This document shows, piece after piece, positions 1 to 60,787 of a DNA stretch of 60,787 nucleotides. Positions within the stretch are counted from its first letter, which is position 1; every line of letters begins with the position of its first letter. The translations under genes and the position numbers were made by a program. Source of the stretch: a virus; the IMG/VR virus record IMGVR_UViG_3300044823_000252, positions 1 through 60,787 of that record; one strand, written 5' to 3'. Under the pieces are notes generated by a model. It was not told the origin of the DNA and ran no database searches. It saw only the letters and a program-made list of their open reading frames with translations.

Positions 1-127
1 GGTCGCCGTCGTACTGCGCGGTATCGTGTGGCGGTGCGCCGCTCGAGATCGTCAAGCAGTACGTCGCGGCCCAGAGGGGCTCCTCCCCACCCTAAAGGAC
101 GGGGTTTCCGCCCCGGTTATTCGATGA
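1..127. repeat. Left copy of 127-bp terminal inverted repeat
   Basis: Bases 1-127 are the exact reverse complement of 60661-60787; identity stops right after TTATTCGATGA. The repeat holds the last codons of an IS200-type transposase gene, its stop, and a GC hairpin at 100-115 (CGGGG, six-base loop, CCCCG) typical of an IS200/IS605 right end. The likeliest reading is that the contig ends inside two copies of one insertion sequence in opposite orientation. True virus or plasmid termini are possible but less likely. Confidence 0.9.
3..95 (+). pseudogene. tnpA: IS200-type transposase TnpA, C-terminal fragment (window edge)
   Basis: The frame entering from the window edge encodes 30 residues (SPSYC, GGAPLEIVKQYV) before a TAA. 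It aligns residue for residue with the C-terminus of the complete TnpA at 32920-33336 (SPSYC, GGAPIEILRQYV). The tyrosine of KQYV sits where Y1 HUH transposases carry the nucleophile that cuts and rejoins single-stranded IS ends. The rest of the gene lies outside the window, so intactness cannot be judged. It differs enough from the internal element to be a separate IS. Confidence 0.85.
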
Positions 128-513
128 CAACCCGAAAACGGGTCGTCGAGGCCACGCGCAAGCGACAGGCGCCACAAGTCCGTGCCATCAAGGCGCTCGT
201 GCTGTCCGACGAGGATCCGTACACGTCCTGGATGGACGACCCGGAGAACACCGACCGCCGCGAGGCGTACGAGAACGGCGACTTCGTATTCATCGGCGTG
301 AGAGCCGAGGCCGAGATCGTGGTCGATGGTGTCATCCAGCACATCACGAGCGGTGGGCTGTGGGGTATCGAGAGCGACTCGGGTGAGGAGTACATCCGGG
401 TGATCGCAGCCGAGGAGTACGCCGACCTCCGTAAGATCCTGACGTCGATCGGCGTACCGACGTCGCAACTGCCAACAGAGTTCGACCCGAAGTGGGTCGA
501 GTGGAGAGTCTAA
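124..513 (+). CDS. Hypothetical protein at left IS junction
   Basis: 129 residues from the ATG at 124, which lies inside the terminal repeat, so the IS end appears to supply the start codon; the native start may have been lost. The N-terminus is basic (TRKRVVEATRKRQ) and the rest acidic and soluble, with a predicted beta-rich core (FVFIGVRAEAEIVVDG) and an aromatic end. No family recognised. The next gene starts 1 base after the stop, so it heads the tightly coupled 124-7260 run. Confidence 0.7.
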   Translation: MTTRKRVVEATRKRQAPQVRAIKALVLSDEDPYTSWMDDPENTDRREAYENGDFVFIGVRAEAEIVVDGVIQHITSGGLWGIESDSGEEYIRVIAAEEYADLRKILTSIGVPTSQLPTEFDPKWVEWRV

Positions 514-514
514 G

Positions 515-916
515 ATGGCTGGAGCTAGCGCGAAGGGGATCCGATCGTACGGACCTGGCAAGTTCTACACGCTCCTCGACAGCTTCGCCTTCGAGATGAC
601 GCTCAACGGCGGCGTCGACGAGGAGGCTAGCTACGGCGAGGGTGGCGGTTGGTACGGGCTCGTGTGGATCAACGACGACGCCCGTGAGCAGATCTGTGAG
701 ATCGCTAAGGAGGAGAAGGATCCTCTTACCGAGGAAGAGCAGGATCTGCTCGACGAGAGTCTGGCTGTCATCTTCTTCGAGCGGTCGGACGGCATCGTCG
801 AGGCCGACTGGTTCGACTCCAAGAAGGAGGCCGAGCAAGCGTGGGCCGAGATCCTCGTCGACACGGAGGAGGAAGAGGAAGAGGAAGAGGAAGAAGACGA
901 GGAGGAAGAAGGATGA
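515..916 (+). CDS. Hypothetical protein with poly-Glu tail
   Basis: 133 residues. A globular, aromatic-containing N-terminal part (GWYGLVWINDDAREQI) is followed by a near-pure Glu/Asp tail of about 18 residues, encoded by a GAG/GAA run at about 865-912. Such a tail could mimic nucleic acid or act as an acidic tether, but no function can be assigned. The stop overlaps the next start as ATGA. The reverse frame of the run gives a poly-Ser ORF, which I treat as a shadow. Confidence 0.75.
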   Translation: MAGASAKGIRSYGPGKFYTLLDSFAFEMTLNGGVDEEASYGEGGGWYGLVWINDDAREQICEIAKEEKDPLTEEEQDLLDESLAVIFFERSDGIVEADWFDSKKEAEQAWAEILVDTEEEEEEEEEEDEEEEG

Positions 917-1626
917 CTCGCCGCCGCACCGTACACGCCGCCGACTCCGTCGACTTCGACGACGAGGACTCCGTGCTCGCCGAGATGGCGCGCGAGCTCG
1001 ACATCGATCCCGACGAGCTCCGGATCAAGGAGAGCCACCTCGGCGACTTCGGCGCCGGCACGGTCTACGAGGTCACGATCCGCGGCTCCAAGAACGGCGG
1101 CAAGGAGTGGCACGTCGTCGCCGACGATGACCAGGAGCGCAAGCTCGCGCTAGCGATCGTCAAGCAGGATCTCGAAGAGAGCCCCGAGATCTTCAACCAG
1201 GACTTCATCGAGTCGCACATCGACATGGACCGGTTGAAGCGCGACCTCGAGAGCGACCTGCAGAGTCAGAACGAGGAGACCCTGCGCGACATGCGCGACC
1301 GCGAGTTCTGGCGCGAGTGGGAGCGCGAGGGGTTCGACACGCCCGAGGAGGACGAGGACGGCGACGTTCCGTCACCCGACGAGGACCAGATCGTCGAGCT
1401 CGCCGAGCGACAGACCGAGGAGCAGCTCAAGGATCCGATGAGCTACCTCGAAGACATCTACGGCCGCGAGGACGCCGTCAAGAAGGCGATCGATATCGCC
1501 GGCATCGACGTGGACGCCGCCGCCGAGGACGCGGTCGACACGGACGGCGCGGCGCACTTCCTGTCGTCGTACGACAGCAACTCGTACGTCACGAAGGGCG
1601 GGCTCGTGTACTGGAGGCAGAACTGA
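913..1626 (+). CDS. Hypothetical acidic protein
   Basis: 237 residues from the ATG at 913, chosen because it overlaps the upstream TGA; a longer in-frame ORF reaches back to 841. Rich in Asp/Glu, mostly helical, with a beta segment near the N-terminus (YEVTIRGSKNGGKEWHVV) and a long central acidic helix. No enzyme motif, membrane segment or cysteine cluster. Its ATGATG junction couples it to the following gene. Cytoplasmic location is likely. Confidence 0.75.
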   Translation: MTRRRTVHAADSVDFDDEDSVLAEMARELDIDPDELRIKESHLGDFGAGTVYEVTIRGSKNGGKEWHVVADDDQERKLALAIVKQDLEESPEIFNQDFIESHIDMDRLKRDLESDLQSQNEETLRDMRDREFWREWEREGFDTPEEDEDGDVPSPDEDQIVELAERQTEEQLKDPMSYLEDIYGREDAVKKAIDIAGIDVDAAAEDAVDTDGAAHFLSSYDSNSYVTKGGLVYWRQN

Positions 1627-2597
1627 TGGCTGCGTTCACCCGCCAGCACTACGTCGAAGTCGCGCGCATCTTGAGCGGTGTCCGCGACCCCCGCGAGAAA
1701 CAGCGACTCGCCGATGAATTCGGTCGGATGTTCCAGAAGGACAACCCGGCCTTCGATGGCGACCGGTTCGCGAAGGCGGTCCACCAGGGTCGGACCGACG
1801 CGGGCATCAACGTGCGCGAAGGGGTCGAGGAATCGAAAGCGCTGACGGCGGCCCGCGCCAAGCTCGCCGCGCACGGCTACTCGATCCAGAAGACCGAGTA
1901 TGGCGACTACCGCGTTTACCCGAAGGGCAGCCGCCGGCCGGACGAGGGGTACTTCACCGACAACCTCGACGACGCCGTGGCGACCGGCATCCAGATGGCC
2001 ACTGACGGCGGTGACCATCTCGTGCATGCGGCCCGCCGAACCGCCAGGCCCGCGCCCCGCGAGGCGGACGCAGGTTTCGCCATCAGCGTCAACGACCAGC
2101 GTGACATCGAGGACAACGCCCATTCGACGTTCGGGCCCAAGCACGGCGAGCAGGAAGATCGTGACCGAGCGATGAAGGCTGGGGTCGTTGATTCGGAAGG
2201 TCGGATCACCCAGAAGGGGTGGGACCAGCTCGGCAACGACATCACCCGGATCGAGCGCAACTCGATGGCCTGGATGCGTAAGACGTTCGTGAGCGCCCGC
2301 GACGAAGGGCACGACAAGTACTCCGACCTCACGGGCTCCTTCTGGTTCGATCCCGCCAACCACGAGCAGGCTCGACTCGTCGAGCTGGCCGCAGACACGG
2401 GGCGCCAGGAGCGCATCGACATGCAGGACTCCAGCTACGGCGACCTCGCGAACGCGGCATTCACCGGTGTGAGCGACTTCGGTAGCTCCGTGCTCGGCGG
2501 CTCCATCACCTTCTTCGATGTGAAGCCTGAAGATATGGACGCACTCGTGGCGACGCTCGATCGGGTCGATCGACAGCCCAAAGGGAGCAAACGATGA
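1626..2597 (+). CDS. Phage hypothetical with N-terminal FTRQHY module
   Basis: 323 residues from the ATG at 1626, which overlaps the previous TGA. The first 50 residues (FTRQHYVEVARIL, then NPAFDGDRFAKAV) resemble a short helical module that recurs at the N-terminus of many phage hypotheticals. The middle has a KTEYGDYRVYPKGS beta segment; the C-terminal half (DSSYGDLANAAF, VLGGSITFFDV) may be a second domain. No catalytic motif seen. Function unknown. Confidence 0.75.
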   Translation: MAAFTRQHYVEVARILSGVRDPREKQRLADEFGRMFQKDNPAFDGDRFAKAVHQGRTDAGINVREGVEESKALTAARAKLAAHGYSIQKTEYGDYRVYPKGSRRPDEGYFTDNLDDAVATGIQMATDGGDHLVHAARRTARPAPREADAGFAISVNDQRDIEDNAHSTFGPKHGEQEDRDRAMKAGVVDSEGRITQKGWDQLGNDITRIERNSMAWMRKTFVSARDEGHDKYSDLTGSFWFDPANHEQARLVELAADTGRQERIDMQDSSYGDLANAAFTGVSDFGSSVLGGSITFFDVKPEDMDALVATLDRVDRQPKGSKR

Positions 2598-3502
2598 CTC
2601 GTCACACGATGCGCGCACGACGAGGCCAGCAACACCTCCCTGGTATCGAACGCGGCGCCGAGCCCGTCGAGATCGAGATTCCCACGATGGGCTGGGAGCA
2701 GATCAATGGAGACAGGGACCCAGGGGCGTACGGCGGCACCATCGCCACCGGCGACGGGGACCACCTGGAGCTGATCAAGATCCAGCCGGTCCGCGAGTAC
2801 GTCGGCGACGGCGAGGCGAAAGATGTCGGCTTCCCGTTCTGGACGCGCACCGCGTACTTCGACCTCGCTGACCTCGATCCGAACAGCGACGACGTCAAGG
2901 GCGCCATGAGCTACGTCGGCCTCGACCTGGACGCTCTCGACGAGATGAAGCCCGAGTATCGCGCGGTCGCACTCGCGGACGCTCTGCTCGACTACGGCCG
3001 AGCCGACGAGGGGCCCAGCGGGTGGTCGGCGGACATCGGCATCCCCGAGAAGGTGAAGTGGTCGAGCGGCGAAGTTGCTGGGTCCGAGTACCTCGCCGAC
3101 GAGGACGACGCGTTCGTTCGTGAAGTGCTGCTCGCCGACATCGACGTGGACTACGAGAAGTACGGGCCCGACGAGAAAGAACCCACGAGTGGGCTGAAGG
3201 TCCATGTCCGCGGGTCCACCGTGGAGATCACGGAGTGGACCGACATCGAGGCTGCCAACGGTGAGGAGCAGCCGGAGGGCGAGAAGATCGTCAAGCAGTA
3301 CGCGGAGGTCGAACTCGACGAGCTGTTCGATCCGAAAGGCAAGCACCGCGGCGCGTACAGCGGCGACGCGGGCGGCGAATCGCTCGTGGACCTGGCGAAG
3401 ATGGACCCGGAGGATCAGGAGGACGCCATCGTCTCGGCGGCGATCTCCTACCTGGCCTACTTCGGTGGCGAAGAGGAATTCGTAGACGAGATCGGTGATT
3501 GA
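2594..3502 (+). CDS. Hypothetical protein
   Basis: 302 residues, start overlapping the upstream stop as ATGA. Acidic, with no cysteine, transmembrane or P-loop motif. The centre (DDVKGAMSYVGLDLD) and C-terminus (EDAIVSAAISYLAYFGG) look helical, separated by a beta-rich stretch (GLKVHVRGSTVEITEW). No family recognised; it sits among other large unknowns of the 124-7260 run and probably shares their transcript. Confidence 0.75.
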   Translation: MTRHTMRARRGQQHLPGIERGAEPVEIEIPTMGWEQINGDRDPGAYGGTIATGDGDHLELIKIQPVREYVGDGEAKDVGFPFWTRTAYFDLADLDPNSDDVKGAMSYVGLDLDALDEMKPEYRAVALADALLDYGRADEGPSGWSADIGIPEKVKWSSGEVAGSEYLADEDDAFVREVLLADIDVDYEKYGPDEKEPTSGLKVHVRGSTVEITEWTDIEAANGEEQPEGEKIVKQYAEVELDELFDPKGKHRGAYSGDAGGESLVDLAKMDPEDQEDAIVSAAISYLAYFGGEEEFVDEIGD

Positions 3503-3515
3503 AGAGGAGAGGGCG

Positions 3516-4094
3516 ATGCCGGAAGGACGCGTACGCAAGCCGATTGCCGATCTGATCGGAGAGTTGAAGTCGTGGCTCCCGAACTACGACCACGGGCCGA
3601 ACGACTACCCGACGCTGCTCTGGCGCATCCTGGCGAGCACGCCAGGCGGCGACGAAGCGGAGGACATGGGCTACGAGCCGTTCCAGCTCGGGTGGCAGGA
3701 GGTCGACCAGCTCGGTCGCGTGCTCGTCGCCATCCAGGACAAGCGCGACGTCGAGGACCTCATCGCGGGTCTGCTCGCTGACGGGGAGGAGGGGGAGGTC
3801 GACGAGGCGCGGCGCCGCAACCATCCGCCGTACGGCGACAAGCGGGACTACCCGAAGATCGACATCTACGTCGACGGTCAGTACGTCGCCACGACGACGT
3901 GGGCGAGCACGGTCAAGCAAGCCGTCGAGCAGTACGTCGCCAGGAACAATGTGGGATCGGACAGGGTGACCGCCCACTTCCAGGAGTCCCGTCACTCGAC
4001 CCGCGAGGCGAGGAACCCGTTCTCGCGCCCGGTACGCGAGCCTACCCGGGGTCGCACTGAGCTGGCAGCCCGCCGCCCGCCGAAGAGGCGCTGA
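3516..4094 (+). CDS. Hypothetical protein with arginine-rich tail
   Basis: 192 residues from the ATG at 3516, chosen because GAGGAGA lies about 7 bases upstream; a GTG at 3495 would add seven residues. The N-terminal half is helical and acidic (ELKSWLPNYDHGPNDYPTLL). The last 50 residues are very basic, with many Arg and Pro, suggesting nucleic-acid contact or a disordered tail. A middle segment (KIDIYVDGQYVATTTWAS) looks like a small beta domain for residue-by-residue input. Function unknown. Confidence 0.7.
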   Translation: MPEGRVRKPIADLIGELKSWLPNYDHGPNDYPTLLWRILASTPGGDEAEDMGYEPFQLGWQEVDQLGRVLVAIQDKRDVEDLIAGLLADGEEGEVDEARRRNHPPYGDKRDYPKIDIYVDGQYVATTTWASTVKQAVEQYVARNNVGSDRVTAHFQESRHSTREARNPFSRPVREPTRGRTELAARRPPKRR

Positions 4095-5779
4095 TGCCCC
4101 GCAAGCGAGACGCGTTCACGCTCGCGTACGTCGAGGCGATGCTCTGGTCCTCCATGGACAACGCCGACGAGCAGGGCGGCGAGCCGCTCGACGCGAACTA
4201 CGGTCCCGAGGACATCGCGCCCGAGACGATGGAGCTCATCGTCGAGGACTGCGCTCGCTTCCAGCAAGAGAACGCTGAATTGCTAGAGCAGGCATACGAT
4301 CAGCGGATGGTGGACGACCCGCGACGCGTAGGCGGCCCCGGTCCAGGTGACTACGATAGTGAACAGGCTGGTCAAGATTTCTGGCTCACGCGCGGTGGCC
4401 ACGGCGCCGGATTTTGGGATCGCAAACTCGGCGATGTCGGCGACGAGCTGACGAAGGCCGCCGAATCCTACGGCAGCTTCGACCTGCAGGTCGACGACGG
4501 CGTCATCTACGGTCCGCCGCCGGACTGGTACCGCGAGCATCGAAAACCGGCTCCCACCGCAAACGAAGCGCGCCGGACGCGCCACATAGTGCGCGACTTC
4601 GGCACGCTCCCCGAGCTCGTCGAGCACGCGGGGCGGCAGGAGGGGGCCACGCACGTCGTAGTCCTCGGCAAGAAGGCGTCGCTCTTCTACCCGACGGGCC
4701 GGTACTGGCCGAGCGGCGAGCCGCAGTACGAGGCCGGAAAGGTGTGGCACCAGGGCGGCTACTGGCACTCCGTTGCGCCGTCCGCGCGCAGCCCGCTCAC
4801 CGGCGGGCTGCCTGGCGGTACCGAGACGATCGAGGCGTACCTAGCGAAGACGGGTCAGCGCACCGCAGAAGCCAAGCGGAGCGGTCGATCGCGCGGAACG
4901 ACCAAGAGCGCGGCGCAGGTCGCCGAGGAGCTCTCGAAGAGGGTCGGTGGGTCCACCCCGAAGCCCGTCCGTGGCGGTGCAGTGCAGTTCACGACCTACA
5001 GTCCCGAGTACAGCCAAAAGATCGTCGTCGTCGTGGATGCATTCAACGAGGGTGGCGTGTCGCTGTCCGTCTTCTCCGACGAGGGCCTGTCCGAGACTGC
5101 CAGGTACGAGAACATCTCCGACTTCACGTACGGACCGGGCGGCTACACGTCGCACCAGGTCGACCTCGACCATATGGTCGAGGACGTCGACTGGGTCAAG
5201 TCGACCGTCGACGGGTACGCGGCGAGCTGGCAGGAAGCCGGAGGTGAGGTGGACGAGTCGCGCGGCGTGGTCCGCGAGACCTGGGTCCCACCCAATCTCG
5301 CTCGCGACGGCATCACGCCCACCATGCTCGAGACACTCATCGGAGGCGTCGGCGGCCTCGCGAGGATCCGCCCGGGTAAGTCGGTCGTCTACGACCGGGC
5401 GTACGCGAAGCTCCGCGATGGCGGCTACGTCGTGCTCGTGCGCGCGACGCCAGGAACATCACCCGGCGGCGACTACTACGCGCTCACCGACAAGGGCGCC
5501 GACCTCGTACGGCGCTACAGGCTCGAGGTGCGCAAGGTGGGCGCGACGTGGGGCAGCAAAGTGCATGAGACTCGGCGTGGACCAGAGCCGGTCAGCGACC
5601 CGTTCTACGTCATCCAGCAGCTGTACTCGGACGGTCACCTGTCGGATGGCGAGTTCGGTTTCGACGACGAGGGGATCGCTCTCGATGAGGCTAAGAAGCT
5701 ACTCAGGTTACCTCACTTCAAAGGTGACTACGTGCGGGTGATCACGCGCGACGGTGAGCTCGTCTGGGACTCACGATGA
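4094..5779 (+). CDS. Multidomain phage hypothetical with DFWLTRGGHGAGFWDR motif
   Basis: 561 residues. Residues about 20-140 carry a pattern common in phage hypothetical proteins: APETMELIVEDC, then DFWLTRGGHGAGFWDR, then a VDDGVIYG turn. Middle segments include a beta domain (HVVVLGKKASLFYP) and a second one (IVVVVDAFNEGGVSLSVF). A segment near residue 450 (YVVLVRATPGTSPGGDYYALTD) could be a winged or beta fold. The C-terminus ends in a VRVITRDGELVW strand. The module arrangement suggests fusion of several small domains. Biochemical role unknown. Confidence 0.8.
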   Translation: MPRKRDAFTLAYVEAMLWSSMDNADEQGGEPLDANYGPEDIAPETMELIVEDCARFQQENAELLEQAYDQRMVDDPRRVGGPGPGDYDSEQAGQDFWLTRGGHGAGFWDRKLGDVGDELTKAAESYGSFDLQVDDGVIYGPPPDWYREHRKPAPTANEARRTRHIVRDFGTLPELVEHAGRQEGATHVVVLGKKASLFYPTGRYWPSGEPQYEAGKVWHQGGYWHSVAPSARSPLTGGLPGGTETIEAYLAKTGQRTAEAKRSGRSRGTTKSAAQVAEELSKRVGGSTPKPVRGGAVQFTTYSPEYSQKIVVVVDAFNEGGVSLSVFSDEGLSETARYENISDFTYGPGGYTSHQVDLDHMVEDVDWVKSTVDGYAASWQEAGGEVDESRGVVRETWVPPNLARDGITPTMLETLIGGVGGLARIRPGKSVVYDRAYAKLRDGGYVVLVRATPGTSPGGDYYALTDKGADLVRRYRLEVRKVGATWGSKVHETRRGPEPVSDPFYVIQQLYSDGHLSDGEFGFDDEGIALDEAKKLLRLPHFKGDYVRVITRDGELVWDSR

Positions 5780-7260
5780 GCCTGAACGCCAACGAGTTTG
5801 TCGCGCTCCTCTCGTCGCTGGCGCCCGGCGACAGGCGGACGGTCGCCCGCTTCCAGCCGAGCCTCGGCGGCGAGCGCGGCGGCGGCAGCGTCTACGTGAA
5901 CTTCGTCAACCTCCCGCCCGACGTCGGGGGCTCGGGAGGTGGTGCGGAGGCCGAGAACAACCGCGCGTCGTTCTGGGTCAACGGGTTCGCCCACGACCCG
6001 ACCGTACCCGCCGCTACGGTCAAGGTCGAGCAGGCTGCCAGCGTGTTCCACCGCCCGTGGCTCGGCGCGCCTGGCGTCCCGTTCCGAGCGAAGAGCGGGT
6101 CGCCCGAGGTCGTGGCACGCTATCTAGCCGCGTACCTGGCGAGGGTCGCCAGTGCGGTGCCGCCGCGCTTCACGCACTCCCTCCAAGAGGGAAACCGCCA
6201 GACCTTCGACGTCTGGTGGATGGAGAGGGACGCGTGGGCGATCTACGCGTCGAACCTCTCACGCTCTAAGGCCGACGCGCTGGCCAGGCGCGTGAAGTAC
6301 GAGCTGGCCCCGCGGTGGGGGCTGCCGAACGTGCCCACGCGCGTCGTGCCGCACGGGGAGCCGGTCGTGGGCGAGGCGCGTGGTGAGGTAGGATCGAGCA
6401 CAGAGGAGACCGTCATGAGTCGCAAGCCCAGCAAGTCCCGCCGCGAGCCCACTCCGGAGGAGGAGGGAGCGCAGATCCTCGAGCAAGCCGAGAAGGCCGG
6501 AGCCGACTACGCCAGAGAGCAGGTGAACGGCGAACACTTCCGCGACTGGGTCAACGACCAGCTCGCTGAGGCCGAGCGGATGCGCGCTTCCGACCCGGAC
6601 AGCGTCTTCCCGTCCGACACGCCGGACGGTGCGAAGAGGGCCGCCCGGAACATGCTCCAACAGCTCGAGTGGGACACCGATCGCCAGATGGACACAAGCG
6701 AGGTGTTGGAACTCAGCGGGGCTGCTGGCGTGTTCGGTGCTGGAAGCGCTGACTGGGTGCGCGACACGTACGGCATCACCGAGAAGGAGGTCACCAACAC
6801 CTTCTTCAAGGCCTTCAAGGAGGAGCTACGCACGCCGTCCATCCGGACGTGGTTGACCGACCTGGTGCTCGAGACGAGCGAGCAGGTCAAGCCGAGTGGC
6901 GGCGCGCAGGAGCGACGGAGATCCGTCGTCCGCGACTACGTCCCCGTCGACTCCCGCGGCCGCCCGCTCTCTCCGCCGACCTCGGACTACGAGAAGGCGA
7001 AGCGTCAGCCGGACAAGGCCGGCGGCGTCGTCAAGTTCAAGGTCGGTCGCCAGTCGGCCGCACACGAGGCCCACCGCGTCCGCGACTACGTCCCGGTCGA
7101 CACGCGTGGACGCCCCCTGTCGCCCCCGACCAAGGACTACAGCGAGGCGAAGAAGAAGGCGGACCGCGCGGGCGGCGTCGTCAAGTTCGCCGTAGGGCGC
7201 AGCGCCAGCGAGCGGCACCCACGCAGGCTGAGTGCTAGTCGGCGCCCACGCGGCCGCTGA
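5776..7260 (+). CDS. Hypothetical fusion protein with duplicated C-terminal repeat
   Basis: 494 residues. The first 210 form a globular domain. After an ATG at 6415 that has its own GAGGAGA about 7 bases upstream, a helical domain follows (residues about 214-370), so two proteins may be made from one frame. The last 100 residues hold two near-identical units of about 41 residues, each starting VRDYVPVD and ending GGVVKF.VGR. It closes the (+) run and faces the convergent (-) run. Function unknown. Confidence 0.8.
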   Translation: MSLNANEFVALLSSLAPGDRRTVARFQPSLGGERGGGSVYVNFVNLPPDVGGSGGGAEAENNRASFWVNGFAHDPTVPAATVKVEQAASVFHRPWLGAPGVPFRAKSGSPEVVARYLAAYLARVASAVPPRFTHSLQEGNRQTFDVWWMERDAWAIYASNLSRSKADALARRVKYELAPRWGLPNVPTRVVPHGEPVVGEARGEVGSSTEETVMSRKPSKSRREPTPEEEGAQILEQAEKAGADYAREQVNGEHFRDWVNDQLAEAERMRASDPDSVFPSDTPDGAKRAARNMLQQLEWDTDRQMDTSEVLELSGAAGVFGAGSADWVRDTYGITEKEVTNTFFKAFKEELRTPSIRTWLTDLVLETSEQVKPSGGAQERRRSVVRDYVPVDSRGRPLSPPTSDYEKAKRQPDKAGGVVKFKVGRQSAAHEAHRVRDYVPVDTRGRPLSPPTKDYSEAKKKADRAGGVVKFAVGRSASERHPRRLSASRRPRGR

Positions 7261-7393
7261 CCGGAACCTCCCCGATCACCCGCGGAGCCGGAGTGGCCTC
7301 CGCGGGCACTGGCACCGAAGCCGCGCGGGGAGTCGCTGCCTTCGCGCGATGCTGGTTCGCCTTCGCCGGAACGGCCGCGATCGTGTAGCTCAC
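7235..7393 (-). CDS. Candidate leaderless small protein
   Basis: 52 residues from a GTG at 7393, rich in Ala, Pro and Val (VSYTIAAVPAKANQ). The start lies 9 bases past a TAGCAT -10 element, so the message would be leaderless. The 3' end overlaps the convergent gene that ends at 7260. Composition is not clearly protein-like, and the same transcript could be a small RNA carrying the hairpin at 7279-7306. Confidence 0.35.
   Translation of the reverse strand: MSYTIAAVPAKANQHRAKAATPRAASVPVPAEATPAPRVIGEVPVSGRVGAD
7279..7306. terminator. 9-bp GC hairpin between convergent runs
   Basis: CCCGCGGAG at 7279-7287 pairs perfectly with CTCCGCGGG at 7298-7306 around a 10-base loop. It lies 19 bases after the last (+) gene and faces the (-) run, a position that suits a bidirectional transcription stop. 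There is no T-tract, so intrinsic termination is only inferred. Confidence 0.5.
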
Positions 7394-7429
7394 GCGGAGT
7401 TATGCTAGTATGACATACTAACCTGTCAA
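7394..7429 (-). promoter_or_regulatory. Promoter with 15-bp palindromic operator
   Basis: On the minus strand TTGACA (7429-7424) and TAGCAT (7407-7402) stand 16 bases apart. Between and overlapping them lies the perfect palindrome TAGTATGACATACTA (7406-7420; 7-bp arms, 1-base centre). This is the layout of a repressor-controlled promoter. It fires away from the genes at 7426-16353 and toward 7393, so its product would be the small ORF or an antisense RNA. Confidence 0.55.
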
Positions 7430-7833
7430 GAGCAGCACTCGCACGAGCAGTCGCCGTTGACGAAGGCGTAGCAGCCCTCGTCCGCGCGCCCGCAGTGCCG
7501 CTTGCTCGCGCGCGGCACGGTACCGACCGGCTTGGGCAGCGGCGGCGGGCGCTTGGGTAGATCCCTGAGTACCGGCGGCGTCGGTACCTCCCGGCCGCGC
7601 GGGACTAGCCCGCGGCTGACCAGGTTCGCGTACTGCGGGGCGACCCGCTCGCGGACCGCCGTCGCCCAGTCGCGCTGCGCGTCGGTGAGCTGCTGGAAGC
7701 GCTCGCCGCGCAGGCCGGCGGTCAAGTCGAACCGCATGCTGGCGAACTTCTCGACCTCGACGTCGGTCAGATTGTCGGCGTGCCGGTCGAGGAGCTCGGC
7801 GAGGAGCTCCAGGTCTTCGTCTCGCTGGGTCAT
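7426..7833 (-). CDS. Hypothetical protein with C-terminal cysteine cluster
   Basis: 135 residues from the ATG at 7833; a longer in-frame ORF upstream is a shadow of the next gene. The N-terminus is an acidic helix (DLELLAELLDRHADNLTDVEVEKF). The core has LTDAQRDWATAV, a motif shared with the gene at 45493-45786 (LTDRQREWAERA). A proline-rich linker leads to five cysteines in the last 20 residues (CYAFVNGDCSCECCS), a possible metal site. Last gene of the (-) run. Confidence 0.75.
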   Translation of the reverse strand: MTQRDEDLELLAELLDRHADNLTDVEVEKFASMRFDLTAGLRGERFQQLTDAQRDWATAVRERVAPQYANLVSRGLVPRGREVPTPPVLRDLPKRPPPLPKPVGTVPRASKRHCGRADEGCYAFVNGDCSCECCS

Positions 7834-8102
7834 GCGTCGTGGTCCTTGAAGTGGTCGGTGCAGACGATCGAGTCGCGCGGCACCGATCCGCCGCAGAGGC
7901 TGCAGCGTCCGTTGACGGTCCACCAGAGAGACAGGTACCACGGCGGCTCGCGAGCGCTCACCGACTCGTCCCGGAAGATGTAGCTGAGTGTCTTGTGGGC
8001 CACGTACGCGGAGAACCCCGACAGGGCGCCCACCAGCGCGAGCATCGCGAGCCCGCTCCACGGCGGTCCGAGCACCTGGTCCAGCCACGCCGCGAACCTC
8101 AT
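7830..8102 (-). CDS. Small membrane protein with C-terminal zinc-like motif
   Basis: 90 residues from the ATG at 8102, overlapping its neighbours on both sides. One hydrophobic segment (residues about 14-35, GLAMLALVGALSGFSAYVA) predicts a single membrane helix. The C-terminal part has a CSLCGG knuckle and a further Cys (SIVCTDH), so a small cytoplasmic metal-binding tail is possible. No family recognised. Confidence 0.7.
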   Translation of the reverse strand: MRFAAWLDQVLGPPWSGLAMLALVGALSGFSAYVAHKTLSYIFRDESVSAREPPWYLSLWWTVNGRCSLCGGSVPRDSIVCTDHFKDHDA

Positions 8103-8335
8103 CGCCCCCTCGCCATCCACGACCGCGGCACCCCGAGCGTCGCGAGCACCTGGTCGAGCGCGGCGCTGCGCGCGCGCTTCTCGCCACGCTCCCGCTCGCC
8201 GAGCCGCATCGCGACGTAGAACGCGCCGAGCTGGCACTGCGATAGGTCTCCGACGTGCGATAGCCAGAACGAGTCGTCGACCTCTCCGTCCATGAGCCGG
8301 TTGAGATTGGGTCCGAAGACCTTTGGATCCATCAT
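8099..8335 (-). CDS. Hypothetical helical protein
   Basis: 78 residues from the first of two tandem ATGs (8335 or 8332); GGAGA about 6 bases upstream supports this over the longer ORF. The sequence (NRLMDGEVDDSFWLSH) is acidic then basic (GERERGEKRAR), predicted helical, with no cysteine cluster. Part of the tightly overlapping (-) run; function unknown. Confidence 0.65.
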   Translation of the reverse strand: MMDPKVFGPNLNRLMDGEVDDSFWLSHVGDLSQCQLGAFYVAMRLGERERGEKRARSAALDQVLATLGVPRSWMARGR

Positions 8336-8937
8336 CGGATATCTCCATCGAGCGGGAATCGCGCGCACTCCACCCACGCACTCGTCCCGGGATCTGGGTT
8401 GGAGTCGTCAACATCCACCTCGCGCTCGACGACCCACGCGTCCAACTCGGGCACGACGCTCACTCGCACAGCTCGTGCGACGAGCGGACCGTAGAACTTG
8501 TCGATCTCGACGACGTTGTCCGTGCCCACGCATACGCGGACGTCGTACTTCCACCCCCCGACGTGCAGCTCTGGGATCGTCTTGTCGTTGTCGATCCACG
8601 GCCTACCGACCCGCTGCTGCTTGCTGACAGCCGCCTCGATATCAGCGATCCACCGATCTCGCTGCGCCACCTCCTCGCCGCAGAGCCGCACGCAGAGCGC
8701 TCGAACGGCTACGCGCCACTCGTCGAGGTTTTTCTCCACGCGATCCGACGCCGGAGTCTGAGGCGACAGTGGTCCATCCATGATCGTCATGTGCGAGTCA
8801 ACGTACTCGTCGAGGTAGTAGTCCTCTCTCCCGAAGACGCACCACTCGCGACCGCGGCGCTCGATCAGGAACACCTGCGCGTCGCTTCTTCCTTCCGTCC
8901 ACCTAGCCCAGAATACCCCGTCCGCGTGCTCGCTCAT
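8332..8937 (-). CDS. Hypothetical protein
   Basis: 201 residues. An aromatic N-terminus (GVFWARWTEGRSDAQVF) leads into a helical middle with two cysteines (ALCVRLCGEEVAQ) and a beta-rich end (YDVRVCVGTDNVVEIDKFYG). No catalytic signature or membrane segment. Start and stop overlap the neighbours. One of the larger proteins of the (-) run; function unknown. Confidence 0.7.
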   Translation of the reverse strand: MSEHADGVFWARWTEGRSDAQVFLIERRGREWCVFGREDYYLDEYVDSHMTIMDGPLSPQTPASDRVEKNLDEWRVAVRALCVRLCGEEVAQRDRWIADIEAAVSKQQRVGRPWIDNDKTIPELHVGGWKYDVRVCVGTDNVVEIDKFYGPLVARAVRVSVVPELDAWVVEREVDVDDSNPDPGTSAWVECARFPLDGDIR

Positions 8938-9263
8938 CGAGTGTGCCCTTCCTGATGCTTGCCGCGCCTGCTGCGGAGGTTCCGCTCATTCGGCGGCAGC
9001 CGTCTCCGTCTCGGACCGAGGAAACAGTCCGCACACGTCGAACAGATCCAGCCACCTCTGGTGAAGATGTGCCTGTCGCGGCGCAGCGACCGACCTAGCT
9101 GGATTCTGCGCGGTGACGACAACTCCACGACCGCGCGCAACCACACCGGCCGCCAGCCGGCGTTCATCAGGTGCGTGCAGTGACCGTCGACGGTCTCGCA
9201 CTCCTCAACTTCCGGGTGTTCGAAGATCGCCTGGCAGTGCTCGCATCGGTACGTCCAGCTCAT
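8934..9263 (-). CDS. Zinc-ribbon-like protein
   Basis: 109 residues with an N-terminal YRCEHCQAIF knuckle, further Cys/His (VEECETVDGHCTHL) and a later CSTCADC, enough for one or two structural zinc sites. The C-terminal 20 residues are very basic. Zinc ribbons with basic tails often bind nucleic acid, but a specific role is not visible. Confidence 0.65.
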   Translation of the reverse strand: MSWTYRCEHCQAIFEHPEVEECETVDGHCTHLMNAGWRPVWLRAVVELSSPRRIQLGRSLRRDRHIFTRGGWICSTCADCFLGPRRRRLPPNERNLRSRRGKHQEGHTR

Positions 9264-9502
9264 AACGCTTTACCGTTCGCGCTCGCGTTCAGATCGACGC
9301 AGATCGTCGACCCACACCGGCAATTCCTGAGCTCGATCCGCTCTACCCAGTCATCATGCACGCCTACGTATTGGAGCTCCCCCCACTCGGCTGCCGTGTA
9401 TCGCGCACCGCACCCGCAGGTCTTGACCACGATGAGGTGAGCGATAGCTTGACAGCGCACGCAGGCCGCCGGGTCGTGCGAGCGATCGACCTCGACGCTC
9501 AC
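9260..9502 (-). CDS. Zinc-binding paralogue of the 19675-19929 protein
   Basis: 80 residues with CVRCQAI, CGCGARYTAAEW and ELRNCRCGSTI. The last motif and the VGVHDD turn match the gene at 19675-19929 (ELRNCHCGATL, VGYHDDD), so the two are paralogues in opposite runs. The spaced Cys pairs suggest a single zinc-ribbon fold. Function unknown. Confidence 0.7.
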   Translation of the reverse strand: MSVEVDRSHDPAACVRCQAIAHLIVVKTCGCGARYTAAEWGELQYVGVHDDWVERIELRNCRCGSTICVDLNASANGKAL

Positions 9503-10224
9503 GGTCCACCCGCGAGATCGCCCTGAGTGAGCAGCAGGTCGGACGACCGATTCGACGCGAATCGCACCAAGCGATCACGGAAGTCGGCCATATTGATGAG
9601 CGCCTCGACCCTCGAGTGCAGCGCGTCGATCGCAAGCTTCAGCGCGCAGAGCCCGCGCCACGTATCGTCGTCGTATGGCAGCTCCACCACGTCAGCGTCG
9701 TTCGAGTACGTCGAGGGCCGGTCGAGCGTCTTCGCGCGCACCTCGCGGTCGTACTCGCTCGGGTTGCCGGCCTCGAAGTCGACCACGTGCTCGCGCTCGA
9801 GGTAGCCCTCGCGCTCGATCGGTCCGCGGACGCTCTTGTTTCGACCCAGTCTACCGTCCCGCTCGCGCTCCAGTGTGACGCGCTCGATCACTTCATCGTG
9901 ATCAGGACGCAGGGACAGCTCGCAGCGTCGGAACTCGAGGTGCACGGAGGCGCCCTTGATGACCTTCGTTCGGATCGAGTGGTCCTGGTCGTCGTACTTG
10001 TCGTAGAGCGTGACCAGGATCACCGGCCTCCAGTCGAGCGGCGCGGCCTTCTCGTAGACCTGGTTGAGGCGCCTGTACACCTCGGTAAAGGTGTCGGCAC
10101 TCTCCCGCGAGCGGATGCCCGGCGCCTCGAAGAAGAAGGTGTGTTCGCGGAAGTCGTAGAACACCTCGACGTCGACGCCGCCCGAGCGCACCTTGTCGAC
10201 GACGATCGGCTTACGGTCCCGCAT
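9499..10224 (-). CDS. Hypothetical protein
   Basis: 241 residues from the ATG at 10224, which overlaps the upstream stop; the longer frame is a shadow. N-terminal beta strands (GVDVEVFYDFREHTFFFEAP) precede a helical segment (FTEVYRRLNQVYEKAA) and a DWRPVILVTLYDKYDD strand-turn; the C-terminus is a helical pair (ALKLAIDALHSRVEAL). Cytoplasmic, no metal motif. Function unknown. Confidence 0.7.
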   Translation of the reverse strand: MRDRKPIVVDKVRSGGVDVEVFYDFREHTFFFEAPGIRSRESADTFTEVYRRLNQVYEKAAPLDWRPVILVTLYDKYDDQDHSIRTKVIKGASVHLEFRRCELSLRPDHDEVIERVTLERERDGRLGRNKSVRGPIEREGYLEREHVVDFEAGNPSEYDREVRAKTLDRPSTYSNDADVVELPYDDDTWRGLCALKLAIDALHSRVEALINMADFRDRLVRFASNRSSDLLLTQGDLAGGP

Positions 10225-10409
10225 CAGAGGCCCACCCTCTCTTCGCCGTCGAGGTACTCGATCATCGCCCGCACGATTTGCTCGGCGATCTCGGGGTCTC
10301 TGTCTTCGGTCGCCAGGTACATCACACCGACCGCGCACAGCTCCATGCGCGCGACGCGCTGAAGATCGCGATCTTCCCTCTTGACGGTCAGTGTCACCTC
10401 GTCACTCAT
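10224..10409 (-). CDS. Small hypothetical protein
   Basis: 61 residues, acidic and helical (DPEIAEQIVRAMIEYLDGE), with a beta start (DEVTLTVKRED). Overlaps both neighbours by a few bases. No motif recognised; it may act with one of the adjacent products. Confidence 0.6.
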   Translation of the reverse strand: MSDEVTLTVKREDRDLQRVARMELCAVGVMYLATEDRDPEIAEQIVRAMIEYLDGEERVGL

Positions 10410-10632
10410 CGGATCCGTCTCCCTCGTTGCGGTTGAACAGCTTCACCCGATCGACGATCGTCCGCGGGATCGAAGTGGACCGAGCGTACCGAGGTGGTAG
10501 CGTCAGTGTTGGCTCCGGCAGGAACGTGGGTGGCGGCGGGAAGGGCAGGTCGGGGAAGTGTCCGGCGACGGCCCCGGTGAACCCATTCTGCTCGGCGAAC
10601 CGCTCGCACTCGGCGACGGTGCGGTCCCTCAT
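10402..10632 (-). CDS. Proline-rich small protein
   Basis: 76 residues from the ATG at 10632. A short helix (RTVAECERFAEQNGF) is followed by a proline-rich middle (DLPFPPPPTFLPEP) and a basic end. The proline tract could serve as a docking ligand, but there is no direct sign of function. It overlaps the next gene's start region. Confidence 0.55.
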   Translation of the reverse strand: MRDRTVAECERFAEQNGFTGAVAGHFPDLPFPPPPTFLPEPTLTLPPRYARSTSIPRTIVDRVKLFNRNEGDGSDE

Positions 10633-10886
10633 CGGCCACACTGGCGCACGAGTTCCTCGTACGTCCGGTCTCCGGACAGGGTGTTCGCCAGATCGGGGCT
10701 CCGATCCCCCTCGAGCTCGGCGATGCGGTCCCGCAGCCGGACGTGCGCCGCGCGCCACTGCGCGACACAGCGGGCGGCCTCGGCGCGCCAGTCGCGCTTC
10801 GCGCAGACGTAGCCGACGCCGATACCGAGCAGCCAGACCCCGCAGTGGGTCAGGCAGGCGATGAGGTTGGGGTAGTTCATGATCAT
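10629..10886 (-). CDS. Small membrane-anchored coiled protein
   Basis: 85 residues from the ATG at 10886 (an ATG also at 10880). The N-terminus is hydrophobic (GVWLLGIGVGYVC), consistent with a single membrane helix. A helical basic part follows (WRAEAARCVAQWRAAHVRLRD) with coiled-coil potential. The arrangement resembles small phage spanin or holin-like proteins in outline only; I do not assign that role. Confidence 0.6.
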   Translation of the reverse strand: MIMNYPNLIACLTHCGVWLLGIGVGYVCAKRDWRAEAARCVAQWRAAHVRLRDRIAELEGDRSPDLANTLSGDRTYEELVRQCGR

Positions 10887-11287
10887 GGCTCCCGCACCGC
10901 TCTCCCCATCTTGATGTTGTTTATGTTGAGCGGGCACGACGTGCGGTTGTGGCCGAGACCGCCGCACGCCGTGCATCGGCGCGCCTCGCGCGAGAATCCC
11001 CCCGTGCCACGGCAGACCGTGCAGAGGAGCTGCTCGACCGTCGGCTCGTTCGCGTCGTCGGAAGCGATGAGCGTCGGCCTGACCATGATACCCCTGACGC
11101 CACACCGCTCGCAGTCACCGACCGTCGCCCTGTTGCGTAGGTTCTCGCGGACCTTCGCGATCCAGTCGATCCAGTCCTCGCGGTGCTCCGTCGTCAGGCA
11201 CCCGGTTAGCTCGCGCGCCAGATCGAACACCGTGTCGATCGCCGCGGGGGACGATGGCGGCGGTCGATCGCCGAAGAGAGTACTCAC
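10883..11287 (-). CDS. DnaJ-type zinc-finger and CCHC-knuckle protein
   Basis: 134 residues. The N-terminal 60 are helical (FDLARELTGCLTTEHREDW). The C-terminal half has three cysteine pairs: CERCGVRG, CTVCRGTGG and CTACGGLGHNRTSC. The middle one fits the DnaJ CxxCxGxG pattern; the last also fits the C-x2-C-x4-H-x4-C zinc knuckle. These bind two zincs in known families and often contact protein or single-stranded nucleic acid. The same knuckle recurs at 50557-50703. Confidence 0.7.
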   Translation of the reverse strand: MSTLFGDRPPPSSPAAIDTVFDLARELTGCLTTEHREDWIDWIAKVRENLRNRATVGDCERCGVRGIMVRPTLIASDDANEPTVEQLLCTVCRGTGGFSREARRCTACGGLGHNRTSCPLNINNIKMGRAVREP

Positions 11288-11364
11288 GACTGGCCCCGGA
11301 CGCAGACGGTTACACCCCGCCCGCCCTGGACGTCCACGACGGTGTACGCGCTGTTTTTCTTCAA
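11284..11364 (-). CDS. Candidate 26-residue protein
   Basis: A TTG at 11364 overlaps the upstream TGA and follows GGAGG by 7 bases, a strong site for such a short frame. The product is basic at the start (MKKNSAYTVVDV) and ends GVTVCVRGQS just before the next gene. Too short to classify; the spacing argues that it is translated. Confidence 0.5.
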   Translation of the reverse strand: MKKNSAYTVVDVQGGRGVTVCVRGQS

Positions 11365-11594
11365 GACGGAACCTCCAGTTCGACCTTCACGTACCACCCG
11401 CCGCGACCCGTCACGATCTGCCGCGTCACTAGCGCCTGCATGTCGTCGGTGACCGCGTACCGCACACTGCACCCCGCGCACAAGAGAACGAGGATCTTGC
11501 CATCGTCGGTCTGCACATCGAACACCATCCCCGTCGTGCACTCCCTGGTGACGTGATCGCAGAGTCCGACGCGCTTGCCTCTCGGGATCTTCAT
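11361..11594 (-). CDS. Small hypothetical protein with cysteine pairs
   Basis: 77 residues from the ATG at 11594. Contains GLCDHVTRECTTG and LLCAGCSVRYAV, which could form a small zinc site, then a beta end (GGWYVKVELEV). The longer overlapping ORF in the other frame is low-complexity Arg/Gly and is rejected. Function unknown. Confidence 0.65.
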   Translation of the reverse strand: MKIPRGKRVGLCDHVTRECTTGMVFDVQTDDGKILVLLCAGCSVRYAVTDDMQALVTRQIVTGRGGWYVKVELEVPS

Positions 11595-12193
11595 GGCGCC
11601 ACCTTCCCCGGCCTTGTCTGAATGAGCGCCGCCTCTGGCCCACGCCAAAAAGGTTGTATCCATATGACTTTGCGATCCATCCTCCCCACTCCACACACCT
11701 GCCTGCGGTAATGACCGCGGACCATGACCTGCACCGTCGGCGGACCGTGCTTGCGACCGGCCTTGCCGTGCTCGACGTACTCTCTGACCGACTCGCGGCA
11801 GTCGATCTCGATCGGCTTACCGACCGTGATGATGCGATACTCAGGCTCGGCCTCGCGCCCTTTACTCCTCGGTCGCGCCTCGACCTTCTTGACCTTGAAG
11901 TTCGGCGGGTGCTGCAGGTTGAGCAGGAGGCCCGCCACGAGGCGCTTGGCCATCACCAGGCAGCGCCGCGTGACGTCGTCCTCGTGGAGGTCGCTGCCGT
12001 CGCTGACGAGCAGATCCGATAGGGCCGGCGCTTCGTCGGTGACAGTACCGGCGACCGCGACGCGCAGGTTCAAGTTGGGTCCCCCGGTCGTCAGGAGAGT
12101 GATCCGTGATCCGAACGAGTAGGTCGCCACCAGGACGCGCGAGAACAGGTGACGCTGCCGCCTGCGCGCCTGGCGATTGGGTGAGGCGATCAT
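11591..12193 (-). CDS. Hypothetical protein with HYRRQ/WIQPFWRGP end
   Basis: 200 residues. The C-terminal 70 carry a pattern I associate with proteins of phages and plasmids in high-GC bacteria: KPIEIDCRESVREYV, then VQVMVRGHYRRQVCG, then VIWIQPFWRGP. The family's biochemical role is not known to me. The N-terminus is basic. The start overlaps the stop of the next gene upstream. Confidence 0.7.
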   Translation of the reverse strand: MIASPNRQARRRQRHLFSRVLVATYSFGSRITLLTTGGPNLNLRVAVAGTVTDEAPALSDLLVSDGSDLHEDDVTRRCLVMAKRLVAGLLLNLQHPPNFKVKKVEARPRSKGREAEPEYRIITVGKPIEIDCRESVREYVEHGKAGRKHGPPTVQVMVRGHYRRQVCGVGRMDRKVIWIQPFWRGPEAALIQTRPGKVAP

Positions 12194-12582
12194 CGCGTGC
12201 CCTTGCCCCTCTGATAGAGATGCACGTACGTCTCCCCTGACCCGCGCAACGCATCAAGCGCCTCCGCGTAGCGGACGACCTCCATGATGCTGACCCCCTC
12301 GGGCTGCAGGCTGCGCGTAGCCCCCAACCGTCTCGCGACCTTCTTCAACTCCTCCAGGTGGTGGAGCTCGATGCTGTAAAGCACCTGATCGGCCGGCGTC
12401 GACTCTTGAGGCGGCTCACCGGGAGGCGACTCTTTTCGAAGCGCCTCGATGACGAACTGACGAGCGCGCTCGCCACCGCTCCGCAGAAAGCTCGCGAGCC
12501 GACGCTCGACCTCCCAGCAGTTGTCGCAGCGCGCACAGTCCGGCGCAGCCCGCCCGCCGCACGACTCGCACGGTGCGCTCAA
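12190..12582 (-). CDS. Zinc-ribbon protein, paralogue of 40666-40962
   Basis: 130 residues from a TTG at 12582 (TTGA overlap with the upstream stop); no ATG is suitably placed. The N-terminus has CESCGG then CARCDNCWEVERRL, followed by a helix (FLRSGGERARQFVIEAL). This cysteine pattern plus CWEVE and the helix recurs in the gene at 40666-40962 (CGTCG, CDGCWEVEYRL). The C-terminal half (LHHLEELKKVARRL) is helical. Function unknown; likely a zinc-stabilised adaptor. Confidence 0.7.
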   Translation of the reverse strand: MSAPCESCGGRAAPDCARCDNCWEVERRLASFLRSGGERARQFVIEALRKESPPGEPPQESTPADQVLYSIELHHLEELKKVARRLGATRSLQPEGVSIMEVVRYAEALDALRGSGETYVHLYQRGKGTR

Positions 12583-12791
12583 GACGATCCCCGGAGCGCC
12601 GCCACCTCGGCTTTGCGTAGCTCGATGTCGGCAACGTAGAGGCGGTCGCGAGCGACCTTGGCGACTTTTTCTGCCTCGCTGTAGGCGCCGTGCGACGCAT
12701 CGTTGACCGCCGTCTCGAGCGCCTTGATCGCCGCGCGCATCTGCGCGATGGCGGCGCCTTCGTGTTTCCTGCGTGCGTCGATGCTGTTCAC
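12579..12791 (-). CDS. Small coiled-coil protein
   Basis: 70 residues, almost wholly helical with Ala, Glu, Lys and Arg (IAQMRAAIKALETAVND; SEAEKVAKVARDRL). Heptad-like spacing suggests a coiled coil or helical hairpin. Overlaps its neighbours by stop/start contacts. Function unknown. Confidence 0.65.
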   Translation of the reverse strand: MNSIDARRKHEGAAIAQMRAAIKALETAVNDASHGAYSEAEKVAKVARDRLYVADIELRKAEVAALRGSS

Positions 12792-12865
12792 GATTCCCCC
12801 TCGTCATCCATGAGGCCCATGAGAGCTTGGTACTCGCCCTCGCTCATGTCGTGGTCGCAGCTCAC
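12788..12865 (-). CDS. Candidate 25-residue protein
   Basis: A GTG at 12865 overlaps the preceding TGA and follows GAGG by 8 bases; an internal ATG at 12847 would give 19 residues. The peptide is acidic (SEGEYQALMGLMDDEGES). Translational coupling on both sides argues for expression, but size prevents classification. Confidence 0.5.
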   Translation of the reverse strand: MSCDHDMSEGEYQALMGLMDDEGES

Positions 12866-13074
12866 CTGTTCACCTCGTCGACGACGATCCGCAGGCACTC
12901 GAGCACCACCGCGTCCTCACGATCCCCACCGTTCCCGTCGGTGCCGTGCTCGCCGACGTAGTCGGCGATCCTGCCGACCTGCTCTGGCGTGTAGTCGAGC
13001 ATCAGCGTCTCGACCGAGGACACGAACCGCCGAAGCGCGGTGCGCTCGGCGGAGGTGAGTGGGTGGCGGCTCAT
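12862..13074 (-). CDS. Small hypothetical helical protein
   Basis: 70 residues from the ATG at 13074, which overlaps the upstream gene end. Helices LTSAERTALRRFVSSVETLM and PEQVGRIADYVGEH; acidic C-terminus. It resembles small phage regulators or antitoxin-sized proteins only in length. Function unknown. Confidence 0.6.
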   Translation of the reverse strand: MSRHPLTSAERTALRRFVSSVETLMLDYTPEQVGRIADYVGEHGTDGNGGDREDAVVLECLRIVVDEVNR

Positions 13075-13262
13075 CGTTGCGGCCCTACTGCAGCCTGCCG
13101 CTCTGCAGCTATGCGCAGACCGACATGGAGCAGCCATGTACTCACACCGAGTCCCTCGCGGCTGGCGACCGACTCAAGCAACTCGCGCTGCTGATCCGTG
13201 CAGCGCACGTTGACGACGTTCTCCTTGAGGGTCTTGCCACTCTTCTTAGTCTTCGGAGCCAT
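13071..13262 (-). CDS. Ribbon-helix-helix-like regulator
   Basis: 63 residues from the ATG at 13262; an ATG at 13283 would lie at or before the transcription start. A basic lead (PKTKKSGKTLKEN) is followed by a beta strand (VVNVRCTDQQ) and two helices (RELLESVASREG; STWLLHVGLRIAAERQ), the strand-helix-helix order of Arc/MetJ/CopG proteins that bind DNA as dimers. The promoter just upstream, with the imperfect palindrome ACAAACGTTGT, may be its own operator. Confidence 0.6.
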   Translation of the reverse strand: MAPKTKKSGKTLKENVVNVRCTDQQRELLESVASREGLGVSTWLLHVGLRIAAERQAAVGPQR

Positions 13263-13275
13263 GGATATCGATCGC

Positions 13276-13332
13276 CCTTTCATAACACAAACGTTGTATC
13301 GATATTGTCAATCAATTAGTTGACCGTGTCAA
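13276..13332 (-). promoter_or_regulatory. Promoter for the ribbon-helix-helix gene
   Basis: On the minus strand TTGACA (13311-13306) and TGTTAT (13287-13282) stand 18 bases apart; a second TTGACA lies at 13332-13327. The AT-rich stretch contains the near-palindrome ACAAACGTTGT. The string ATAACACAAA (13282-13291, plus strand) is repeated upstream of the other ribbon-helix-helix gene at 40575-40584. Confidence 0.5.
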
Positions 13333-13343
13333 GGTAAGCCGAG

Positions 13344-13550
13344 TCAGCCACCATTCTTTGCGATGGTTGCTCGCTTCGCCTCGTCGAGCGCTCGCCTGCA
13401 GGCGTCGAGCCACTGGTCCGCGTCCGCTAACGTCTGCAGGTGCCCAGGCATGTCCGAGTCGGTCGACAGCATCTCCTCGAGAGCGTTGAGCGTCACTTCC
13501 AGCGCGCTCTGGTAATCCTCGACGGTGACGAGCGGCGCGATGTCAGCCAC
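13344..13550 (-). CDS. Small acidic helical protein
   Basis: 68 residues, acidic at the start (DIAPLVTVEDYQSALEVTL) and basic at the end (DEAKRATIAKNGG), predicted as a helical bundle. Lies just upstream of the ribbon-helix-helix gene, with the promoter between them. No family recognised. Confidence 0.6.
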   Translation of the reverse strand: MADIAPLVTVEDYQSALEVTLNALEEMLSTDSDMPGHLQTLADADQWLDACRRALDEAKRATIAKNGG

Positions 13551-13839
13551 CTGACACCTCCTCCGACACCTCCCGGCGCTGGAACTCAGCGCACGGCTCG
13601 ATCAGGCGATTGCCGGCGACGAACGGGCCACCATGCACGCCCTCAGCCACACCGCAGCGAGCGCAGCACGACTCTAGCGCGCGCGCCACTCCGATCACGC
13701 CCGCCTCCATCTTGGAGTTCAAATCGGACAGGTCCTCGCGACAGAGCCCGAACCCGAAGATCGGTCGCGCGCACCCGTCGACGAGACATTCCCCGCGTCG
13801 AGCCGCTTTGCGGCGCCCTGAATCAGGTTTCAGCTTCAT
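13543..13839 (-). CDS. Zinc-finger protein, HNH-associated type
   Basis: 98 residues from the ATG at 13839. GECLVDGC, then ARPIFGFGLC, resembles the C-x4-C ... GLC treble-clef start seen in phage HNH-like and zinc-ribbon proteins, but no HNH catalytic residues follow. A second pair (SCCARCGVAEG) could complete another site. Basic N-terminus (KLKPDSGRRKAARR). A structural or DNA-binding role is inferred. Confidence 0.6.
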   Translation of the reverse strand: MKLKPDSGRRKAARRGECLVDGCARPIFGFGLCREDLSDLNSKMEAGVIGVARALESCCARCGVAEGVHGGPFVAGNRLIEPCAEFQRREVSEEVSGG

Positions 13840-14038
13840 CGTCGTACTCCCTCTCCAAGATCCCGATCGGCTCACCCGACTCGATCACGACCGGTCTGCG
13901 CAGCACGCGCCACCCGTCGCGCGTGTACCCAGGCGTCAGCCCCATCGCCCGCAGCCGGCGCGCTGCGGCGCGCCCCTTCTTCCCGCCCGGGTAGAAGCGC
14001 GCGCGGACGTGGAGCGTCCTCTCGCTGGCGCCAGACAT
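13823..14038 (-). CDS. Small basic protein
   Basis: 71 residues from the ATG at 14038. A basic first half (RTLHVRARFYPGGKKGRAAARRL) and an acidic end (IGILEREYDDEAET). Overlaps the next gene by about 17 bases. The GLTPGYTRDGWRVLRRPVVI segment looks beta-rich. Function unknown. Confidence 0.6.
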   Translation of the reverse strand: MSGASERTLHVRARFYPGGKKGRAAARRLRAMGLTPGYTRDGWRVLRRPVVIESGEPIGILEREYDDEAET

Positions 14039-14247
14039 CACCGCTGCCCCATCAGGTCGGACAGCACCTGGTTCGCCGTCTCGTGGTCGAGGCAGACGGC
14101 AATGACGTTCCGGTCCGCGTCGCGCACCTCGAACATCCACGGGCGCGGGTATGGCCAGCCGAACGCCTCCGCGACCTCCGGCTCGCACCCGTGGACCGTG
14201 CCCGTTATCCGGAACGCGCCGCCCTTGAACATCACCCTCTGCATCAC
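14038..14247 (-). CDS. Small hypothetical protein
   Basis: 69 residues; ATGs at 14247 and 14244 are both possible. Strands (GAFRITGTVHG; PWMFEVRDADRNVIAVCL) and a C-terminal helix (ETANQVLSDL) suggest a small alpha/beta domain. No motif recognised. Confidence 0.6.
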   Translation of the reverse strand: MMQRVMFKGGAFRITGTVHGCEPEVAEAFGWPYPRPWMFEVRDADRNVIAVCLDHETANQVLSDLMGQR

Positions 14248-14381
14248 TTCCCCCTCTTCCGCATCCGGTCACGGAAGCTCTTGAACTGCGTGAACTCGTC
14301 CGACTCTCTGTCGAGGCCCAGCACCGCTGGAACGATCAGCAGGGCCACGGTAAGGATCGGTAGCCAGGCTAGGTGACTCAT
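14244..14381 (-). CDS. Small membrane protein
   Basis: 45 residues. The N-terminus is a hydrophobic helix (LAWLPILTVALLIVPAVLG) followed by a charged helix (DEFTQFKSFRDRMRKRG). Single-span topology with the basic end in the cytoplasm is likely. It overlaps both neighbours and is one of several tiny membrane proteins in the window. Confidence 0.6.
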   Translation of the reverse strand: MSHLAWLPILTVALLIVPAVLGLDRESDEFTQFKSFRDRMRKRGK

Positions 14382-14779
14382 CCCCTCGCTCCGTCGGTAG
14401 ATCGCACCTTACCGCTCCGGTGGTCGTTGCATGCCGTGTACGCCTCCCGCGCCCGCTCGATCATCCGGTCGAGCACCGCGTCGACGGTGCCGGCGCGGTG
14501 CACGCGCGTGGCCTTGAAGATCGGGACCACTCGCGCCGGCCAGTGGAACTTGCTGTCGGCGAAGATGGCCACAACGCGGATGGCGTCTTCGCCGCAGTCG
14601 CGCACCTCGGCGGCGCCGCGCTGGATCGACGAGTAGACCTTCACGGTGTACCGCGCGTCACGATCGTGCGAGCGCCCGTAGACCTCCTCCCCGGAGTCGG
14701 CGGGGAGGAGGTGGAACCCCGCCGCCGCCAACCGTCCTCGGATGGCGGAGGCGGGCACGGCGACGAATCGGGTGCTCAC
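14378..14779 (-). CDS. Hypothetical protein with EVYGRSH core
   Basis: 133 residues. The pattern EEVYGRSHDRD, TVKVYSSIQRG, AAEVRDCGEDAIRVV is one I associate with a conserved but uncharacterised bacterial and phage family. A helical C-terminus (DAVLDRMIERAREAY) follows. Its start overlaps the stop of the UvrD-like helicase, so the two are probably translated together. Confidence 0.7.
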   Translation of the reverse strand: MSTRFVAVPASAIRGRLAAAGFHLLPADSGEEVYGRSHDRDARYTVKVYSSIQRGAAEVRDCGEDAIRVVAIFADSKFHWPARVVPIFKATRVHRAGTVDAVLDRMIERAREAYTACNDHRSGKVRSTDGARG

Positions 14780-16353
14780 GCGCTCTCCGCGCCGTCGCCA
14801 TGGAGCTTCTTAGCGAAGCCGCCGACCAGGACGAGCGTGTGCTTCGCACGTGTTTGAGCAACGTATAAACAGTTGGCCTCTTCTGTCGAGACGCCAGGCC
14901 GGTAGGTGTCGATGAGTAGCCAAACCCGATCGCGCTCCAGACCTTTCGCCTTGTGGGTGGTCGAGAGCATGATACAGGCGCCGTCACTCTTGTCGGAGAA
15001 CAGCTCCTCGATCCTGGCGACGACGTCCGCGACGCTGACGGCGCCGTCGCTGAGCGCGATGAGGCACGCCGCGCGGTCCTCGACGGCCTGCGTGTCGCGC
15101 TTCTTGGCGGCGAGCCTCGCGATCTCCTTCTTCGCCCACTCCTCGACGTGGACGCGAAACGCGGGGACGTCCGTTACCTTGCTCTTCTTGACGAACGAAG
15201 CGAGGTTTTTGCCCACGTCGCGCCCCTGGATGTTGGCGCGCCGACCGTCCCTGAGAAAACCCATGCAGAGCCCGATCAGTGGGGCATTGACGCGAGAGAT
15301 GATGAAGTCCCCAGGCTGCGCGCCCCTCTCCATCTGCTCGCGCGTCGCGTTGATGACCTCACCCTCGACTGCGTCCGTAGCGGGCTGGATGTTCCGGACG
15401 ATCTCCTGGGCCTTGCGGACGACCGCCTTCGAGCAGCGGTAGCAGATCGATAGCGGTAACTCGGTCGCGCCGAGGCTATCCTTGACGTTGTCGAACGCGC
15501 GCTCGTCGGCTCCTCTCCACGCATAAATTGCCTGCCTCGGGTCCCCGACGGCGAGGATGCGACCGCCCTCGCGGCACGCGCGCAGCGTCAGCTCGATCTG
15601 CGCGGCGTTCAGGTCCTGGGTCTCGTCGACGAAGACCCGGTCGAACTTGCGCTGGCGGAGCTTCCTAACGACCGGCAACCAGACCATGTCGTCGAAGTCG
15701 ATCTTACCGTCCTCGGTGCTGTAGCAGTGGCGGAGTAGTCCAAGCACCTCCTGGACGAACTTCTGGCGGTCAGCCTCAGCGGCGTCATCGCCCGCATCGT
15801 CCCCGAACGCACCCTCCTCGTCCTCTTCTGTAGTCGGAAGCTCGATGTCGAATCGGTACATGACCTCGTCGATCGAGGCCGAGGTCAGGGCGAGCGCACT
15901 CTTCGCGAGCGACACCGTCTTGATGAGCATGCGGCAGCGATCGTCGATGATCTCCAACTGTTCCTGAAATTCGAACACATCCGCCTCGCTCTTCGATTCG
16001 GTGATCGCCTTCTCCAGGCGGGCGATCTCGTCGCGGTACAGGTCCTCGACGAAACCGTGCACGCGGTACTCGTCGATCGTGAGCCGCCCGAGCGAGGCCG
16101 TGATGCACTTCAGGCCATAGGAATGCAGGGTCGACACCTCGACCGGCTTGCCAGCTAGGCGCTGGCCAAGCACCTTGGCGATGTCCTTGTTGAAGGCGAA
16201 GAACGCGGTCTTGAGGCCGCGCGGGATGTAGTCGACCGCCGCCTCGATGGTGGTTGTCTTGCCGCTGCCAGCGACCGCGTTGACGACGGTGTGGCCGGTG
16301 CCCTCGGCGACATTCTTGAAGACGGCGAGTTGGTAGGTGCTCCAGGTGCGCAT
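14776..16353 (-). CDS. UvrD/Rep-like SF1 helicase
   Basis: 525 residues from the ATG at 16353 (AGGAGA about 11 bases upstream); the frame extends to 16425 but that part lies over the promoter. Motifs in order: I VAGSGKTTT (about 28-36), II VDETQDLN, III GDPRQAIYAWRG, late motifs STTHKAKGLE and VAQTRAKHTL. These are the ATP-binding and DNA-coupling motifs of superfamily 1A 3'-5' helicases. At this size it lacks the large 1B/2B insertions of full UvrD. A role in recombination or repair of phage DNA is likely. First gene of the (-) run. Confidence 0.9.
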   Translation of the reverse strand: MRTWSTYQLAVFKNVAEGTGHTVVNAVAGSGKTTTIEAAVDYIPRGLKTAFFAFNKDIAKVLGQRLAGKPVEVSTLHSYGLKCITASLGRLTIDEYRVHGFVEDLYRDEIARLEKAITESKSEADVFEFQEQLEIIDDRCRMLIKTVSLAKSALALTSASIDEVMYRFDIELPTTEEDEEGAFGDDAGDDAAEADRQKFVQEVLGLLRHCYSTEDGKIDFDDMVWLPVVRKLRQRKFDRVFVDETQDLNAAQIELTLRACREGGRILAVGDPRQAIYAWRGADERAFDNVKDSLGATELPLSICYRCSKAVVRKAQEIVRNIQPATDAVEGEVINATREQMERGAQPGDFIISRVNAPLIGLCMGFLRDGRRANIQGRDVGKNLASFVKKSKVTDVPAFRVHVEEWAKKEIARLAAKKRDTQAVEDRAACLIALSDGAVSVADVVARIEELFSDKSDGACIMLSTTHKAKGLERDRVWLLIDTYRPGVSTEEANCLYVAQTRAKHTLVLVGGFAKKLHGDGAESA

Positions 16354-16410
16354 GGTGGTGGGGATCTCCTTTTCCCGGGTTTCGGTGGCTAAAACGAGCG
16401 ACCGATAGAC

Positions 16411-16476
16411 AGTGTTCCACGTCAAACGTTCATCGTCAACAAAAAGTGTTGCGTTTGAGTAGATATTAGTTATGCT
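16411..16476. promoter_or_regulatory. Divergent promoter region
   Basis: On the plus strand TTGCGT (16449-16454), 16 bases, TATGCT (16471-16476); predicted transcription start is within a base or two of the ATG at 16485, so that message is leaderless. On the minus strand TTGACG (16439-16434), 17 bases, AACACT (16416-16411) would drive the helicase run. The interval is clearly more AT-rich than its surroundings. Confidence 0.55.
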
Positions 16477-16484
16477 CCGTCTAC

Positions 16485-17316
16485 ATGAACATGTCGGTCC
16501 GATCCACGCCCCCCGAAACAGCCACCCGCCACGTCGGCAACTGCCAGCTCTGCGAGAGCGACCAGAAGCTCTCTCCTGGCGGCCTGACGGTCCACCACGG
16601 CTACCAGCGCCCCGGTGACGGCTTCATCCACGGCGACTGCCACGGGGTCGCTGAGGCTCCCTACGAGGTCTCCTGCGCGCTCATCGAGACCCACCGTGCG
16701 GCGCTGCAGGTCCGGCTCGTGCACCTGCGCGCGCGTCTCGCGGACATCCAGGCCTGCCGCGTCAACTGGTTCTTCCGAAGGGAACCGAGCTGGCCTGAGG
16801 CTCGACGAGTACGCCGTGGGGGTCACCGAGCCCTACCGGTTCGCCCGCGGCCTCGAGAGCTACAAGTGGGACGTAGAGGGCAACATCCGGCAGACCGAGG
16901 CCACGATCACCCGGTTCACCGCCCGGATCGCTGCCTGGCGCCCGCAGCCCGTCCGAACGGTCGAGGAGGGGCTCCGCAAGGAGGCCGCCGTCAAGGCCGC
17001 GCGCAAGGGCGAACGTGACGCCGCGCGCGCTGCCCGCGCCGCCAAGAATGCCGCCACCGAAGCCAAGCAGGCCGCCCTGGCCGCCCGCCGACAGGCGATC
17101 GTCGAGGGCCTGGTGGCCTCCCTGCAGGCCCTGGCGGACCAACCGGCGAGTCCCGATCGCGACGCCGCCGCCCGCAAGATCTGGGCGTCGGTCAAGGACA
17201 GTAAGAAGTACCCGTGGCTCTGGCTCCACGAGCTGCTGGAGCAGGGCGCCGAGGCGTCGACGCTAGCGCTCGGTCTCACCCGCCGCGACCCGCAGAGCGG
17301 GTGCGTCCTCTACTGA
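16485..17316 (+). pseudogene. Zinc-ribbon protein gene with internal frameshift
   Basis: The start frame encodes NCQLCESDQKL, VHHGYQRPGDGF and HGDCHGV, a Cys/His pattern of an uncharacterised phage/plasmid family, through about 16770. Coding character then moves to the +1 frame (DEYAVGVTEPYRF, then a long Ala/Arg helix, ending KKYPWLWLHELLEQ) up to 17316. The shift falls between about 16770 and 16805. A natural mutation, an assembly error or a +1 frameshift are all possible; no classical slippery stop is visible. Function unknown. Confidence 0.6.
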
Positions 17317-17328
17317 AGGAGAATCCCG

Positions 17329-17685
17329 ATGAGCGCGAAGACCGCCACCGTCCGCCTGTACGTCGCCGTCGTCTCCCTGGCCGCCGCGCTCCTCGAGCTC
17401 GTGGCGACCGTCGTGCGGCTTGCCGCCGCCCTGCTCGGTCGGGCAGCCCGCGCCGTCCGGGCGCGCGCGGAACGATCTACGGCCACGCCAGTGGTTCTGC
17501 GGGTCGTCCCGCAGCCTGGCCGGCGAACGCCGGTCGACGCGCGCGCGCGCATCACGTTCGCGCTCGTCGGCATGAGGTTCCACGCGCCGGCCGTCCGCGC
17601 GTTCGTCGCCGGACTCGGCGACCGCGCGGACCGCGAGCCGATCGACGCGCTCATCAAGGAGGGGCTCGCCAAGTTGGCAGCTTGA
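17329..17685 (+). CDS. Membrane-anchored protein with RuvA-C-like end
   Basis: 118 residues. The N-terminus is hydrophobic (VAVVSLAAALLELVATVV), likely one membrane helix, followed by a basic linker. The last 45 residues (ITFALVGMRFHAPAVRAFVAG, then IDALIKEGLAKL) resemble the three-helix C-terminal domain of RuvA, which contacts RuvB. Similarity is by pattern only. GGAG lies upstream of the ATG. Confidence 0.6.
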   Translation: MSAKTATVRLYVAVVSLAAALLELVATVVRLAAALLGRAARAVRARAERSTATPVVLRVVPQPGRRTPVDARARITFALVGMRFHAPAVRAFVAGLGDRADREPIDALIKEGLAKLAA

Positions 17686-17690
17686 TTCCG

Positions 17691-17897
17691 ATGATCGTCC
17701 GCATCGTCCCATCCTCAGTCGCCCTACCGATGTTCCTCAAAGGAACACTCAAGACGCTCGTGAGCGGTCCTCGCGAGATCATGGAGGCCGAGCGATCGGT
17801 GGCGGCAGCGGAGAAGAGGTTACTGGTCGCTCAGGAAAAACTCGCGAAGGTCAAACGAGCCTGGAAACAGGCCTGCGATGAAGGGAGCACACGATGA
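17691..17897 (+). CDS. Small helical protein
   Basis: 68 residues from the ATG at 17691. A hydrophobic lead (IVRIVPSSVALPMFLKG) is followed by a long charged helix (ERSVAAAEKRLLVAQEKLAKV) with coiled-coil potential. Overlaps the next start as ATGA. Function unknown. Confidence 0.6.
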   Translation: MIVRIVPSSVALPMFLKGTLKTLVSGPREIMEAERSVAAAEKRLLVAQEKLAKVKRAWKQACDEGSTR

Positions 17898-18091
17898 CGC
17901 GTCGCCACGCACAACCCCAGAACATCCACGTCATGGGCGCCCGATCGCGCGTCAGCCGACTCTGCGGCGCGACCTCTGGCGGGTTCGTCCGACTGAACGC
18001 CGATGGGCAGAGGTGGCTCAAGAAGTTCATCGCGAGCGGCGGCGGCCTCTGCCCCGAGTGCGCGAAGCTCCACGAGAGGGAACCGTCGTGA
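17894..18091 (+). CDS. Small zinc-knuckle protein
   Basis: 65 residues, basic. A lone Cys (SRLCGATSGG) and a CPECAKLHE knuckle near the C-terminus could hold one zinc. Between them is an RLNADGQRWLKKFIASG helix. Overlaps its neighbours by stop/start contacts. Function unknown. Confidence 0.6.
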   Translation: MTRRHAQPQNIHVMGARSRVSRLCGATSGGFVRLNADGQRWLKKFIASGGGLCPECAKLHEREPS

Positions 18092-18234
18092 AGACCTACC
18101 TCGTCATGGCCGCCCGGCGCGGCCTCGTCCACCGACACGCCTGCGCCTCGGTGCAGGCCGCAGCCATCGCGACCCGCTTCTACCGTAAGGCCGGCTGGGC
18201 GGTGACCGTCCTGCCGGCGCTGGGATGCACCTAA
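18088..18234 (+). CDS. Small basic protein
   Basis: 48 residues from a GTG at 18088 overlapping the upstream TGA. Basic and Ala-rich (YLVMAARRGLVHRHACASVQ), ending AVTVLPALGC. Too short to classify. Confidence 0.5.
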   Translation: MKTYLVMAARRGLVHRHACASVQAAAIATRFYRKAGWAVTVLPALGCT

Positions 18235-18265
18235 ACCCCGACCCACCCAAAAGAGGAGACCATCG

Positions 18266-18730
18266 ATGCCCACGACCTTCGCATCCAACTTCGTAATCCG
18301 CACACGTGACGACGGTGTGCCCTACGTCACGCTCGCCGAGGACGTCCCCGCGTGGCTGCGCAAAACGGTACGTGACGCTCACCTGGACACACTGCCGAGC
18401 GACTGGGTCTACGCCGAGTGCAAGGCGGCCGTCGAGGCGTTTGACGAGGGTACTTTCGCCGGTTCAGACGACGACGACGACTGCGTGCACGATCACGCGG
18501 ACTCGCGCGTCGAGGTCTACACCCAGGCGCTCTACCAGTGGGCCGCTGACCACTGCCTCACGGAGATCTTCGCTGCCGCCAAGCAGGAGGCGATGGACGT
18601 GGGTCTGCCTGAAGACACGGAAGACCGGATCAAGTCCATTCAGTACGCAGCGATCCACCACATCGCCGATACGATGCGGCAGGCGTGTATAGCCGCCGCT
18701 CGCGAGCAGACTGGCATGGAGCCCGCGTGA
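18266..18730 (+). CDS. Hypothetical protein
   Basis: 154 residues; AAGAGGAGA precedes the ATG. Features a beta start (FASNFVIRTRDDGVPYVT), an acidic loop (GSDDDDDCVHDHADSR) and helices with Ala/Arg (YAAIHHIADTMRQACIAAARE). The central Asp/His/Cys loop could bind metal, but no known motif fits. The stop overlaps a GTG start. Confidence 0.65.
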   Translation: MPTTFASNFVIRTRDDGVPYVTLAEDVPAWLRKTVRDAHLDTLPSDWVYAECKAAVEAFDEGTFAGSDDDDDCVHDHADSRVEVYTQALYQWAADHCLTEIFAAAKQEAMDVGLPEDTEDRIKSIQYAAIHHIADTMRQACIAAAREQTGMEPA

Positions 18731-19365
18731 ACAAGCACCTCGCAGCGACCATCCGTGCGGCGTTCGCGGCCGAGGGGTCCGCGCCCGCGATGCGCGTAGA
18801 CGGCCGGAACTACGGCTGCGGCGGTAGTGGACGTTCTGTCCACTTCCACTGCTCGAACCTCGACGAGGTAGAGGCGTACGTGCGGCGGATCGTGGCCCAC
18901 GCGCCCTATGTCGTCGTCACCGACGTCGTCAACTTCGGCTTCTCCAGCCGCGAGATCACGCTCGCGGTCGACCCGGAGTGCTCGGGGCTCCCCGGCGGCC
19001 CGGTGTATCGCGCGCACCTCGCGGTGGGGATGGCGCTGGCGCGTCGCGCGGTCGACGCGTGCATGGATGCGACTAGGGAGTCCCGTCAGTCCCAGCAGCG
19101 TCGAGCTGCTCAATCCGCGCACAAGCCGCCTCCACCGCCGCCTGGTGACGCCATCCCGTGTGTGCACGGAGCCCTTCCTGGGGGCCTGCGCGTTCGCTGG
19201 CTGCCCCCACTTCGTTCCGGACGGCCCTCGCGACGAAGAAGTGGGCGTTCCGGCCGGGCACGACCGAAGCGGACATCGTCGCTGCGCTCGCGGAGAACGA
19301 GACGCAGCACGCGCGCGCGCCAGGCAGCGCGAGCCCGATCCATCTGGTCGTCGAGCGCAAGATGA
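18727..19365 (+). CDS. Hypothetical protein, doubtful 3' third
   Basis: 212 residues from a GTG at 18727 (GTGA overlap). The first 120 look coding: NYGCGGSGRSVHFHCSNL, then EVEAYVRRIVAHAPYVVV. After about 19090 the frame becomes Pro/Arg/Ser-rich and overlaps a different plausible frame at 19158-19388, so the true protein may end earlier or be frameshifted. Function unknown. Confidence 0.5.
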   Translation: MNKHLAATIRAAFAAEGSAPAMRVDGRNYGCGGSGRSVHFHCSNLDEVEAYVRRIVAHAPYVVVTDVVNFGFSSREITLAVDPECSGLPGGPVYRAHLAVGMALARRAVDACMDATRESRQSQQRRAAQSAHKPPPPPPGDAIPCVHGALPGGLRVRWLPPLRSGRPSRRRSGRSGRARPKRTSSLRSRRTRRSTRARQAARARSIWSSSAR

Positions 19366-19388
19366 ACGAACGAAAGTCCAGACCATGA
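19158..19388 (+). CDS. Candidate C-terminal frame overlapping 18727-19365
   Basis: 76 residues from a GTG at 19158; the second half (TKKWAFRPGTTEADIVAAL, then ASPIHLVVERKMNERK) looks more protein-like than the overlapping frame, and its TGA overlaps the next ATG in the usual ATGA manner. It may be the true end of the upstream gene after a frameshift, or an independent gene. Confidence 0.35.
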   Translation: MCARSPSWGPARSLAAPTSFRTALATKKWAFRPGTTEADIVAALAENETQHARAPGSASPIHLVVERKMNERKSRP

Positions 19389-19678
19389 ACGTCACCCGCC
19401 ACCTGACCGTCACCCTAGCTCGCCTGCACAACTACTCGAATGGCACCATGAAGATCGAGGTGATCCCGTTCACGCGCGACCGCGTGCTCGTCGTGCTTGA
19501 GGCTCGCGTGTGTGGGCAGCACATGTGGACGACGTACCCGATCGCCAGCGTCGACCCTGATCTCTGCGCACTGCTCCGCTGGCTCGAGGCTCGCGAGGAG
19601 CAGGCGAGCCGTCTCGCCCTCTCCCTACGCGGGTTGGTTCACCTCTTCCGCAACGCTACCAAGGGAGCACGCTCATGA
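19385..19678 (+). CDS. Hypothetical protein
   Basis: 97 residues. Beta-rich N-terminus (HLTVTLARLHNYSNG, MKIEVIPFTRDRVLVVLE) and a C-terminal amphipathic helix (REEQASRLALSLRGLVHLF). No metal motif. Starts and ends in stop/start overlaps. Function unknown. Confidence 0.6.
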   Translation: MNVTRHLTVTLARLHNYSNGTMKIEVIPFTRDRVLVVLEARVCGQHMWTTYPIASVDPDLCALLRWLEAREEQASRLALSLRGLVHLFRNATKGARS

Positions 19679-19929
19679 AGACCTGCACGATCTGCCGGAC
19701 CGTCATCGACCTAGCGGCGTGGCGCGCGCTGTCGCTCGTCGGCTACCACGACGACGACGTCCTCGACTCCGATCACCCGACTCCTACGACCCTGGAGCTT
19801 CGCAACTGCCACTGCGGGGCCACGCTGTCGGTGGAGCTGCCGCGCCGCCTCCACTACACCACACCCACTCTCACTCGGCTCGTGGCGTCGGACCCGAGGG
19901 TGATGGCTGCCCTGCAGGGCCTGCGATGA
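19675..19929 (+). CDS. Zinc-ribbon paralogue of 9260-9502
   Basis: 84 residues. CTICRTVIDLAAWRAL at the start and LELRNCHCGATLSVEL later match the paired motifs of the gene at 9260-9502 (CGCGARYTAAEW; ELRNCRCGSTICV), including an HDD turn between them. A single zinc ribbon built from both cysteine pairs is likely. Function unknown. Confidence 0.7.
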   Translation: MKTCTICRTVIDLAAWRALSLVGYHDDDVLDSDHPTPTTLELRNCHCGATLSVELPRRLHYTTPTLTRLVASDPRVMAALQGLR

Positions 19930-20282
19930 GGACCGTCCGCACGGCCCGCCCAGGACTGCTCCGCCTCGACAGCGGCCAGACACTGTTCAAGTCGGAGTAC
20001 AACCACGATCCGCCCCGCGAGGACGACCCGATGGTGTTCAACATGGCCGGCGAGTTCGTGGTCGGCGAGTACATGGACTTTCCGTGCCGCGAGCTCGCGG
20101 ACCCCGCGGCGAGTAGGCCGCTGGGCACCGCCGCCGAGGCGCTCGTGCCGATCGTGCGGAGCGTCCTGGTCGTCGCCTTCACCCGGCGCGGTGAGGCGGA
20201 ACAGGTGGCGCGCGCGAGGGGGATCGTGACAGCTATCTCCGACCTCATCGACGAGCGGATCGAGCTGGCGGGTGACTCGTGA
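19926..20282 (+). CDS. Hypothetical protein
   Basis: 118 residues from the ATG at 19926. A middle segment (MVFNMAGEFVVGEYMDFPC) looks beta-rich; the C-terminal half is helical and acidic (EQVARARGIVTAISDLID). The GTG of the next gene overlaps its stop. No family recognised. Confidence 0.6.
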   Translation: MRTVRTARPGLLRLDSGQTLFKSEYNHDPPREDDPMVFNMAGEFVVGEYMDFPCRELADPAASRPLGTAAEALVPIVRSVLVVAFTRRGEAEQVARARGIVTAISDLIDERIELAGDS

Positions 20283-20677
20283 ACCTCTCCATCCCCCACT
20301 GCCAGGACGCCCTGCACTGGCTCAAGGGTCGCGGCTGGGACCTGACGCCGCTCACCCCGCCCGACGTCCACGCCCTGCTCGCCGTCGCGCACTGCTGGCA
20401 GCTCTGGGCGAGGCGCGACCCCGCCGGGCAGCGCGCCGCCGTCGACGCCGTGGCCGCGCTGCTCGACTGCTGCCAGGAGGTCGCCTGGCCGATGGCGCGC
20501 GAGCTCGTCGCCCACGCTAGCAACTGGCACTACCGAGACGCTGTCTGGCCCGAGGTCACCCGCCGGTTCGAGGCGCGCATGCGCGCGCAGTTCGGATCGA
20601 TCGTCAACATCGACGAGATCAACCGGATCAAGCGCCTCGAGCGCTGCCACGTCGGCCTCACGCTGGTGATGTCATGA
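20279..20677 (+). CDS. Hypothetical helical protein
   Basis: 132 residues from a GTG at 20279. Mostly helical with many Trp and Ala (ALHWLKGRGWDLTP; VDAVAALLDCCQEVAW; SNWHYRDAVWPEVTRRF). Repeating helix lengths hint at an all-alpha bundle. The stop overlaps the next ATG. Function unknown. Confidence 0.65.
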   Translation: MNLSIPHCQDALHWLKGRGWDLTPLTPPDVHALLAVAHCWQLWARRDPAGQRAAVDAVAALLDCCQEVAWPMARELVAHASNWHYRDAVWPEVTRRFEARMRAQFGSIVNIDEINRIKRLERCHVGLTLVMS

Positions 20678-20985
20678 TCCTATTCGGATACGACACCAAC
20701 AAGCACGGGATGGTCCGGCTACGCATCCACGTGAACGATGTCGACAGGGTCACTGAGGTATGGCGCGCGCGCGGGCTCGAGGTCAGCGCGTACACCGAAC
20801 CGGATGACCCACCGACCGTCGACGAGCTCCTCGCTGGTCTGGATCTGACCGAGAGCGCGCGACGCTCGCGAAGCGAGAAGCGGATCTCGTTGACGGAGTC
20901 AAACCAGGACAACGTCGACGCCGTTCGTCGCAGCCACCAACGTGCAGCCGATATTGGCTGGCCACACGACCCACGAAAACTCTGA
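20674..20985 (+). CDS. Hypothetical protein upstream of the Cas12-like gene
   Basis: 103 residues. A beta-alpha-beta-like N-terminus (GMVRLRIHVNDVDRVTEVW, GLEVSAYTEPDD) resembles a small ferredoxin-like fold; the C-terminus is basic (ESARRSRSEKR). It ends 18 bases before the effector gene and is probably on the same transcript, but nothing links it functionally to CRISPR. Confidence 0.6.
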   Translation: MILFGYDTNKHGMVRLRIHVNDVDRVTEVWRARGLEVSAYTEPDDPPTVDELLAGLDLTESARRSRSEKRISLTESNQDNVDAVRRSHQRAADIGWPHDPRKL

Positions 20986-21003
20986 AAGTAGGGAGATAAA
21001 GCC

Positions 21004-23079
21004 ATGACTACACTGGTGTTTCGCAACGGAGTCACCGCGCCCCGCGAGGGCGCGGACGTCGTCCATGAGCAGATGTGGCGCGCGCACGCGTACCGCAAAA
21101 ACCTCGCGCTCATCGAGCGCGGTCGGCGGTGGGCCGAGCGCCTGGCGCGGTCGACCTGCAGCGCGGAGATGGAGGCAGCCGAAGCAAAAGTCGCCGGGAT
21201 CGCGGCGGCGTGCGAGTGGCTCGGCGCCGAGATCCGGGTCGGGCGCAAGGTCACCCGATCGCGCAGCGAGACGGCGTCCGCGCGCCTGCAGATCGCCGCC
21301 GCGCGCGCCGCGGGCAAACAGGCGCGCGAGCAACTCTACGCGGTGCGGGCGCGCTACGCGTCGCAGTGCAAGGAGTGCCGCAAGCTCAAGAGCGAGCAGA
21401 ACCCGTGCCCGCACGCCTCGGCGGAGGCGCGCGCGCTGCGCGACGCGATCGACACCATCGACACGATGGCTAACGAGATCGTCAAGAACGCCCGCCACCA
21501 CTCGGGTGTGTGGTGGGGCACGTACCTGATCGTCGAGCGCGCGCACCGCGCGAGCTGTGCGGCGCCGCTCTACGATAAAGACGGCGTCACGCCGCACGAC
21601 CCGGACTTGCCGCCACCGTGGGACGGCTCGGGGACCGTGGGCGTGCAGATCCAGTCGACTCGACCGCTGACGGTCGAGGGAGCGCTCGCGCAGAAGGACT
21701 CCAGGCTGCGGATCGGTGCCCCCCCGTGGCCCGAAGAGTGGCTCGCGAGCGCTACGCTCGCAGCGCGTCCCCCACGTCGAGAGGATAGCATCGTAGGGAG
21801 CGGTCGCGGCCGCCGTCCACCGGGGATCTTGCCAGGTCGTAAAGGTGAGCCGGACCAGCCTGCGCCGGCGACGCGACCCGACGGCACGCCAGCGCGCTGG
21901 GTGCGTGACCGTGCGGCGCGGCACGGCGAGCTCAGGTTGTGCGTAGACACCGACGAGCATCGCCGGCCGATCTGGGCGACATTCCGGCTCGACTACCACC
22001 GGCCGCTACCGGCCGGTGCGTCCATCACCTGGGCCGCCGTCCACCGGCGCGCGCGCGGGCCGCACAGTGAGTGGAGCCTCTGCCTGACGGTCAACACGCC
22101 GGATACCGTGACCGTTCCCCAGGTCCCGGACCGCCCGACCGTCGCCGTCGACGTGGGCTGGCGGTTGATAGACGGGGCGATCCGCGTCGCGGCTTGGCAC
22201 GACTCGAACGGGAAAAGCGGCGAGCTACGGCTGACCGTTGCCGACGTCCACGTGCTCCGCATGCACGCGGACGTGCGCAGCGAGCGCGACCGCGCGTTCG
22301 ACATCTGCAAGACGAACCTGAAGCGGTGGATCAATGTCTCTCCGGTCGCGACGGAGTGGATGCGGGACGCCGCGCGCGTGATGCACGCGTGGCGCCGCCC
22401 GGCCAAGCTGGTCCGCCTGCTCCGTCGCTGGGAGAGTGAGCGGCCGGACCGAGACGCCGCCGAGGACGCCGCGCTCCAGGCTGTCCGGGCGTGGGCGATG
22501 GGTGACTGGGCGCGGTGGGCCACCGAGGAAGCGTGTCGCGTGCGCGGGCTGCGACGCCGGCGCGACAAGTACCGCTGCTTCGCCGCGGAGCTCACGCGCG
22601 CGTACGGCACGATCGTGATCGAGCAGTTCGACCTGCGGGTGGTCGCCACCCGGAAAGCGACCGGGGCGGACGACGCCGAGAACGAGGTCGCGCGCAGCAA
22701 CCGCCAGCTCGCCGCCGTGAGCGAACTGCGCGACTGCCTGATATCGACCGCTCCGCGTCGCGGCACCCAGATCGCGGCCGTAGACGCCGCGTACACGACC
22801 AGCACGTGCCCGGCGTGTGGGCTCGTGGCCGACCGGGAGCCCGCCCTGCGGGTGCGCCTGCGCTGCACGTGTGGTCACGAGTGGGACCAGGACCGGGAGG
22901 GTGCGGCCCCGCTGCTGCTCCAGCGGTGGTGCGAGCGGCCCGGCGACGCGAAGATCGTGGCGGCCGCTCGCGACGACGGTAAGGATGCAGAAGACAAGGC
23001 GAAGAAGAGTGAACGGTGGGCGCGTGCGCGCCGGATGGGAGCCGCCAAGAAGGTCCGGGTGGCGAGCGCTCGAAAGTAG
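21004..23079 (+). CDS. Cas12-like type V CRISPR effector (phage-borne)
   Basis: 691 residues; AGGGAGA lies upstream of the ATG. The C-terminal half is a RuvC nuclease: motif I VAVDVGWR with Asp383, motif II IVIEQFDLR with Glu540, a zinc knuckle CPACG (602-606) plus CTC (621-623), then WDQDREGAA with Asp630 in the motif III position. All three carboxylates needed for cutting seem present. The N-terminal half is helical and basic (HAYRKNLALIERGRRW) with a possible second site (Cys122, Cys125, Cys135, His137) and a disordered linker near 260-300. Size and the VDVGWR...IRVAAW pattern recall V-U1/Cas12m more than TnpB (about 400) or Cas12a (about 1,300). The array begins 41 bases after the stop. 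No cas1, cas2 or cas4 is nearby. RNA-guided DNA targeting is inferred; the subtype is uncertain. Confidence 0.85.
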   Translation: MTTLVFRNGVTAPREGADVVHEQMWRAHAYRKNLALIERGRRWAERLARSTCSAEMEAAEAKVAGIAAACEWLGAEIRVGRKVTRSRSETASARLQIAAARAAGKQAREQLYAVRARYASQCKECRKLKSEQNPCPHASAEARALRDAIDTIDTMANEIVKNARHHSGVWWGTYLIVERAHRASCAAPLYDKDGVTPHDPDLPPPWDGSGTVGVQIQSTRPLTVEGALAQKDSRLRIGAPPWPEEWLASATLAARPPRREDSIVGSGRGRRPPGILPGRKGEPDQPAPATRPDGTPARWVRDRAARHGELRLCVDTDEHRRPIWATFRLDYHRPLPAGASITWAAVHRRARGPHSEWSLCLTVNTPDTVTVPQVPDRPTVAVDVGWRLIDGAIRVAAWHDSNGKSGELRLTVADVHVLRMHADVRSERDRAFDICKTNLKRWINVSPVATEWMRDAARVMHAWRRPAKLVRLLRRWESERPDRDAAEDAALQAVRAWAMGDWARWATEEACRVRGLRRRRDKYRCFAAELTRAYGTIVIEQFDLRVVATRKATGADDAENEVARSNRQLAAVSELRDCLISTAPRRGTQIAAVDAAYTTSTCPACGLVADREPALRVRLRCTCGHEWDQDREGAAPLLLQRWCERPGDAKIVAAARDDGKDAEDKAKKSERWARARRMGAAKKVRVASARK

Positions 23080-23120
23080 GTCTGCAACGACCAAGGATCC
23101 TTGACAATTTATAAGCGGCT
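23080..23120 (+). promoter_or_regulatory. CRISPR leader / gap between effector and array
   Basis: The 41 bases between the effector stop and repeat 1 include the palindrome AAGGATCCTT and a perfect TTGACA (23101-23106) followed by the AT-rich ATTTATAAG, unlike the GC-rich surroundings. A -10 spaced 17 bases away would fall inside repeat 1. The array may therefore be transcribed by read-through from the effector, from this site, or both. Confidence 0.5.
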
Positions 23121-24677
23121 GTCGCGACGGCAGCGGGGTCGATCGAAGACTCCGACGACCACAGCCCGGTCATGCTCGCCCTCTTCGACGGCGTCGCGAC
23201 GGCAGCGGGGTCGATCGAAGACTCCGACGTACCGATCGACGAGAGCCATGGCGGAAGACCTCCTGAGGTCGCGACGGCAGCGGGGTCGATCGAAGACTCC
23301 GACCGCCATCCCCGACCACCTCCGCCCTGACGCCCCTGGTCGCGACGGCAGCGGGGTCGATCGAAGACTCCGACATCAAGCTGTGCTGGAAGTGCGCTTC
23401 GCACCCGCGGTCGCGACGGCAGCGGGGTCGATCGAAGACTCCGACAGGTGACCCACCTCGCTGTTGCCCATCTGCCCCGGCGTCGCGACGGCAGCGGGGT
23501 CGATCGAAGACTCCGACACGCCGCTCGCGGTCTGGCCGGCGTTCACGGCGCCAAGTCGCGACGGCAGCGGGGTCGATCGAAGACTCCGACGATGCCATCT
23601 TGCGGCGCTAGCGGGGACACTCGGGGTCGCGACGGCAGCGGGGTCGATCGAAGACTCCGACGTGCTCCATCGTCTCGCCTCGCCTCCGAAGGTGACGCCA
23701 AGTCGCGACGGCAGCGGGGTCGATCGAAGACTCCGACTTGTTGCTGCCGGCGGAGCCACTCGTCCGCGCGCGCAAGTCGCGACGGCAGCGGGGTCGATCG
23801 AAGACTCCGACATCTCGAGGCAGTGGCCTTAATAGCCGCGCAGCGCGTCGCGACGGCAGCGGGGTCGATCGAAGACTCCGACACGGAGGGACCTGCCTTG
23901 CGGGGGAGCCGCTCTCTGGTCGCGACGGCAGCGGGGTCGATCGAAGACTCCGACGATGCCATCTTGCGGCGCTAGCGGGGACACTCGGGGTCGCGACGGC
24001 AGCGGGGTCGATCGAAGACTCCGACGGGGGGCACGTTGGGACCTGCTCGCCAACCGGGGAGCTGGTCGTGACGGCAGCGGGGTCGATCGAAGACTCCGAC
24101 GGGCTAACAGCCGCGGGCGCCGCCGCAGGTGCACTAGTCGCGACGGCAGCGGGGTCGATCGAAGACTCCGACCCACCACCTGACCGAGCGTCTCCGTTTC
24201 GTTTGTGAGTCGCGACGGCAGCGGGGTCGATCGAAGACTCCGACACTGACCATCGGCGTCGTCCCCCTTCACCACCCGCAAGAGTCGCGACGGCAGCGGG
24301 GTCGATCGAAGACTCCGACCGTGGATCTCGCCACCGTCGAATGACGGGCCCGACGTCGCGACGGCAGCGGGGTCGATCGAAGACTCCGACCCAGTCACGC
24401 GCCGAGGTCTCCGTCACCCGCGGACCGTCGCGACGGCAGCGGGGTCGATCGAAGACTCCGACGGGCTAACAGCCGCGGGCGCCGCCGCAGGTGCACTAGT
24501 CGCGACGGCAGCGGGGTCGATCGAAGACTCCGACGCCATATCGTCCATCGTCACGCCGGTCACGGGCAGGTCGCGACGGCAGCGGGGTCGATCGAAGACT
24601 CCGACCGCGTCGTAGTACGCGCCTACGACGATGCTCGCGATGTCGCGACGGCAGCGGGGTCGATCGAAGACTCCGAC
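23121..24677 (+). CRISPR. CRISPR array, 22 repeats and 21 spacers
   Basis: Repeats of 36 bases begin GTCGCGACGG and end GAAGACTCCGAC. I placed 22 copies starting at 23121, 23193, 23268, 23339, 23410, 23482, 23555, 23626, 23702, 23776, 23847, 23919, 23990, 24065, 24137, 24209, 24284, 24355, 24427, 24499, 24570 and 24642. All read identical except the one at 24065 (GTCGTGAC). Spacers are 35-40 bases. Spacer 7 (23591) equals spacer 12 (23955), and spacer 14 (24101) equals spacer 19 (24463), so 19 are distinct. On the plus strand GGGGTC and GACTCC (one G-U pair) form a 6-bp stem with a 7-base loop just before the spacer, as expected for type V crRNA. Confidence 0.98.
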
Positions 24678-25138
24678 GGCGTCGCGGGCATGATGTACGC
24701 GGCGGAGTAGAGCCGATCCCCGCCCGCCATCGTGCGGGAGAGGAGCTCGTCGTATCGTTCGAAACGGAACTCCCGGAACGAAACGCCTCCGAAGGCGCGC
24801 ACGAGGAGAGACCAGGTGTCGATGCGGTTGAAGAGCTTGAACAGCAGGGTGCGGAAGAACACCTCGCGCGGTGCCTGGTCCCCCTCGCAGATCACACGCC
24901 GGATGAGAAACTGGCTCACCCGATCCGATGCGCGATAGGCGTTCGTGAACTTGTAGGCGCCGAGGATCGGGTCCTTCGTCCACTGTCCTAGGGGCTCCTG
25001 GATGCGGCGGAAAAAGATGGCTTGGCGCTCGCACGCGAACCGCCAGTACGTGTCGTAGACCTCGCTCGGGATCACCGGCGAGAGCTTGGCGAAGACGAAC
25101 GGCGCGCGCGCGCGACCATGTTCGGACGGGGTCGTCAT
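24623..25138 (-). pseudogene. Thymine-hypermodification protein, truncated by the CRISPR array
   Basis: From the ATG at 25138 about 153 residues resemble the phage alpha-glutamyl/putrescinyl thymine pyrophosphorylase (DNA base hypermodification) family: YWRFACERQAIFFRR, then WTKDPILGAYKFTNAYR, SDRVSQFLIR, FFRTLLFKLFNRIDTW. At 24677 the reading frame enters the last CRISPR repeat and continues only as repeat-derived residues to a stop at 24623. Family members are, as I recall, considerably longer, so the C-terminal part is missing and the gene is probably inactive unless the short form works. Confidence 0.7.
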
Positions 25139-25227
25139 GACGCGGAGGCGCGGTACGTCGCACCGCACGGCTTGCAGAGCGTGGCACCGTCATCGGTGAG
25201 CCAGAAGTGGTGGGTCAGGTGCTTCAC
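25135..25227 (-). CDS. Small zinc-knuckle protein
   Basis: 30 residues from a GTG at 25227; the TGA overlaps the next ATG (25138). Contains LCKPCGATYRAS, one half of a zinc ribbon. Its position in a coupled series suggests translation. Too short for a functional call. Confidence 0.5.
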   Translation of the reverse strand: MKHLTHHFWLTDDGATLCKPCGATYRASAS

Positions 25228-25230
25228 GAC

Positions 25231-25890
25231 TCAACCGCCCCCGTCGACCGGTGGCGCGACCTGACCCTTGGCGGTCACGGCTACCCGAACCAGATGCTCG
25301 TACGCGGCTTGCGGCGAGTCGCCGCGCCCGATCGGCGCATCCCGGTAGTCGCTCCAGAACTCCTTGCACGCGATGTCGCCCGACTGGTGATGATCCAGCC
25401 ACCCGGGATCACCGACCCATGCGATCCACTCACCACCCTCGTACGCTCCCCCGTATCGAGTCCCAAAGATCACCACGTCGTACCCGTGCAGACCGTTCTC
25501 GATGCGCTGCCACATCCACCGAGTGCGCTCCGCGCGCTGCGCCACCTGCGTCAGTCGCGTCTGTCGGTCCCAACCCGGCAGGCGCCGCCGCTCGACCACC
25601 TGCCCGCGCTTGTGCGCGCGCTCGATGCCGGCGAGCATCCCCGACGTGACACCGAGATCTTCGTAGACGGCGATCAGGTCTGCGTGCTCGCCCCACGCGA
25701 ATCCGGCGCGGATGCCGCGCGCGCGCTCTTCAGGGACGTCGTCACGTAGGACGCCTCTCTGGGTCAAGAGGCCGTGGCTCGCGTAGGGGCTCTCGCCGCG
25801 CGCGAGGCAGTCCGCCATCGCGGCTCTGAGGTAACGGAGGTTCCGATCCACATCACCCGCGTACGGAGACTCAATGACGACTAGCTTCAC
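25231..25890 (-). CDS. DUF7768-like protein
   Basis: 219 residues from a GTG at 25890, preceded by GGAGGTG 5-7 bases away. The first 110 residues (VVIESPYAGDVDRNLRYLRAA, split here as VVIESPYAG and NLRYL; GESPYASHGL; GVLRDDVPEER; VYEDLGVTSGM) match a phage domain related in outline to nucleoside deoxyribosyltransferases. The C-terminal half (FGTRYGGAYEGGEWIAW) may be a second domain. It lies beside the hypermodification gene, so a nucleotide-metabolism role is possible. Confidence 0.7.
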   Translation of the reverse strand: MKLVVIESPYAGDVDRNLRYLRAAMADCLARGESPYASHGLLTQRGVLRDDVPEERARGIRAGFAWGEHADLIAVYEDLGVTSGMLAGIERAHKRGQVVERRRLPGWDRQTRLTQVAQRAERTRWMWQRIENGLHGYDVVIFGTRYGGAYEGGEWIAWVGDPGWLDHHQSGDIACKEFWSDYRDAPIGRGDSPQAAYEHLVRVAVTAKGQVAPPVDGGG

Positions 25891-26108
25891 GGGCGCACCT
25901 CCGGACACTCGCACTTGAACCACGTCCACCCGGACGGCACCACGAGTCTCGCTCGCGGGTCACTGCACTTGGTGAAGTAGCCGTCAGGCGCGTGAACCTC
26001 ATCGACACACGGCCCAGGACGCGCGCGTTCGAAGTAGACCAACGCGTAGACCGCGCACACGATCGTGACGCACGCGATGACGGCAGACACTGCTGCTCGA
26101 TCGCTCAT
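25887..26108 (-). CDS. Small membrane protein
   Basis: 73 residues from the ATG at 26108. Residues about 5-25 are hydrophobic (AVSAVIACVTIVCAVYALVYF), a likely membrane anchor or uncleaved signal. The remainder carries four cysteines (CVDEV, KCSDPR, FKCECPE), which could form disulphides outside the cytoplasm. Function unknown. Confidence 0.6.
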   Translation of the reverse strand: MSDRAAVSAVIACVTIVCAVYALVYFERARPGPCVDEVHAPDGYFTKCSDPRARLVVPSGWTWFKCECPEVRP

Positions 26109-26281
26109 CGACGTCTCCCTTTCGCTTCGAGCCCGCGCTCGATGAGCAGCCGCACGACCTCGTTGAGGCTCGGCTTGATGCCGTTGGCCTTCGCGATGCG
26201 CCCCTGCTCGACCAGGATCCTGTCCCGGATGCGCTTGGAGACTCGCGCTCCGAGTACGATGTCGTACGTCTCTTCCGGCAT
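26105..26281 (-). CDS. Ribbon-helix-helix-like regulator
   Basis: 58 residues from the ATG at 26281; a TTG at 26293 would precede the predicted transcription start. Strand YDIVLGARVSKRIRD and helices LVEQGRIAKANG and LNEVVRLLIERGLEA fit a small strand-helix-helix DNA-binding fold. It starts the (-) run and lies at the divergent promoter, so autoregulation is plausible. Confidence 0.55.
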   Translation of the reverse strand: MPEETYDIVLGARVSKRIRDRILVEQGRIAKANGIKPSLNEVVRLLIERGLEAKGRRR

Positions 26282-26292
26282 TGGCGCTATCA

Positions 26293-26336
26293 ACCGTAGC
26301 GAATGTTGTTGTCGAACGCAACGCCCGAGTTAGAAT
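26293..26336. promoter_or_regulatory. Divergent promoter pair
   Basis: Minus strand: TTGCGT (26321-26316), 17 bases, TACGGT (26298-26293), for the ribbon-helix-helix gene. Plus strand: TTGTCG (26309-26314), 16 bases, TAGAAT (26331-26336), for the genes from 26446. The two overlap, so they may compete or be jointly repressed. The plus transcript would have an untranslated leader of about 100 bases (26343-26445), in which I see no further structure. Confidence 0.5.
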
Positions 26337-26445
26337 CTACCGCTGCGTAGCGACCTTGACTTCCATGCTGGATGCTGCCGAGGTGCGCGGCAAGAATCAA
26401 AGGCCGTGAAACTCACCCATCGAGCGCGCAATTCAAGAGGAAACG

Positions 26446-26724
26446 ATGTCACAAAGCGAAGAGCCGCGAGCGTTCCTGGCATGGTGCTACGAGGTCGTGC
26501 CCGAGGAGATGGCGATCATGACCAGAGCCGAGGTGGAGCGACGTGGGCTTCGCTCCGGCAAAGAGATTGGAGAGGCGATAGCTCGAATCGCCGTCGAGCG
26601 ACGACCAGCGTCTCAGGTGCTGGACTCCTTGGAGGAGCTTCTGGACGCGCCTCCGGTGGACTCGGCCGCCTACGTACTTCTGCTGGAGGAGTACGTCACG
26701 GCGCGCCTGCGTGAGGCAAAGTAA
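26446..26724 (+). CDS. Hypothetical acidic protein
   Basis: 92 residues; AGAGGAAACG precedes the ATG. Helical and acidic (FLAWCYEVVPEEMAIMTRAEVE; AYVLLLEEYVTARLREAK). Comparable in size to small phage inhibitors but with no recognised family. First gene of the (+) run that leads to the primase-helicase. Confidence 0.65.
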   Translation: MSQSEEPRAFLAWCYEVVPEEMAIMTRAEVERRGLRSGKEIGEAIARIAVERRPASQVLDSLEELLDAPPVDSAAYVLLLEEYVTARLREAK

Positions 26725-26785
26725 GGACGATTGCCGCACCCGCGTGCGCGCGGACAGCGAACAACTGCAAGAAAGGTAACGAGCC

Positions 26786-26917
26786 ATGCCGACCGGGTAC
26801 ACCGCCATCATCGAGGAACGGGCGGACCTCACGTTTCGGGACTTCGCGCTTCGGTGCGCACGTGAGAGGGCCGACGAACGCAAGTCGTGGATCGACGCTC
26901 TGTATGCGTCGCTGTAG
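26786..26917 (+). CDS. Small phage protein, MPTGYTA type
   Basis: 43 residues; AAAGGTAACGAGCC precedes the ATG. The pattern PTGYTAIIEERADLTFRDF followed by ALRCARERA is one seen in many short phage hypotheticals, and the Cys-Ala-Arg motif is typical. Too short for the minimum length used by most gene finders. Function unknown. Confidence 0.65.
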   Translation: MPTGYTAIIEERADLTFRDFALRCARERADERKSWIDALYASL

Positions 26918-26945
26918 GGACGAACCCAGTGCGCGCGGTGGAACG

Positions 26946-27164
26946 ATGAGCCGACGGAATGGCAAGTGTCCTGGATGCGGAGCGTTGGTCACGGTGGATG
27001 ACGAAGCGCAGTCCGTCGTGCATGACGAACCCGTGTGTGAAGCGTTCGACACCGCCGCACGCGCCGGCGAGCAGCCGGAGGTACGTAGTGTGAACGCTGA
27101 GGCGGTCGATGCGCACCTGGACGCGCTTCGCCGCCGTGTCGAGGCCAGGCGGAGGCGCCCGTGA
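26946..27164 (+). CDS. Zinc-ribbon protein, paralogue of 32099-32284
   Basis: 72 residues from the ATG at 26946. KCPGCGALVTV, then VVHDEPVCEAFDT, is nearly the same arrangement as CPFCGRAVSV and HAQPTCEAFDR in the gene at 32099-32284, suggesting duplication. The C-terminus is basic (LRRRVEARRRRP). One zinc site is likely. Confidence 0.65.
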   Translation: MSRRNGKCPGCGALVTVDDEAQSVVHDEPVCEAFDTAARAGEQPEVRSVNAEAVDAHLDALRRRVEARRRRP

Positions 27165-27427
27165 TCCGCTTCGGCTGCTTCGACGGTGCTCCCAAGGTTC
27201 TTCGGAAATCGACCATCCTACGGCGCGCTCGCGAGAAGGGGATGCACGAGGCAGCGGCCGAGCTAGAGCGCGTCGCCGCGATGTTCCCGGAGTGCCCGCA
27301 CCACGGGAAGCTGGAGGATCCGATCGTCGGCCACGTCGGGACGCAGATCGCGATCTGCTGTCCGTGGTGCAGCGACCCGAAGGTGCTCGCCGCCTGGGAA
27401 GCCGAGGGTAGACGAGGTGTGGGTTGA
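27161..27427 (+). CDS. Hypothetical protein with CPWC motif
   Basis: 88 residues from a GTG at 27161. A basic helical start (STILRRAREKGMHEAAAELER) and two Cys groups (ECPHHG; ICCPWCSDP) that could bind zinc. After its TGA the same frame stays open for another 30 codons and ends in an aromatic segment (GLYWYDFVF) before 27523, so a recent stop mutation or readthrough is conceivable. Confidence 0.6.
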   Translation: MIRFGCFDGAPKVLRKSTILRRAREKGMHEAAAELERVAAMFPECPHHGKLEDPIVGHVGTQIAICCPWCSDPKVLAAWEAEGRRGVG

Positions 27428-27522
27428 GACGCGGCGGACCGGACAACGGACTATCGAAAAGCTGCGCGCGGACGCGGTCTCTACTGGTACGACTTCGTGT
27501 TCTCCAGGCGGAGGAATCCCTG

Positions 27523-27765
27523 ATGGCCATGACGACAGATCAAGCCCGTGCAGTTCTCCGCCGCCGGATGCCGCCGCCGACCCGGCGGGTAGCCGAAGAA
27601 CCGCTCGACAGGCGCCTCGTACGGGGCTTCATCGAGCGCGAGCGCGATGCCGCCGAGGAGATCATCGATCGCGTGCCTGTCTTCAGCCGCAAGTACAACC
27701 TCGCCGTCGACCGGCTCGAGGAGATCCGGGATGTTCTCGAGGCGCTCGAAAGGGTCGCAGGATGA
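27523..27765 (+). CDS. Small helical protein
   Basis: 80 residues from the ATG at 27523, chosen for GGAGG 8 bases upstream; an in-frame TTG at 27424 would add 33 residues. Arg-rich N-terminus (QARAVLRRRMPPPTRR) and an acidic helix (ERERDAAEEIIDRV; VDRLEEIRDVLEALERV). Function unknown. Confidence 0.6.
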   Translation: MAMTTDQARAVLRRRMPPPTRRVAEEPLDRRLVRGFIERERDAAEEIIDRVPVFSRKYNLAVDRLEEIRDVLEALERVAG

Positions 27766-28049
27766 TCGTCGTCAGCGTCGAGGTCTGGCCGGACGGTAGC
27801 AAGGAGGCGCGTCGCGTGATCCAAGTCGCGTCGATCTGGCATGTCAGCGGCGACCACGACGAGAGCGACTACAGCTACGCTCTGTCCAAGCCGGCTGTGC
27901 GGGGCACATCGTGCACGGCGGACCCGAAGGGGCTCGTTCGCGGCGAGGGCGTCTGGAAGAGCGGCAGCATCCTCGCGCACGTGTTCGGCCACGGCGCGCT
28001 CCGGCTCGTGCAGAAGTGCTTCGAGGCCGCCCTCCGCGGAGAGCCATGA
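27762..28049 (+). CDS. Small phage hypothetical
   Basis: 95 residues, start overlapping the upstream stop. IVVSVEVWPDGSKEARRVIQV followed by SIWHVSGDHDESDYSYAL resembles a short beta-rich phage family that begins with a similar strand; the C-terminus is a helix (HGALRLVQKCFEAALRG). Function unknown. Confidence 0.6.
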   Translation: MIVVSVEVWPDGSKEARRVIQVASIWHVSGDHDESDYSYALSKPAVRGTSCTADPKGLVRGEGVWKSGSILAHVFGHGALRLVQKCFEAALRGEP

Positions 28050-28195
28050 ATCCTTTGGCCCGTCTCGCCTACGACTCGCTCGGACGCCGCGACTGCTGGC
28101 TGCTCGCTATGCGCGTCGTGGTCATCGGGCTCATCGTCGGCGTATGGGGCCTCGGGCACATGAGGCCGGATCTGGCGTCGCTCAGCGCGAGATGA
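28046..28195 (+). CDS. Small membrane protein
   Basis: 49 residues. RRDCWLLAMRVVVIG and LIVGVWGLGHM form one hydrophobic helix. ATGA overlaps at both ends tie it to the operon. No family recognised. Confidence 0.55.
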   Translation: MNPLARLAYDSLGRRDCWLLAMRVVVIGLIVGVWGLGHMRPDLASLSAR

Positions 28196-28407
28196 CGAGC
28201 GTGACAGTCCTCCCTTTTCGCAGACCCAAGAAGAAAAGGGTCGATCAGCCCGCGGCGATCGAGGACGTCGCCCGATGTTCCGTGTGCGGGTGGCGCTTGC
28301 CGACTGTGGTGCGCGCCGACCGATCTGCCGTCAAGCGACCGATCACACTCTCCATCGACTGTCCAGAGTGCGGTGCGAACTTGATCCTGATGGTCGAGTT
28401 CACGTGA
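28192..28407 (+). CDS. Zinc-ribbon protein
   Basis: 71 residues. A basic lead (FRRPKKKRVDQP) precedes CSVCGWRLPTVV and CPECGANLILMVEF, the two halves of a classic zinc ribbon of about 40 residues. Such proteins often contact nucleic acid or RNA polymerase; no direct evidence here. Confidence 0.65.
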   Translation: MTSVTVLPFRRPKKKRVDQPAAIEDVARCSVCGWRLPTVVRADRSAVKRPITLSIDCPECGANLILMVEFT

Positions 28408-28696
28408 TCCGGCTTATCACCCGGAGACTGCTGGCGAATGCACGCCGCGTTGGTGGATCGCGAGCCGCGTGCTGGCGAATTGCAAACTTTTCTTGACGGG
28501 GTCGAGTCTGCTTTCGTAAGGTCCCTCGTCGAGCCGCGTGGTCTAGCAACCCGGCGGCTTCGCCTCCCCGGAGAGGGGTCGCGCGATGGTGTTCGACGGG
28601 CGGGCCCTCCCACCCGCGATTGCTACCGTGCGGGCCCGACAGCGCGTCCTCTCCCCGGGGCGGCGGTTTCTTGACGTGCACACCGGGAGAGTTTTG
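28408..28696 (+). promoter_or_regulatory. 289-base intergenic region with candidate promoter
   Basis: No convincing gene is seen. TTGACG (28493-28498) followed 18 bases later by TAAGGT (28517-28522) is a candidate promoter, preceded by the T-rich AACTTTTCTTGAC stretch. Downstream the sequence is rich in short GC inverted repeats. A 78-codon frame at 28438-28674 crosses the promoter and has skewed Arg/Gly/Pro content, so I left it out. This region probably controls the primase-helicase. Confidence 0.45.
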
Positions 28697-28756
28697 ATGA
28701 CGACCGATATCTCGGTCGCGAGCCGCGCTCGCGCTCGCAACCGGCAAGAGTGGTGA
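28697..28756 (+). CDS. Candidate 19-residue leader peptide
   Basis: An ATG at 28697 with GGGAGAG about 7 bases upstream encodes MTTDISVASRARARNRQEW. Its TGA shares bases with the primase-helicase start (TGATG), so ribosomes ending here could restart on the large gene. The start site is far better than that of the primase gene itself, suggesting translational coupling. Confidence 0.45.
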   Translation: MTTDISVASRARARNRQEW

Positions 28757-31700
28757 TGTCCGACGACGGCCACGAGCCGATGCCGCCCGACGAGTTCTGG
28801 AAGCTCGTGGCATCGCAGAAGGTCGAGGCCGGTGGTGGGGTGTCTCTGCCACCGTCCGATACCGATGGCGCTCCTTCGCCGCCGAACGATGGGAGCTCGG
28901 TCGGAGCCCCGCCGCCCGTACCGCCTCCCAAGACCGGAGACTCCTCGCTCGAGGAGCGCCTGCGCGCCGCCCAGGAGCGGGGACTGGCCGACAACCTGCG
29001 CCGCCAGCTCGCGTTCGTGGGCGCCGCGGAGGTGGTCTTCGAGTTCCAGGCGCTCGGCGTCCGGCGCTACCCGAACGACTCGTTCGACAAGTCGCGCGCG
29101 GCGCACGCGCGCGGGCCGGAGATGGCCGTCGCGCTCTGCGCCGAGGCCGACTCGTGGATCGCGCACGGCGTGTACATCATGCCGGCGCGGCTGCGGGCCG
29201 GGGTCGAGTCGCGGCACGCGGCGCCGGGGCACTGGTTCGACATCCCGAAGGGCGTCGGCACGACGGACTCGGACGTCGAGGCGCGCCTCATCCTCGCCGT
29301 CGACTTCGACGTCAAGCGGCCGAGCGCGATCTCGGCGACCGAGGAGGAGATGCAGCGGTCGGTACGCGTCGCACAGAACGCCTGGAGCTTCCTCGCCCAC
29401 CACCTCGGCGAGAGCTCGCTCGCGTACCTGCATTCGGGCAACGGCCGACAGATCCACATCGCGCTCGACGCGGTGCCGGTCAACGACCCGTCGAAGAACG
29501 CGTGCGCGGGCCTGCTCGTCGGCCTCGCGCACCTCTTCAACACGCCCGAGGTCACGGTCGACGAGAAGCTCTTCGACGCCAAGCGCATCCTGCCCGCGTG
29601 CGGGACCTTGAAGAAGAAGGGTGCGGCGGGCGTCGAGGACCGCCCGCACCGCCGGACCGCCATTGTCACTCCGGAGGTTGTGACGCGCGTCTCGCTGGAG
29701 AAGCTCGTCGAGCTGGCGCGTGTCATCTGGGAGGCGTCGGACGCCGCCGGCCGCGCGGCCATCGACAAGGCGTTCGGCGTCAAGCCGCAGCCGCAGGCGA
29801 CGAGCGTCGTCACCGGGATGCGCGACAACCCCGACTCGCCGTTCGCGCGGGCCAACGACGTCGAGCCGCAGCAGGTGGCCGACTGGCTCGGTCTCTACAA
29901 CCCGCGCGGCGAGGTCGTGTGCCCGGGATGCGGAGAGACGAGCGGCGTCGCGGTCTTGAACCGCGGGCTCAAGTGCCACCACAACAGGTGCAAGGACCGC
30001 GGGCGCGGCGGGTTCCGGACGAACATCGACCTCGTCGCCGAGGTGCAGGGGCTGTCTCCGAAGGAGGCCGTGATCGCGATCAGCGACCGGTTCGGCCTGG
30101 GGATCCCCACCTTTCACGAGGTGCCGCCGCCGGCCATCGCGGAGGCGGCGACGGAGGGCGAGCGCGCGGCCGCCGTGCAGCAGCAGCAGCAGGACTACGG
30201 GGCCGAGTTCCTGACGCCGCTCGACGAGCGGCTCACCCGGTCGGTCGCGCGCGCCGTTCGCCGCTGGATCGGCATCGAGAAACCAGTGCCGCTGCCATGG
30301 GACGAGCTCAAGGAGCACTTCGGCGGGGGCTTGTGGCCGGGGCTACACATCCTCTGCTCGGGCACCGGGGTCGGCAAGACCGCCGCGGTCCTCCAGATCT
30401 GCAAGCACGCCGCCGTAGAGGGCGTTCCGACGGCCTACGTGGGCCTCGAGATGGACGACCTGCAGTTCGACCTGCGCGTGGTCGCGGAGGAGGCGGAGCT
30501 CAGATGGAGCAACCTCTACACCGGGCAGACCAACAATGAGGCGCTCAAGCGCGCGGCCACGGTCGCTCTGGAACTAGCCGACAGGAAGCTCCCGCTGCAC
30601 CCGATCAACAGGAACCCGATGGGCTGGCCGGCGAGCAAGGTGCACGCGCTCGCCGCCGCGCTCCGGCAGAAGTACCCGGAGCCGCCCCCGTCCGAGACCA
30701 TGAACTCGGGCGGACCCGGGTCGAGGCCGATCCTCATCGTCCTCGACTACCTGCAGATCATCGGCCCCGAGGAGGGAGAGGACGGTAAGTACAAGACCCT
30801 CGACCTCCGAGAGCGCATCGGGCGCGCCGCCTACGCCCTGCGCGAGGTGGCGACGCACCACAACATCGCGATCCTCGTCGTCGCCTCGGTCGCGCGCGAC
30901 AAGTACGGGCTCTGGCCGATGGTGATGAGCGCCGACCTCCGGTGGGACTACGACAAGGATCGCCTGGTCAACAGGCGCGTCACGGTCCCCGACGTTCTCG
31001 TCGGCCTCGGTAAGGAGAGCGGGGAGATCGAGTACGGCGCCGACAGCGTGAGCGTCCTCTCGCGCGTGCCGGACACCTACGTCGACGGCCAGGGCGAGAG
31101 CGTCGTGTTCGTGACCGCCAAAGGTCGCGCGACGGGCGCGCGGTGGACCCCGATGCACTTCACTGGCTTCCGTTACGAGCCCGCCCGCGACGGCGGAGAC
31201 GCCGTCGTCGAGGCCCTCAGCAAGGCCGACAACGCGAAGGAGCAGAAGAGGCTCCAGAAGGAGGAGGGGAAGCGGCAGGCTGAGGCCGAGGCCGACCAGC
31301 GTCGAGCCGCCGCCGCGGACTCGAAGGAGCAGCAGCGAGTCCGAGACCGGGACGCGTGCCTGCGGGTCGTCACCCAGTGCCCAGGGATCGGTTCGCGTCA
31401 GCTCCGAGCGTCGATGGCCGCCGAGCTGGGTGAGTGTGGGAGGGAGCGGGCCGACGCCGCGATCACCTACTGTGAGAACGTATCCCACACCATCACCGTC
31501 AACCGGATCAACCCGAAGGACCTGAAGCACTACCCTTCGGGGCAGTACGCCCCACAACCTGACCCAGACGGTGGTGACTTGTCTACCGATCGGTTTATGT
31601 TGGACGGTCCAAAAAAATCCCCCATACCCCCTAGTGATGGCGCCACACGCGCCACACCGGGGGGGAGTGGCGGAAGTAGCTCCGCCACACCCGCCACACC

Positions 31701-32106
31701 CGCCACACGTGGTCTAACTGACGGTAACTATAGAGACGGAGGTGTGGCGGAGCCTCCGCCACACCTCGAAAAGCGATCCGCCACACCCGCCACACCTCGC
31801 CAGCCCACGGCGGACGAGCAGACCGATGCAGACTCAGTCGTCCTGTTCGACATGGACGAGTCCGAGTGGCGGACCGCCACGAAGGCCCTGGGGTGGTCCG
31901 AGGCGCGCTCAGGGAGGGCCAGGGCGCTGGCGAAGCACCGCCAGTCCAAGGCGCGCGCGGACGGGCAGGCGCTCCACCATGTCGAGCTCCGCGGAGATGA
32001 TCCCCGCGCGCTGGCTACGGAGTGGGGGTGGGACGACGATAGGATCAGGATCGCCATGCGGTTCAAGCCGGCGGCAAACGACCGAAAGGAAAACGACGAT
32101 GGTTGA
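28756..32106 (+). CDS. Primase-helicase (AEP-like primase plus DnaB-like ATPase)
   Basis: 1,116 residues from the ATG at 28756 (a GTG at 28750 is possible). An N-terminal linker leads to an archaeo-eukaryotic-type primase: ILAVDFDVKRP (about 181, metal-binding Asp pair), SGNGRQIHIAL (about 230) and ILPACGTLKKKG. A CHC2-like finger follows (CPGCGE about 388, then CHHNRCKDRG). The RecA-like helicase has Walker A GTGVGKTA (about 536), GLEMDD and Walker B LIVLDYLQI (about 660). A long Glu/Lys linker, an Ala-Thr-Pro repeat segment encoded by the iterons (about 962-1013) and a C-terminal helical domain finish it. It should prime and unwind DNA at the replication fork. Confidence 0.9.
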   Translation: MSDDGHEPMPPDEFWKLVASQKVEAGGGVSLPPSDTDGAPSPPNDGSSVGAPPPVPPPKTGDSSLEERLRAAQERGLADNLRRQLAFVGAAEVVFEFQALGVRRYPNDSFDKSRAAHARGPEMAVALCAEADSWIAHGVYIMPARLRAGVESRHAAPGHWFDIPKGVGTTDSDVEARLILAVDFDVKRPSAISATEEEMQRSVRVAQNAWSFLAHHLGESSLAYLHSGNGRQIHIALDAVPVNDPSKNACAGLLVGLAHLFNTPEVTVDEKLFDAKRILPACGTLKKKGAAGVEDRPHRRTAIVTPEVVTRVSLEKLVELARVIWEASDAAGRAAIDKAFGVKPQPQATSVVTGMRDNPDSPFARANDVEPQQVADWLGLYNPRGEVVCPGCGETSGVAVLNRGLKCHHNRCKDRGRGGFRTNIDLVAEVQGLSPKEAVIAISDRFGLGIPTFHEVPPPAIAEAATEGERAAAVQQQQQDYGAEFLTPLDERLTRSVARAVRRWIGIEKPVPLPWDELKEHFGGGLWPGLHILCSGTGVGKTAAVLQICKHAAVEGVPTAYVGLEMDDLQFDLRVVAEEAELRWSNLYTGQTNNEALKRAATVALELADRKLPLHPINRNPMGWPASKVHALAAALRQKYPEPPPSETMNSGGPGSRPILIVLDYLQIIGPEEGEDGKYKTLDLRERIGRAAYALREVATHHNIAILVVASVARDKYGLWPMVMSADLRWDYDKDRLVNRRVTVPDVLVGLGKESGEIEYGADSVSVLSRVPDTYVDGQGESVVFVTAKGRATGARWTPMHFTGFRYEPARDGGDAVVEALSKADNAKEQKRLQKEEGKRQAEAEADQRRAAAADSKEQQRVRDRDACLRVVTQCPGIGSRQLRASMAAELGECGRERADAAITYCENVSHTITVNRINPKDLKHYPSGQYAPQPDPDGGDLSTDRFMLDGPKKSPIPPSDGATRATPGGSGGSSSATPATPATRGLTDGNYRDGGVAEPPPHLEKRSATPATPRQPTADEQTDADSVVLFDMDESEWRTATKALGWSEARSGRARALAKHRQSKARADGQALHHVELRGDDPRALATEWGWDDDRIRIAMRFKPAANDRKENDDG
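31641..31795 (+). repeat. CGCCACAC iteron cluster (candidate replication origin)
   Basis: Eight direct CGCCACAC copies start at 31641, 31650, 31683, 31692, 31701, 31757, 31779 and 31788; several are spaced exactly 9 bases. One inverted copy (31742) pairs with the copy at 31757 in a 23-base palindrome (31742-31764) with 11-bp arms. The cluster surrounds an AT-richer segment (31709-31735) and follows another (31579-31617). It encodes an Ala-Thr-Pro linker. Iterons inside a replication gene are the layout of the lambda origin in gene O. Confidence 0.75.
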
Positions 32107-32284
32107 CGAAGTCGAGCGCAAGGCCGAGACGATCAGGGCTGACGCGAGCGGTCAGTGCCCATTCTGCGGGCGGGCGGTCTCGGTACGGTGGGGTCTGCAC
32201 GCGCAGCCGACGTGCGAGGCGTTCGACCGGATGAGCGGCGACGATTTCGTGCGCGCGGTCGTCAATGGTAAGCAAGCAACATGA
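32099..32284 (+). CDS. Zinc-ribbon protein, paralogue of 26946-27164
   Basis: 61 residues from the ATG at 32099, overlapping the primase-helicase stop. CPFCGRAVSV, then HAQPTCEAFDRM, mirrors the gene at 26946-27164. The rest is helical and charged (VDEVERKAETIRAD). One zinc site likely; function unknown. Confidence 0.65.
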   Translation: MVDEVERKAETIRADASGQCPFCGRAVSVRWGLHAQPTCEAFDRMSGDDFVRAVVNGKQAT

Positions 32285-32625
32285 TCAAACCGATCGTTCT
32301 CTTTCTGCTTGGCGTGTCCGTGGGCGGGTTCGGGCGCGACGCGGCTCGACTCGCGTGGGGTCGCTACATGTCGTGGCGGATGGAGCGGGACTACCAGCTC
32401 GCGGTCGAGCGGCTGAGTGGGTGCCGGCACGCTCGCACCGTCCTGACCGACTGTGGAATGGGACTCGTCACTCCCAAGTGCGTCGATTGTCTCGCTCTGC
32501 ACATGCCGCCAAGCGTCGGTCCAGTGGGCCTTCATGGGCGAGACGGTTGGTGCGCGAACAGCGCCACGATTGAAGAGGCTCAGAAGCTCACGCGCGAGCT
32601 CCAGAACAATCGAGGACCCTCGTGA
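32281..32625 (+). CDS. Membrane-anchored cysteine-containing protein
   Basis: 114 residues. The N-terminus is a hydrophobic helix (IKPIVLFLLGVSVGGFG). The remainder has five cysteines (SGCRHA, TDCGMG, PKCVDCLAL, GWCANS) and a helical end (TIEEAQKLTRELQ). A small anchored zinc protein is plausible. Last (+) gene before the convergent (-) run. Confidence 0.6.
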   Translation: MIKPIVLFLLGVSVGGFGRDAARLAWGRYMSWRMERDYQLAVERLSGCRHARTVLTDCGMGLVTPKCVDCLALHMPPSVGPVGLHGRDGWCANSATIEEAQKLTRELQNNRGPS

Positions 32626-32919
32626 CTCACCGCGACGCGCCCGCGGTCCGGAGAGGCTGAGGCGACCTAAGGCCCACGGAGGACGAACCGCGCCTGCACG
32701 CTGGACCCAGTCGCCGCCAGGACGGCGACGATGACTTGGGAGAACGGCCGCGGGCCGAGCGCGGCCATAAGCTCGCTCTCCCCGAGCGCGAGTCCGGGTG
32801 ACAGCGCGGCCATGAGCCTGCAGAACTGCTGGATCCGCTCCGTGATGACCGCAAAACGGCAAGCCCCCGCCTCGCTCCGCAGGCGGGGGTCCACTCGGGT
32901 GGAGCGAGCGGGGGCGGCC

Positions 32920-33336
32920 CTAGTCCGGTCTCTTCTGGTTCTCCACGTACTGCCTGAGGATCTCGATAGGCGCACCTCCCGCCGAGATGATGCAGTAGCT
33001 CGGCGACCAGAGGACAGGCTTGCCTCGGTAGGCCGAGCGAAGAACGGGGAACTCGGCGCGCAGCCGGCGGCTCGTAACGGTCTTGAGGTTGTTGATGATG
33101 TCCGTCGGCCGCACCTTCGGCGGCAGGTCGATGAGCGCATGGATGTGGTCGACCTCTCCGGAGCATTCGAGCAGGCACCCCTCCCACGCTTCGCAGAGAG
33201 TGCCGAGGATGGTCGAGGCCCGGTCGAGCATGGCTCCGGTGAGCACATTCTTGCGGTACTTGGTAACGAGAACCAAGTGGTAGACGAGTCGGTAAACGGC
33301 GTTTGCGTTGCGGTGGAGAGCTTGCGTATGGGCCAC
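32920..33336 (-). CDS. tnpA: IS200/IS605 Y1 transposase TnpA
   Basis: 138 residues from a GTG at 33336. The HUH motif is VDHIHALIDLPP; the catalytic tyrosine lies in EILRQYVENQ near the C-terminus. Typical length for TnpA. It cuts and joins single-stranded element ends by recognising hairpins and excises the element as a circle. Transcribed divergently from tnpB with only 20 bases between starts. All key residues are visible, so it may be active. Confidence 0.9.
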   Translation of the reverse strand: MAHTQALHRNANAVYRLVYHLVLVTKYRKNVLTGAMLDRASTILGTLCEAWEGCLLECSGEVDHIHALIDLPPKVRPTDIINNLKTVTSRRLRAEFPVLRSAYRGKPVLWSPSYCIISAGGAPIEILRQYVENQKRPD

Positions 33337-33356
33337 GAACCAAGCATAGTACGGCC

Positions 33357-34520
33357 ATGGTCCGCGTCTACCGCTATCGCCTGTACCCGACGCGAGCCCA
33401 GGACGCCGCGCTGCGAGAAACGATCGAACGGCTCCGCGAGTTGTACAACGCTGCCCTCCAGCATCGCCGCGACGCATACCGCAAGGCTGGCGTCACCGTC
33501 TCCGCCTACAGCCAGATGCGAGAGCTTGTCGGTGTTCGTCTCGTGCGGCCCGAGTACGCCGAGATCCATACGCATCTCTTGCAGGACGTTCTCACACGAC
33601 TCGACCGTGCCTACCGCGCGTTCTTCCGGCGCTGCAAAGCTGGCGAGACGCCGGGCTTCCCTCGGTTCAAGGGGCGTGGCCGCTACCGAACCTTCACGTT
33701 CAAGGACGCAGCGAATCACAACGGCGTCCGGCTTCTCCCGACTGGCCGGGTCAAGCTCGCGGGCATCGGCAACGTCAAGGTCAAACTCCATCGTCACGTC
33801 GAGGGGCGCATCAAGCAAGCGTCCGTGTCCCTCGACGGAGACGGTCACTGGTACGTGGTCTTTGCGTGCGCCGAGGTCCCGACGAAACCTCTGCCCGCCA
33901 CTGGCAAAAGCGTCGGCATCGACGTCGGCATCACCACGTTCGCCGCGCTCAGCGACGGCCCGCCGGTCGACAATCCTCGACCCTACGAGGTCGCGCAGCG
34001 CTCTCTCGCTACGGCACAGCGTCGCGTGTCTCGACGCAAGCGCGGGTCGAAGCGTCGGCGCAAGGCCGTGGTTCTTCTCGCCAAGCAGTCGGCACGCGTC
34101 CAGCGGGTGCGCCTCGACTTTCACCACAAGACCGCCCACGCCATCGTTCAGCGGTTCGACTCGATTTCCGTGGAGGACCTCAACGTCAAAGGCTTGGCGC
34201 GTATGCGTCTCGCCAAACAGGTACACGATGCCGGGTGGGCTCAGTTCACCACGATCCTCGCTAGCAAGGCTGAAAGCGCCGGCCGCGAGTTCTATCGGGT
34301 GGACCCACGCGGCACATCTCAGGAATGCAGCGGCTGCCACGCTAGGGTCCCGAAAGGGCTCCACGTGCGCGTCCACGCGTGTCCGCGCTGCGGGCTCGTT
34401 TTGGACCGCGACGTCAACGCGGCCCTCAACGTACAAGCGCGGGGACACCGCGTTCGGGGAGGGCTGAATGTCCAGCTCGAAGATCCGAGAAGCCCCTACC
34501 TCGCCGCTTGCGGCAGGTAG
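33357..34520 (+). CDS. tnpB: TnpB, RNA-guided nuclease of the IS
   Basis: 387 residues from the ATG at 33357. RuvC motifs: I VGIDVGITTFAAL, II ISVEDLNVKGLAR, zinc ECSGCHARV and CPRCG, III LDRDVNAALNV. N-terminal helices with MVRVYRYRLYPT fit the family. TnpB uses RNA from the element end (omega RNA) to cut the empty donor site, aiding retention. It is the ancestor class of Cas12, so it should not be confused with the effector at 21004. All catalytic residues are present. Confidence 0.92.
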   Translation: MVRVYRYRLYPTRAQDAALRETIERLRELYNAALQHRRDAYRKAGVTVSAYSQMRELVGVRLVRPEYAEIHTHLLQDVLTRLDRAYRAFFRRCKAGETPGFPRFKGRGRYRTFTFKDAANHNGVRLLPTGRVKLAGIGNVKVKLHRHVEGRIKQASVSLDGDGHWYVVFACAEVPTKPLPATGKSVGIDVGITTFAALSDGPPVDNPRPYEVAQRSLATAQRRVSRRKRGSKRRRKAVVLLAKQSARVQRVRLDFHHKTAHAIVQRFDSISVEDLNVKGLARMRLAKQVHDAGWAQFTTILASKAESAGREFYRVDPRGTSQECSGCHARVPKGLHVRVHACPRCGLVLDRDVNAALNVQARGHRVRGGLNVQLEDPRSPYLAACGR

Positions 34521-35068
34521 GGGAGTTGTCACGTGGCGGGCCATCGCGTAGCCGGCGCGCATCACGCCGAGGACCGCCCCGTCGATCGGATCCGCGAACA
34601 TGTCACCGAACGCGAAGGACGACGCGGGCACGTCGGGCCACGGAGGATGGGTCTCGACCTCAGCGATCGATCGGGCGAGCGACAGCCCACGGGCGAGGTC
34701 GTCGGCGGAGTTCAGGCTCCGCATACTACCGAACACCACGCACTCGCCGACCATCCCAGCGAGCGTCACGACTAGATCGCACCAGAGCGTGTCGGGCGCC
34801 CTCCGCGCGAGGCGTTTGAGCAGGACGTGCCCACCAGGCTGACCGTCGGCGGACCGCGTGACGTCCACGCGCAGCACGCCGGTCACCGACGTGCAGTGCC
34901 AGGCCAGGAGCGCGTGGCCGGCCTCGTGCGCGACCGCCCGCGGGTTGACCGGCTCTGACTGGACTGCAGGCGCAGCCACAGGCCACTCCCGCGCGAGGGT
35001 CAGCACCAGCGCGGCGAGGGGCATCGCCGCCGTCAGCTCGAACGCGAGGAGAGCGGCGGCGAACGGGG

Positions 35069-35518
35069 TCACTGGGGTAGGACCCCGGCCTTACGAAGAG
35101 TCTCTCTGGCCATGTCGAAGGACCCAGGTGCGTGCCACGCGCGAGAGAGGCCGCTCGGGTGCGGGAGCACGACGTACGTGGTGCAGGTGTCGTCCGCAGG
35201 CCACACGGGTCCGCGCTGTTCAACCAAGAACGGGACGAAGAAGATCCCGAACGCGCGCGTCACCTTTGCGCCGAGCAGCACGAGCACACCGCCTTTGCGT
35301 TCGATCTGAATCGTGCTCGCCCGCTCACGCGCCTCGCGCGCTCGCCACTCTCTCGGGCAGAGGTTCGTTCGATCGAACCGATCGAGGTAGTCGTCCGGGT
35401 CGAGCCCCATCACCTTCCGGCAGAGACGATCTCCAGCGCAGTTCGGGGGCGCCGGGTAGAGCGCGAACTCCGGATCGCCGCCGTACGGGTTCGCCTCGCC
35501 GATGAGCAGCGGCCTCAC
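35069..35518 (-). CDS. Uracil-DNA glycosylase superfamily-like protein
   Basis: 149 residues from a GTG at 35518 overlapping the upstream stop; a larger overlapping frame is rejected. LLIGEANPYGG at the start and LPHPSGLSRAWH near the end match the active-site loop and HPSG motif of the UDG fold; a GVLVLLGAKVTRAFG strand-helix lies between. It may remove uracil or act on modified bases; the catalytic residue of family 1 (GQDPYH) is not present, so a divergent or inactive role is possible. Confidence 0.7.
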   Translation of the reverse strand: MRPLLIGEANPYGGDPEFALYPAPPNCAGDRLCRKVMGLDPDDYLDRFDRTNLCPREWRAREARERASTIQIERKGGVLVLLGAKVTRAFGIFFVPFLVEQRGPVWPADDTCTTYVVLPHPSGLSRAWHAPGSFDMARETLRKAGVLPQ

Positions 35519-35979
35519 GACGCCTCCGCGAGGCGGAGGGCGTCCTCGATGGTGGAGAGCATCTCCTGGGTAAGGCTCCACCCGAAGATCTCCAGCACGA
35601 TCCGCGCGGTGGTGGCCTCGGCCGCGGAGGCCGACCGTGCGGTCGCGCGCACGACCGACCCGTGGGTGACGAGGATCATCTTCGCGAGGCGCTGCCTGCC
35701 GACGGTGACGCGAACGGCGTCGGGCAGGAACGCGCCCACGATGCGTTCGCCCACCGAGAGCGCGACGCTCACCGAGGGGTCCTCGGAGGAGACGCGCACG
35801 CTCTGCCACACCTGGTCCTCGACGATGTGCCCGGCGATGAACGTGATCTCGTTGTCGTTGGTGCGCAGCAGGTCGACGCCCTGGTAGAGTTGCTCGGCGG
35901 TGACGGTGGCCTTGACATACTCGAGCAAAGTCCCCTCCTCCCTGAGGAGGGAGGCGAGGACATGCGGGGGAAAGTTCAT
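35515..35979 (-). CDS. Hypothetical protein
   Basis: 154 residues. Helical start (LASLLREEGTLLEYVKATVT), beta middle (EITFIAGHIVEDQVWQSVRV; VGAFLPDAVRVTVG) and a helical end (EMLSTIEDALRLAEA). No cysteine or catalytic motif. It overlaps the UDG-like gene, implying coupled expression. Function unknown. Confidence 0.65.
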   Translation of the reverse strand: MNFPPHVLASLLREEGTLLEYVKATVTAEQLYQGVDLLRTNDNEITFIAGHIVEDQVWQSVRVSSEDPSVSVALSVGERIVGAFLPDAVRVTVGRQRLAKMILVTHGSVVRATARSASAAEATTARIVLEIFGWSLTQEMLSTIEDALRLAEAS

Positions 35980-35985
35980 TGCTTG

Positions 35986-36408
35986 TCACCTTTTCATGCA
36001 GGATGCGACGTACTCGCGGACGAGCGCGGAGGTGACGCGCGCGTTCTCCCCACTGTCGTACTCCTCACCGGAGTGCAGCGCGCCCACGTGAAACCGCTCG
36101 ACGAGCGGGTGCGCGCGAAGGACGTCCCGCACACGAGCGCGGTCCGCCTCGGTGCAGTCCGCCAGGTCCCCGGAGCCGTCCTCGTTCTTCTGAAAGAAGA
36201 GGCACACTACGTCCGCACACTCGCCGGTGTACTCGGGGTTCCCGTAGCCCCCACCACCGGTGAGTCGGTAGCGTTTGCCGCCGTCCTCGTGCAAGGTGAC
36301 GTCGGTGATCGATCTGAGGACCGCCAGCAGCTTGGCCGCCTCCGGGTCGTCGGCGCGAGGGTCGGACACGCCGCGCAGTTTCACGGCCACCGCGAACGTG
36401 GTGCTCAC
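35986..36408 (-). CDS. Hypothetical protein
   Basis: 140 residues. FAVAVKLRGVSDPRADD, then LLAVLRSITDVTLHEDG and a glycine-rich turn (YRLTGGGGYGNPEYTG), a Cys-containing segment (CADVVCLFFQ) and an acidic end. An alpha/beta fold is likely. Its start overlaps the stop of the gene at 36405-36764. Function unknown. Confidence 0.65.
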   Translation of the reverse strand: MSTTFAVAVKLRGVSDPRADDPEAAKLLAVLRSITDVTLHEDGGKRYRLTGGGGYGNPEYTGECADVVCLFFQKNEDGSGDLADCTEADRARVRDVLRAHPLVERFHVGALHSGEEYDSGENARVTSALVREYVASCMKR

Positions 36409-36764
36409 GGGCTCCTCGCTTGCCCGCAGCTCTCACACTTGCCGTCGAGCCCGACGCTCCACCGCGCGCGCTCCTCCTCGGTGCAGTCGCAGTAGAGGGT
36501 CGGCGCGGCGAGCTCCTCGGTGAGCCACACCACCGTCTCAACGAATGCTGCACCGATTCCGGCGTTGTAGTACGGGTGCCCCTTCGCGACCGCCTCGTGC
36601 GTCACCCCCGAGACCACGCCGCAGAACGCCTGGTCCTTCTTCGGGCAGACGCGCGGGTGCCAGAGCACGAACGGGTCGCCGACGCGCGGCAGGTAGTCGG
36701 CCTCGTACTCGCCGAGGTCTTCGCCGTCGTCGAAGTTCGGGACCTTTATCGTGAAACTGGGCAT
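36405..36764 (-). CDS. Hypothetical protein with C-terminal zinc-like pairs
   Basis: 119 residues from the ATG at 36764, chosen because GGAGATCGATC precedes it. Beta-rich start (SFTIKVPNFDDGEDLG), a KDQAFCGVV segment and C-terminal LYCDCTEEER and KCESCGQARS pairs that could bind zinc. Function unknown. Confidence 0.65.
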   Translation of the reverse strand: MPSFTIKVPNFDDGEDLGEYEADYLPRVGDPFVLWHPRVCPKKDQAFCGVVSGVTHEAVAKGHPYYNAGIGAAFVETVVWLTEELAAPTLYCDCTEEERARWSVGLDGKCESCGQARSP

Positions 36765-36831
36765 GATCGATCTCCTTCTCCGCGTCGGTTCGCGATCCAA
36801 CCTCTCCTGCGCAGGCCGCGGACGATCCGGC

Positions 36832-36933
36832 TCACGCTCGACCGGTGCAGGCCGGTCTCCCGCCAGAGCGATCGGGGCGGACGGCCACTGTCTGGTGGCA
36901 CTGCTCGCAGGTGTAGTCGTCTTGATCCATCAT
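36832..36933 (-). CDS. Candidate zinc/HTH gene in two overlapping frames
   Basis: The ATG at 36933 gives 33 residues with YTCEQCHQTV and an arginine-rich end. A different frame over the same DNA, continuing to about 36746, reads SLWRETGLHRSSVSRIVRG then LRRRGWIANRRG, a convincing helix-turn-helix. The two halves probably belong to one small zinc-ribbon/HTH protein split by a frameshift, or to two overlapping genes. Starts 7 bases after the SF2 helicase stop. Confidence 0.4.
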   Translation of the reverse strand: MMDQDDYTCEQCHQTVAVRPDRSGGRPACTGRA

Positions 36934-36939
36934 CGGATG

Positions 36940-39774
36940 TCAACCGATCCCCTCGCCGTCCAACCAGTCGGCGAACGGCGCGTCGACCGGCTCGCCCGTC
37001 GGGACCTCGGCCCATTCGTCGGACGGCGCGTCGATGGCGTCGATCGTCCTCGCGAGCGCGTTCTCCTCCGCGGAGATCCCCATGGCGCGATCCTCTTCCG
37101 CGGCGTCGCGCTCGTCGTGAGCGCGAGTCGCCTCGCTCAGCGCCCGCTCCTCGAGCGCCTCCTGCTCCTCGCGGGCCGCCTTGCGCAGGAGGCGGCGCTC
37201 GAGGAGGCTCTGCCATAGCGCGTCGGACGCGAAGTCCGCCTTGATCTTCTCGGACCAGTGCCGGGGAGGCCAGGCGCCGTAGCGATCCTTGTAGATCGCG
37301 CTCGCGAAGCCAGGCTTGAACCCCTTGCTCTTGGCCATGACGACCTGCCGCCAGAAGAACGCCCACTTGAGCGCCTCGGGCTCGGTCTGCCGCTCGCGGA
37401 GCTCCCCGTCGCTCTCGCTGAGCGGCCGCTCCTGGCGGGGGATCTCCGCGCCGCAGTGCGGGCAGACCGTGCGCGACACGCCGCAGTACCCGCCGCACGC
37501 GGGGCACTTGCGCATCATCTCCTGACCGCCCGCCCGTTTCGGGCGGTCCTTGAGGGACCAGGCGACGTCCTCGAACGGGCAGCCGAGGCCGGGTCGGTCG
37601 AAGTTCCCCGCGTGGTCGAGCAGGAGTGGGATTATGCCGCACCACGGTCGCATCTCGCGCCCACACATCTGCCTCCACGCGGTCATGCTCATCGTCGGGC
37701 GAGCGCACACGACACACTTGATTTCCTGGATGTCGATCCCCTCGACGGCGACCAGGCAGTTTGTGACGACCTCGAGCCGCCCCGAGGCGAGGTCGCTGAG
37801 TATCCGCTCGCGATCGCCCTCCGGAGTGTTGCCGTCGAGGTGCGCTACGCGCACCCCGGCGCGCCCGAACCGCTCCGCGAGCGACAGCGAGTGCTCGACG
37901 TTGACCGCGAACACGATCGTGCGGCGCCTCTCGCCATCGACGAACTCCCCGGGCACGCGGACCCCCTTGTTGAAGACGGGGTGCAGGTGCGCTCGCTTCA
38001 GCCAGGTCTCGACGACGTTGCCCTCGAGCCGGTCGGCGCGCATCACCTGCGCGAGCTGGTCCTCGTCGAAGTCCGACCCGCTCTTGCGCACGCGCGACAG
38101 GTCAGCCGCCTCGCTGCCGGCGAAGACGTCGGGCGCGACGAGCCAGTCGGGGTGCTTGAGTAGCTCTGCGTACGTCGCGACCTGCACGATCTCCTCGAAG
38201 AGATCCCCGCCGAGCGGGCGACCGTCGAGCCGCACCGGCGTCGCGGTGAAGCCGAGGACGATGGGGTCCTCGTACGCAGAGAGGAGCTCCCTGTAACTGT
38301 CGGAGGCAGATCTATGACATTCATCAATTATTACAATAACTTGCTTGCCTAAAAACGGCCTGTCACGTCGCGCGAGCGTCGCGATGCTGCCGACCTGCAC
38401 GGACGCCGACGGGTCGTAACGTGCGTCGTTCCCGCGGATGACGCCCACGTGGGTGATCCCCTGGTTGGCGAGCTGGCGCACGGCCTGGTCCAGAATTTCC
38501 TTGCGGTGGGCCACGAAGAGCACTGGCAGCGTCGCTGACTTGATGATCGCCGCGAGCAGGACAGTCTTTCCACTGTTGTGCGTGACGGTGAAGTCGTCGA
38601 GTAGGTATCGTCCATCTCGATCGAGAGTGAAGCCGTAGAAACTTGCATCCTTCACACGTTTTACCGAGAATCCAGTCCGAAGCGGATTCTTCTTTTGTGT
38701 GCGAGCTGCGGCTCTCTTCCTTGTTACTTTGCACGGAACGACAGACGTTTCACCGGACACTGACACCCGCCAGTAGGTCCCTACCGCTCCGGTCTGACAT
38801 CCCTTCCGACACTTGGACACGTAGGCAGCTAGACCCAGGCTCCTAGCCAAAAATGCGACGTCACGAGATAGCGCCTCGGACTTTGAGATAAAGTCGAAGC
38901 CTTTGAGCGACATCGATCCGTCCGTATCGATGAGACCAGCCAGCAGTGCAGCACGATCCTTACGTGAGGCAACCTTGTACTGGTGTGGGATGAACTTCGA
39001 CCCACCATCAAGACCTTCGAGTCCAACCTGATCCAGTAGCAACTTGAGCCGATTCCGGCTGCCACCCCTTGGGCCGTTTGATTTGTTGGCCAGGTGGAGG
39101 ACGGTGTTGTCCACCCCCCCACGTTCATCTCGACGCACGCGCAAGCCGATCCGTTCGGCTTGAACCTCGATCGGGGTGGTTATTTCATGTTTGGTGCCTA
39201 TGGAGATCGACATGGAGCTGTTCCTGCTGCAGCCGTCTCCGAGGTAGAGGCCTAGCAGGTACGGATCGATCGGTAGGATCGCTCGACTTCTTGGGAAGTT
39301 GACACTGACGCGGAGTAGCTTGTGAATGTGCTTGCGCCACTTCGACCACGAGAGCCATTCGCGGACTGTGACGTCCACTAGTTCACCGTTTCGGTGAGGT
39401 TGCCCGTCTGCGTTCGTGCGCACGAGCGTCAGTACGTGGTCCTCGTTGACGATCCACGATTCACCCTTGACCGGGATGATGCGGTACATGCGCCCGAACC
39501 CACGGCAGAGAGCTAGAACTCTACGCGGTGCACTGTCTGGACCCATGAGGAGGTCGCCAACGCATACCTCCTCGATCGCGCGTAGCGATCCGTCGAACAT
39601 CATCACGCGCTGCCCTTTTGCGTGGCATCCGGTGGGGCTCACGCACAGGATTCGTTTCTTTCCCAGCAGCACCCTCGTGCGCACCTCCACGAGCGCGCGC
39701 GACTGGTAGGGGCGCAGCTTCTTGGGTGGCGCGCCCTGCGTGAGGGCGGTGGACTCAAAGAGCGGGAGCGTCAT
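36940..39774 (-). CDS. SF2 helicase with P-loop intein
   Basis: 944 codons; after intein removal about 593 residues. Motif I is interrupted (VSPTG | SGKT) by the intein at codons 50-400. Then VIIDECHRS (motif II, DECH), GFTATPVRL (III) and RQMCGREMRP (VI, QxxGRxxR) define a DEAD/H-type superfamily 2 ATPase. A zinc ribbon (CPACGGYCGV, CPHCG) and a long charged helical tail follow. It may unwind duplex DNA or RNA during replication or recombination. Confidence 0.9.
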   Translation of the reverse strand: MTLPLFESTALTQGAPPKKLRPYQSRALVEVRTRVLLGKKRILCVSPTGCHAKGQRVMMFDGSLRAIEEVCVGDLLMGPDSAPRRVLALCRGFGRMYRIIPVKGESWIVNEDHVLTLVRTNADGQPHRNGELVDVTVREWLSWSKWRKHIHKLLRVSVNFPRSRAILPIDPYLLGLYLGDGCSRNSSMSISIGTKHEITTPIEVQAERIGLRVRRDERGGVDNTVLHLANKSNGPRGGSRNRLKLLLDQVGLEGLDGGSKFIPHQYKVASRKDRAALLAGLIDTDGSMSLKGFDFISKSEALSRDVAFLARSLGLAAYVSKCRKGCQTGAVGTYWRVSVSGETSVVPCKVTRKRAAARTQKKNPLRTGFSVKRVKDASFYGFTLDRDGRYLLDDFTVTHNSGKTVLLAAIIKSATLPVLFVAHRKEILDQAVRQLANQGITHVGVIRGNDARYDPSASVQVGSIATLARRDRPFLGKQVIVIIDECHRSASDSYRELLSAYEDPIVLGFTATPVRLDGRPLGGDLFEEIVQVATYAELLKHPDWLVAPDVFAGSEAADLSRVRKSGSDFDEDQLAQVMRADRLEGNVVETWLKRAHLHPVFNKGVRVPGEFVDGERRRTIVFAVNVEHSLSLAERFGRAGVRVAHLDGNTPEGDRERILSDLASGRLEVVTNCLVAVEGIDIQEIKCVVCARPTMSMTAWRQMCGREMRPWCGIIPLLLDHAGNFDRPGLGCPFEDVAWSLKDRPKRAGGQEMMRKCPACGGYCGVSRTVCPHCGAEIPRQERPLSESDGELRERQTEPEALKWAFFWRQVVMAKSKGFKPGFASAIYKDRYGAWPPRHWSEKIKADFASDALWQSLLERRLLRKAAREEQEALEERALSEATRAHDERDAAEEDRAMGISAEENALARTIDAIDAPSDEWAEVPTGEPVDAPFADWLDGEGIG
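38575..39627 (-). other. Class 1 intein with LAGLIDADG endonuclease (351 codons)
   Basis: Begins with Cys (CHAKGQRVMM) and ends THN before the +1 Ser of SGKT. Splicing block B has VNEDHVL; block F (YGFTLD) has no Cys, so class 1 chemistry is expected. Endonuclease motifs LGLYLGDGC and LAGLIDTDGS are both present with their acidic residues, so homing activity is possible. Insertion exactly in the P-loop makes removal costly. Confidence 0.9.
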
Positions 39775-39777
39775 CGT

Positions 39778-40128
39778 CTAGCCATCTCCGAGCGTCCCCA
39801 TGCACTTGTACCCTTCCTGTCCGTGCTCGCGCGCCCATGGCTCGTAGATCGAGTCGTAGTCGTCGTCATCGAGGCTGACGATGCGGACCCTCCACCCGCT
39901 CGCCGCAAGGAACTCGTACAGCGCTCGCCCCTCCGGGATCGCGAGGCGGTAGCGATCGGTCTTCTCGGGCGGGTCGTCGCCACCGTTGACGGCGCGGAGC
40001 CACGACTCGAAAGGCTGCTCCGTGATGGCGTTTGGTTGACCGGTGTCCTCGCCGCCGATGATGAGCGTCTTCTCGCAGTCGAAGTAGACGCGGCGCGCGT
40101 CGTCGACGAGCAGGTAGTGGTTGCTCAT
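39778..40128 (-). CDS. Hypothetical protein
   Basis: 116 residues. NHYLLVDDARRVYFDCEKTL at the start is beta-rich; a middle helix (FESWLRAVNGG) and an acidic LDDDDYDSIYEPWAREHG segment follow, possibly metal-binding. Lies three bases upstream of the helicase gene. Function unknown. Confidence 0.65.
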   Translation of the reverse strand: MSNHYLLVDDARRVYFDCEKTLIIGGEDTGQPNAITEQPFESWLRAVNGGDDPPEKTDRYRLAIPEGRALYEFLAASGWRVRIVSLDDDDYDSIYEPWAREHGQEGYKCMGTLGDG

Positions 40129-40159
40129 GGAGTAACGGCCTCTCCGATGCGCTCGACTG

Positions 40160-40402
40160 TCATAGCGCCACCGCGACCATGTCGAGGACCTTCCCCATGA
40201 TGCGCGCGGCCACCTTCGGCCGCATCCGACGGCCCGGCTTGAGAAGCTTCCTCACCGTCGACTCGTGCTCGCCGATCCGCCTGCAGAGCGTGCCGAGCGG
40301 GACGCCGCCGGCGCCTCCGCAGACCTTGCACGGGTCTGCCCAGTCGGCGTCGCGGTGGACCAGACCGCGCACGCAGTCGGGCGCGTCGCAGGCGACGATC
40401 AC
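40160..40402 (-). CDS. DnaJ-like zinc knuckle plus HTH protein
   Basis: 80 residues. CDAPDCVRG, then DPCKVCGGAGG, is a two-pair zinc site with a CxxCxGxG element. The second half (LCRRIGEHESTVRKLLK, then RMRPKVAARIMG) reads as a Cro/C1-type helix-turn-helix. A small zinc-stabilised DNA-binding regulator is likely. A 12-codon ORF (40125-40163) bridges it to the next gene. Confidence 0.65.
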   Translation of the reverse strand: MIVACDAPDCVRGLVHRDADWADPCKVCGGAGGVPLGTLCRRIGEHESTVRKLLKPGRRMRPKVAARIMGKVLDMVAVAL

Positions 40403-40563
40403 GCGCGTTCCTGCAGCAGCGTCCGCGCCACCGCGCTCACGTTCACCGGCATCCCGGTCCGCTTGCTCTGCTTCTCCGCGAGCTTCTCCAGTTTCTCGAG
40501 CAGCCGCTGCGGCACGCGCAGCCCGAGGTAGACCATCCGATCCTTCTTCTTGTCGACAGGCAT
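40399..40563 (-). CDS. Ribbon-helix-helix-like regulator
   Basis: 54 residues from the ATG at 40563; ATGs further upstream lie too near the predicted -10 element. Basic lead (PVDKKKDRM), strand VYLGLRVPQ, helices RLLEKLEKLAEKQSK and VSAVARTLLQER fit the strand-helix-helix DNA-binding fold. The promoter region shares ATAACACAAA with that of the similar gene at 13071-13262. Confidence 0.6.
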   Translation of the reverse strand: MPVDKKKDRMVYLGLRVPQRLLEKLEKLAEKQSKRTGMPVNVSAVARTLLQERA

Positions 40564-40574
40564 GTTGAACATCG

Positions 40575-40618
40575 ATAACACAAAATGACTTGCTGTGCTC
40601 GGAAGAGCGGCGTACGGT
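40575..40618. promoter_or_regulatory. Divergent promoter region
   Basis: Plus strand: TTGCTG (40590-40595), 17 bases, TACGGT (40613-40618), ahead of the main replication operon starting at 40666. Minus strand: TGTTAT -10 (40580-40575) for the ribbon-helix-helix gene; its -35 is unclear. The region is AT-rich on the minus side. Confidence 0.5.
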
Positions 40619-40665
40619 GCGGCCAGTTGGGTTTGGGTCTGATTTTTTGACAGGTGAGGTGAGCG

Positions 40666-40962
40666 ATGACGGACGGCGACTCTGCCGCGCGGCTAGATAG
40701 ATCCGCCTGCGCGGAGAAGGACTGGGGGAGGTGGCGCGACTACCGCTCGACGGTGTTCTTGCGTTACCCAGACGCGGAGCTGGTGGCGTGTGGTACGTGC
40801 GGGCGACCGTGCGACAAGGTCAAGTCTAGTCGACCGCTCTGCGACGGGTGCTGGGAGGTTGAGTACCGGCTCGACGCGTACCTGCGTGACGGCGGCGCGG
40901 CGGCGGCGCGTTTCCTGATCGCGGCACTTGAAGGGGAGCCGCTGCGCCTGGTGTCGAAGTGA
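40666..40962 (+). CDS. Zinc-ribbon protein, paralogue of 12190-12582
   Basis: 98 residues; GGTGAGGTGAGCG precedes the ATG. VACGTCGRPCDK and LCDGCWEVEYRL, then a helix (AYLRDGGAAAARFLIAAL), match the N-terminal half of the gene at 12190-12582, including CWEVE. First gene of the main replication/recombination run. Function unknown. Confidence 0.7.
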   Translation: MTDGDSAARLDRSACAEKDWGRWRDYRSTVFLRYPDAELVACGTCGRPCDKVKSSRPLCDGCWEVEYRLDAYLRDGGAAAARFLIAALEGEPLRLVSK

Positions 40963-41636
40963 GGCGCGCGCTCTTGCTTGACACGGAGACGACTGGGATC
41001 GACCCATCGGTAGACAAGATCGTTGAGGTTGCAGTCTGCCTGTTCGACCTTGAGTTGGGCTGCCCGATCGTCAGCTACGCGTCACTGATCCAGGCAGCGA
41101 GTAATGCCGCCGAGTCGATCAACGGTATCTCCGCCGCTGCTTTGGCTGGTGCCCCGCACGGTATTGAGGTGTGGCGTTCCGTGGCCGAGCTGGCGTCTCA
41201 AGCCGACGTCGTCGCCGCGCACAACGCGGAGTTCGACCGATCGTTCGTGCGTGCTGCTGGTATCGAGTCGGTCGCGGGTCGTGACTGGGTCTGTACGATG
41301 AGCGATCTTGACTGGGGCGGCAGTAGGAAGCTTGTGGAGATCGCTCTGAACCACGGCGTCGGCGTCGCGAGCATCCACCGCGCGGCAGCCGACGTCGACA
41401 TCATGGCGCGCTTGTTCGCGCGCGTGCGTGAGCGTGGCGGGGACCTTCCCGCGCTGTTCCGACGAGCGGCGCGCCCGAAAGCGCTCTTCTACGCGCTGGT
41501 CTCGTACGAGAACCGGCAGATCGCTAAGGCCCACGGGTTCGGGTGGGATGAGGCGAAGCACGGCAAGAACTGGTTCCGGTACATGCCGCCGGAGGACACG
41601 GAGGCGCTGCCGTTCCAGGTGCGGAGGGTCGCCTGA
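40959..41636 (+). CDS. DEDDh 3'-5' exonuclease
   Basis: 225 residues from a GTG at 40959. ExoI LLDTETTGID, ExoII VVAAHNAEFDRSF and ExoIII HRAAADVDIMARLF supply the Asp/Glu/His set of DnaQ-type nucleases. The C-terminal 45 residues (KAHGFGWDEAKHGKNWFRYM) form an added domain common in phage exonucleases. It may proofread or trim DNA ends during recombination. Confidence 0.9.
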   Translation: MRRALLLDTETTGIDPSVDKIVEVAVCLFDLELGCPIVSYASLIQAASNAAESINGISAAALAGAPHGIEVWRSVAELASQADVVAAHNAEFDRSFVRAAGIESVAGRDWVCTMSDLDWGGSRKLVEIALNHGVGVASIHRAAADVDIMARLFARVRERGGDLPALFRRAARPKALFYALVSYENRQIAKAHGFGWDEAKHGKNWFRYMPPEDTEALPFQVRRVA

Positions 41637-41848
41637 TGGCCGTCGCTGGAGGTGTGGCGATTCCCCTAATGGATCGAGTCACCTTCGACAACGTGACCGA
41701 GATCGACCTCGACGGTCACGTAGACGCACGCGGGGTTCAGTACGTAGGCAATGCCGCGAAGCAGGCGGACGGCACGTGGCGGTGCCTCGCGGTCGTGGGT
41801 GGCGCCCTTTGCGTCGTGGAAGTCCGTATTAGGCCGGAGGCTGTATGA
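41636..41848 (+). CDS. Small hypothetical protein
   Basis: 70 residues; ATG overlaps the exonuclease stop. Short beta strands (VTFDNVTEIDLDGHV; WRCLAVVGGALCVVEVRI) suggest a small beta-barrel. It lies between two nucleases. Function unknown. Confidence 0.6.
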   Translation: MAVAGGVAIPLMDRVTFDNVTEIDLDGHVDARGVQYVGNAAKQADGTWRCLAVVGGALCVVEVRIRPEAV

Positions 41849-42888
41849 CGCTCCTCATCCTCGAGACAAAGACTTCCGGAGAGGACATAACGCCAGGATC
41901 CAGCTACTGGCGTCGGATCAGGATGGACCCGCAGATCGGTGTCTACCTGCGCGCGGCGCAGCAGAAGGGGCTCGACCCCGCCGCCATCGGGTACGACGTC
42001 CTGGGCAAGGTCGCTCTGCGGCCGCTGAAGGCTACCCCACTCGAGTCGCGCAAGTACACCCAGCCGACCAAGAAGGAGCCGACGCCGCGCCTCTACGCCA
42101 ACCAGCGCGAGCGCGACGAGACGCCTGAGGAGTACGGCGAGCGGTGTCTGAAGGCTATCGCGGCGGAGCCCGACGCGTACTACCAGCGCGCGCTGCCGGT
42201 GCGCCTGTTCCAGGAGCAGCACGACGGCGCGGTCGACGTCTGGCAGACGGCGCAGACGATGCGCGAGGCGCACCGGCTGAACGTGTTCCCGCGAAACCCC
42301 GACTCGTGCTTCAACTGGAGCCGGGCGTGCGACTTCCTGCCCGCGTGCTGCGGGGACGTGCCGCTCGACGATCCGCTCCTATTCCGGCGGGAGGACAAGG
42401 AGCACGAGGAGCTCGAGGACATCTTCGAGACCGACCGCGTCGTGCTCACGCAGTCGAGCATGCGTACGTTCCGCGCGTGCCCGCGGCGCTACCAGATCCG
42501 CTACATCATGCACTTGCGGCCGGTCATCCGATCCGAGGCGCTACGGACCGGGTCGAGCGTGCATCGGGCCGTCGAGGCACTGCGCAAGGGTAAGTCGCTC
42601 GACGAGGCCCTGCTCGCGCTCGACCACGAGGACCCGTACGACTACCAGCGCGAGCGGGCGATGATTGTCGGGTACGTCGCGCGCTGGGGAGACGCCACAC
42701 GCGGCATCGTCGCGGTGGAGTCGCAGTTCGAGGTCGACCTGGTCAACCCGGAGACCGGGGCGGCGTCGCGCACGTTCCGGCTGGCCGGCAAGATGGACGC
42801 GATCTTCGACGGAGACGTGTGTGAATTTCTCGGTGCTGCTGGGCAGCCTGCGGCGGGTTCGATCCCCGCCACCGGGACGGAGGTGTAG
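41845..42888 (+). CDS. Circularly permuted PD-(D/E)XK nuclease (Cas4/AddB-like)
   Basis: 347 residues. Residues 1-193 match the C-terminal half of phage RecB/Cas4-type nucleases: LILETKTSGED (Glu7, Lys9), YWRRIRMDPQIGVY, SRKYT, ETPEEY, FPRNPDSC. Residues 199-325 match the N-terminal half: LTQSSMRTFRACPRRYQ, TGSSVHRAVEA, GYVARW, FRLAGKMDAI (Asp318). So the halves are swapped and the termini fall between the catalytic Asp and Glu-x-Lys. Cys155, 162, 168 and 212 could form an iron-sulphur staple. The last 20 residues look unrelated. Activity is uncertain. Confidence 0.8.
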   Translation: MTLLILETKTSGEDITPGSSYWRRIRMDPQIGVYLRAAQQKGLDPAAIGYDVLGKVALRPLKATPLESRKYTQPTKKEPTPRLYANQRERDETPEEYGERCLKAIAAEPDAYYQRALPVRLFQEQHDGAVDVWQTAQTMREAHRLNVFPRNPDSCFNWSRACDFLPACCGDVPLDDPLLFRREDKEHEELEDIFETDRVVLTQSSMRTFRACPRRYQIRYIMHLRPVIRSEALRTGSSVHRAVEALRKGKSLDEALLALDHEDPYDYQRERAMIVGYVARWGDATRGIVAVESQFEVDLVNPETGAASRTFRLAGKMDAIFDGDVCEFLGAAGQPAAGSIPATGTEV

Positions 42889-42890
42889 AG

Positions 42891-44912
42891 ATGGCAGTGG
42901 ACATGGGTCGCATCGTCAAAGGGAAGGTCGCGCGGCCGCCGCGCGTGGTCCTCTACGGGTTCGAGGGTGTCGGTAAGGCGCAACCTGTTGACGCGATGGT
43001 TCTGACGCCGACAGGTTTTATCGAGATGGGATCTCTGGAAGTCGACGACCAGGTTATCGGTGTTGACGGCAAGCCAGTACGTGTCGTCGGCGTGTTCCCG
43101 CAAGGGAAGAAGAAGATCTTTCGTGTCGTGATGAAGGATGGCGCGGAGACAGAGTGCTGCGAGGAGCACTTGTGGGAGACGACAACGGTAACGGACTCTC
43201 TTCATGGAAAACCATCGAAGGTCCGTTCGCTCGCTGAGATCAGGGAGAAGTTTTTGTACCGGAAAGGTGCGGATGGGGATCCTAGTAACGCGAACGACGT
43301 ACCGAATCACCGCATTCCAGTGGCGATGCCGGTGGAGTTCACCAGCGCGGGGCCCCTTTCGCTGAATCCGTACCTTCTCGGTCTGCTCCTTGGGGATGGG
43401 GTTCTTGGCGGCCATGCGAATAGTGTGGCTTTTTCAAAGCCGGAGTCAGACGTGATGGACCGGTTGGCTGCGGCGCTTCCTGAATCGGATACGGTTACCC
43501 GGTTCGATGACGGGAGCGGTCTGCGGATCCGAAGGAAGAAGCAGTCGAACCATAGGGACCAGTCGGACACATCGAAAGCGCTGTCTGCACTCGGCCTGCG
43601 AGGCTTGTCGTCGCTGGAGAAGTTCATCCCGGACGCCTACTTATTCGCGAGCGTAGAGGACAGGATCAATCTACTGCGCGGCATCTGCGACACGGACGGG
43701 CACGTCATACGGTCGGGACAGCGGGTCGAGATATCCACCTCTTCCCCGAGACTGAGGGACGGGATCCTGTTCTTGATCAGGTCGCTTGGTGGTGTCATTA
43801 CGTTGACCCAGAGAACCCCCGCGTACATGTACAACGGAGAGCGTCGGTTCGGATCGGTGTCGTGGCGCATGCTGGCGGCATTCCCGCACGGACTCTGCCC
43901 GGTCTCAAGCGAGAAGCACTTGGCCAAGTGGAGGTCCGACCAAACGCCACACTATCAGACCATCGTCGAGGTGGAGGAGGTCGGCGAGAAGGAGTGTCGG
44001 TGCATTAAGATCGACGCGGAAGACGGCCTGTACCTCACGGATGACTTCATCGTCACGCACAACACCACGTGGGCTGCAGGGGCGCCGAACGTGTTCTTCC
44101 TCGACGCCAACAGGGGCAGCTCCAAGCTCGACGTCGAGCGCGTCGAGATCGAGTCGTGGGACGACGCGTTCGGGTGGCTCGAGGCTATCGAGGCCGGTCA
44201 CATCAAGTGCGACAACGTCGCGTTCGACGTGCTCTCGGACTTCGAGAACATGAGTCACGTGAAACTATTCCCAGGCAGCACGATCTCAAAGTACGATGGC
44301 GGCTACGGCAAGGGGGACGACGTGGCGCTGAAGGAGTGGCGCTGGCTGCTCGCTCAGGTCGAGCGCGTGTGGCTGCGCGGCAAGGGCATCATCTTCGTGG
44401 CCCACGCTCAGGTGAAGAAGTTTGAGGACCCGACTGGTCCGGGCTATGAGCGGTTTGAACTCGCGTGCAGGAAGAACATCGCCGCCCTACTCAAGGGGTG
44501 GAGCGACTACGTGTTCTTCGCGCGCGAGAATGTGACGGTCGCCACGGTGGAGAAGGGCAAACCGGCCAAGGTCTCGACCACCGGCGAGCGGTGGGTCTAC
44601 ACCAAGCGCCTGCCGGCCTACGACGCGAAGGCGCGCGGCACGGCGCTCTTCCCGGACAAGCTACCTCTGTCGTGGGACGAGTTCGCGCGAGCGGTCAAGG
44701 AGGACGACACGCGCGGCGATCAGATGAGGGGTGAGCTCGACGCGATGCTCACTGAGATCGGCGACAAGGCGTTCGAGAAGACCGTGCGCGACTGGGTCAA
44801 GCAGTACCCCGCCGGCCTGGTCGACGCGTTCAACCGCGTGCAGATCCGTCTCAACGCGAAGCAGGAGGTCGCTGACGCGGACAAGTCCGCGTCCGCTACC
44901 GCCACCGCGTGA
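42891..44912 (+). CDS. Sak4-like RecA-family ATPase with P-loop intein
   Basis: 673 codons, 311 residues after splicing. The Walker A motif FEGVGK | TT is interrupted by an intein. The extein continues TTWAAGAPNVFFLDANRGS, NVAFDVLSDFENM (Walker B region) and GKGIIFVAHAQVK. These fit the phage Sak4/RAD51-like annealing ATPases, which work with an SSB. The next gene is a plausible SSB and the previous one an exonuclease-type nuclease, as in phage single-strand annealing modules. Confidence 0.85.
   Translation: MAVDMGRIVKGKVARPPRVVLYGFEGVGKAQPVDAMVLTPTGFIEMGSLEVDDQVIGVDGKPVRVVGVFPQGKKKIFRVVMKDGAETECCEEHLWETTTVTDSLHGKPSKVRSLAEIREKFLYRKGADGDPSNANDVPNHRIPVAMPVEFTSAGPLSLNPYLLGLLLGDGVLGGHANSVAFSKPESDVMDRLAAALPESDTVTRFDDGSGLRIRRKKQSNHRDQSDTSKALSALGLRGLSSLEKFIPDAYLFASVEDRINLLRGICDTDGHVIRSGQRVEISTSSPRLRDGILFLIRSLGGVITLTQRTPAYMYNGERRFGSVSWRMLAAFPHGLCPVSSEKHLAKWRSDQTPHYQTIVEVEEVGEKECRCIKIDAEDGLYLTDDFIVTHNTTWAAGAPNVFFLDANRGSSKLDVERVEIESWDDAFGWLEAIEAGHIKCDNVAFDVLSDFENMSHVKLFPGSTISKYDGGYGKGDDVALKEWRWLLAQVERVWLRGKGIIFVAHAQVKKFEDPTGPGYERFELACRKNIAALLKGWSDYVFFARENVTVATVEKGKPAKVSTTGERWVYTKRLPAYDAKARGTALFPDKLPLSWDEFARAVKEDDTRGDQMRGELDAMLTEIGDKAFEKTVRDWVKQYPAGLVDAFNRVQIRLNAKQEVADADKSASATATA
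42978..44063 (+). other. Class-3-type intein with DOD endonuclease (362 codons)
   Basis: Starts with Ala (AQPVDAMVLT), not Cys or Ser, and ends IVTHN before a +1 Thr. Block B has EEHLW with Trp two after the His, block F has CRCIKID, and block G has the Thr of VTHN; together these give the Trp-Cys-Thr set that defines class 3 inteins, which use an internal Cys as the first nucleophile. Endonuclease blocks LGLLLGDGV and RGICDTDGH are present. Confidence 0.8.
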
Positions 44913-44965
44913 GCCAAGAGGTTGTCTGAAGAAGTGTGAAAGAGAGAACAAGGAGAAAACCGACC

Positions 44966-45493
44966 ATGAGCAACGTACCGCCCATCCCCCAGGCGCCCCA
45001 GGCGTCACCGACCACGAAGCCGACCGACCCCAAGGAGGGTCGGTACAAGGCCAAGGCCGCAGCGCCCGACCCGACTGGCGCCCCGCACGAGTTCGGGAAG
45101 AGCTCGAAGGGCACCCCGGAGCTGCTCGTCCACCTCTACCTGCCGGACCTGCAGCGCACCTTCGTCTCGCCGCTCTACTTCTCGGCGGATGCCGCTCCGT
45201 ACTCCGAGGAGCGCCTGCGCGCGCTCGGCTGCGCGGACATCACGACGCTCGCCGGCATCGACTCGAACGAGGTCGACGTCGAACTGTCGTACGAGTTCTA
45301 CGACGGCAAGTGGCGCATCCGCGTGTCGATCCTGTCGGGCGGCGGCGTGTTCCACACCTCGAATCCGATGCCAGGCGGCGGCAAGGAGTTCGCGGCGAAC
45401 ATCCAGGCGTCGCTCGGTCGGCCGGTCAACCTCGGTGGAGTTGCGACCGTCAACGGGACCGGCGGCAGCGGATCACCCAAGCCCCCGTTCTGA
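44966..45493 (+). CDS. Candidate ssDNA-binding protein
   Basis: 175 residues from the ATG at 44966 (AAGGAG about 11 bases upstream). A proline-rich, disordered start (PPIPQAPQASPTTKP), then strands LLVHLYLPDLQRTFV, VDVELSYEFYDG and KWRIRVSILS, resembling phage DUF669-like or OB-type proteins found beside Sak4. Gly-rich C-terminal tail with PKPPF, reminiscent of SSB protein-contact tips. Function inferred mainly from context. Confidence 0.6.
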   Translation: MSNVPPIPQAPQASPTTKPTDPKEGRYKAKAAAPDPTGAPHEFGKSSKGTPELLVHLYLPDLQRTFVSPLYFSADAAPYSEERLRALGCADITTLAGIDSNEVDVELSYEFYDGKWRIRVSILSGGGVFHTSNPMPGGGKEFAANIQASLGRPVNLGGVATVNGTGGSGSPKPPF

Positions 45494-45786
45494 TGCCCAG
45501 GCGCGCGAGTAGGGTCGTCGTCGCCGATCTCGACGACGCCGACCTCCTTGAGCGCGTGCTCGCGCGCACCGACTTGGACCCGTACGAGGCGGGCGTCTTC
45601 GCGGAGATGCTCGACAGGCTGCGGGAGCGCGCCGAGGAGTACGGCGACGGCGCGTACGGCCTGACCGACAGGCAGCGCGAGTGGGCTGAGCGAGCGCTCG
45701 CGCGAGTGAAGCGGAAGCTGACCGGGGCGGAGTTCGTCGAGGTGGTCCGGACGACCATCGGTAGAGATCTGAGGTTACGGACTTGA
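45493..45786 (+). CDS. Helical protein with LTDRQREWAERA motif
   Basis: 97 residues. Helices VADLDDADLLERVLARTDLD and AEMLDRLRERAEEY, then LTDRQREWAERALARVK, shared with the gene at 7426-7833. The pattern looks like a small helical adaptor seen near phage replication genes. The TTGA junction links it to the Dam gene. Function unknown. Confidence 0.65.
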   Translation: MPRRASRVVVADLDDADLLERVLARTDLDPYEAGVFAEMLDRLRERAEEYGDGAYGLTDRQREWAERALARVKRKLTGAEFVEVVRTTIGRDLRLRT

Positions 45787-46625
45787 ACCAACCGACCACC
45801 GATATTGACGAGACAGCCGTCCAGGCTGCGCCGTTCTTGAAAAGCGCAGGGGGGAAGCGCTCGCTCCTGCCCGAGATCCGCGAGCACGTACCTGCGTCGT
45901 TCGGGCGGTACTTCGAGCCGTTCGTCGGTGGTGGTGCCGTCTTCTTCGATCTCCACGCCGTCGGAAGGGCCGACCGTGCCTACCTTGGTGACGCCAACAT
46001 CCACTGGATAATGGCGTACGAGGCCGTCCGCGACGATGTCGACGACCTCATCACCGCGCTCTTGGCTCACGCCGTCAAGCACTCGGCGGAGCACTACTAC
46101 GCTGTGCGCGAGCAGTCGCCGACGTCGAGACTCGCCATAGCGGCGCGGGCGATCTACCTGAACAAGACGTGTTTCAACGGACTTCACCGCGTCAACAAAG
46201 CTGGCAAGTTCAACGTCCCGATCGGCCGGTACGCGAACCCGACGATCTGCGACGAGGCGAACCTGCGCGCCTGCTCGGTCGCGCTGCAGAGCGTGGAGCT
46301 CGCGCGCGGCGACTTCGCGTCGGTGATGGCGCACGCTCGGGCGGGCGACTTCGTCTACTTCGACTGCCCGTACGTGCCGGTGAGCGCGAGCAGTCACTTC
46401 ACCGGGTACACGTCAGGGGGGTTCGACTGGACCGACCAGGAGCGGCTCGCGTCCTGCGCGCGCCGACTCAAGAAGCAAGGCGTGTGCGTACTGCTCTCCA
46501 ACGCCGACCATCTGAGCGTACGCAGACTCTACAATGGCTTCGAGATGCAGACCGTGAAGGCGCGCCGCAACATCAACAGCAAGGCCGGCAAGCGCGGGGT
46601 GGTCGGCGAGCTGCTCATCTGGTGA
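45783..46625 (+). CDS. D12-class DNA adenine methyltransferase (Dam-like)
   Basis: 280 residues from a TTG at 45783. FLKSAGGKRSLL and EPFVGGGAVFF form the SAM-binding site, YLNKTCFNGLHRVN is the Dam target-recognition helix region, and VYFDCPYVP (Asp194-Tyr197) is the catalytic loop. The usual DPPY reads DCPY, an uncommon change that may alter activity. It probably methylates adenine to shield phage DNA. LLSNADH and the C-terminal INSKAGKRGVVGE match the family. Confidence 0.9.
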   Translation: MNQPTTDIDETAVQAAPFLKSAGGKRSLLPEIREHVPASFGRYFEPFVGGGAVFFDLHAVGRADRAYLGDANIHWIMAYEAVRDDVDDLITALLAHAVKHSAEHYYAVREQSPTSRLAIAARAIYLNKTCFNGLHRVNKAGKFNVPIGRYANPTICDEANLRACSVALQSVELARGDFASVMAHARAGDFVYFDCPYVPVSASSHFTGYTSGGFDWTDQERLASCARRLKKQGVCVLLSNADHLSVRRLYNGFEMQTVKARRNINSKAGKRGVVGELLIW

Positions 46626-46639
46626 AGGGAGTCGGTGCC

Positions 46640-47854
<1,215 letters not shown>

Positions 47855-47860
47855 CGGGCG

Positions 47861-48298
47861 ATGCGGAAGCGGACGATGCTGCACGGTTCGATCGCGAACG
47901 AGATCGTGATGGCGGTCGGGCTGCGGGCGATGGCGGACGCGATCGGCGAGGAAGTTGGCCCCGACGTCTCCTTTGCGCTCTTCGTCGACTGGAGAGACGG
48001 CAAGCCCATGTCCTACGTGTCCGACGTCCCCAGACCGCGCGTCATCCCGATCCTCGAAGATTGGCTCGCGAAGGCGGAGCACCTGCCCGGTCGGAGCGGC
48101 GGTCAGCTACGCGGCGCGCCGGTGCTCCAGGCCAAGTGCGCGGAGCTTGGCAAGCAGATGGTCGAGGAGGACATCGATGTCGCGCTGTTCCTCATCAAGT
48201 GGGGTGACGACGGCGAGGTCGCGTGGTTCTTGTCGATGGATCGCGGGCAAGATGTGGTGCGTGACTGGGTACAGTCGGAAAAACGATCAGGGAGCTGA
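47861..48298 (+). CDS. Hypothetical protein
   Basis: 145 residues. Helical start (IANEIVMAVGLRAMADAIGE), strand SFALFVDWRDGKPMSYV and a C-terminal alpha/beta segment (VEEDIDVALFLIKWGDDGEV). Lies six bases after rtcB. No catalytic motif recognised; a link to RNA repair is only positional. Confidence 0.65.
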   Translation: MRKRTMLHGSIANEIVMAVGLRAMADAIGEEVGPDVSFALFVDWRDGKPMSYVSDVPRPRVIPILEDWLAKAEHLPGRSGGQLRGAPVLQAKCAELGKQMVEEDIDVALFLIKWGDDGEVAWFLSMDRGQDVVRDWVQSEKRSGS

Positions 48299-48301
48299 GG
48301 G

Positions 48302-49195
48302 ATGCCGAAAGAATCGAGAGACGCGCTCAATGCGAAGGGTAAGACCGATGTCTACTACTTCGACCCGACCGACGTGGTCCTGGTCGAGAACAAGGCTTCC
48401 GCGCTCTACGACGAGCGGGTGGAGAACGACTTCAAGGAGTCGCTCGTCGTCAACATGATGTACCAGCCGGAGCCCGACGGGCCGCCGCAGGGCGTCCTCA
48501 AGGTACTCCTCGGCCGGCGCAACGCGGAGACTGGCAAGGTCGAGATCATCGACGGCAGGCAACGCACCAAAGCCTGCCGCGAGGCGAACCGTCGGCTCAA
48601 GAAACAGGGAGCGGAGCTACTTCGTCTGCCGGTGCTGCTCAAGCGCGCGAACGACGTGCGGTCGATGGCGATGCTTATCAGCTCCAACGAGCACACGACG
48701 GAAGACTCGCCGCTCAAGAAGGCCCACAAGGCGCAACGCTACATCGACCTTGGGCGCGACGAGTCGGAGGTGGGGGCTCTGCTTGGCCTCTCGCGGCAGT
48801 CGGTCAAGAGTCTACTGTCCTTGCTCGATGCACCCGCCTCCGTCAGAAACGCCGTCGAGATGGGCAAGATCACCGCGCGCGACGGCTACAAACTCGCACG
48901 CCTTGCTCCGGATGAGGCCAAGGTGAAGGTCGCGGAGCTACTCGAGCACGCGCCGCGAACGCCCGGCAAGAAACGGTCGCCTAACGCGAAGCGCGCGCGG
49001 GAGATCCTCGGCGGCGGCGAGCAGAAACTAGCGCCGGATCCCACCAACAGTCATACGACCAAGAAGGGAGAGGACGCGGTCGCGGAGTCCATCGCCGTGT
49101 GGATCGAGCGGACGTGGAACGGCGACGAGAACTGGGACGGGTCGCCGAAGGATATTCCTCAACGGATCCGCGCCGGGGAGTGGCGAAACAAATGA
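48302..49195 (+). CDS. ParB-like protein
   Basis: 297 residues. VEIIDGRQRTKACREANRR matches the ParB/Srx box with the arginine that contacts nucleotide; SSNEHTTEDSPLKKAHKA follows, then the HTH VGALLGLSRQSVKSLLSL. Phage ParB-like proteins may bind specific DNA sites in partition or act as nucleases. There is no ParA gene in this window. A basic linker (APRTPGKKRSPNAKRAR) and an acidic tail complete it. Confidence 0.85.
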   Translation: MPKESRDALNAKGKTDVYYFDPTDVVLVENKASALYDERVENDFKESLVVNMMYQPEPDGPPQGVLKVLLGRRNAETGKVEIIDGRQRTKACREANRRLKKQGAELLRLPVLLKRANDVRSMAMLISSNEHTTEDSPLKKAHKAQRYIDLGRDESEVGALLGLSRQSVKSLLSLLDAPASVRNAVEMGKITARDGYKLARLAPDEAKVKVAELLEHAPRTPGKKRSPNAKRAREILGGGEQKLAPDPTNSHTTKKGEDAVAESIAVWIERTWNGDENWDGSPKDIPQRIRAGEWRNK

Positions 49196-49365
49196 TGAAG
49201 CTTTGCGACTGCGCGGTCTGCGGCGAGCCTGTCCAGCGCCGGAAGTACCAAGCCGACACGGCGCGCGTCTGCTCGCCTCCGTGCGCGAGGCGGCTCGCCG
49301 TTCTCGAGCACCCGGACATCGACGTCAAGGGCAATCGCTGGAGGGATCAGCTCCCTCAAGCGTAG
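49192..49365 (+). CDS. Small zinc-binding protein
   Basis: 57 residues; ATGs at 49192 and 49195. CDCAVCGEPVQRRK and VCSPPCARRLAV are two cysteine groups of a short treble-clef or zinc ribbon, similar to phage zinc-finger proteins that recognise DNA or tRNA. Basic. Function unknown. Confidence 0.65.
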   Translation: MMKLCDCAVCGEPVQRRKYQADTARVCSPPCARRLAVLEHPDIDVKGNRWRDQLPQA

Positions 49366-49369
49366 AACC

Positions 49370-49648
49370 ATGACGGGGTACGACCTTACAACCATCGAGC
49401 GGCTCGCTGAGAAGATCGCCCAAGAGCACGGCCTCAGGCAGTCCTCCGATCTCTTCGCGCCCAAGAGGCACCCGACGGTCGTGCGGGCAAGAGACCATCT
49501 TTTTGCGGTCGTGAAGTGGTCGACAGGGTTCTCGTGGCCCGAGATGGCGGAGATCTTCGGGATGGACCACACGAGCATTCTCGTGGCCGTGAGGCGCCAC
49601 GAGATGCGCCTCAACGGTGAGGCACCAACCAAGAGAGAGAAACCGTAA
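49370..49648 (+). CDS. DnaA domain IV-like DNA-binding protein
   Basis: 92 residues. VVRARDHLFAVVKWSTG, then FSWPEMAEIFGMDHTSILV and AVRRHE, match the C-terminal DNA-binding domain of DnaA, in which the DHTTV loop and following helix read the DnaA box. It lacks the AAA+ domain, so it could mark an origin or compete with host DnaA. Candidate binding partner for the repeats at 31641-31795, though the box sequence differs. Confidence 0.85.
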   Translation: MTGYDLTTIERLAEKIAQEHGLRQSSDLFAPKRHPTVVRARDHLFAVVKWSTGFSWPEMAEIFGMDHTSILVAVRRHEMRLNGEAPTKREKP

Positions 49649-49674
49649 TCAACCCCGGCCTAAAGTCCGGAGCT

Positions 49675-50544
49675 TTGGAGATCAATCTCGATGGCTCGCA
49701 ACCAAGCATGAGCAAGCTCAGGATGTCGTTGGACCTTTCACTGCCTCTCGATGCAGTGACGCAGAAGATCGCGTTCATCGGGCGGACGGGGAGCGGCAAG
49801 ACGTACGCGGCGACCAAGCTCGCGGAACTCTTCGGTGAGGCGGGCGCGCAGTTTGTCGCGCTCGACCCGGTCGGCAAGTGGTGGAGCCTGAGGCTGCGCG
49901 CCGACGGCAAACCCTCCGGGCTCGACGTGCCTGTGTTCGGTGGACTGCACGGCGACCTGCCCCTCGAGCCGCTCATGGGCGCGCGGATCGCGGATCTCAT
50001 CGTCGACAGGCAGATCGCGGCGGTGCTCGACGTCAGTCAGTTCGAGCACAACACGGACAAGGCTCGATTCGCCGAGGCGTTCGCGACGCGGCTCTTCTAC
50101 AGGAAGAAGTCGGCGCCGAGCGCGATCCACCTCTTCGTAGAAGAGGCGCAGGAGTTCATACCGCAAAACCCGCAGGGCGAAGAGAAGCGGATGCTCGGCG
50201 CGTTCGAACGGATCGTCAAGCTCGGCCGCAACTTCGGCATCGGCGCGTCGCTCATCAGTCAGCGCCCGCAGGAAGTCAACAAGAAGGCGCTCAACCAGAC
50301 CGAGTGCCTCTTCGTCTTCCAGACGACCGGCACCCACGAACGCAAGGCCATCGACGCGTGGATCGCCGACAAGGGCATCGACGAGGACGACCGAGCGATG
50401 TCGAAAGAAGATGTAGCCGCGAATTGTGATCCGCCGTACGAAGCTGGCGGCGGCGGCTTCAACAACGCGCTGTCCAGGCTCCGCACCCTCGGCATCATCG
50501 AGGGCCGAAGTGAGATCAACCTGACCGAGCAACTTCGAGGATAA
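49675..50544 (+). CDS. HerA/FtsK-like ATPase
   Basis: Up to 289 residues; starts at a TTG (49675) or the ATG at 49708 are both possible and neither has a strong ribosome site. Walker A is IGRTGSGKTYAA; Walker B is IHLFVEEAQEFIP with the catalytic Glu; SLISQRPQEVNKKAL is the sensor region. Family members pump DNA through a hexameric ring, often with the NurA nuclease. Here it may act in DNA ejection, recombination or packaging. Confidence 0.88.
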   Translation: MEINLDGSQPSMSKLRMSLDLSLPLDAVTQKIAFIGRTGSGKTYAATKLAELFGEAGAQFVALDPVGKWWSLRLRADGKPSGLDVPVFGGLHGDLPLEPLMGARIADLIVDRQIAAVLDVSQFEHNTDKARFAEAFATRLFYRKKSAPSAIHLFVEEAQEFIPQNPQGEEKRMLGAFERIVKLGRNFGIGASLISQRPQEVNKKALNQTECLFVFQTTGTHERKAIDAWIADKGIDEDDRAMSKEDVAANCDPPYEAGGGGFNNALSRLRTLGIIEGRSEINLTEQLRG

Positions 50545-50556
50545 AAGGAGACGACC

Positions 50557-50703
50557 ATGGTGAAGAAGACGAAGGCGGCCAAGACGAAGTCCAGCAAGAA
50601 GGCCAACCGCAAGGGCACGCGCGGCGGATCGGTCGGTGGCAAGCCGCGCAAGTGCGGCATCTGCGGCAAGCTCGGTCACAACCGACGTACCCACGGCCGA
50701 TGA
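50557..50703 (+). CDS. Basic protein with CCH-type zinc knuckle
   Basis: 48 residues; AAAGGAGACGACC precedes the ATG. A Lys/Arg-rich, disordered start (KKTKAAKTKSSKKANRKG) followed by KCGICGKLGHNRRTHG, a CxxC-x4-H element with a final His, like the knuckle in the gene at 10883-11287. Such proteins bind RNA or ssDNA in other systems. Its stop overlaps the next start. Confidence 0.65.
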   Translation: MVKKTKAAKTKSSKKANRKGTRGGSVGGKPRKCGICGKLGHNRRTHGR

Positions 50704-50948
50704 GCGTATTTATTGGTAGCGTGCGGGGGCCGCACCACAATAGCCAGTACGACGCGGGTGAGGTGTGGAGCGACGCGAGCGGCGTTTCACTCAATCTGTT
50801 CGAGAGTAACGGCTCCGATCGTACGAGCATGGTAAAGGCCACACGTAAGCTCGACCCGGTCGCGGCGCGCAACCTCGCCGCGCTGCTCGTGCGCGCCTCC
50901 GAGGAGGCCGAGCGGATGCGCTCCGGTGGGAGGGTGAACGGATCGTGA
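50700..50948 (+). CDS. Small hypothetical protein
   Basis: 82 residues from the ATG at 50700. SVFIGSVRGPHHNSQYDAG, a beta stretch (GVSLNLFESNG) and a C-terminal helix (ARNLAALLVRASEEAERM). No motif recognised. GTGA links it to the next gene. Confidence 0.6.
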   Translation: MSVFIGSVRGPHHNSQYDAGEVWSDASGVSLNLFESNGSDRTSMVKATRKLDPVAARNLAALLVRASEEAERMRSGGRVNGS

Positions 50949-51331
50949 GGGTCTGGGTCATGACGAGCGGCGACTGCAGTGACACGCGCGTCGTCGCGGT
51001 CTTCACGGCGAGGGCCGACGCGGAGCGAGCCGAGGATCTTTTCGGCTGGAGCCCGATCGAGATGTACACCGACGTGCCGAACCTCGCGACCTTGCCGAAC
51101 GGCAAGCGCCCATTCTGCATGAGCGCCATCAAAAGAGATTACGGGAGCGACATGCCGAATTGCCGAGCGTACGAGGCGGACTACATCATCCCGCTGGAAA
51201 CGGCCTGGACGGGGGCTTTCCCAACCGGGCGCGACCAGTGGTTCGGGAGTATGTGGGCGGTCGACGAAGGTGAAGCTCTCCGCGAGGCGAACCGCAAGCT
51301 CCAGGAGATCCTGGGGGAGGTGTCTACGTGA
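50945..51331 (+). CDS. Hypothetical protein
   Basis: 128 residues from a GTG at 50945. RVWVMTSGDCSDTRVVAVF, then ARADAERAEDLFG and a GDCS segment, suggest a small alpha/beta protein. C-terminal helix EALREANRKLQEILGE. Immediately upstream of thyX. Function unknown. Confidence 0.6.
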   Translation: MRVWVMTSGDCSDTRVVAVFTARADAERAEDLFGWSPIEMYTDVPNLATLPNGKRPFCMSAIKRDYGSDMPNCRAYEADYIIPLETAWTGAFPTGRDQWFGSMWAVDEGEALREANRKLQEILGEVST

Positions 51332-52212
51332 GTTACGAGGCGAAGATCATCCTGGACAGCGTAGGCCCGAACGGCGTGCGCCTGACGACGTTCGAACTGT
51401 CTTACCCGCGCATCGTGCACGCCGAGTTGCTCACGCACCGTATGTTCTCGCGCAACAGCGCCTCGTCGCGCGCCATCCCGACCGAGAGGTTGCTCGGTCG
51501 GATCGAGGAGGACCCGGTGCTGCCGGTCTGGTGGGGGAAGAACCAATCTGGGATGGCTGCGCGCGAGGAGCTCGACGGCGAGGCGCTCGAGTCAGCGAAG
51601 CGTTTATGGCTCGAGGCCGTCATGAGCGGCGTGCGGTACGCGCGCGAGCTCGGGAACCTCGGCCTGCACAAGCAGGTCGCCAACCGCGCCGCCGAACTCG
51701 GCATGTTCATCACCGTCGTCGTGACGGCGACGGAGTTCGACAATTTCTTCGCACTCCGCGACCACACGGCCGCGCAGCCGGAGTTGGCCGACGTCGCCGG
51801 CAAAGCTCATCGACTGTGGCAGGCGAGCGAGCCGGAGCGACTCTCTGCCGGGATGTGGCACCTACCGTACGTGACCGGCTACGACGGGCACATCTTGGGC
51901 TATGGTCCGGACGACATCTGCCGGATCAGTATCGGCCGGTGCGCGGCCGTCAGCTACCTGAACCAGGACAAGCGCGACCCGCCCGCAGATCTAGCGCGCG
52001 CAGGCAAGCTCGCGGCGGCAGGGCACATGAGCCCCTTCGAGCACGTCGCGCAGGCGCTCACCGAGGAGCAGTGGGTGCTCTACGGCACCGAGTTGGTTGC
52101 TAGGTGGGTGGACCGTCGAGTCCCGATTGGCAACCTGTGGGGCTGGCGACAGTATCGTAAAGGGCTCAAGAACGAGCACGACTTCTCGAAGATCGGAGCC
52201 GACCATGCCTGA
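51328..52212 (+). CDS. thyX: Flavin-dependent thymidylate synthase (ThyX)
   Basis: 294 residues from a GTG at 51328. The signature LLTHRMFSRNSASSRAIP contains the ThyX motif (RHR-x7-S type, here HRMFSRNSASSR); NFFALRDHTAAQPEL and HMSPFEHVAQA match the flavin- and substrate-binding parts. It makes dTMP from dUMP with FAD, NADPH and methylene-folate. Supplying thymidine fits a phage that encodes thymine-modification genes. Confidence 0.92.
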   Translation: MSYEAKIILDSVGPNGVRLTTFELSYPRIVHAELLTHRMFSRNSASSRAIPTERLLGRIEEDPVLPVWWGKNQSGMAAREELDGEALESAKRLWLEAVMSGVRYARELGNLGLHKQVANRAAELGMFITVVVTATEFDNFFALRDHTAAQPELADVAGKAHRLWQASEPERLSAGMWHLPYVTGYDGHILGYGPDDICRISIGRCAAVSYLNQDKRDPPADLARAGKLAAAGHMSPFEHVAQALTEEQWVLYGTELVARWVDRRVPIGNLWGWRQYRKGLKNEHDFSKIGADHA

Positions 52213-52927
52213 CGACCGTGACGCCGAGGTGATTCGCCTCACTCTCCTGGTCGACGAGCTGACCGCGCAGCGTGACGCGTTCGGGCAGAAGGCGCTTCAG
52301 CTCCAGGATCGCGTGACCACGCTGGAGTCGGCGCGCGACGCGCGCCAGCGAGCGGTCCTGCAGTGGGTCGGCGGCACGTTCGGGCCGCTCGCGCGCACGC
52401 CCTACGAGCGCGCGCAGCGCGTGCTAGAGGAGGCGGTCGAGCTAGGCCAGGCAGAGGGTCTGACACCCGAGAGAACGCGCGCGGTCGTTGACCACGTCTA
52501 CGGCAAGCCCCCCGGAGATCCGGCGCAGGAGGCGGGCGGCCTCGGGGTGACGCTGCTCGCTTACTGTGAGGCGCGTGGGCTGTCGGCCGACGGGGAGGAG
52601 GTCCGGGAGTTCGACCGCGTGCTGTCGATCGACCCAGCGCAATTCCGCGCGCGGCACAACGCGAAGGCGGATGCGGGTATCGCAGTGCGGGCGCCCGAAG
52701 GGATCCCGAGCTGGAGTCCAGGAAACGTCCTGCATCTCAAGACCCAGCGCGACCAGCCGTACGGGTCGGTGCGCAAGTGCTGCGAGCGCTGCGGGGTCGC
52801 GCTCATTCCTCCCGAGCCGTTTCCGTGGACGGCGGACGAGGCGATCTACTACCACCCGCCTAGCGGGTTCGTGAACTGCGCGAGCGCGAAGGAGGATCAA
52901 GATGGAGACCGGCTGCCCGCACCCTGA
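52205..52927 (+). CDS. MazG-like NTP pyrophosphohydrolase with C-terminal zinc ribbon
   Basis: 240 residues from the ATG at 52205, overlapping thyX. A coiled-coil start (LTLLVDELTAQRDAFGQ). RAQRVLEEAVELGQAEGL and EAGGLGVTLLAYCEARGL match the paired Glu helices of MazG-type enzymes that coordinate magnesium and split NTPs. C-terminal CCERCGVALIPP is a separate zinc-like end. It may clean non-canonical nucleotides or lower alarmone levels. Confidence 0.8.
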   Translation: MPDDRDAEVIRLTLLVDELTAQRDAFGQKALQLQDRVTTLESARDARQRAVLQWVGGTFGPLARTPYERAQRVLEEAVELGQAEGLTPERTRAVVDHVYGKPPGDPAQEAGGLGVTLLAYCEARGLSADGEEVREFDRVLSIDPAQFRARHNAKADAGIAVRAPEGIPSWSPGNVLHLKTQRDQPYGSVRKCCERCGVALIPPEPFPWTADEAIYYHPPSGFVNCASAKEDQDGDRLPAP

Positions 52928-53195
52928 GTCCGCGATCGTCACCATCGAGACGGACATGACGGTCGTTTGGTGGTGTTCGCTCTGCGGTTCCATCGAAGAC
53001 AACAACGGTGAACACGGTGCGCCAGCCTGCACTTGGCGCGCTCCGACCGGGATCGTGCTCCCAGGATGGATGTGCGCCTGCGGAGTGTTCAACGGCTCGC
53101 TCAAAGAATTACTTGCGACGTGTCGCTTGTGCGGTACGCCTCGGTTGACAACCGATACCACTAACGATACTTCTGGAATGGGTGGCGAGTCGTGA
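52902..53195 (+). CDS. Zinc-binding hypothetical protein
   Basis: 97 residues. WWCSLCGSIEDNNG, then GWMCACGVFNG and CRLCGTPRLTT give three cysteine groups, enough for two zincs. Overlaps the upstream gene by about 25 bases. Function unknown; one of the densest Cys proteins in the window. Confidence 0.65.
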   Translation: METGCPHPESAIVTIETDMTVVWWCSLCGSIEDNNGEHGAPACTWRAPTGIVLPGWMCACGVFNGSLKELLATCRLCGTPRLTTDTTNDTSGMGGES

Positions 53196-53314
53196 GCGAT
53201 CCCGAGGACGACGTCTACTGTAAGGAGAACTGCCGCGAGCGGCGTAAGCCGTGCGCCCATTGTCTCGCGCAGCCGTCGCACGCTGCGCGACCGACGACTT
53301 ATCACCGAAGGTAA
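53192..53314 (+). CDS. Small cysteine-rich protein
   Basis: 40 residues from a GTG at 53192 overlapping the stop of the preceding gene. VYCKENCRERRKPCAHC is a compact zinc-like cluster, followed by a basic end. Below most length thresholds but supported by the GTGA junction. Confidence 0.55.
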   Translation: MSDPEDDVYCKENCRERRKPCAHCLAQPSHAARPTTYHRR

Positions 53315-53363
53315 ACCAACACTCACCCCACAACCCGTTCGCAACGCTACTGAGGAGAGACTC

Positions 53364-53606
53364 ATGACCGAAAAGGAAAAGCAGGCGCTCTGGATCGAGT
53401 TCGCGAAGGTTGCCGTGCAGAATTACGAGACACCGGACGACATCGACAACCTCGAAGACTTGGTCAACGACATCGCCGACTTCAGCGCCTCGGTAGCCGA
53501 CGCGATGGTCGAGGAGGCCGACGAGCGGTTCGGTGGTGGGCGCCGCCGGAGTGGTAGGTCGTCGCGCAGGCGACGGGACCCCGAAGACGGGCCGGAAGAG
53601 AAGTAA
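53364..53606 (+). CDS. Acidic protein with basic tail
   Basis: 80 residues; GAGGAGAGACTC precedes the ATG. Acidic helices (EFAKVAVQNYETPDD, DIADFSASVADAMVEEAD), then an Arg/Ser-rich tail (RRRSGRSSRRRRDPEDG). The charged halves suggest nucleic-acid binding with a regulatory helix. Function unknown. Confidence 0.65.
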   Translation: MTEKEKQALWIEFAKVAVQNYETPDDIDNLEDLVNDIADFSASVADAMVEEADERFGGGRRRSGRSSRRRRDPEDGPEEK

Positions 53607-53608
53607 GC

Positions 53609-53779
53609 GTGAGTCGACCTCCGTGCGCGCCGAGCTTCCGCGAACTCCGCGAGGGCCTGCCCGCCTTCGAATGGGTCGACAACGGGCAGGCCCACGTCGA
53701 GGCGCGCACGGTCGGGATCGTGCGCGGGTCCGTTCGAACGCTGGGAGAGGTTCGCGCCGAAGCGGCGCAGGGAGGTTGA
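53609..53779 (+). CDS. Small hypothetical protein
   Basis: 56 residues from a GTG at 53609, three bases after the upstream stop. SFRELREGLPAFEWVDNGQ, then VEARTVGIVRGSVRTLGEV, looks like a mixed alpha/beta fragment. No motif. Function unknown. Confidence 0.5.
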   Translation: MSRPPCAPSFRELREGLPAFEWVDNGQAHVEARTVGIVRGSVRTLGEVRAEAAQGG

Positions 53780-53785
53780 CTGATC

Positions 53786-54484
53786 ATGAAGACGTATTGG
53801 GATCTGTCGGAGAAAGAGCGCGCCGAGCTCTCGCGCGACGACGTCGCGAAGTTCATCGACGCGGAGCTGATGACCAAGGGCGTACTGTCCGTGCCGACGC
53901 TCGCGCTCGTGCCGGTGCCCGAGACCCAGGCGCCGACGACAACGCTGTACCAGATCGGCGACAGCTATAGCGGCATCGACCTCGCCTTCCGTACCGAGCA
54001 GGACGCCCGCGCGTTCGCGATCGGCGCGATGCGCATCGAGCGCGACTGGGAGTCGGACTCGTCATTCGTCCGCCCCATCACCGAGACGGCCGTGCGGACG
54101 GTGCCCATCGCCGAGCGCGACGCGGTGATGGCGATACGCCCGGCGCTCAAGGCCGCCAAGGTCGCGGCCGAGGAGAACCGCAAGCGCCGCGAAGCGCACG
54201 AGGCGCAGCAGCGCGAGGTCGAAAAAACGCTCGAGTCGATGTGGGCTGACTGGAACGCCTGCATCGCGAAGGCCGAGCGGATGTCTCGGATCCGGGAGAC
54301 CGCGGCGAAGTACAAGGCTCTGGCCGAGGGTGACTCCGGCATCGCGGGCCGATTTCTCCTCAAGGTCTTTCCGGCGAACAACGTGACCGAGGCCGAGGAC
54401 TGGTGCTCCGACTGGCCGCTCCCTATCGAGCGCTGCGCCGGGGTCGAACCCACGGGGCCGCAGCTCGCCGGAGGTGCGCCGTGA
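53786..54484 (+). CDS. Hypothetical protein with long helix
   Basis: 232 residues. DLSEKERAELSRDDVAKF at the start, a beta part (TTLYQIGDSYSGIDLAF), then a long charged helix (AAEENRKRREAHEAQQREVE) with coiled-coil potential, and an aromatic end. Might be structural or a scaffold. Function unknown. Confidence 0.65.
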   Translation: MKTYWDLSEKERAELSRDDVAKFIDAELMTKGVLSVPTLALVPVPETQAPTTTLYQIGDSYSGIDLAFRTEQDARAFAIGAMRIERDWESDSSFVRPITETAVRTVPIAERDAVMAIRPALKAAKVAAEENRKRREAHEAQQREVEKTLESMWADWNACIAKAERMSRIRETAAKYKALAEGDSGIAGRFLLKVFPANNVTEAEDWCSDWPLPIERCAGVEPTGPQLAGGAP

Positions 54485-54537
54485 AGCTCGAGGTAGGCTG
54501 GAGGCCCTGCTCGATCGAGCGGCGGTTGAGGCGATGA
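54481..54537 (+). CDS. Candidate 18-residue peptide
   Basis: A GTG at 54481 follows GGAGG by 6-7 bases and overlaps the previous stop; its TGA overlaps the ATG at 54534. Peptide MKLEVGWRPCSIERRLRR. May serve mainly to couple translation of the flanking genes. Confidence 0.35.
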   Translation: MKLEVGWRPCSIERRLRR

Positions 54538-54773
54538 ACGCGATCGACTGGGCGGAGCGCGTCCGGGTTCGGTTGCGTGGATCTGTAGGCCGCCCGCTCG
54601 ACGCGGCGATCGTTCTCGAGCGGGAGAATGCGGCCCGCCTCTGTGAGGATCTGGCTGACGAGTACCTCGCGAAAGGGATCGGGTGGAATTTTGACGCGGC
54701 CGTGGCGTTGGCCGATCGCATCCGATCCGGTAAGCGGTCGGCACCGAGGGGAATGGAGAGATCTGATGGGTGA
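54534..54773 (+). CDS. Small helical protein
   Basis: 79 residues from the ATG at 54534; an in-frame GTG at 54474 would add 20 residues that also look coding (GRLEALLDRAAVEAM). Helices WAERVRVRLRGSVG, AAIVLERENAARLCEDLA and FDAAVALADRIR. Function unknown. Confidence 0.55.
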   Translation: MNAIDWAERVRVRLRGSVGRPLDAAIVLERENAARLCEDLADEYLAKGIGWNFDAAVALADRIRSGKRSAPRGMERSDG

Positions 54774-55299
54774 CCATATCGTGGACGGCGAGTTCAAGAG
54801 CGACAAGTACGACTGGTGCCCGCCCGGGTTCGTGGCGCTCAAGCTCACCGACAAGGACGCGCAGCCGTTCTTGTGGGGGTACGCCCAGGCACACCGTCCG
54901 CGCGACCGCGGCTTCTCTGACGACCTCGAGACGGCGCTCAGAGCCAATGGTTTCGTCACGCCGGACGGAGACTACCTCCAAGATCTGAAGCACAAGAAGC
55001 GGGCGTGGCCGGAGATCTTCGCGAAGCGACTGGAGTGGCTGATCTCGAGCGAGGGGGCTCAGCGAGCCCCGGAGCAGGTGGTCGCGTACGCCGAGAGGCT
55101 CACCGACCTCTGCATAGACACGATCACCGTCAGGTGCCGATCGTTCGACGCGAAGATCGATGCCTTCGCTAAAGGTCTCAGTGAGCGTATTGCCGCGAAC
55201 GTCGCGGGTGACGTGCACGACGAGCGTTTACTCGGCCTGCGCGGACACTGCTCGCGGTGCGACGCCAAGCCGAGTGAACCGTGCAGGGAGTCGCGGTGA
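54766..55299 (+). CDS. Hypothetical protein with C-terminal knuckle
   Basis: 177 residues from the ATG at 54766. DWCPPGFVALKLTDKDA, then helical segments (EIFAKRLEWLISSEG; AYAERLTDLCIDTI), and a C-terminal HCSRCDAKPSEPC that may bind zinc. Overlaps both neighbours. Function unknown. Confidence 0.65.
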   Translation: MGDHIVDGEFKSDKYDWCPPGFVALKLTDKDAQPFLWGYAQAHRPRDRGFSDDLETALRANGFVTPDGDYLQDLKHKKRAWPEIFAKRLEWLISSEGAQRAPEQVVAYAERLTDLCIDTITVRCRSFDAKIDAFAKGLSERIAANVAGDVHDERLLGLRGHCSRCDAKPSEPCRESR

Positions 55300-55622
55300 G
55301 TTTCTTCTGCCAGGCGTGCGGCAACCAGCGCGCTGGATCGCCAGCCGAGGGTGAGGATGTCTGTAACGATTGTAGGTTGAAGCAGGTGGGCCAGGCGGCT
55401 CTCCTGGTTTCCTACCTGCTCGTCGAGCGGCGTCGCATCGACATGGACGTCGTCCTCGAGCTTGAGCAAATCCTCGACGAGACTCAGAACGGTCCGCCGG
55501 ACGGCGGCGCGGACGGGTCGATCGATGAGCGCCAGTGGCGCACACTGCGCGAGATCGTCGACGCGGCGCGCGCATACGAGGGGGCGCTCGACAGTGCGCA
55601 GCTATTGGGAACAAGGACGTGA
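55296..55622 (+). CDS. Zinc-knuckle helical protein
   Basis: 108 residues from a GTG at 55296. FFCQACGNQRAG and VCNDCRLKQVG form a zinc site, followed by helices (LLVSYLLVERRRIDMDVV; QWRTLREIVDAARAYEGA). Probably a small adaptor or regulator. Function unknown. Confidence 0.65.
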   Translation: MSFFCQACGNQRAGSPAEGEDVCNDCRLKQVGQAALLVSYLLVERRRIDMDVVLELEQILDETQNGPPDGGADGSIDERQWRTLREIVDAARAYEGALDSAQLLGTRT

Positions 55623-55879
55623 CTGACATCGTGGTGTCCGTCGCGGACCTGTCGGAGCTCATCGCGCGCGCGCCGGGAAGGGTCAGGTACACGCGCGAGG
55701 AGATGCTCGCGCGCCTCGATGGTGCGATCTGCAAGGGATACGTGGACGGTGTCGCCGTCATTGAACCGATGGACGGAGGCACCATCTGGACGCCACAACG
55801 GGACGTGGACGCGTTCATCTCGGACGGTCTGCTCACTGAGGTGACCGTCGGTGAGGTCACTAGGTTGGTGCGACCGTGA
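55619..55879 (+). CDS. Small hypothetical protein
   Basis: 86 residues from a GTG at 55619. VSVADLSELIARAPGRV, then YTREEMLARLDGAICKG and a beta end (TEVTVGEVTRLV). The TREEML...VDAFI pattern is like a short winged or excisionase-type domain, but weakly so. Confidence 0.5.
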   Translation: MTDIVVSVADLSELIARAPGRVRYTREEMLARLDGAICKGYVDGVAVIEPMDGGTIWTPQRDVDAFISDGLLTEVTVGEVTRLVRP

Positions 55880-56013
55880 TCGTTACGGGGTGTCTCGCGG
55901 GGCTCTTCGCGGTCGCCTTCGTCGTCGGTTATATCGCCTTCCTATATTGGGTAGTGACACTGCCCGACCCGCATGACGTGGAAGCATGGAAAGAGCGGAG
56001 ACGACGACGATGA
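55876..56013 (+). CDS. Small membrane protein
   Basis: 45 residues from a GTG at 55876. CLAGLFAVAFVVGYIAFLYW is a clear membrane helix; the end is a charged tail (DVEAWKERRRRR). Overlaps both neighbours. One of several one-helix proteins in the window. Confidence 0.6.
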   Translation: MIVTGCLAGLFAVAFVVGYIAFLYWVVTLPDPHDVEAWKERRRRR

Positions 56014-56378
56014 TCGACCCCAAGTGCTGCCGCTGCAGGATGGAGCTGACCGAGAAGGGTGGCGTCCTGCTGCTGCCGCCTGAAAGTACACGCAAGATAG
56101 CCAGCGGCGCGCTGGAGGTGGACTTAGTACCAAAGCTCCACCTCTGCGTCCCGTGTACGGACGCCGTGGTCACGTTCTTGGCTAGCGCCGAGTGGGCTGA
56201 CACGCCGGACGAGTGGATCGAGGCGATCAAGGCGGCACACCCGGCGCACGGCAGTGAGACGCACGATACATACGGCATCGCGATGCGGATGGTCGGAAAC
56301 CGTCACTCCAAGGGCCAACTGGTTGCTCTCGTGAACTGGTTACTCGTCCGTATCCAGACCGATCGTCGCAAGTCATGA
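56010..56378 (+). CDS. Zinc-knuckle protein
   Basis: 122 residues from the ATG at 56010; an ATG at 55986 would add eight. DPKCCRCRMELTEKGG and LHLCVPCTDAVV form a zinc site; helical remainder (SKGQLVALVNWLLVRIQ). Function unknown. Confidence 0.65.
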   Translation: MIDPKCCRCRMELTEKGGVLLLPPESTRKIASGALEVDLVPKLHLCVPCTDAVVTFLASAEWADTPDEWIEAIKAAHPAHGSETHDTYGIAMRMVGNRHSKGQLVALVNWLLVRIQTDRRKS

Positions 56379-56548
56379 TCGTGACCGGCCACTCACCGAC
56401 GTGGTTCGGGGAATCTTCCGCAGATCGCCGCCGTACGGCCGGCCTGATCGGGATGACCATCTTGCTGTCGCCGCTGATCCTGGTGGCCGAGCTGCTCTAC
56501 GCGATCGGTGTACCATGCCGCGGAGATTCGCCGAAACCGAGCACCTGA
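56375..56548 (+). CDS. Small membrane protein
   Basis: 57 residues. TAGLIGMTILLSPLILVAEL is one hydrophobic helix, flanked by polar ends (SADRRR; CRGDSPKPS). ATGA overlap with the upstream gene. Function unknown. Confidence 0.55.
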   Translation: MIVTGHSPTWFGESSADRRRTAGLIGMTILLSPLILVAELLYAIGVPCRGDSPKPST

Positions 56549-56560
56549 GAGGAGTCCACC

Positions 56561-56902
56561 ATGGACGTGATGCAGCGAGTGGAAGACTTCATGAACCTGG
56601 CTCTCGACGAGCGCACACCGGAGAAGGAGCGACTCAACTCCGCGCTCGGAGCGCTCCGACTCATCCGCGAGTACAAGCTGCTCGGCAAAAAGCACGTCGA
56701 CGTCGCCGCCAGCGTCATCGAGAGGATCACCAACCCCATCTTCGGTGAGGAGGTGGCGAGCCGAGCCGAGAAGATCGCGGACAGCGTCGACAGGGTCATC
56801 GGCAGCGTCAAGAGAGTGTCCGACAGACTCGCGAAGAGCGCGAGTGTCGGGGAGGGAGGGCGCGGCGGTGGTCGGGGTCGTCGGTACGGGGGGCGAGGGT
56901 GA
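56561..56902 (+). CDS. Helical protein with Gly/Arg tail
   Basis: 113 residues; GAGAGGAGTCC precedes the ATG. Helical core (EKERLNSALGALRLIREYK; SRAEKIADSVDRVIG; KRVSDRLAKSAS) and an RGG-like tail (GGRGGGRGRRYGGRG), which in other proteins binds RNA or ssDNA. Function unknown. Confidence 0.65.
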   Translation: MDVMQRVEDFMNLALDERTPEKERLNSALGALRLIREYKLLGKKHVDVAASVIERITNPIFGEEVASRAEKIADSVDRVIGSVKRVSDRLAKSASVGEGGRGGGRGRRYGGRG

Positions 56903-58212
56903 GTACGCGACTCGACCTCGTCCTGCGGAAGTTCCCCGAACACGGGGACGAGATCCGCGCGCTCGCTTCGCGGGACCCGTCCGGGAACCTCAAGTACCTC
57001 GACTGGGGGGCGAGGGTGATAGCATCCAGGCAAGCGCTCGCGCCCGAGGTCGCCGACGTCATCGACCTGTTCCACCGGTTCAGGGGGATGGAGTTCGGGC
57101 GGCGTCATCGGCGCGAGCTTGTCCGACGCGACATCTACTCCTACCGCCCGCAGGATCTGGCTCACCTGCGCGACGCCATGCTCAAGATCAAGCGGGCTAC
57201 CGAAAAGAAGCGGCGAGAGCGCGAGCGCCTCTACCGTATCGAGGGGTCGATGGACGTCGACGTCGTCTACGACTCGCCCGACCTCATCGTCCGGCACATC
57301 AAGAACAAGAACGCCAGCGTCCACTACGGACTGAGCACGAAGTGGTGCATCTCGATGCAGCGCGACGGTTACTTCGAGAGTTACGAAACGAACAACGCTA
57401 CGTTCTTCTTCTTCGAGCGCAAGTCGCCGGTAGGCGACGAGTTCGACAAGGTCGCCGTCATGCTTCCGCGCGGCAGCGATCGTAACGTGGCTGACGCGTT
57501 CACGGCCATCGACCGCCGGATCGACATGATGGCGCTTGCCGGGGTGTACGGACCGCGCGTCTTCGACATCTTCCGCGCGGTCTACGAGTGCAGTGAGCGG
57601 TACCCTGGCTCGACCGCGTGCTGCGTCCGCGCGGGCACTGCCACGCGCGAGCAACTCGAGTCGATGTTCGCGAGTATCACCGGAGGCTCACTCAAGAAGC
57701 TGGATCCCTACGAGATGGACTTATTGCTCGTGTCCATCTGCTGCAACGACGCCGCGCCACCCTCCATGCTGGAGGAGATCGCCAGGAGCGCCTCCGCGCT
57801 GTCGATGGCTGCGTGGAAACGGTGGTCTGGCAAGCGTCTTCGGAGAATGGCTCATCAGGATAGCGCGAAGGAGCTGGTGCGCGCCGTCATGGCGGCTCTG
57901 GTGATTCACCCGCTGACTCCGGACGCTCTCAGGGCCAACCTGGTCAGTGGCCTCCGGCGCCGGCACGTCGACATCGAGAAGATCCGTCGGGTGACCGACG
58001 ACCGATGGAGCGGTGTAGGGGTGGTCTACCGAGAGCGCAAATCGTACAGGTACAGGAGGACTCGTCGCGTACCGAGAACAGCGGCGAGTCTCCGCGCATG
58101 GGCGGATCGGCTTGACCGGAGGGCTGTAAGGGCGAGGAAGCAGGCCAAGGCGCTGGAGCGCAAACTGGCCGCTGCGATGGCTAAGAAAAAGAAGAGAGCG
58201 AGTGCCCGATGA
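56899..58212 (+). CDS. Large phage hypothetical with TKWCISM motif
   Basis: 437 residues from a GTG at 56899. The middle (SVHYGLSTKWCISMQRDG, then NATFFFFERKSPVGDE) is a pattern I associate with a phage domain of unknown role, followed by helical segments with paired Cys (STACCVRAG; LLVSICCND) and a very basic C-terminus (RKQAKALERKLAAAMAKKKK). Possibly nucleic-acid associated. Function not assigned. Confidence 0.75.
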   Translation: MSTRLDLVLRKFPEHGDEIRALASRDPSGNLKYLDWGARVIASRQALAPEVADVIDLFHRFRGMEFGRRHRRELVRRDIYSYRPQDLAHLRDAMLKIKRATEKKRRERERLYRIEGSMDVDVVYDSPDLIVRHIKNKNASVHYGLSTKWCISMQRDGYFESYETNNATFFFFERKSPVGDEFDKVAVMLPRGSDRNVADAFTAIDRRIDMMALAGVYGPRVFDIFRAVYECSERYPGSTACCVRAGTATREQLESMFASITGGSLKKLDPYEMDLLLVSICCNDAAPPSMLEEIARSASALSMAAWKRWSGKRLRRMAHQDSAKELVRAVMAALVIHPLTPDALRANLVSGLRRRHVDIEKIRRVTDDRWSGVGVVYRERKSYRYRRTRRVPRTAASLRAWADRLDRRAVRARKQAKALERKLAAAMAKKKKRASAR

Positions 58213-58892
58213 GCGAACCGCATGAATTGCCTCCCGCCACCACCGACGATGCAGCCCCCGTGAGGCCGCACCCCGTCGACGTAGCGCTCGCCGCGATCAG
58301 TCAGATGGCTGGGGACTTGCTCGGCAGTGACAAGCCGAACCGGTTCGGCGAGATCCGGTCGATCACGTCGATCGCGATGCAACTTCAGCGGATGCGTCCC
58401 GACGTGGGTGTGAGCGAGATCGGCGACCACGAGGACTACAACGACGCTCCCGTCATGATGCGTCGCGGTCAAGTGCATGGTGGCGGGTTCAACGACGCCG
58501 CGGACGTGAGCCGTGAGATCCTCATGATGGCGCAGACCTTCATCACCCAGTACGCCGAGGCCGAGAAGAGGAAGGCGGACAAGCCAGACCCCGACGTCCG
58601 GCTGAACGAGGTGGGCGAGCTGGCGGAGCTCTACATGCTGCGCCTGAAGCTGGCTGGCGCGGACCAGGACATCCCGCCCGAGATCAACTACCGTATCAGT
58701 CACCTACTCAAGCGGATCGGAGAGCCAAGCCATGAACCTGATCGACCTCAATGGGATCCCGCTCTTTCTCCCGAGCATGTACGGGGATGTCAAGTTGACG
58801 GCTCAGGGGGACCAGACCGAGGTGGAGTGGGAGCGGATCTCGCCGAGCGAGCGGGAGGCGATGACGGCGCTCGGCAAGAAGTACAGCGTTGA
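58209..58892 (+). CDS. Hypothetical protein, 3' end overlapping the next gene
   Basis: 227 residues. Residues 1-175 look coding (HPVDVALAAISQMAGDLLG; LNEVGELAELYMLRLKL; INYRISHLLKRIGEPS). The last 50 are Gly/Arg/Asp-rich and lie entirely over the well-started gene at 58732, so the true stop may have been lost to a frameshift. Function unknown. Confidence 0.6.
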   Translation: MSEPHELPPATTDDAAPVRPHPVDVALAAISQMAGDLLGSDKPNRFGEIRSITSIAMQLQRMRPDVGVSEIGDHEDYNDAPVMMRRGQVHGGGFNDAADVSREILMMAQTFITQYAEAEKRKADKPDPDVRLNEVGELAELYMLRLKLAGADQDIPPEINYRISHLLKRIGEPSHEPDRPQWDPALSPEHVRGCQVDGSGGPDRGGVGADLAERAGGDDGARQEVQR

Positions 58893-59472
58893 CACGACCG
58901 CTGACGTAGGGAAGGTGCTCGTCGCGAAACCCATCGACAAGGTGGAGAGTCTGCTCGCCAAGGCGATGAAGCGCGGCAGGAAGCTCCTGACCGCGGTCGT
59001 CTTCCAGAACGGACGGATCGAGGAGGTCCACCGCGCCAGCGACGGAGACGGGGCGGCATCGGCCTCGAAGGTTGTCAAGACGGTCAAGGACACCGTCAAG
59101 GCGGCCGTCACCGTCGCGCAGCCGACCCTCGGCTGCCCGGTGCCGGAGTTCGAGCGTGCGGACGTCCGCGCGACGCGTGTGCTTCGGGAGTTTCTGACGC
59201 CCAGGCAGCTCGAGGACTTCGACCGGACGCAGAGTTTCCTCGTCGTCGGTGGAGACACGGGGCATCGCTACATCCTGACGAGTCGACAGGCGTCGCGCGA
59301 TCGGCTCGCGAAGGTGGACGGCCGCAGCGTCTTCGATCTCGATCTGGGTCACGCTGTCTGCGTGCACGACTGGGTGGTGCCGGCGGCCGAGGAGCTCCTC
59401 GAACTGAAGCTGTTCCTCGAGTTGCCCGACCGAGAGCGATACGTCAACGCGCTCGCCGACGCGCACGGATAG
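58732..59472 (+). CDS. Hypothetical protein
   Basis: 246 residues; GGAGAGCCAAGCC precedes the ATG. NLIDLNGIPLFLPSMYGDV, a long helical part (VESLLAKAMKRGRKLLTAV), then DVRATRVLREFLTPRQLEDF and a histidine-bearing beta end (GHRYILTSRQASRD; GHAVCVHDWVVP). No catalytic motif I recognise. Function unknown. Confidence 0.7.
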   Translation: MNLIDLNGIPLFLPSMYGDVKLTAQGDQTEVEWERISPSEREAMTALGKKYSVDTTADVGKVLVAKPIDKVESLLAKAMKRGRKLLTAVVFQNGRIEEVHRASDGDGAASASKVVKTVKDTVKAAVTVAQPTLGCPVPEFERADVRATRVLREFLTPRQLEDFDRTQSFLVVGGDTGHRYILTSRQASRDRLAKVDGRSVFDLDLGHAVCVHDWVVPAAEELLELKLFLELPDRERYVNALADAHG

Positions 59473-59482
59473 GTGAGCGGCC

Positions 59483-59746
59483 ATGCTGGACGAGGCGCGG
59501 AGAGAGCTCGGCGAAAAGACGCGATCTCAGATCGAGGAGGAGACGGCCTACAAGTGGGCCGAACGCTCGGTAGCCGCGTACGAGCGGTACGTGCTCGGCG
59601 GTAGTTCCGCACCTACGTGGCTGCGCGACGCGCAGCACTACGCCGACGAGGCGATCGAGCACGCGTCACTCGCGGACCGATCGGGCGACGTCTTGCGCAG
59701 TGTCCGGAGGTGGATCCGCCACTTCGTCCCGGACACCGTGATCTAG
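59483..59746 (+). CDS. Hypothetical helical protein
   Basis: 87 residues, nearly all helical (MLDEARRELGEKTRSQIEEE; TWLRDAQHYADEAIEHASLA; SVRRWIRHFV). Last (+) gene; its 3' end overlaps the convergent gene by four bases. Function unknown. Confidence 0.65.
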   Translation: MLDEARRELGEKTRSQIEEETAYKWAERSVAAYERYVLGGSSAPTWLRDAQHYADEAIEHASLADRSGDVLRSVRRWIRHFVPDTVI

Positions 59747-59979
59747 ACGTCTTCGAGCAGTGTTTGGATGTCCGAGAGCGCGACCCGGTAGGCGTTCTCT
59801 CGGATGAGGCCACCCTTCTGGACGAGCTCGTCCGGGTGAGACGCGAGCCGCGCGGCGTTGTCGGCGCGCGCCGTCAGGCGCACCTCGATCGCTTCGAGCG
59901 CGCGTACGAGCTTGACGACCCTCGCTTCGAGGGTCATTCGGCCAACACCGTCGAGTTGGAGCAGTTCGGCGCGGTTCAT
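59743..59979 (-). CDS. Small helical protein
   Basis: 78 residues from the ATG at 59979. RMTLEARVVKLVRALEAIEV, then DNAARLASHPDELVQKGG and a C-terminal IQTLLEDV, suggest a coiled coil. Its start overlaps the gene at 59976-60182. Function unknown. Confidence 0.6.
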   Translation of the reverse strand: MNRAELLQLDGVGRMTLEARVVKLVRALEAIEVRLTARADNAARLASHPDELVQKGGLIRENAYRVALSDIQTLLEDV

Positions 59980-60182
59980 CGGATCGATCCGGTGTGCTGC
60001 TTGCGCCACGCCTCCATCGAGTCCGCACACGCGCGCGCCTCGGCGACCTTCTTGAGGTCGCCGCCCTGCTGCCAGTACTGGGCAGCCCAGAGCCGTATGG
60101 CGACCGGAGCGAGCGGGTCGCTGCCGCGCAGGGTGAAGGTCGGTTCGTCGATTGGTCCCATCGTTCCAGCACCTCTTTCCAT
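59976..60182 (-). CDS. Small phage hypothetical
   Basis: 68 residues from the ATG at 60182, or 61 from 60161. PTFTLRGSDPLAPVAIRL, then WAAQYWQQGGDLKKVAEARA, is a pattern found in short phage hypotheticals; the C-terminal helix ends MEAWRKQH. Function unknown. Confidence 0.65.
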   Translation of the reverse strand: MERGAGTMGPIDEPTFTLRGSDPLAPVAIRLWAAQYWQQGGDLKKVAEARACADSMEAWRKQHTGSIR

Positions 60183-60193
60183 GTTCTCTTCGG

Positions 60194-60463
60194 TCACGGC
60201 AGCGGCTCTACGCCGATGTCCGATCCGTGTGACTGCGCGAGCGCCCGGAATCGCTTCGCGCAGTCGGTGCACGCGGGCGTCTTCTTGGCGTCTGGGTCCG
60301 TCCATACGACGAGCCAGCGCGCCTCCGCACCGCACATCTTGCCGTCCGGAGGCAGCGTGGCGACGCAACGTTGAGCTCCGGCTGGGGCCGGGGGTTGCTG
60401 CGTGGACGGAGTCGGCGGGTGCTCCTTCTCCTCCTCAGCGCGAGTCAAGCCGACTGGGTTCAC
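60194..60463 (-). CDS. Small zinc-like protein
   Basis: 89 residues from a GTG at 60463 (GGGAGAG upstream). A proline-rich stretch (HPPTPSTQQPPAPA), then RCVATLPPDGKMCGAEA and ACTDCAKRF give a four-cysteine site of the kind seen in phage zinc fingers. Another frame just upstream (60459-60560) has a CTNC pair but no start. Confidence 0.6.
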   Translation of the reverse strand: MNPVGLTRAEEEKEHPPTPSTQQPPAPAGAQRCVATLPPDGKMCGAEARWLVVWTDPDAKKTPACTDCAKRFRALAQSHGSDIGVEPLP

Positions 60464-60520
60464 TGGAGCACTCTCCCTCTCTCGTTGCAGTTTGTGCAAA
60501 GACCACGCTCGTGGACGTAG

Positions 60521-60664
60521 TCATCGATCAGGTTGGAGGCCTCCAGTACCCTTGAACAGCACCACAGTGACGACGGCTTCGACGAGCCTGCCGCCGTCTA
60601 CAAGCCTCTTCATGAGCGCCTCGTTGGAGGCCTTCACGATCTCGATCTCTTCGTCCTGATTCAT
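60521..60664 (-). CDS. Small hypothetical at right IS junction
   Basis: 47 residues from the ATG at 60664, which lies inside the terminal repeat, as for the gene at 124-513. NQDEEIEIVKASNEALMKRL, then VEAVVTVVLFKGTGG, acidic helix and beta end. The native 5' end may have been lost to the IS. Confidence 0.5.
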   Translation of the reverse strand: MNQDEEIEIVKASNEALMKRLVDGGRLVEAVVTVVLFKGTGGLQPDR

Positions 60665-60787
60665 CGAATAACCGGGGCGGAAACCCCGTCCTTTAGGGTG
60701 GGGAGGAGCCCCTCTGGGCCGCGACGTACTGCTTGACGATCTCGAGCGGCGCACCGCCACACGATACCGCGCAGTACGACGGCGACC
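60661..60787. repeat. Right copy of 127-bp terminal inverted repeat
   Basis: Exact reverse complement of 1-127, with the GC hairpin at 60673-60688 and the transposase 3' end on the minus strand. The two copies point inward, so the window is flanked by two IS copies in opposite orientation, a setting that allows inversion of the whole segment. Confidence 0.9.
60693..60785 (-). pseudogene. tnpA: IS200-type transposase TnpA, C-terminal fragment (window edge)
   Basis: Same 30-residue C-terminus as at 3-95 (SPSYC, GGAPLEIVKQYV, stop), running off the right edge. Identical sequence means a recent copy of the same element. The remainder lies outside the window. Confidence 0.85.

What the first reader, a model, noticed from the sequence alone, without database searches (positions are those of the whole stretch)
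41845..42888. Circularly permuted PD-(D/E)XK nuclease
The gene starts with the ExK half (LILETKTSGED) and ends with the half that normally precedes it (LTQSSMRTF to GKMDAI), so the order is swapped and the new termini fall between the catalytic Asp318 and Glu7/Lys9. Typical formation is tandem duplication followed by loss of the outer halves. Four cysteines that could form an iron-sulphur staple are split across both halves. A working enzyme would be a striking natural permutation.
Basis: partly seen in the sequence, partly recalled or inferred. Interest (0 to 1): 0.75.

Follow-up and report, generated by a model that had tools for sequence, protein, structure and literature searches.

The report
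Phage DNA nuclease with rotated gene
In this soil-phage contig an ordinary kind of DNA-cutting enzyme (a RecB/Cas4-like exonuclease) is made with its front and back halves swapped yet keeps every active-site residue, and related phages carry the same enzyme in all three possible rotations, so evolution appears to have re-cut this protein's ends more than once without breaking it.

Summary
ORF 41845-42888 (347 aa) encodes the C-terminal half of a RecB/Cas4-type PD-(D/E)XK nuclease first and its N-terminal half second. A profile of normal-order relatives matches both halves, in swapped order, at 1e-18 and 1e-17. It is not an assembly error: five other contigs (82-93% identity) share the order, and dN/dS in the body is about 0.1-0.3. 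All catalytic residues and the four staple cysteines are invariant. AlphaFold gives a compact model (pTM 0.72), except for a disordered, unconserved tail.

Unexpectedly, a second, larger class (39 sequences, including the sequenced isolates Tunturi_1 and Tunturi_2) is permuted at another point. Calling the three blocks A-B-C, normal relatives read A-B-C, that class B-C-A (model pTM 0.88), and this window C-A-B: all three rotations of one family. Nearly every copy sits directly upstream of the annealase gene sak4, so the nuclease is probably the end-resecting partner of a phage recombination pair.

Two independent permutations are favoured: the window's class is sister to a B-C-ordered protein at 98/93. 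The AU test is only borderline. Origin by tandem duplication and trimming fits, but no intermediate was found. Activity is untested.

The parts
41845..42888 (+). Circularly permuted RecB/Cas4-like PD-(D/E)XK nuclease gene, block order C-A-B (347 aa plus stop)
41845..42414 (+). Block C (residues 1-190), normally the C-terminal half: E7-x-K9, Q30xxxY34, Cys155/162/168, ends in the natural C-terminus HEEL
   Evidence: profile match E 1.5e-18 to positions 137-303; residues invariant
42415..42441 (+). Linker of about 9 residues joining the natural C-terminus (HEEL) to the natural N-terminus (VLTQSSMRTF)
   Evidence: same position and similar length in both permuted classes; open frame, dN/dS 0.08-0.78 over residues 178-200
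42442..42585 (+). Block A (residues 200-247), normally the N-terminus: LTQSSMRTFRAC with staple Cys212, and GSSVH with His240
42586..42816 (+). Block B (residues 248-324), normally the middle: E292, strand GKMD with catalytic Asp318, then the new C-terminus
42817..42885 (+). Unconstrained C-terminal tail read through the intergenic stretch
   Evidence: dN/dS 0.3-1.8 and in-frame indels; residues 332-347 pLDDT below 50
42852..42870 (+). Hairpin GGCGGGTTCGATCCCCGCC resembling a tRNA T-arm, present in every member of this class; role unknown
   Evidence: no tRNA called, folding not above shuffles
42891..44912 (+). sak4-like ssDNA-annealing ATPase gene with an intein in the Walker A motif; conserved partner directly downstream
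41636..41848 (+). Small upstream gene (70 aa, unknown) whose stop overlaps the nuclease start (ATGA)

Best explanation
The gene encodes a genuine, naturally circularly permuted RecB/Cas4-type PD-(D/E)XK exonuclease, translated as one polypeptide from the ATG at 41845. Its natural N- and C-termini are joined by a linker of about 9 residues, and new termini were opened in the loop of the catalytic beta-hairpin, between the strand bearing Asp318 and the strand bearing Glu7/Lys9. The folded protein should be nearly the same as in normal-order relatives: the two strands pair side by side as in the normal hairpin, now as the first and last strands of the chain, and rebuild the D...(D/E)xK metal site with His240, Gln30 and Tyr34. 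The Fe-S staple (Cys212 + Cys155/162/168) would hold the old N- and C-terminal regions next to each other, which is why joining them costs little (inference). It probably resects phage DNA ends so that the neighbouring Sak4 annealase can pair single strands, as in phage exonuclease/annealase pairs such as lambda Red (role inferred from gene pairing and family). Shown: order, conservation, selection, residue conservation, predicted fold, sak4 pairing. Inferred: activity, polarity, cluster, and origin by tandem duplication then trimming.
For: Swapped matches to normal-order profiles. Six contigs with the same order. Body dN/dS about 0.08-0.31 across blocks C, A and B. Catalytic H, E, D, (D/E), K, Q, Y and four Cys kept in every sequence of all orders that covers them. 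AlphaFold pLDDT 77.8, pTM 0.72 for the window protein; 92.2 and 0.88 for the other permuted class. Foldseek of that model ranks the RecB-family nucleases Exo5, Cas4 SSO0001, RecE, MGME1 and AddB near the top, weakly, as expected for an order-dependent aligner. Only one PDDEXK_1 match per record. sak4 directly downstream in nearly every locus. The second class (B-C-A) shares the same C-to-N junction.
Against: No biochemistry. Foldseek of the window model against PDB gave no match below E 0.4. This class is known from only four distinct sequences, all from metagenomic contigs. No duplicated intermediate was found.
Confidence: 0.83

Rival explanations
1. Domain-swapped or oligomeric nuclease: the active site is completed between two chains, block B of one protomer pairing with block C of another, rather than within one chain.
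For: In the permuted order the two catalytic strands sit at the chain ends, so exchange between protomers would be easy (inference).
Against: The single-chain AlphaFold model is compact with pTM 0.72; the other permuted class keeps both strands adjacent in one chain with pTM 0.88. Multimers were not modelled.
Confidence: 0.08
2. Degenerate, inactive relic: a rearranged gene fragment next to sak4 on its way to loss.
For: The tail is unconstrained; Foldseek support in PDB is weak.
Against: Body dN/dS 0.08-0.31, all catalytic residues invariant and an intact frame in six contigs.
Confidence: 0.04
3. Not a permutation but an RNA- or DNA-level arrangement, such as a circular message or trans-splicing, that restores the normal order.
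For: A tRNA T-arm-like hairpin lies at the 3' end of this class.
Against: The frame runs unbroken through the C-to-N linker with a start and stop like ordinary genes; no intron or other RNA family at the gene; the other permuted class lacks the hairpin and models as an intact fold.
Confidence: 0.02
4. Chimeric contig or misassembly.
For: The source is metagenomic.
Against: Same order in six contigs, and a permuted relative in two sequenced phage isolates.
Confidence: 0.01

Closest known systems
PHROG 1218 phage exonuclease (normal order), e.g. mycobacteriophage 8UZL/FF47/Muddy and L012/L088/L089/L093
   Same: Same family, same catalytic and Cys residues, same sak4 neighbour
   Different: Normal block order A-B-C, versus C-A-B here
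Tunturiibacter phage Tunturi_1/Tunturi_2 'exonuclease' and 37 environmental relatives
   Same: Circularly permuted, same natural C-to-N junction, same residues, sak4 downstream
   Different: Termini lie after the His helix (order B-C-A), leaving the catalytic hairpin intact; annotated only as exonuclease, and no protein permutation is mentioned in the main text of the isolate paper (PMC11924767)
Cas4 / AddB nuclease domain / Exo5 (Fe-S RecB-family exonucleases)
   Same: RecB-type residues plus one N-terminal and three C-terminal Cys in Cas4 and AddB (PMC3466216); among the best structural hits
   Different: Normal chain order; cellular rather than phage recombination proteins
Circularly permuted DNA methyltransferases, Type I S subunits, cpRAS GTPases
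   Same: Natural circular permutations of enzymes or DNA-binding proteins (PMC3874165, PMC1829167, PMC2430557)
   Different: Unrelated folds

Membership tests
PD-(D/E)XK nuclease, RecB-type (PDDEXK_1, PF12705) | Profile match above the curated cut-off | tested here: met
   53.6 bits against cut-off 22, residues 201-321; the other half matches normal-order relatives at 1.5e-18
PD-(D/E)XK nuclease, RecB-type (PDDEXK_1, PF12705) | Catalytic set H, D, (D/E)xK, QxxxY | tested here: met
   H240, D318, E7, K9, Q30, Y34 conserved in all orders
PD-(D/E)XK nuclease, RecB-type (PDDEXK_1, PF12705) | Chain order: D strand before (D/E)xK strand | tested here: not met
   E7/K9 precede D318 by about 310 residues; it is a circularly permuted variant
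PD-(D/E)XK nuclease, RecB-type (PDDEXK_1, PF12705) | Metal-dependent nuclease activity | not testable with these tools
   needs purified protein
Fe-S 'staple' nucleases (Cas4/AddB/Exo5) | One Cys near the natural N-terminus and three near the natural C-terminus | tested here: met
   Cys212 + Cys155/162/168, invariant in 48/48 sequences; pattern per PMC3466216
Fe-S 'staple' nucleases (Cas4/AddB/Exo5) | Bound 4Fe-4S cluster | not testable with these tools
   zinc is possible instead, as in the DUF3799 structure discussed in PMC3466216
Circular permutation | Both segments homologous to a normal-order relative, in swapped order, in one frame | tested here: met
Circular permutation | Same three-dimensional fold as the unpermuted relative | tested here: inconclusive
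   Fairly confident compact model, but Foldseek is order-dependent and no coordinates were at hand for an order-free superposition
Permutation by tandem duplication | Duplicated or partly trimmed intermediates | tested here: not met
   none among the loci fetched; no leftover halves outside the genes

The most novel reading that the evidence does not exclude
One family of phage recombination nucleases has been circularly permuted at least twice, independently, at two different points, so that all three rotations of its three blocks exist in living lineages. This is tolerated because the Fe-S staple ties the natural termini together; one of the permutations cuts the catalytic hairpin itself.
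Probability: 0.55. Interest if true: 0.75.

Novelty: new variant of a known kind. Interest (0 to 1): 0.66.

Why it matters
Natural circular permutation of a whole catalytic domain is uncommon enough that single cases are reported, and cuts inside an active-site hairpin should be hard to survive. A family showing all three rotations next to the same partner gene gives a natural experiment on how permutations arise and what structure (here a metal-cysteine staple joining the ends) makes them cheap. It also means ordinary domain searches miss or half-annotate these phage nucleases: Pfam covers only one half of this one. In the open-access papers searched I found no report of a circularly permuted PD-(D/E)XK nuclease, but the 2012 superfamily survey in Nucleic Acids Research was not held, so priority is not established.

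Tried and rejected
tRNA, tmRNA or intron explanation of the tail: ARAGORN finds no tRNA, Rfam nothing above its curated threshold, folding energies no better than shuffles, and the hairpin pattern occurs only in this class. Integrase att site: no tyrosine integrase match in the window record; three related records have one; not pursued. Plasmid relatives: none. Bacterial genome relatives: one MAG contig, by its length and match apparently the same record as a viral contig already found. Solved-structure sequence search with the permuted profile: no match. A common origin for the two permuted classes could not be firmly excluded: with the first trees AU p 0.37 and 0.28; with the added normal-order relatives 0.23, or 0.029 after removing a long branch. 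A tree of the neighbouring Sak4 proteins does not resolve it. A degenerate copy of the ExK strand in the tail (GDxR(E/D)(F/W)(L/I)) looked like a fossil of duplication but rests on eye comparison only. Two calls were mistyped queries and returned errors (20, 23); 89 and 90 likewise.

Full report
WHAT IS THERE. The ORF at 41845-42888 (+) encodes 347 residues. It opens with MTLLILETKTSGED, contains MDPQIGVY (the QxxxY motif) and C155/C162/C168, reaches HEELED, and only then shows VLTQSSMRTFRACPRRYQIRY, GSSVH and, near the end, GKMDAI. Pfam PDDEXK_1 (PF12705) matches only residues 201-321, to profile positions 2-132 of 247; PHROG 1218 'exonuclease' matches in two stretches. A profile made from six normal-order relatives matches residues 3-172 with its positions 137-303 (E 1.5e-18) and residues 197-320 with its positions 2-129 (E 1e-17). 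So both halves are homologous to one normal protein and their order is swapped.

IT IS NOT AN ARTEFACT. Five other IMG/VR contigs hold the same gene in the same order at 82-93% identity. The upstream genes differ between the lineages whose upstream DNA was seen, while the start codon stays in the same place, just before the (D/E)xK strand. Pairwise dN/dS is 0.08-0.16 in block C, 0.09-0.28 in A and 0.13-0.31 in B; only the last ~23 codons are unconstrained (0.3-1.8). No other PDDEXK_1 protein was found in any of the six records; the records may be incomplete.

RELATIVES IN THREE ORDERS. Searches by protein and alignment brought in three kinds of relative. Write the normal protein as blocks A (N-terminal Cys, His motif), B (middle, GKMD strand) and C ((D/E)xK strand to the Cys cluster). 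Normal order A-B-C: L012, L088, L089, L093, mycobacteriophage 8UZL (L009), L029, L030, L010. Order B-C-A ('class T'): 39 sequences from environmental contigs and from the sequenced isolates Tunturi_1 and Tunturi_2. Order C-A-B ('class W'): the window and its five kin. All 39 class-T proteins show the swapped two-part match. Both permuted classes share the same junction, natural C-terminus HxEL, about 10 residues, natural N-terminus (V/I)LTxS, but were opened at different points: class T after the His helix, class W inside the catalytic hairpin. All three rotations of one three-block protein therefore exist.

THE ENZYME LOOKS INTACT. Across 48 sequences of all orders, Cys212, His240, E292, G315, D318, K9, Q30, Y34, R115, C155, C162 and C168 (window numbering) are invariant wherever the sequence covers them, and E7 is always D or E. 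AlphaFold2 with an alignment of unmodified window and locus proteins gives pLDDT 77.8 and pTM 0.72 for the window protein, with residues 67-87 and the tail 332-347 below 50. A class-T protein gives pLDDT 92.2 and pTM 0.88. Foldseek aligns in chain order, so it should do badly on permuted chains, and it does: no PDB match passes E 0.001 for either model. Still, the best PDB matches of the class-T model are mostly RecB-family nucleases: Exo5, Cas4 SSO0001, RecE, MGME1, AddB, RecB. The window model's list begins with AddB (E 0.44) and includes RecE at rank 4, with unrelated proteins between. Among predicted viral structures the eight matches below E 0.001 include six named PD-(D/E)XK nucleases and two unnamed proteins, best E 6.7e-12. 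I had no coordinates and could not measure the active-site distances.

WHAT IT PROBABLY DOES. A Sak4-like gene follows the nuclease on the same strand in every locus tested but one, whatever the block order, usually within a few tens of bases; the exception, L010, has a gene annotated 'AAA domain' there. Sak4 of phage HK620 is a RecA-like protein with single-strand annealing activity stimulated by its SSB (PMC5928155). Exonuclease plus annealase is the usual phage recombination pair (lambda Red alpha/beta; established knowledge). Cas4 SSO0001, which shares the four-Cys and RecB motifs, is a 5'-3' ssDNA exonuclease, and Cas4 family proteins bind an iron-sulphur cluster (PMC3466216). The best reading is an end-resecting nuclease for Sak4; polarity and cluster type are inferred.

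WHY THE PERMUTATION IS TOLERATED (INFERENCE). In Cas4 and AddB one Cys near the N-terminus and three near the C-terminus bind the cluster (PMC3466216). The same four are kept here on either side of the new linker. The cluster would hold the old termini together in space, so fusing them needs only a short linker; new ends can then open in surface loops.

ORIGIN. Duplication followed by trimming (PMC3320104) fits the shared junction and the two different trims, but no duplicated or half-trimmed gene was found, and no leftover halves lie in the flanking DNA fetched. With the last relatives added, class W is sister to L094 (98/96 and 98/93 in two trees). L094's visible part reads B-C and runs out of frame into sak4 with no A block after C, so it is normal order or at least not C-A fused; its first block lies beyond the contig end. 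That favours two independent permutations. The AU test of a single permuted clade gives p 0.37, 0.28, 0.23 and 0.029 in successive data sets, so one origin is not firmly excluded.

NOVELTY. Circular permutation is known in DNA methyltransferases, Type I specificity subunits and GTPases (PMC3874165, PMC1829167, PMC2430557). Five searches of the open-access library found no permuted PD-(D/E)XK nuclease; the 2005 superfamily paper PMC1189080 has no occurrence of 'permut'; the 2012 survey was not held; the main text of the Tunturi isolate paper does not discuss it. I rate it a new variant of a known kind.

Noticed in passing
42852-42870; also L002, L003-L006: Every class-W gene ends in a hairpin of tRNA T-arm form (stem, GGGTTCGANTCCC-like loop) just before the sak4 ribosome site, with one compensatory pair change (L005). 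No tRNA is called and folding is not above shuffles. Unexplained.
   Followed up: partly
42891-44912: The sak4 gene carries an intein in Walker A (GVGK|AQPVDAMV...FIVTHN|TTWAAG) that begins with Ala; by eye it has class-3 (W-C-T) features. The L002 copy lacks it, and L003 reads on without it at that point.
   Followed up: partly
36940-39774 (-): DEAD/ResIII helicase with a LAGLIDADG intein in Walker A (SPTG|CHAKGQ...THN|SGK).
   Followed up: no
class-T loci, e.g. L069, L043, L040, L067; also L094: The nuclease C-terminal tails run into the start of sak4 in another frame (40-115 nt in several loci); these low-complexity tails are probably by-products of the overlap.
   Followed up: partly
L053 (5086-5743), L064 (5002-5681): About 650 extra bases lie between the class-T nuclease and sak4, unlike most relatives; contents not examined.
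   Followed up: no
L082 3310-4353: A class-T gene interrupted by a frame change relative to its near twin L062; broken gene or sequencing error.
   Followed up: no
28750-32106, 48302-49195, 45783-46625, 21004-23079: DnaB-like helicase (1118 aa, unusually long), ParB-like protein, DNA methyltransferase and a transposase domain in the window.
   Followed up: no
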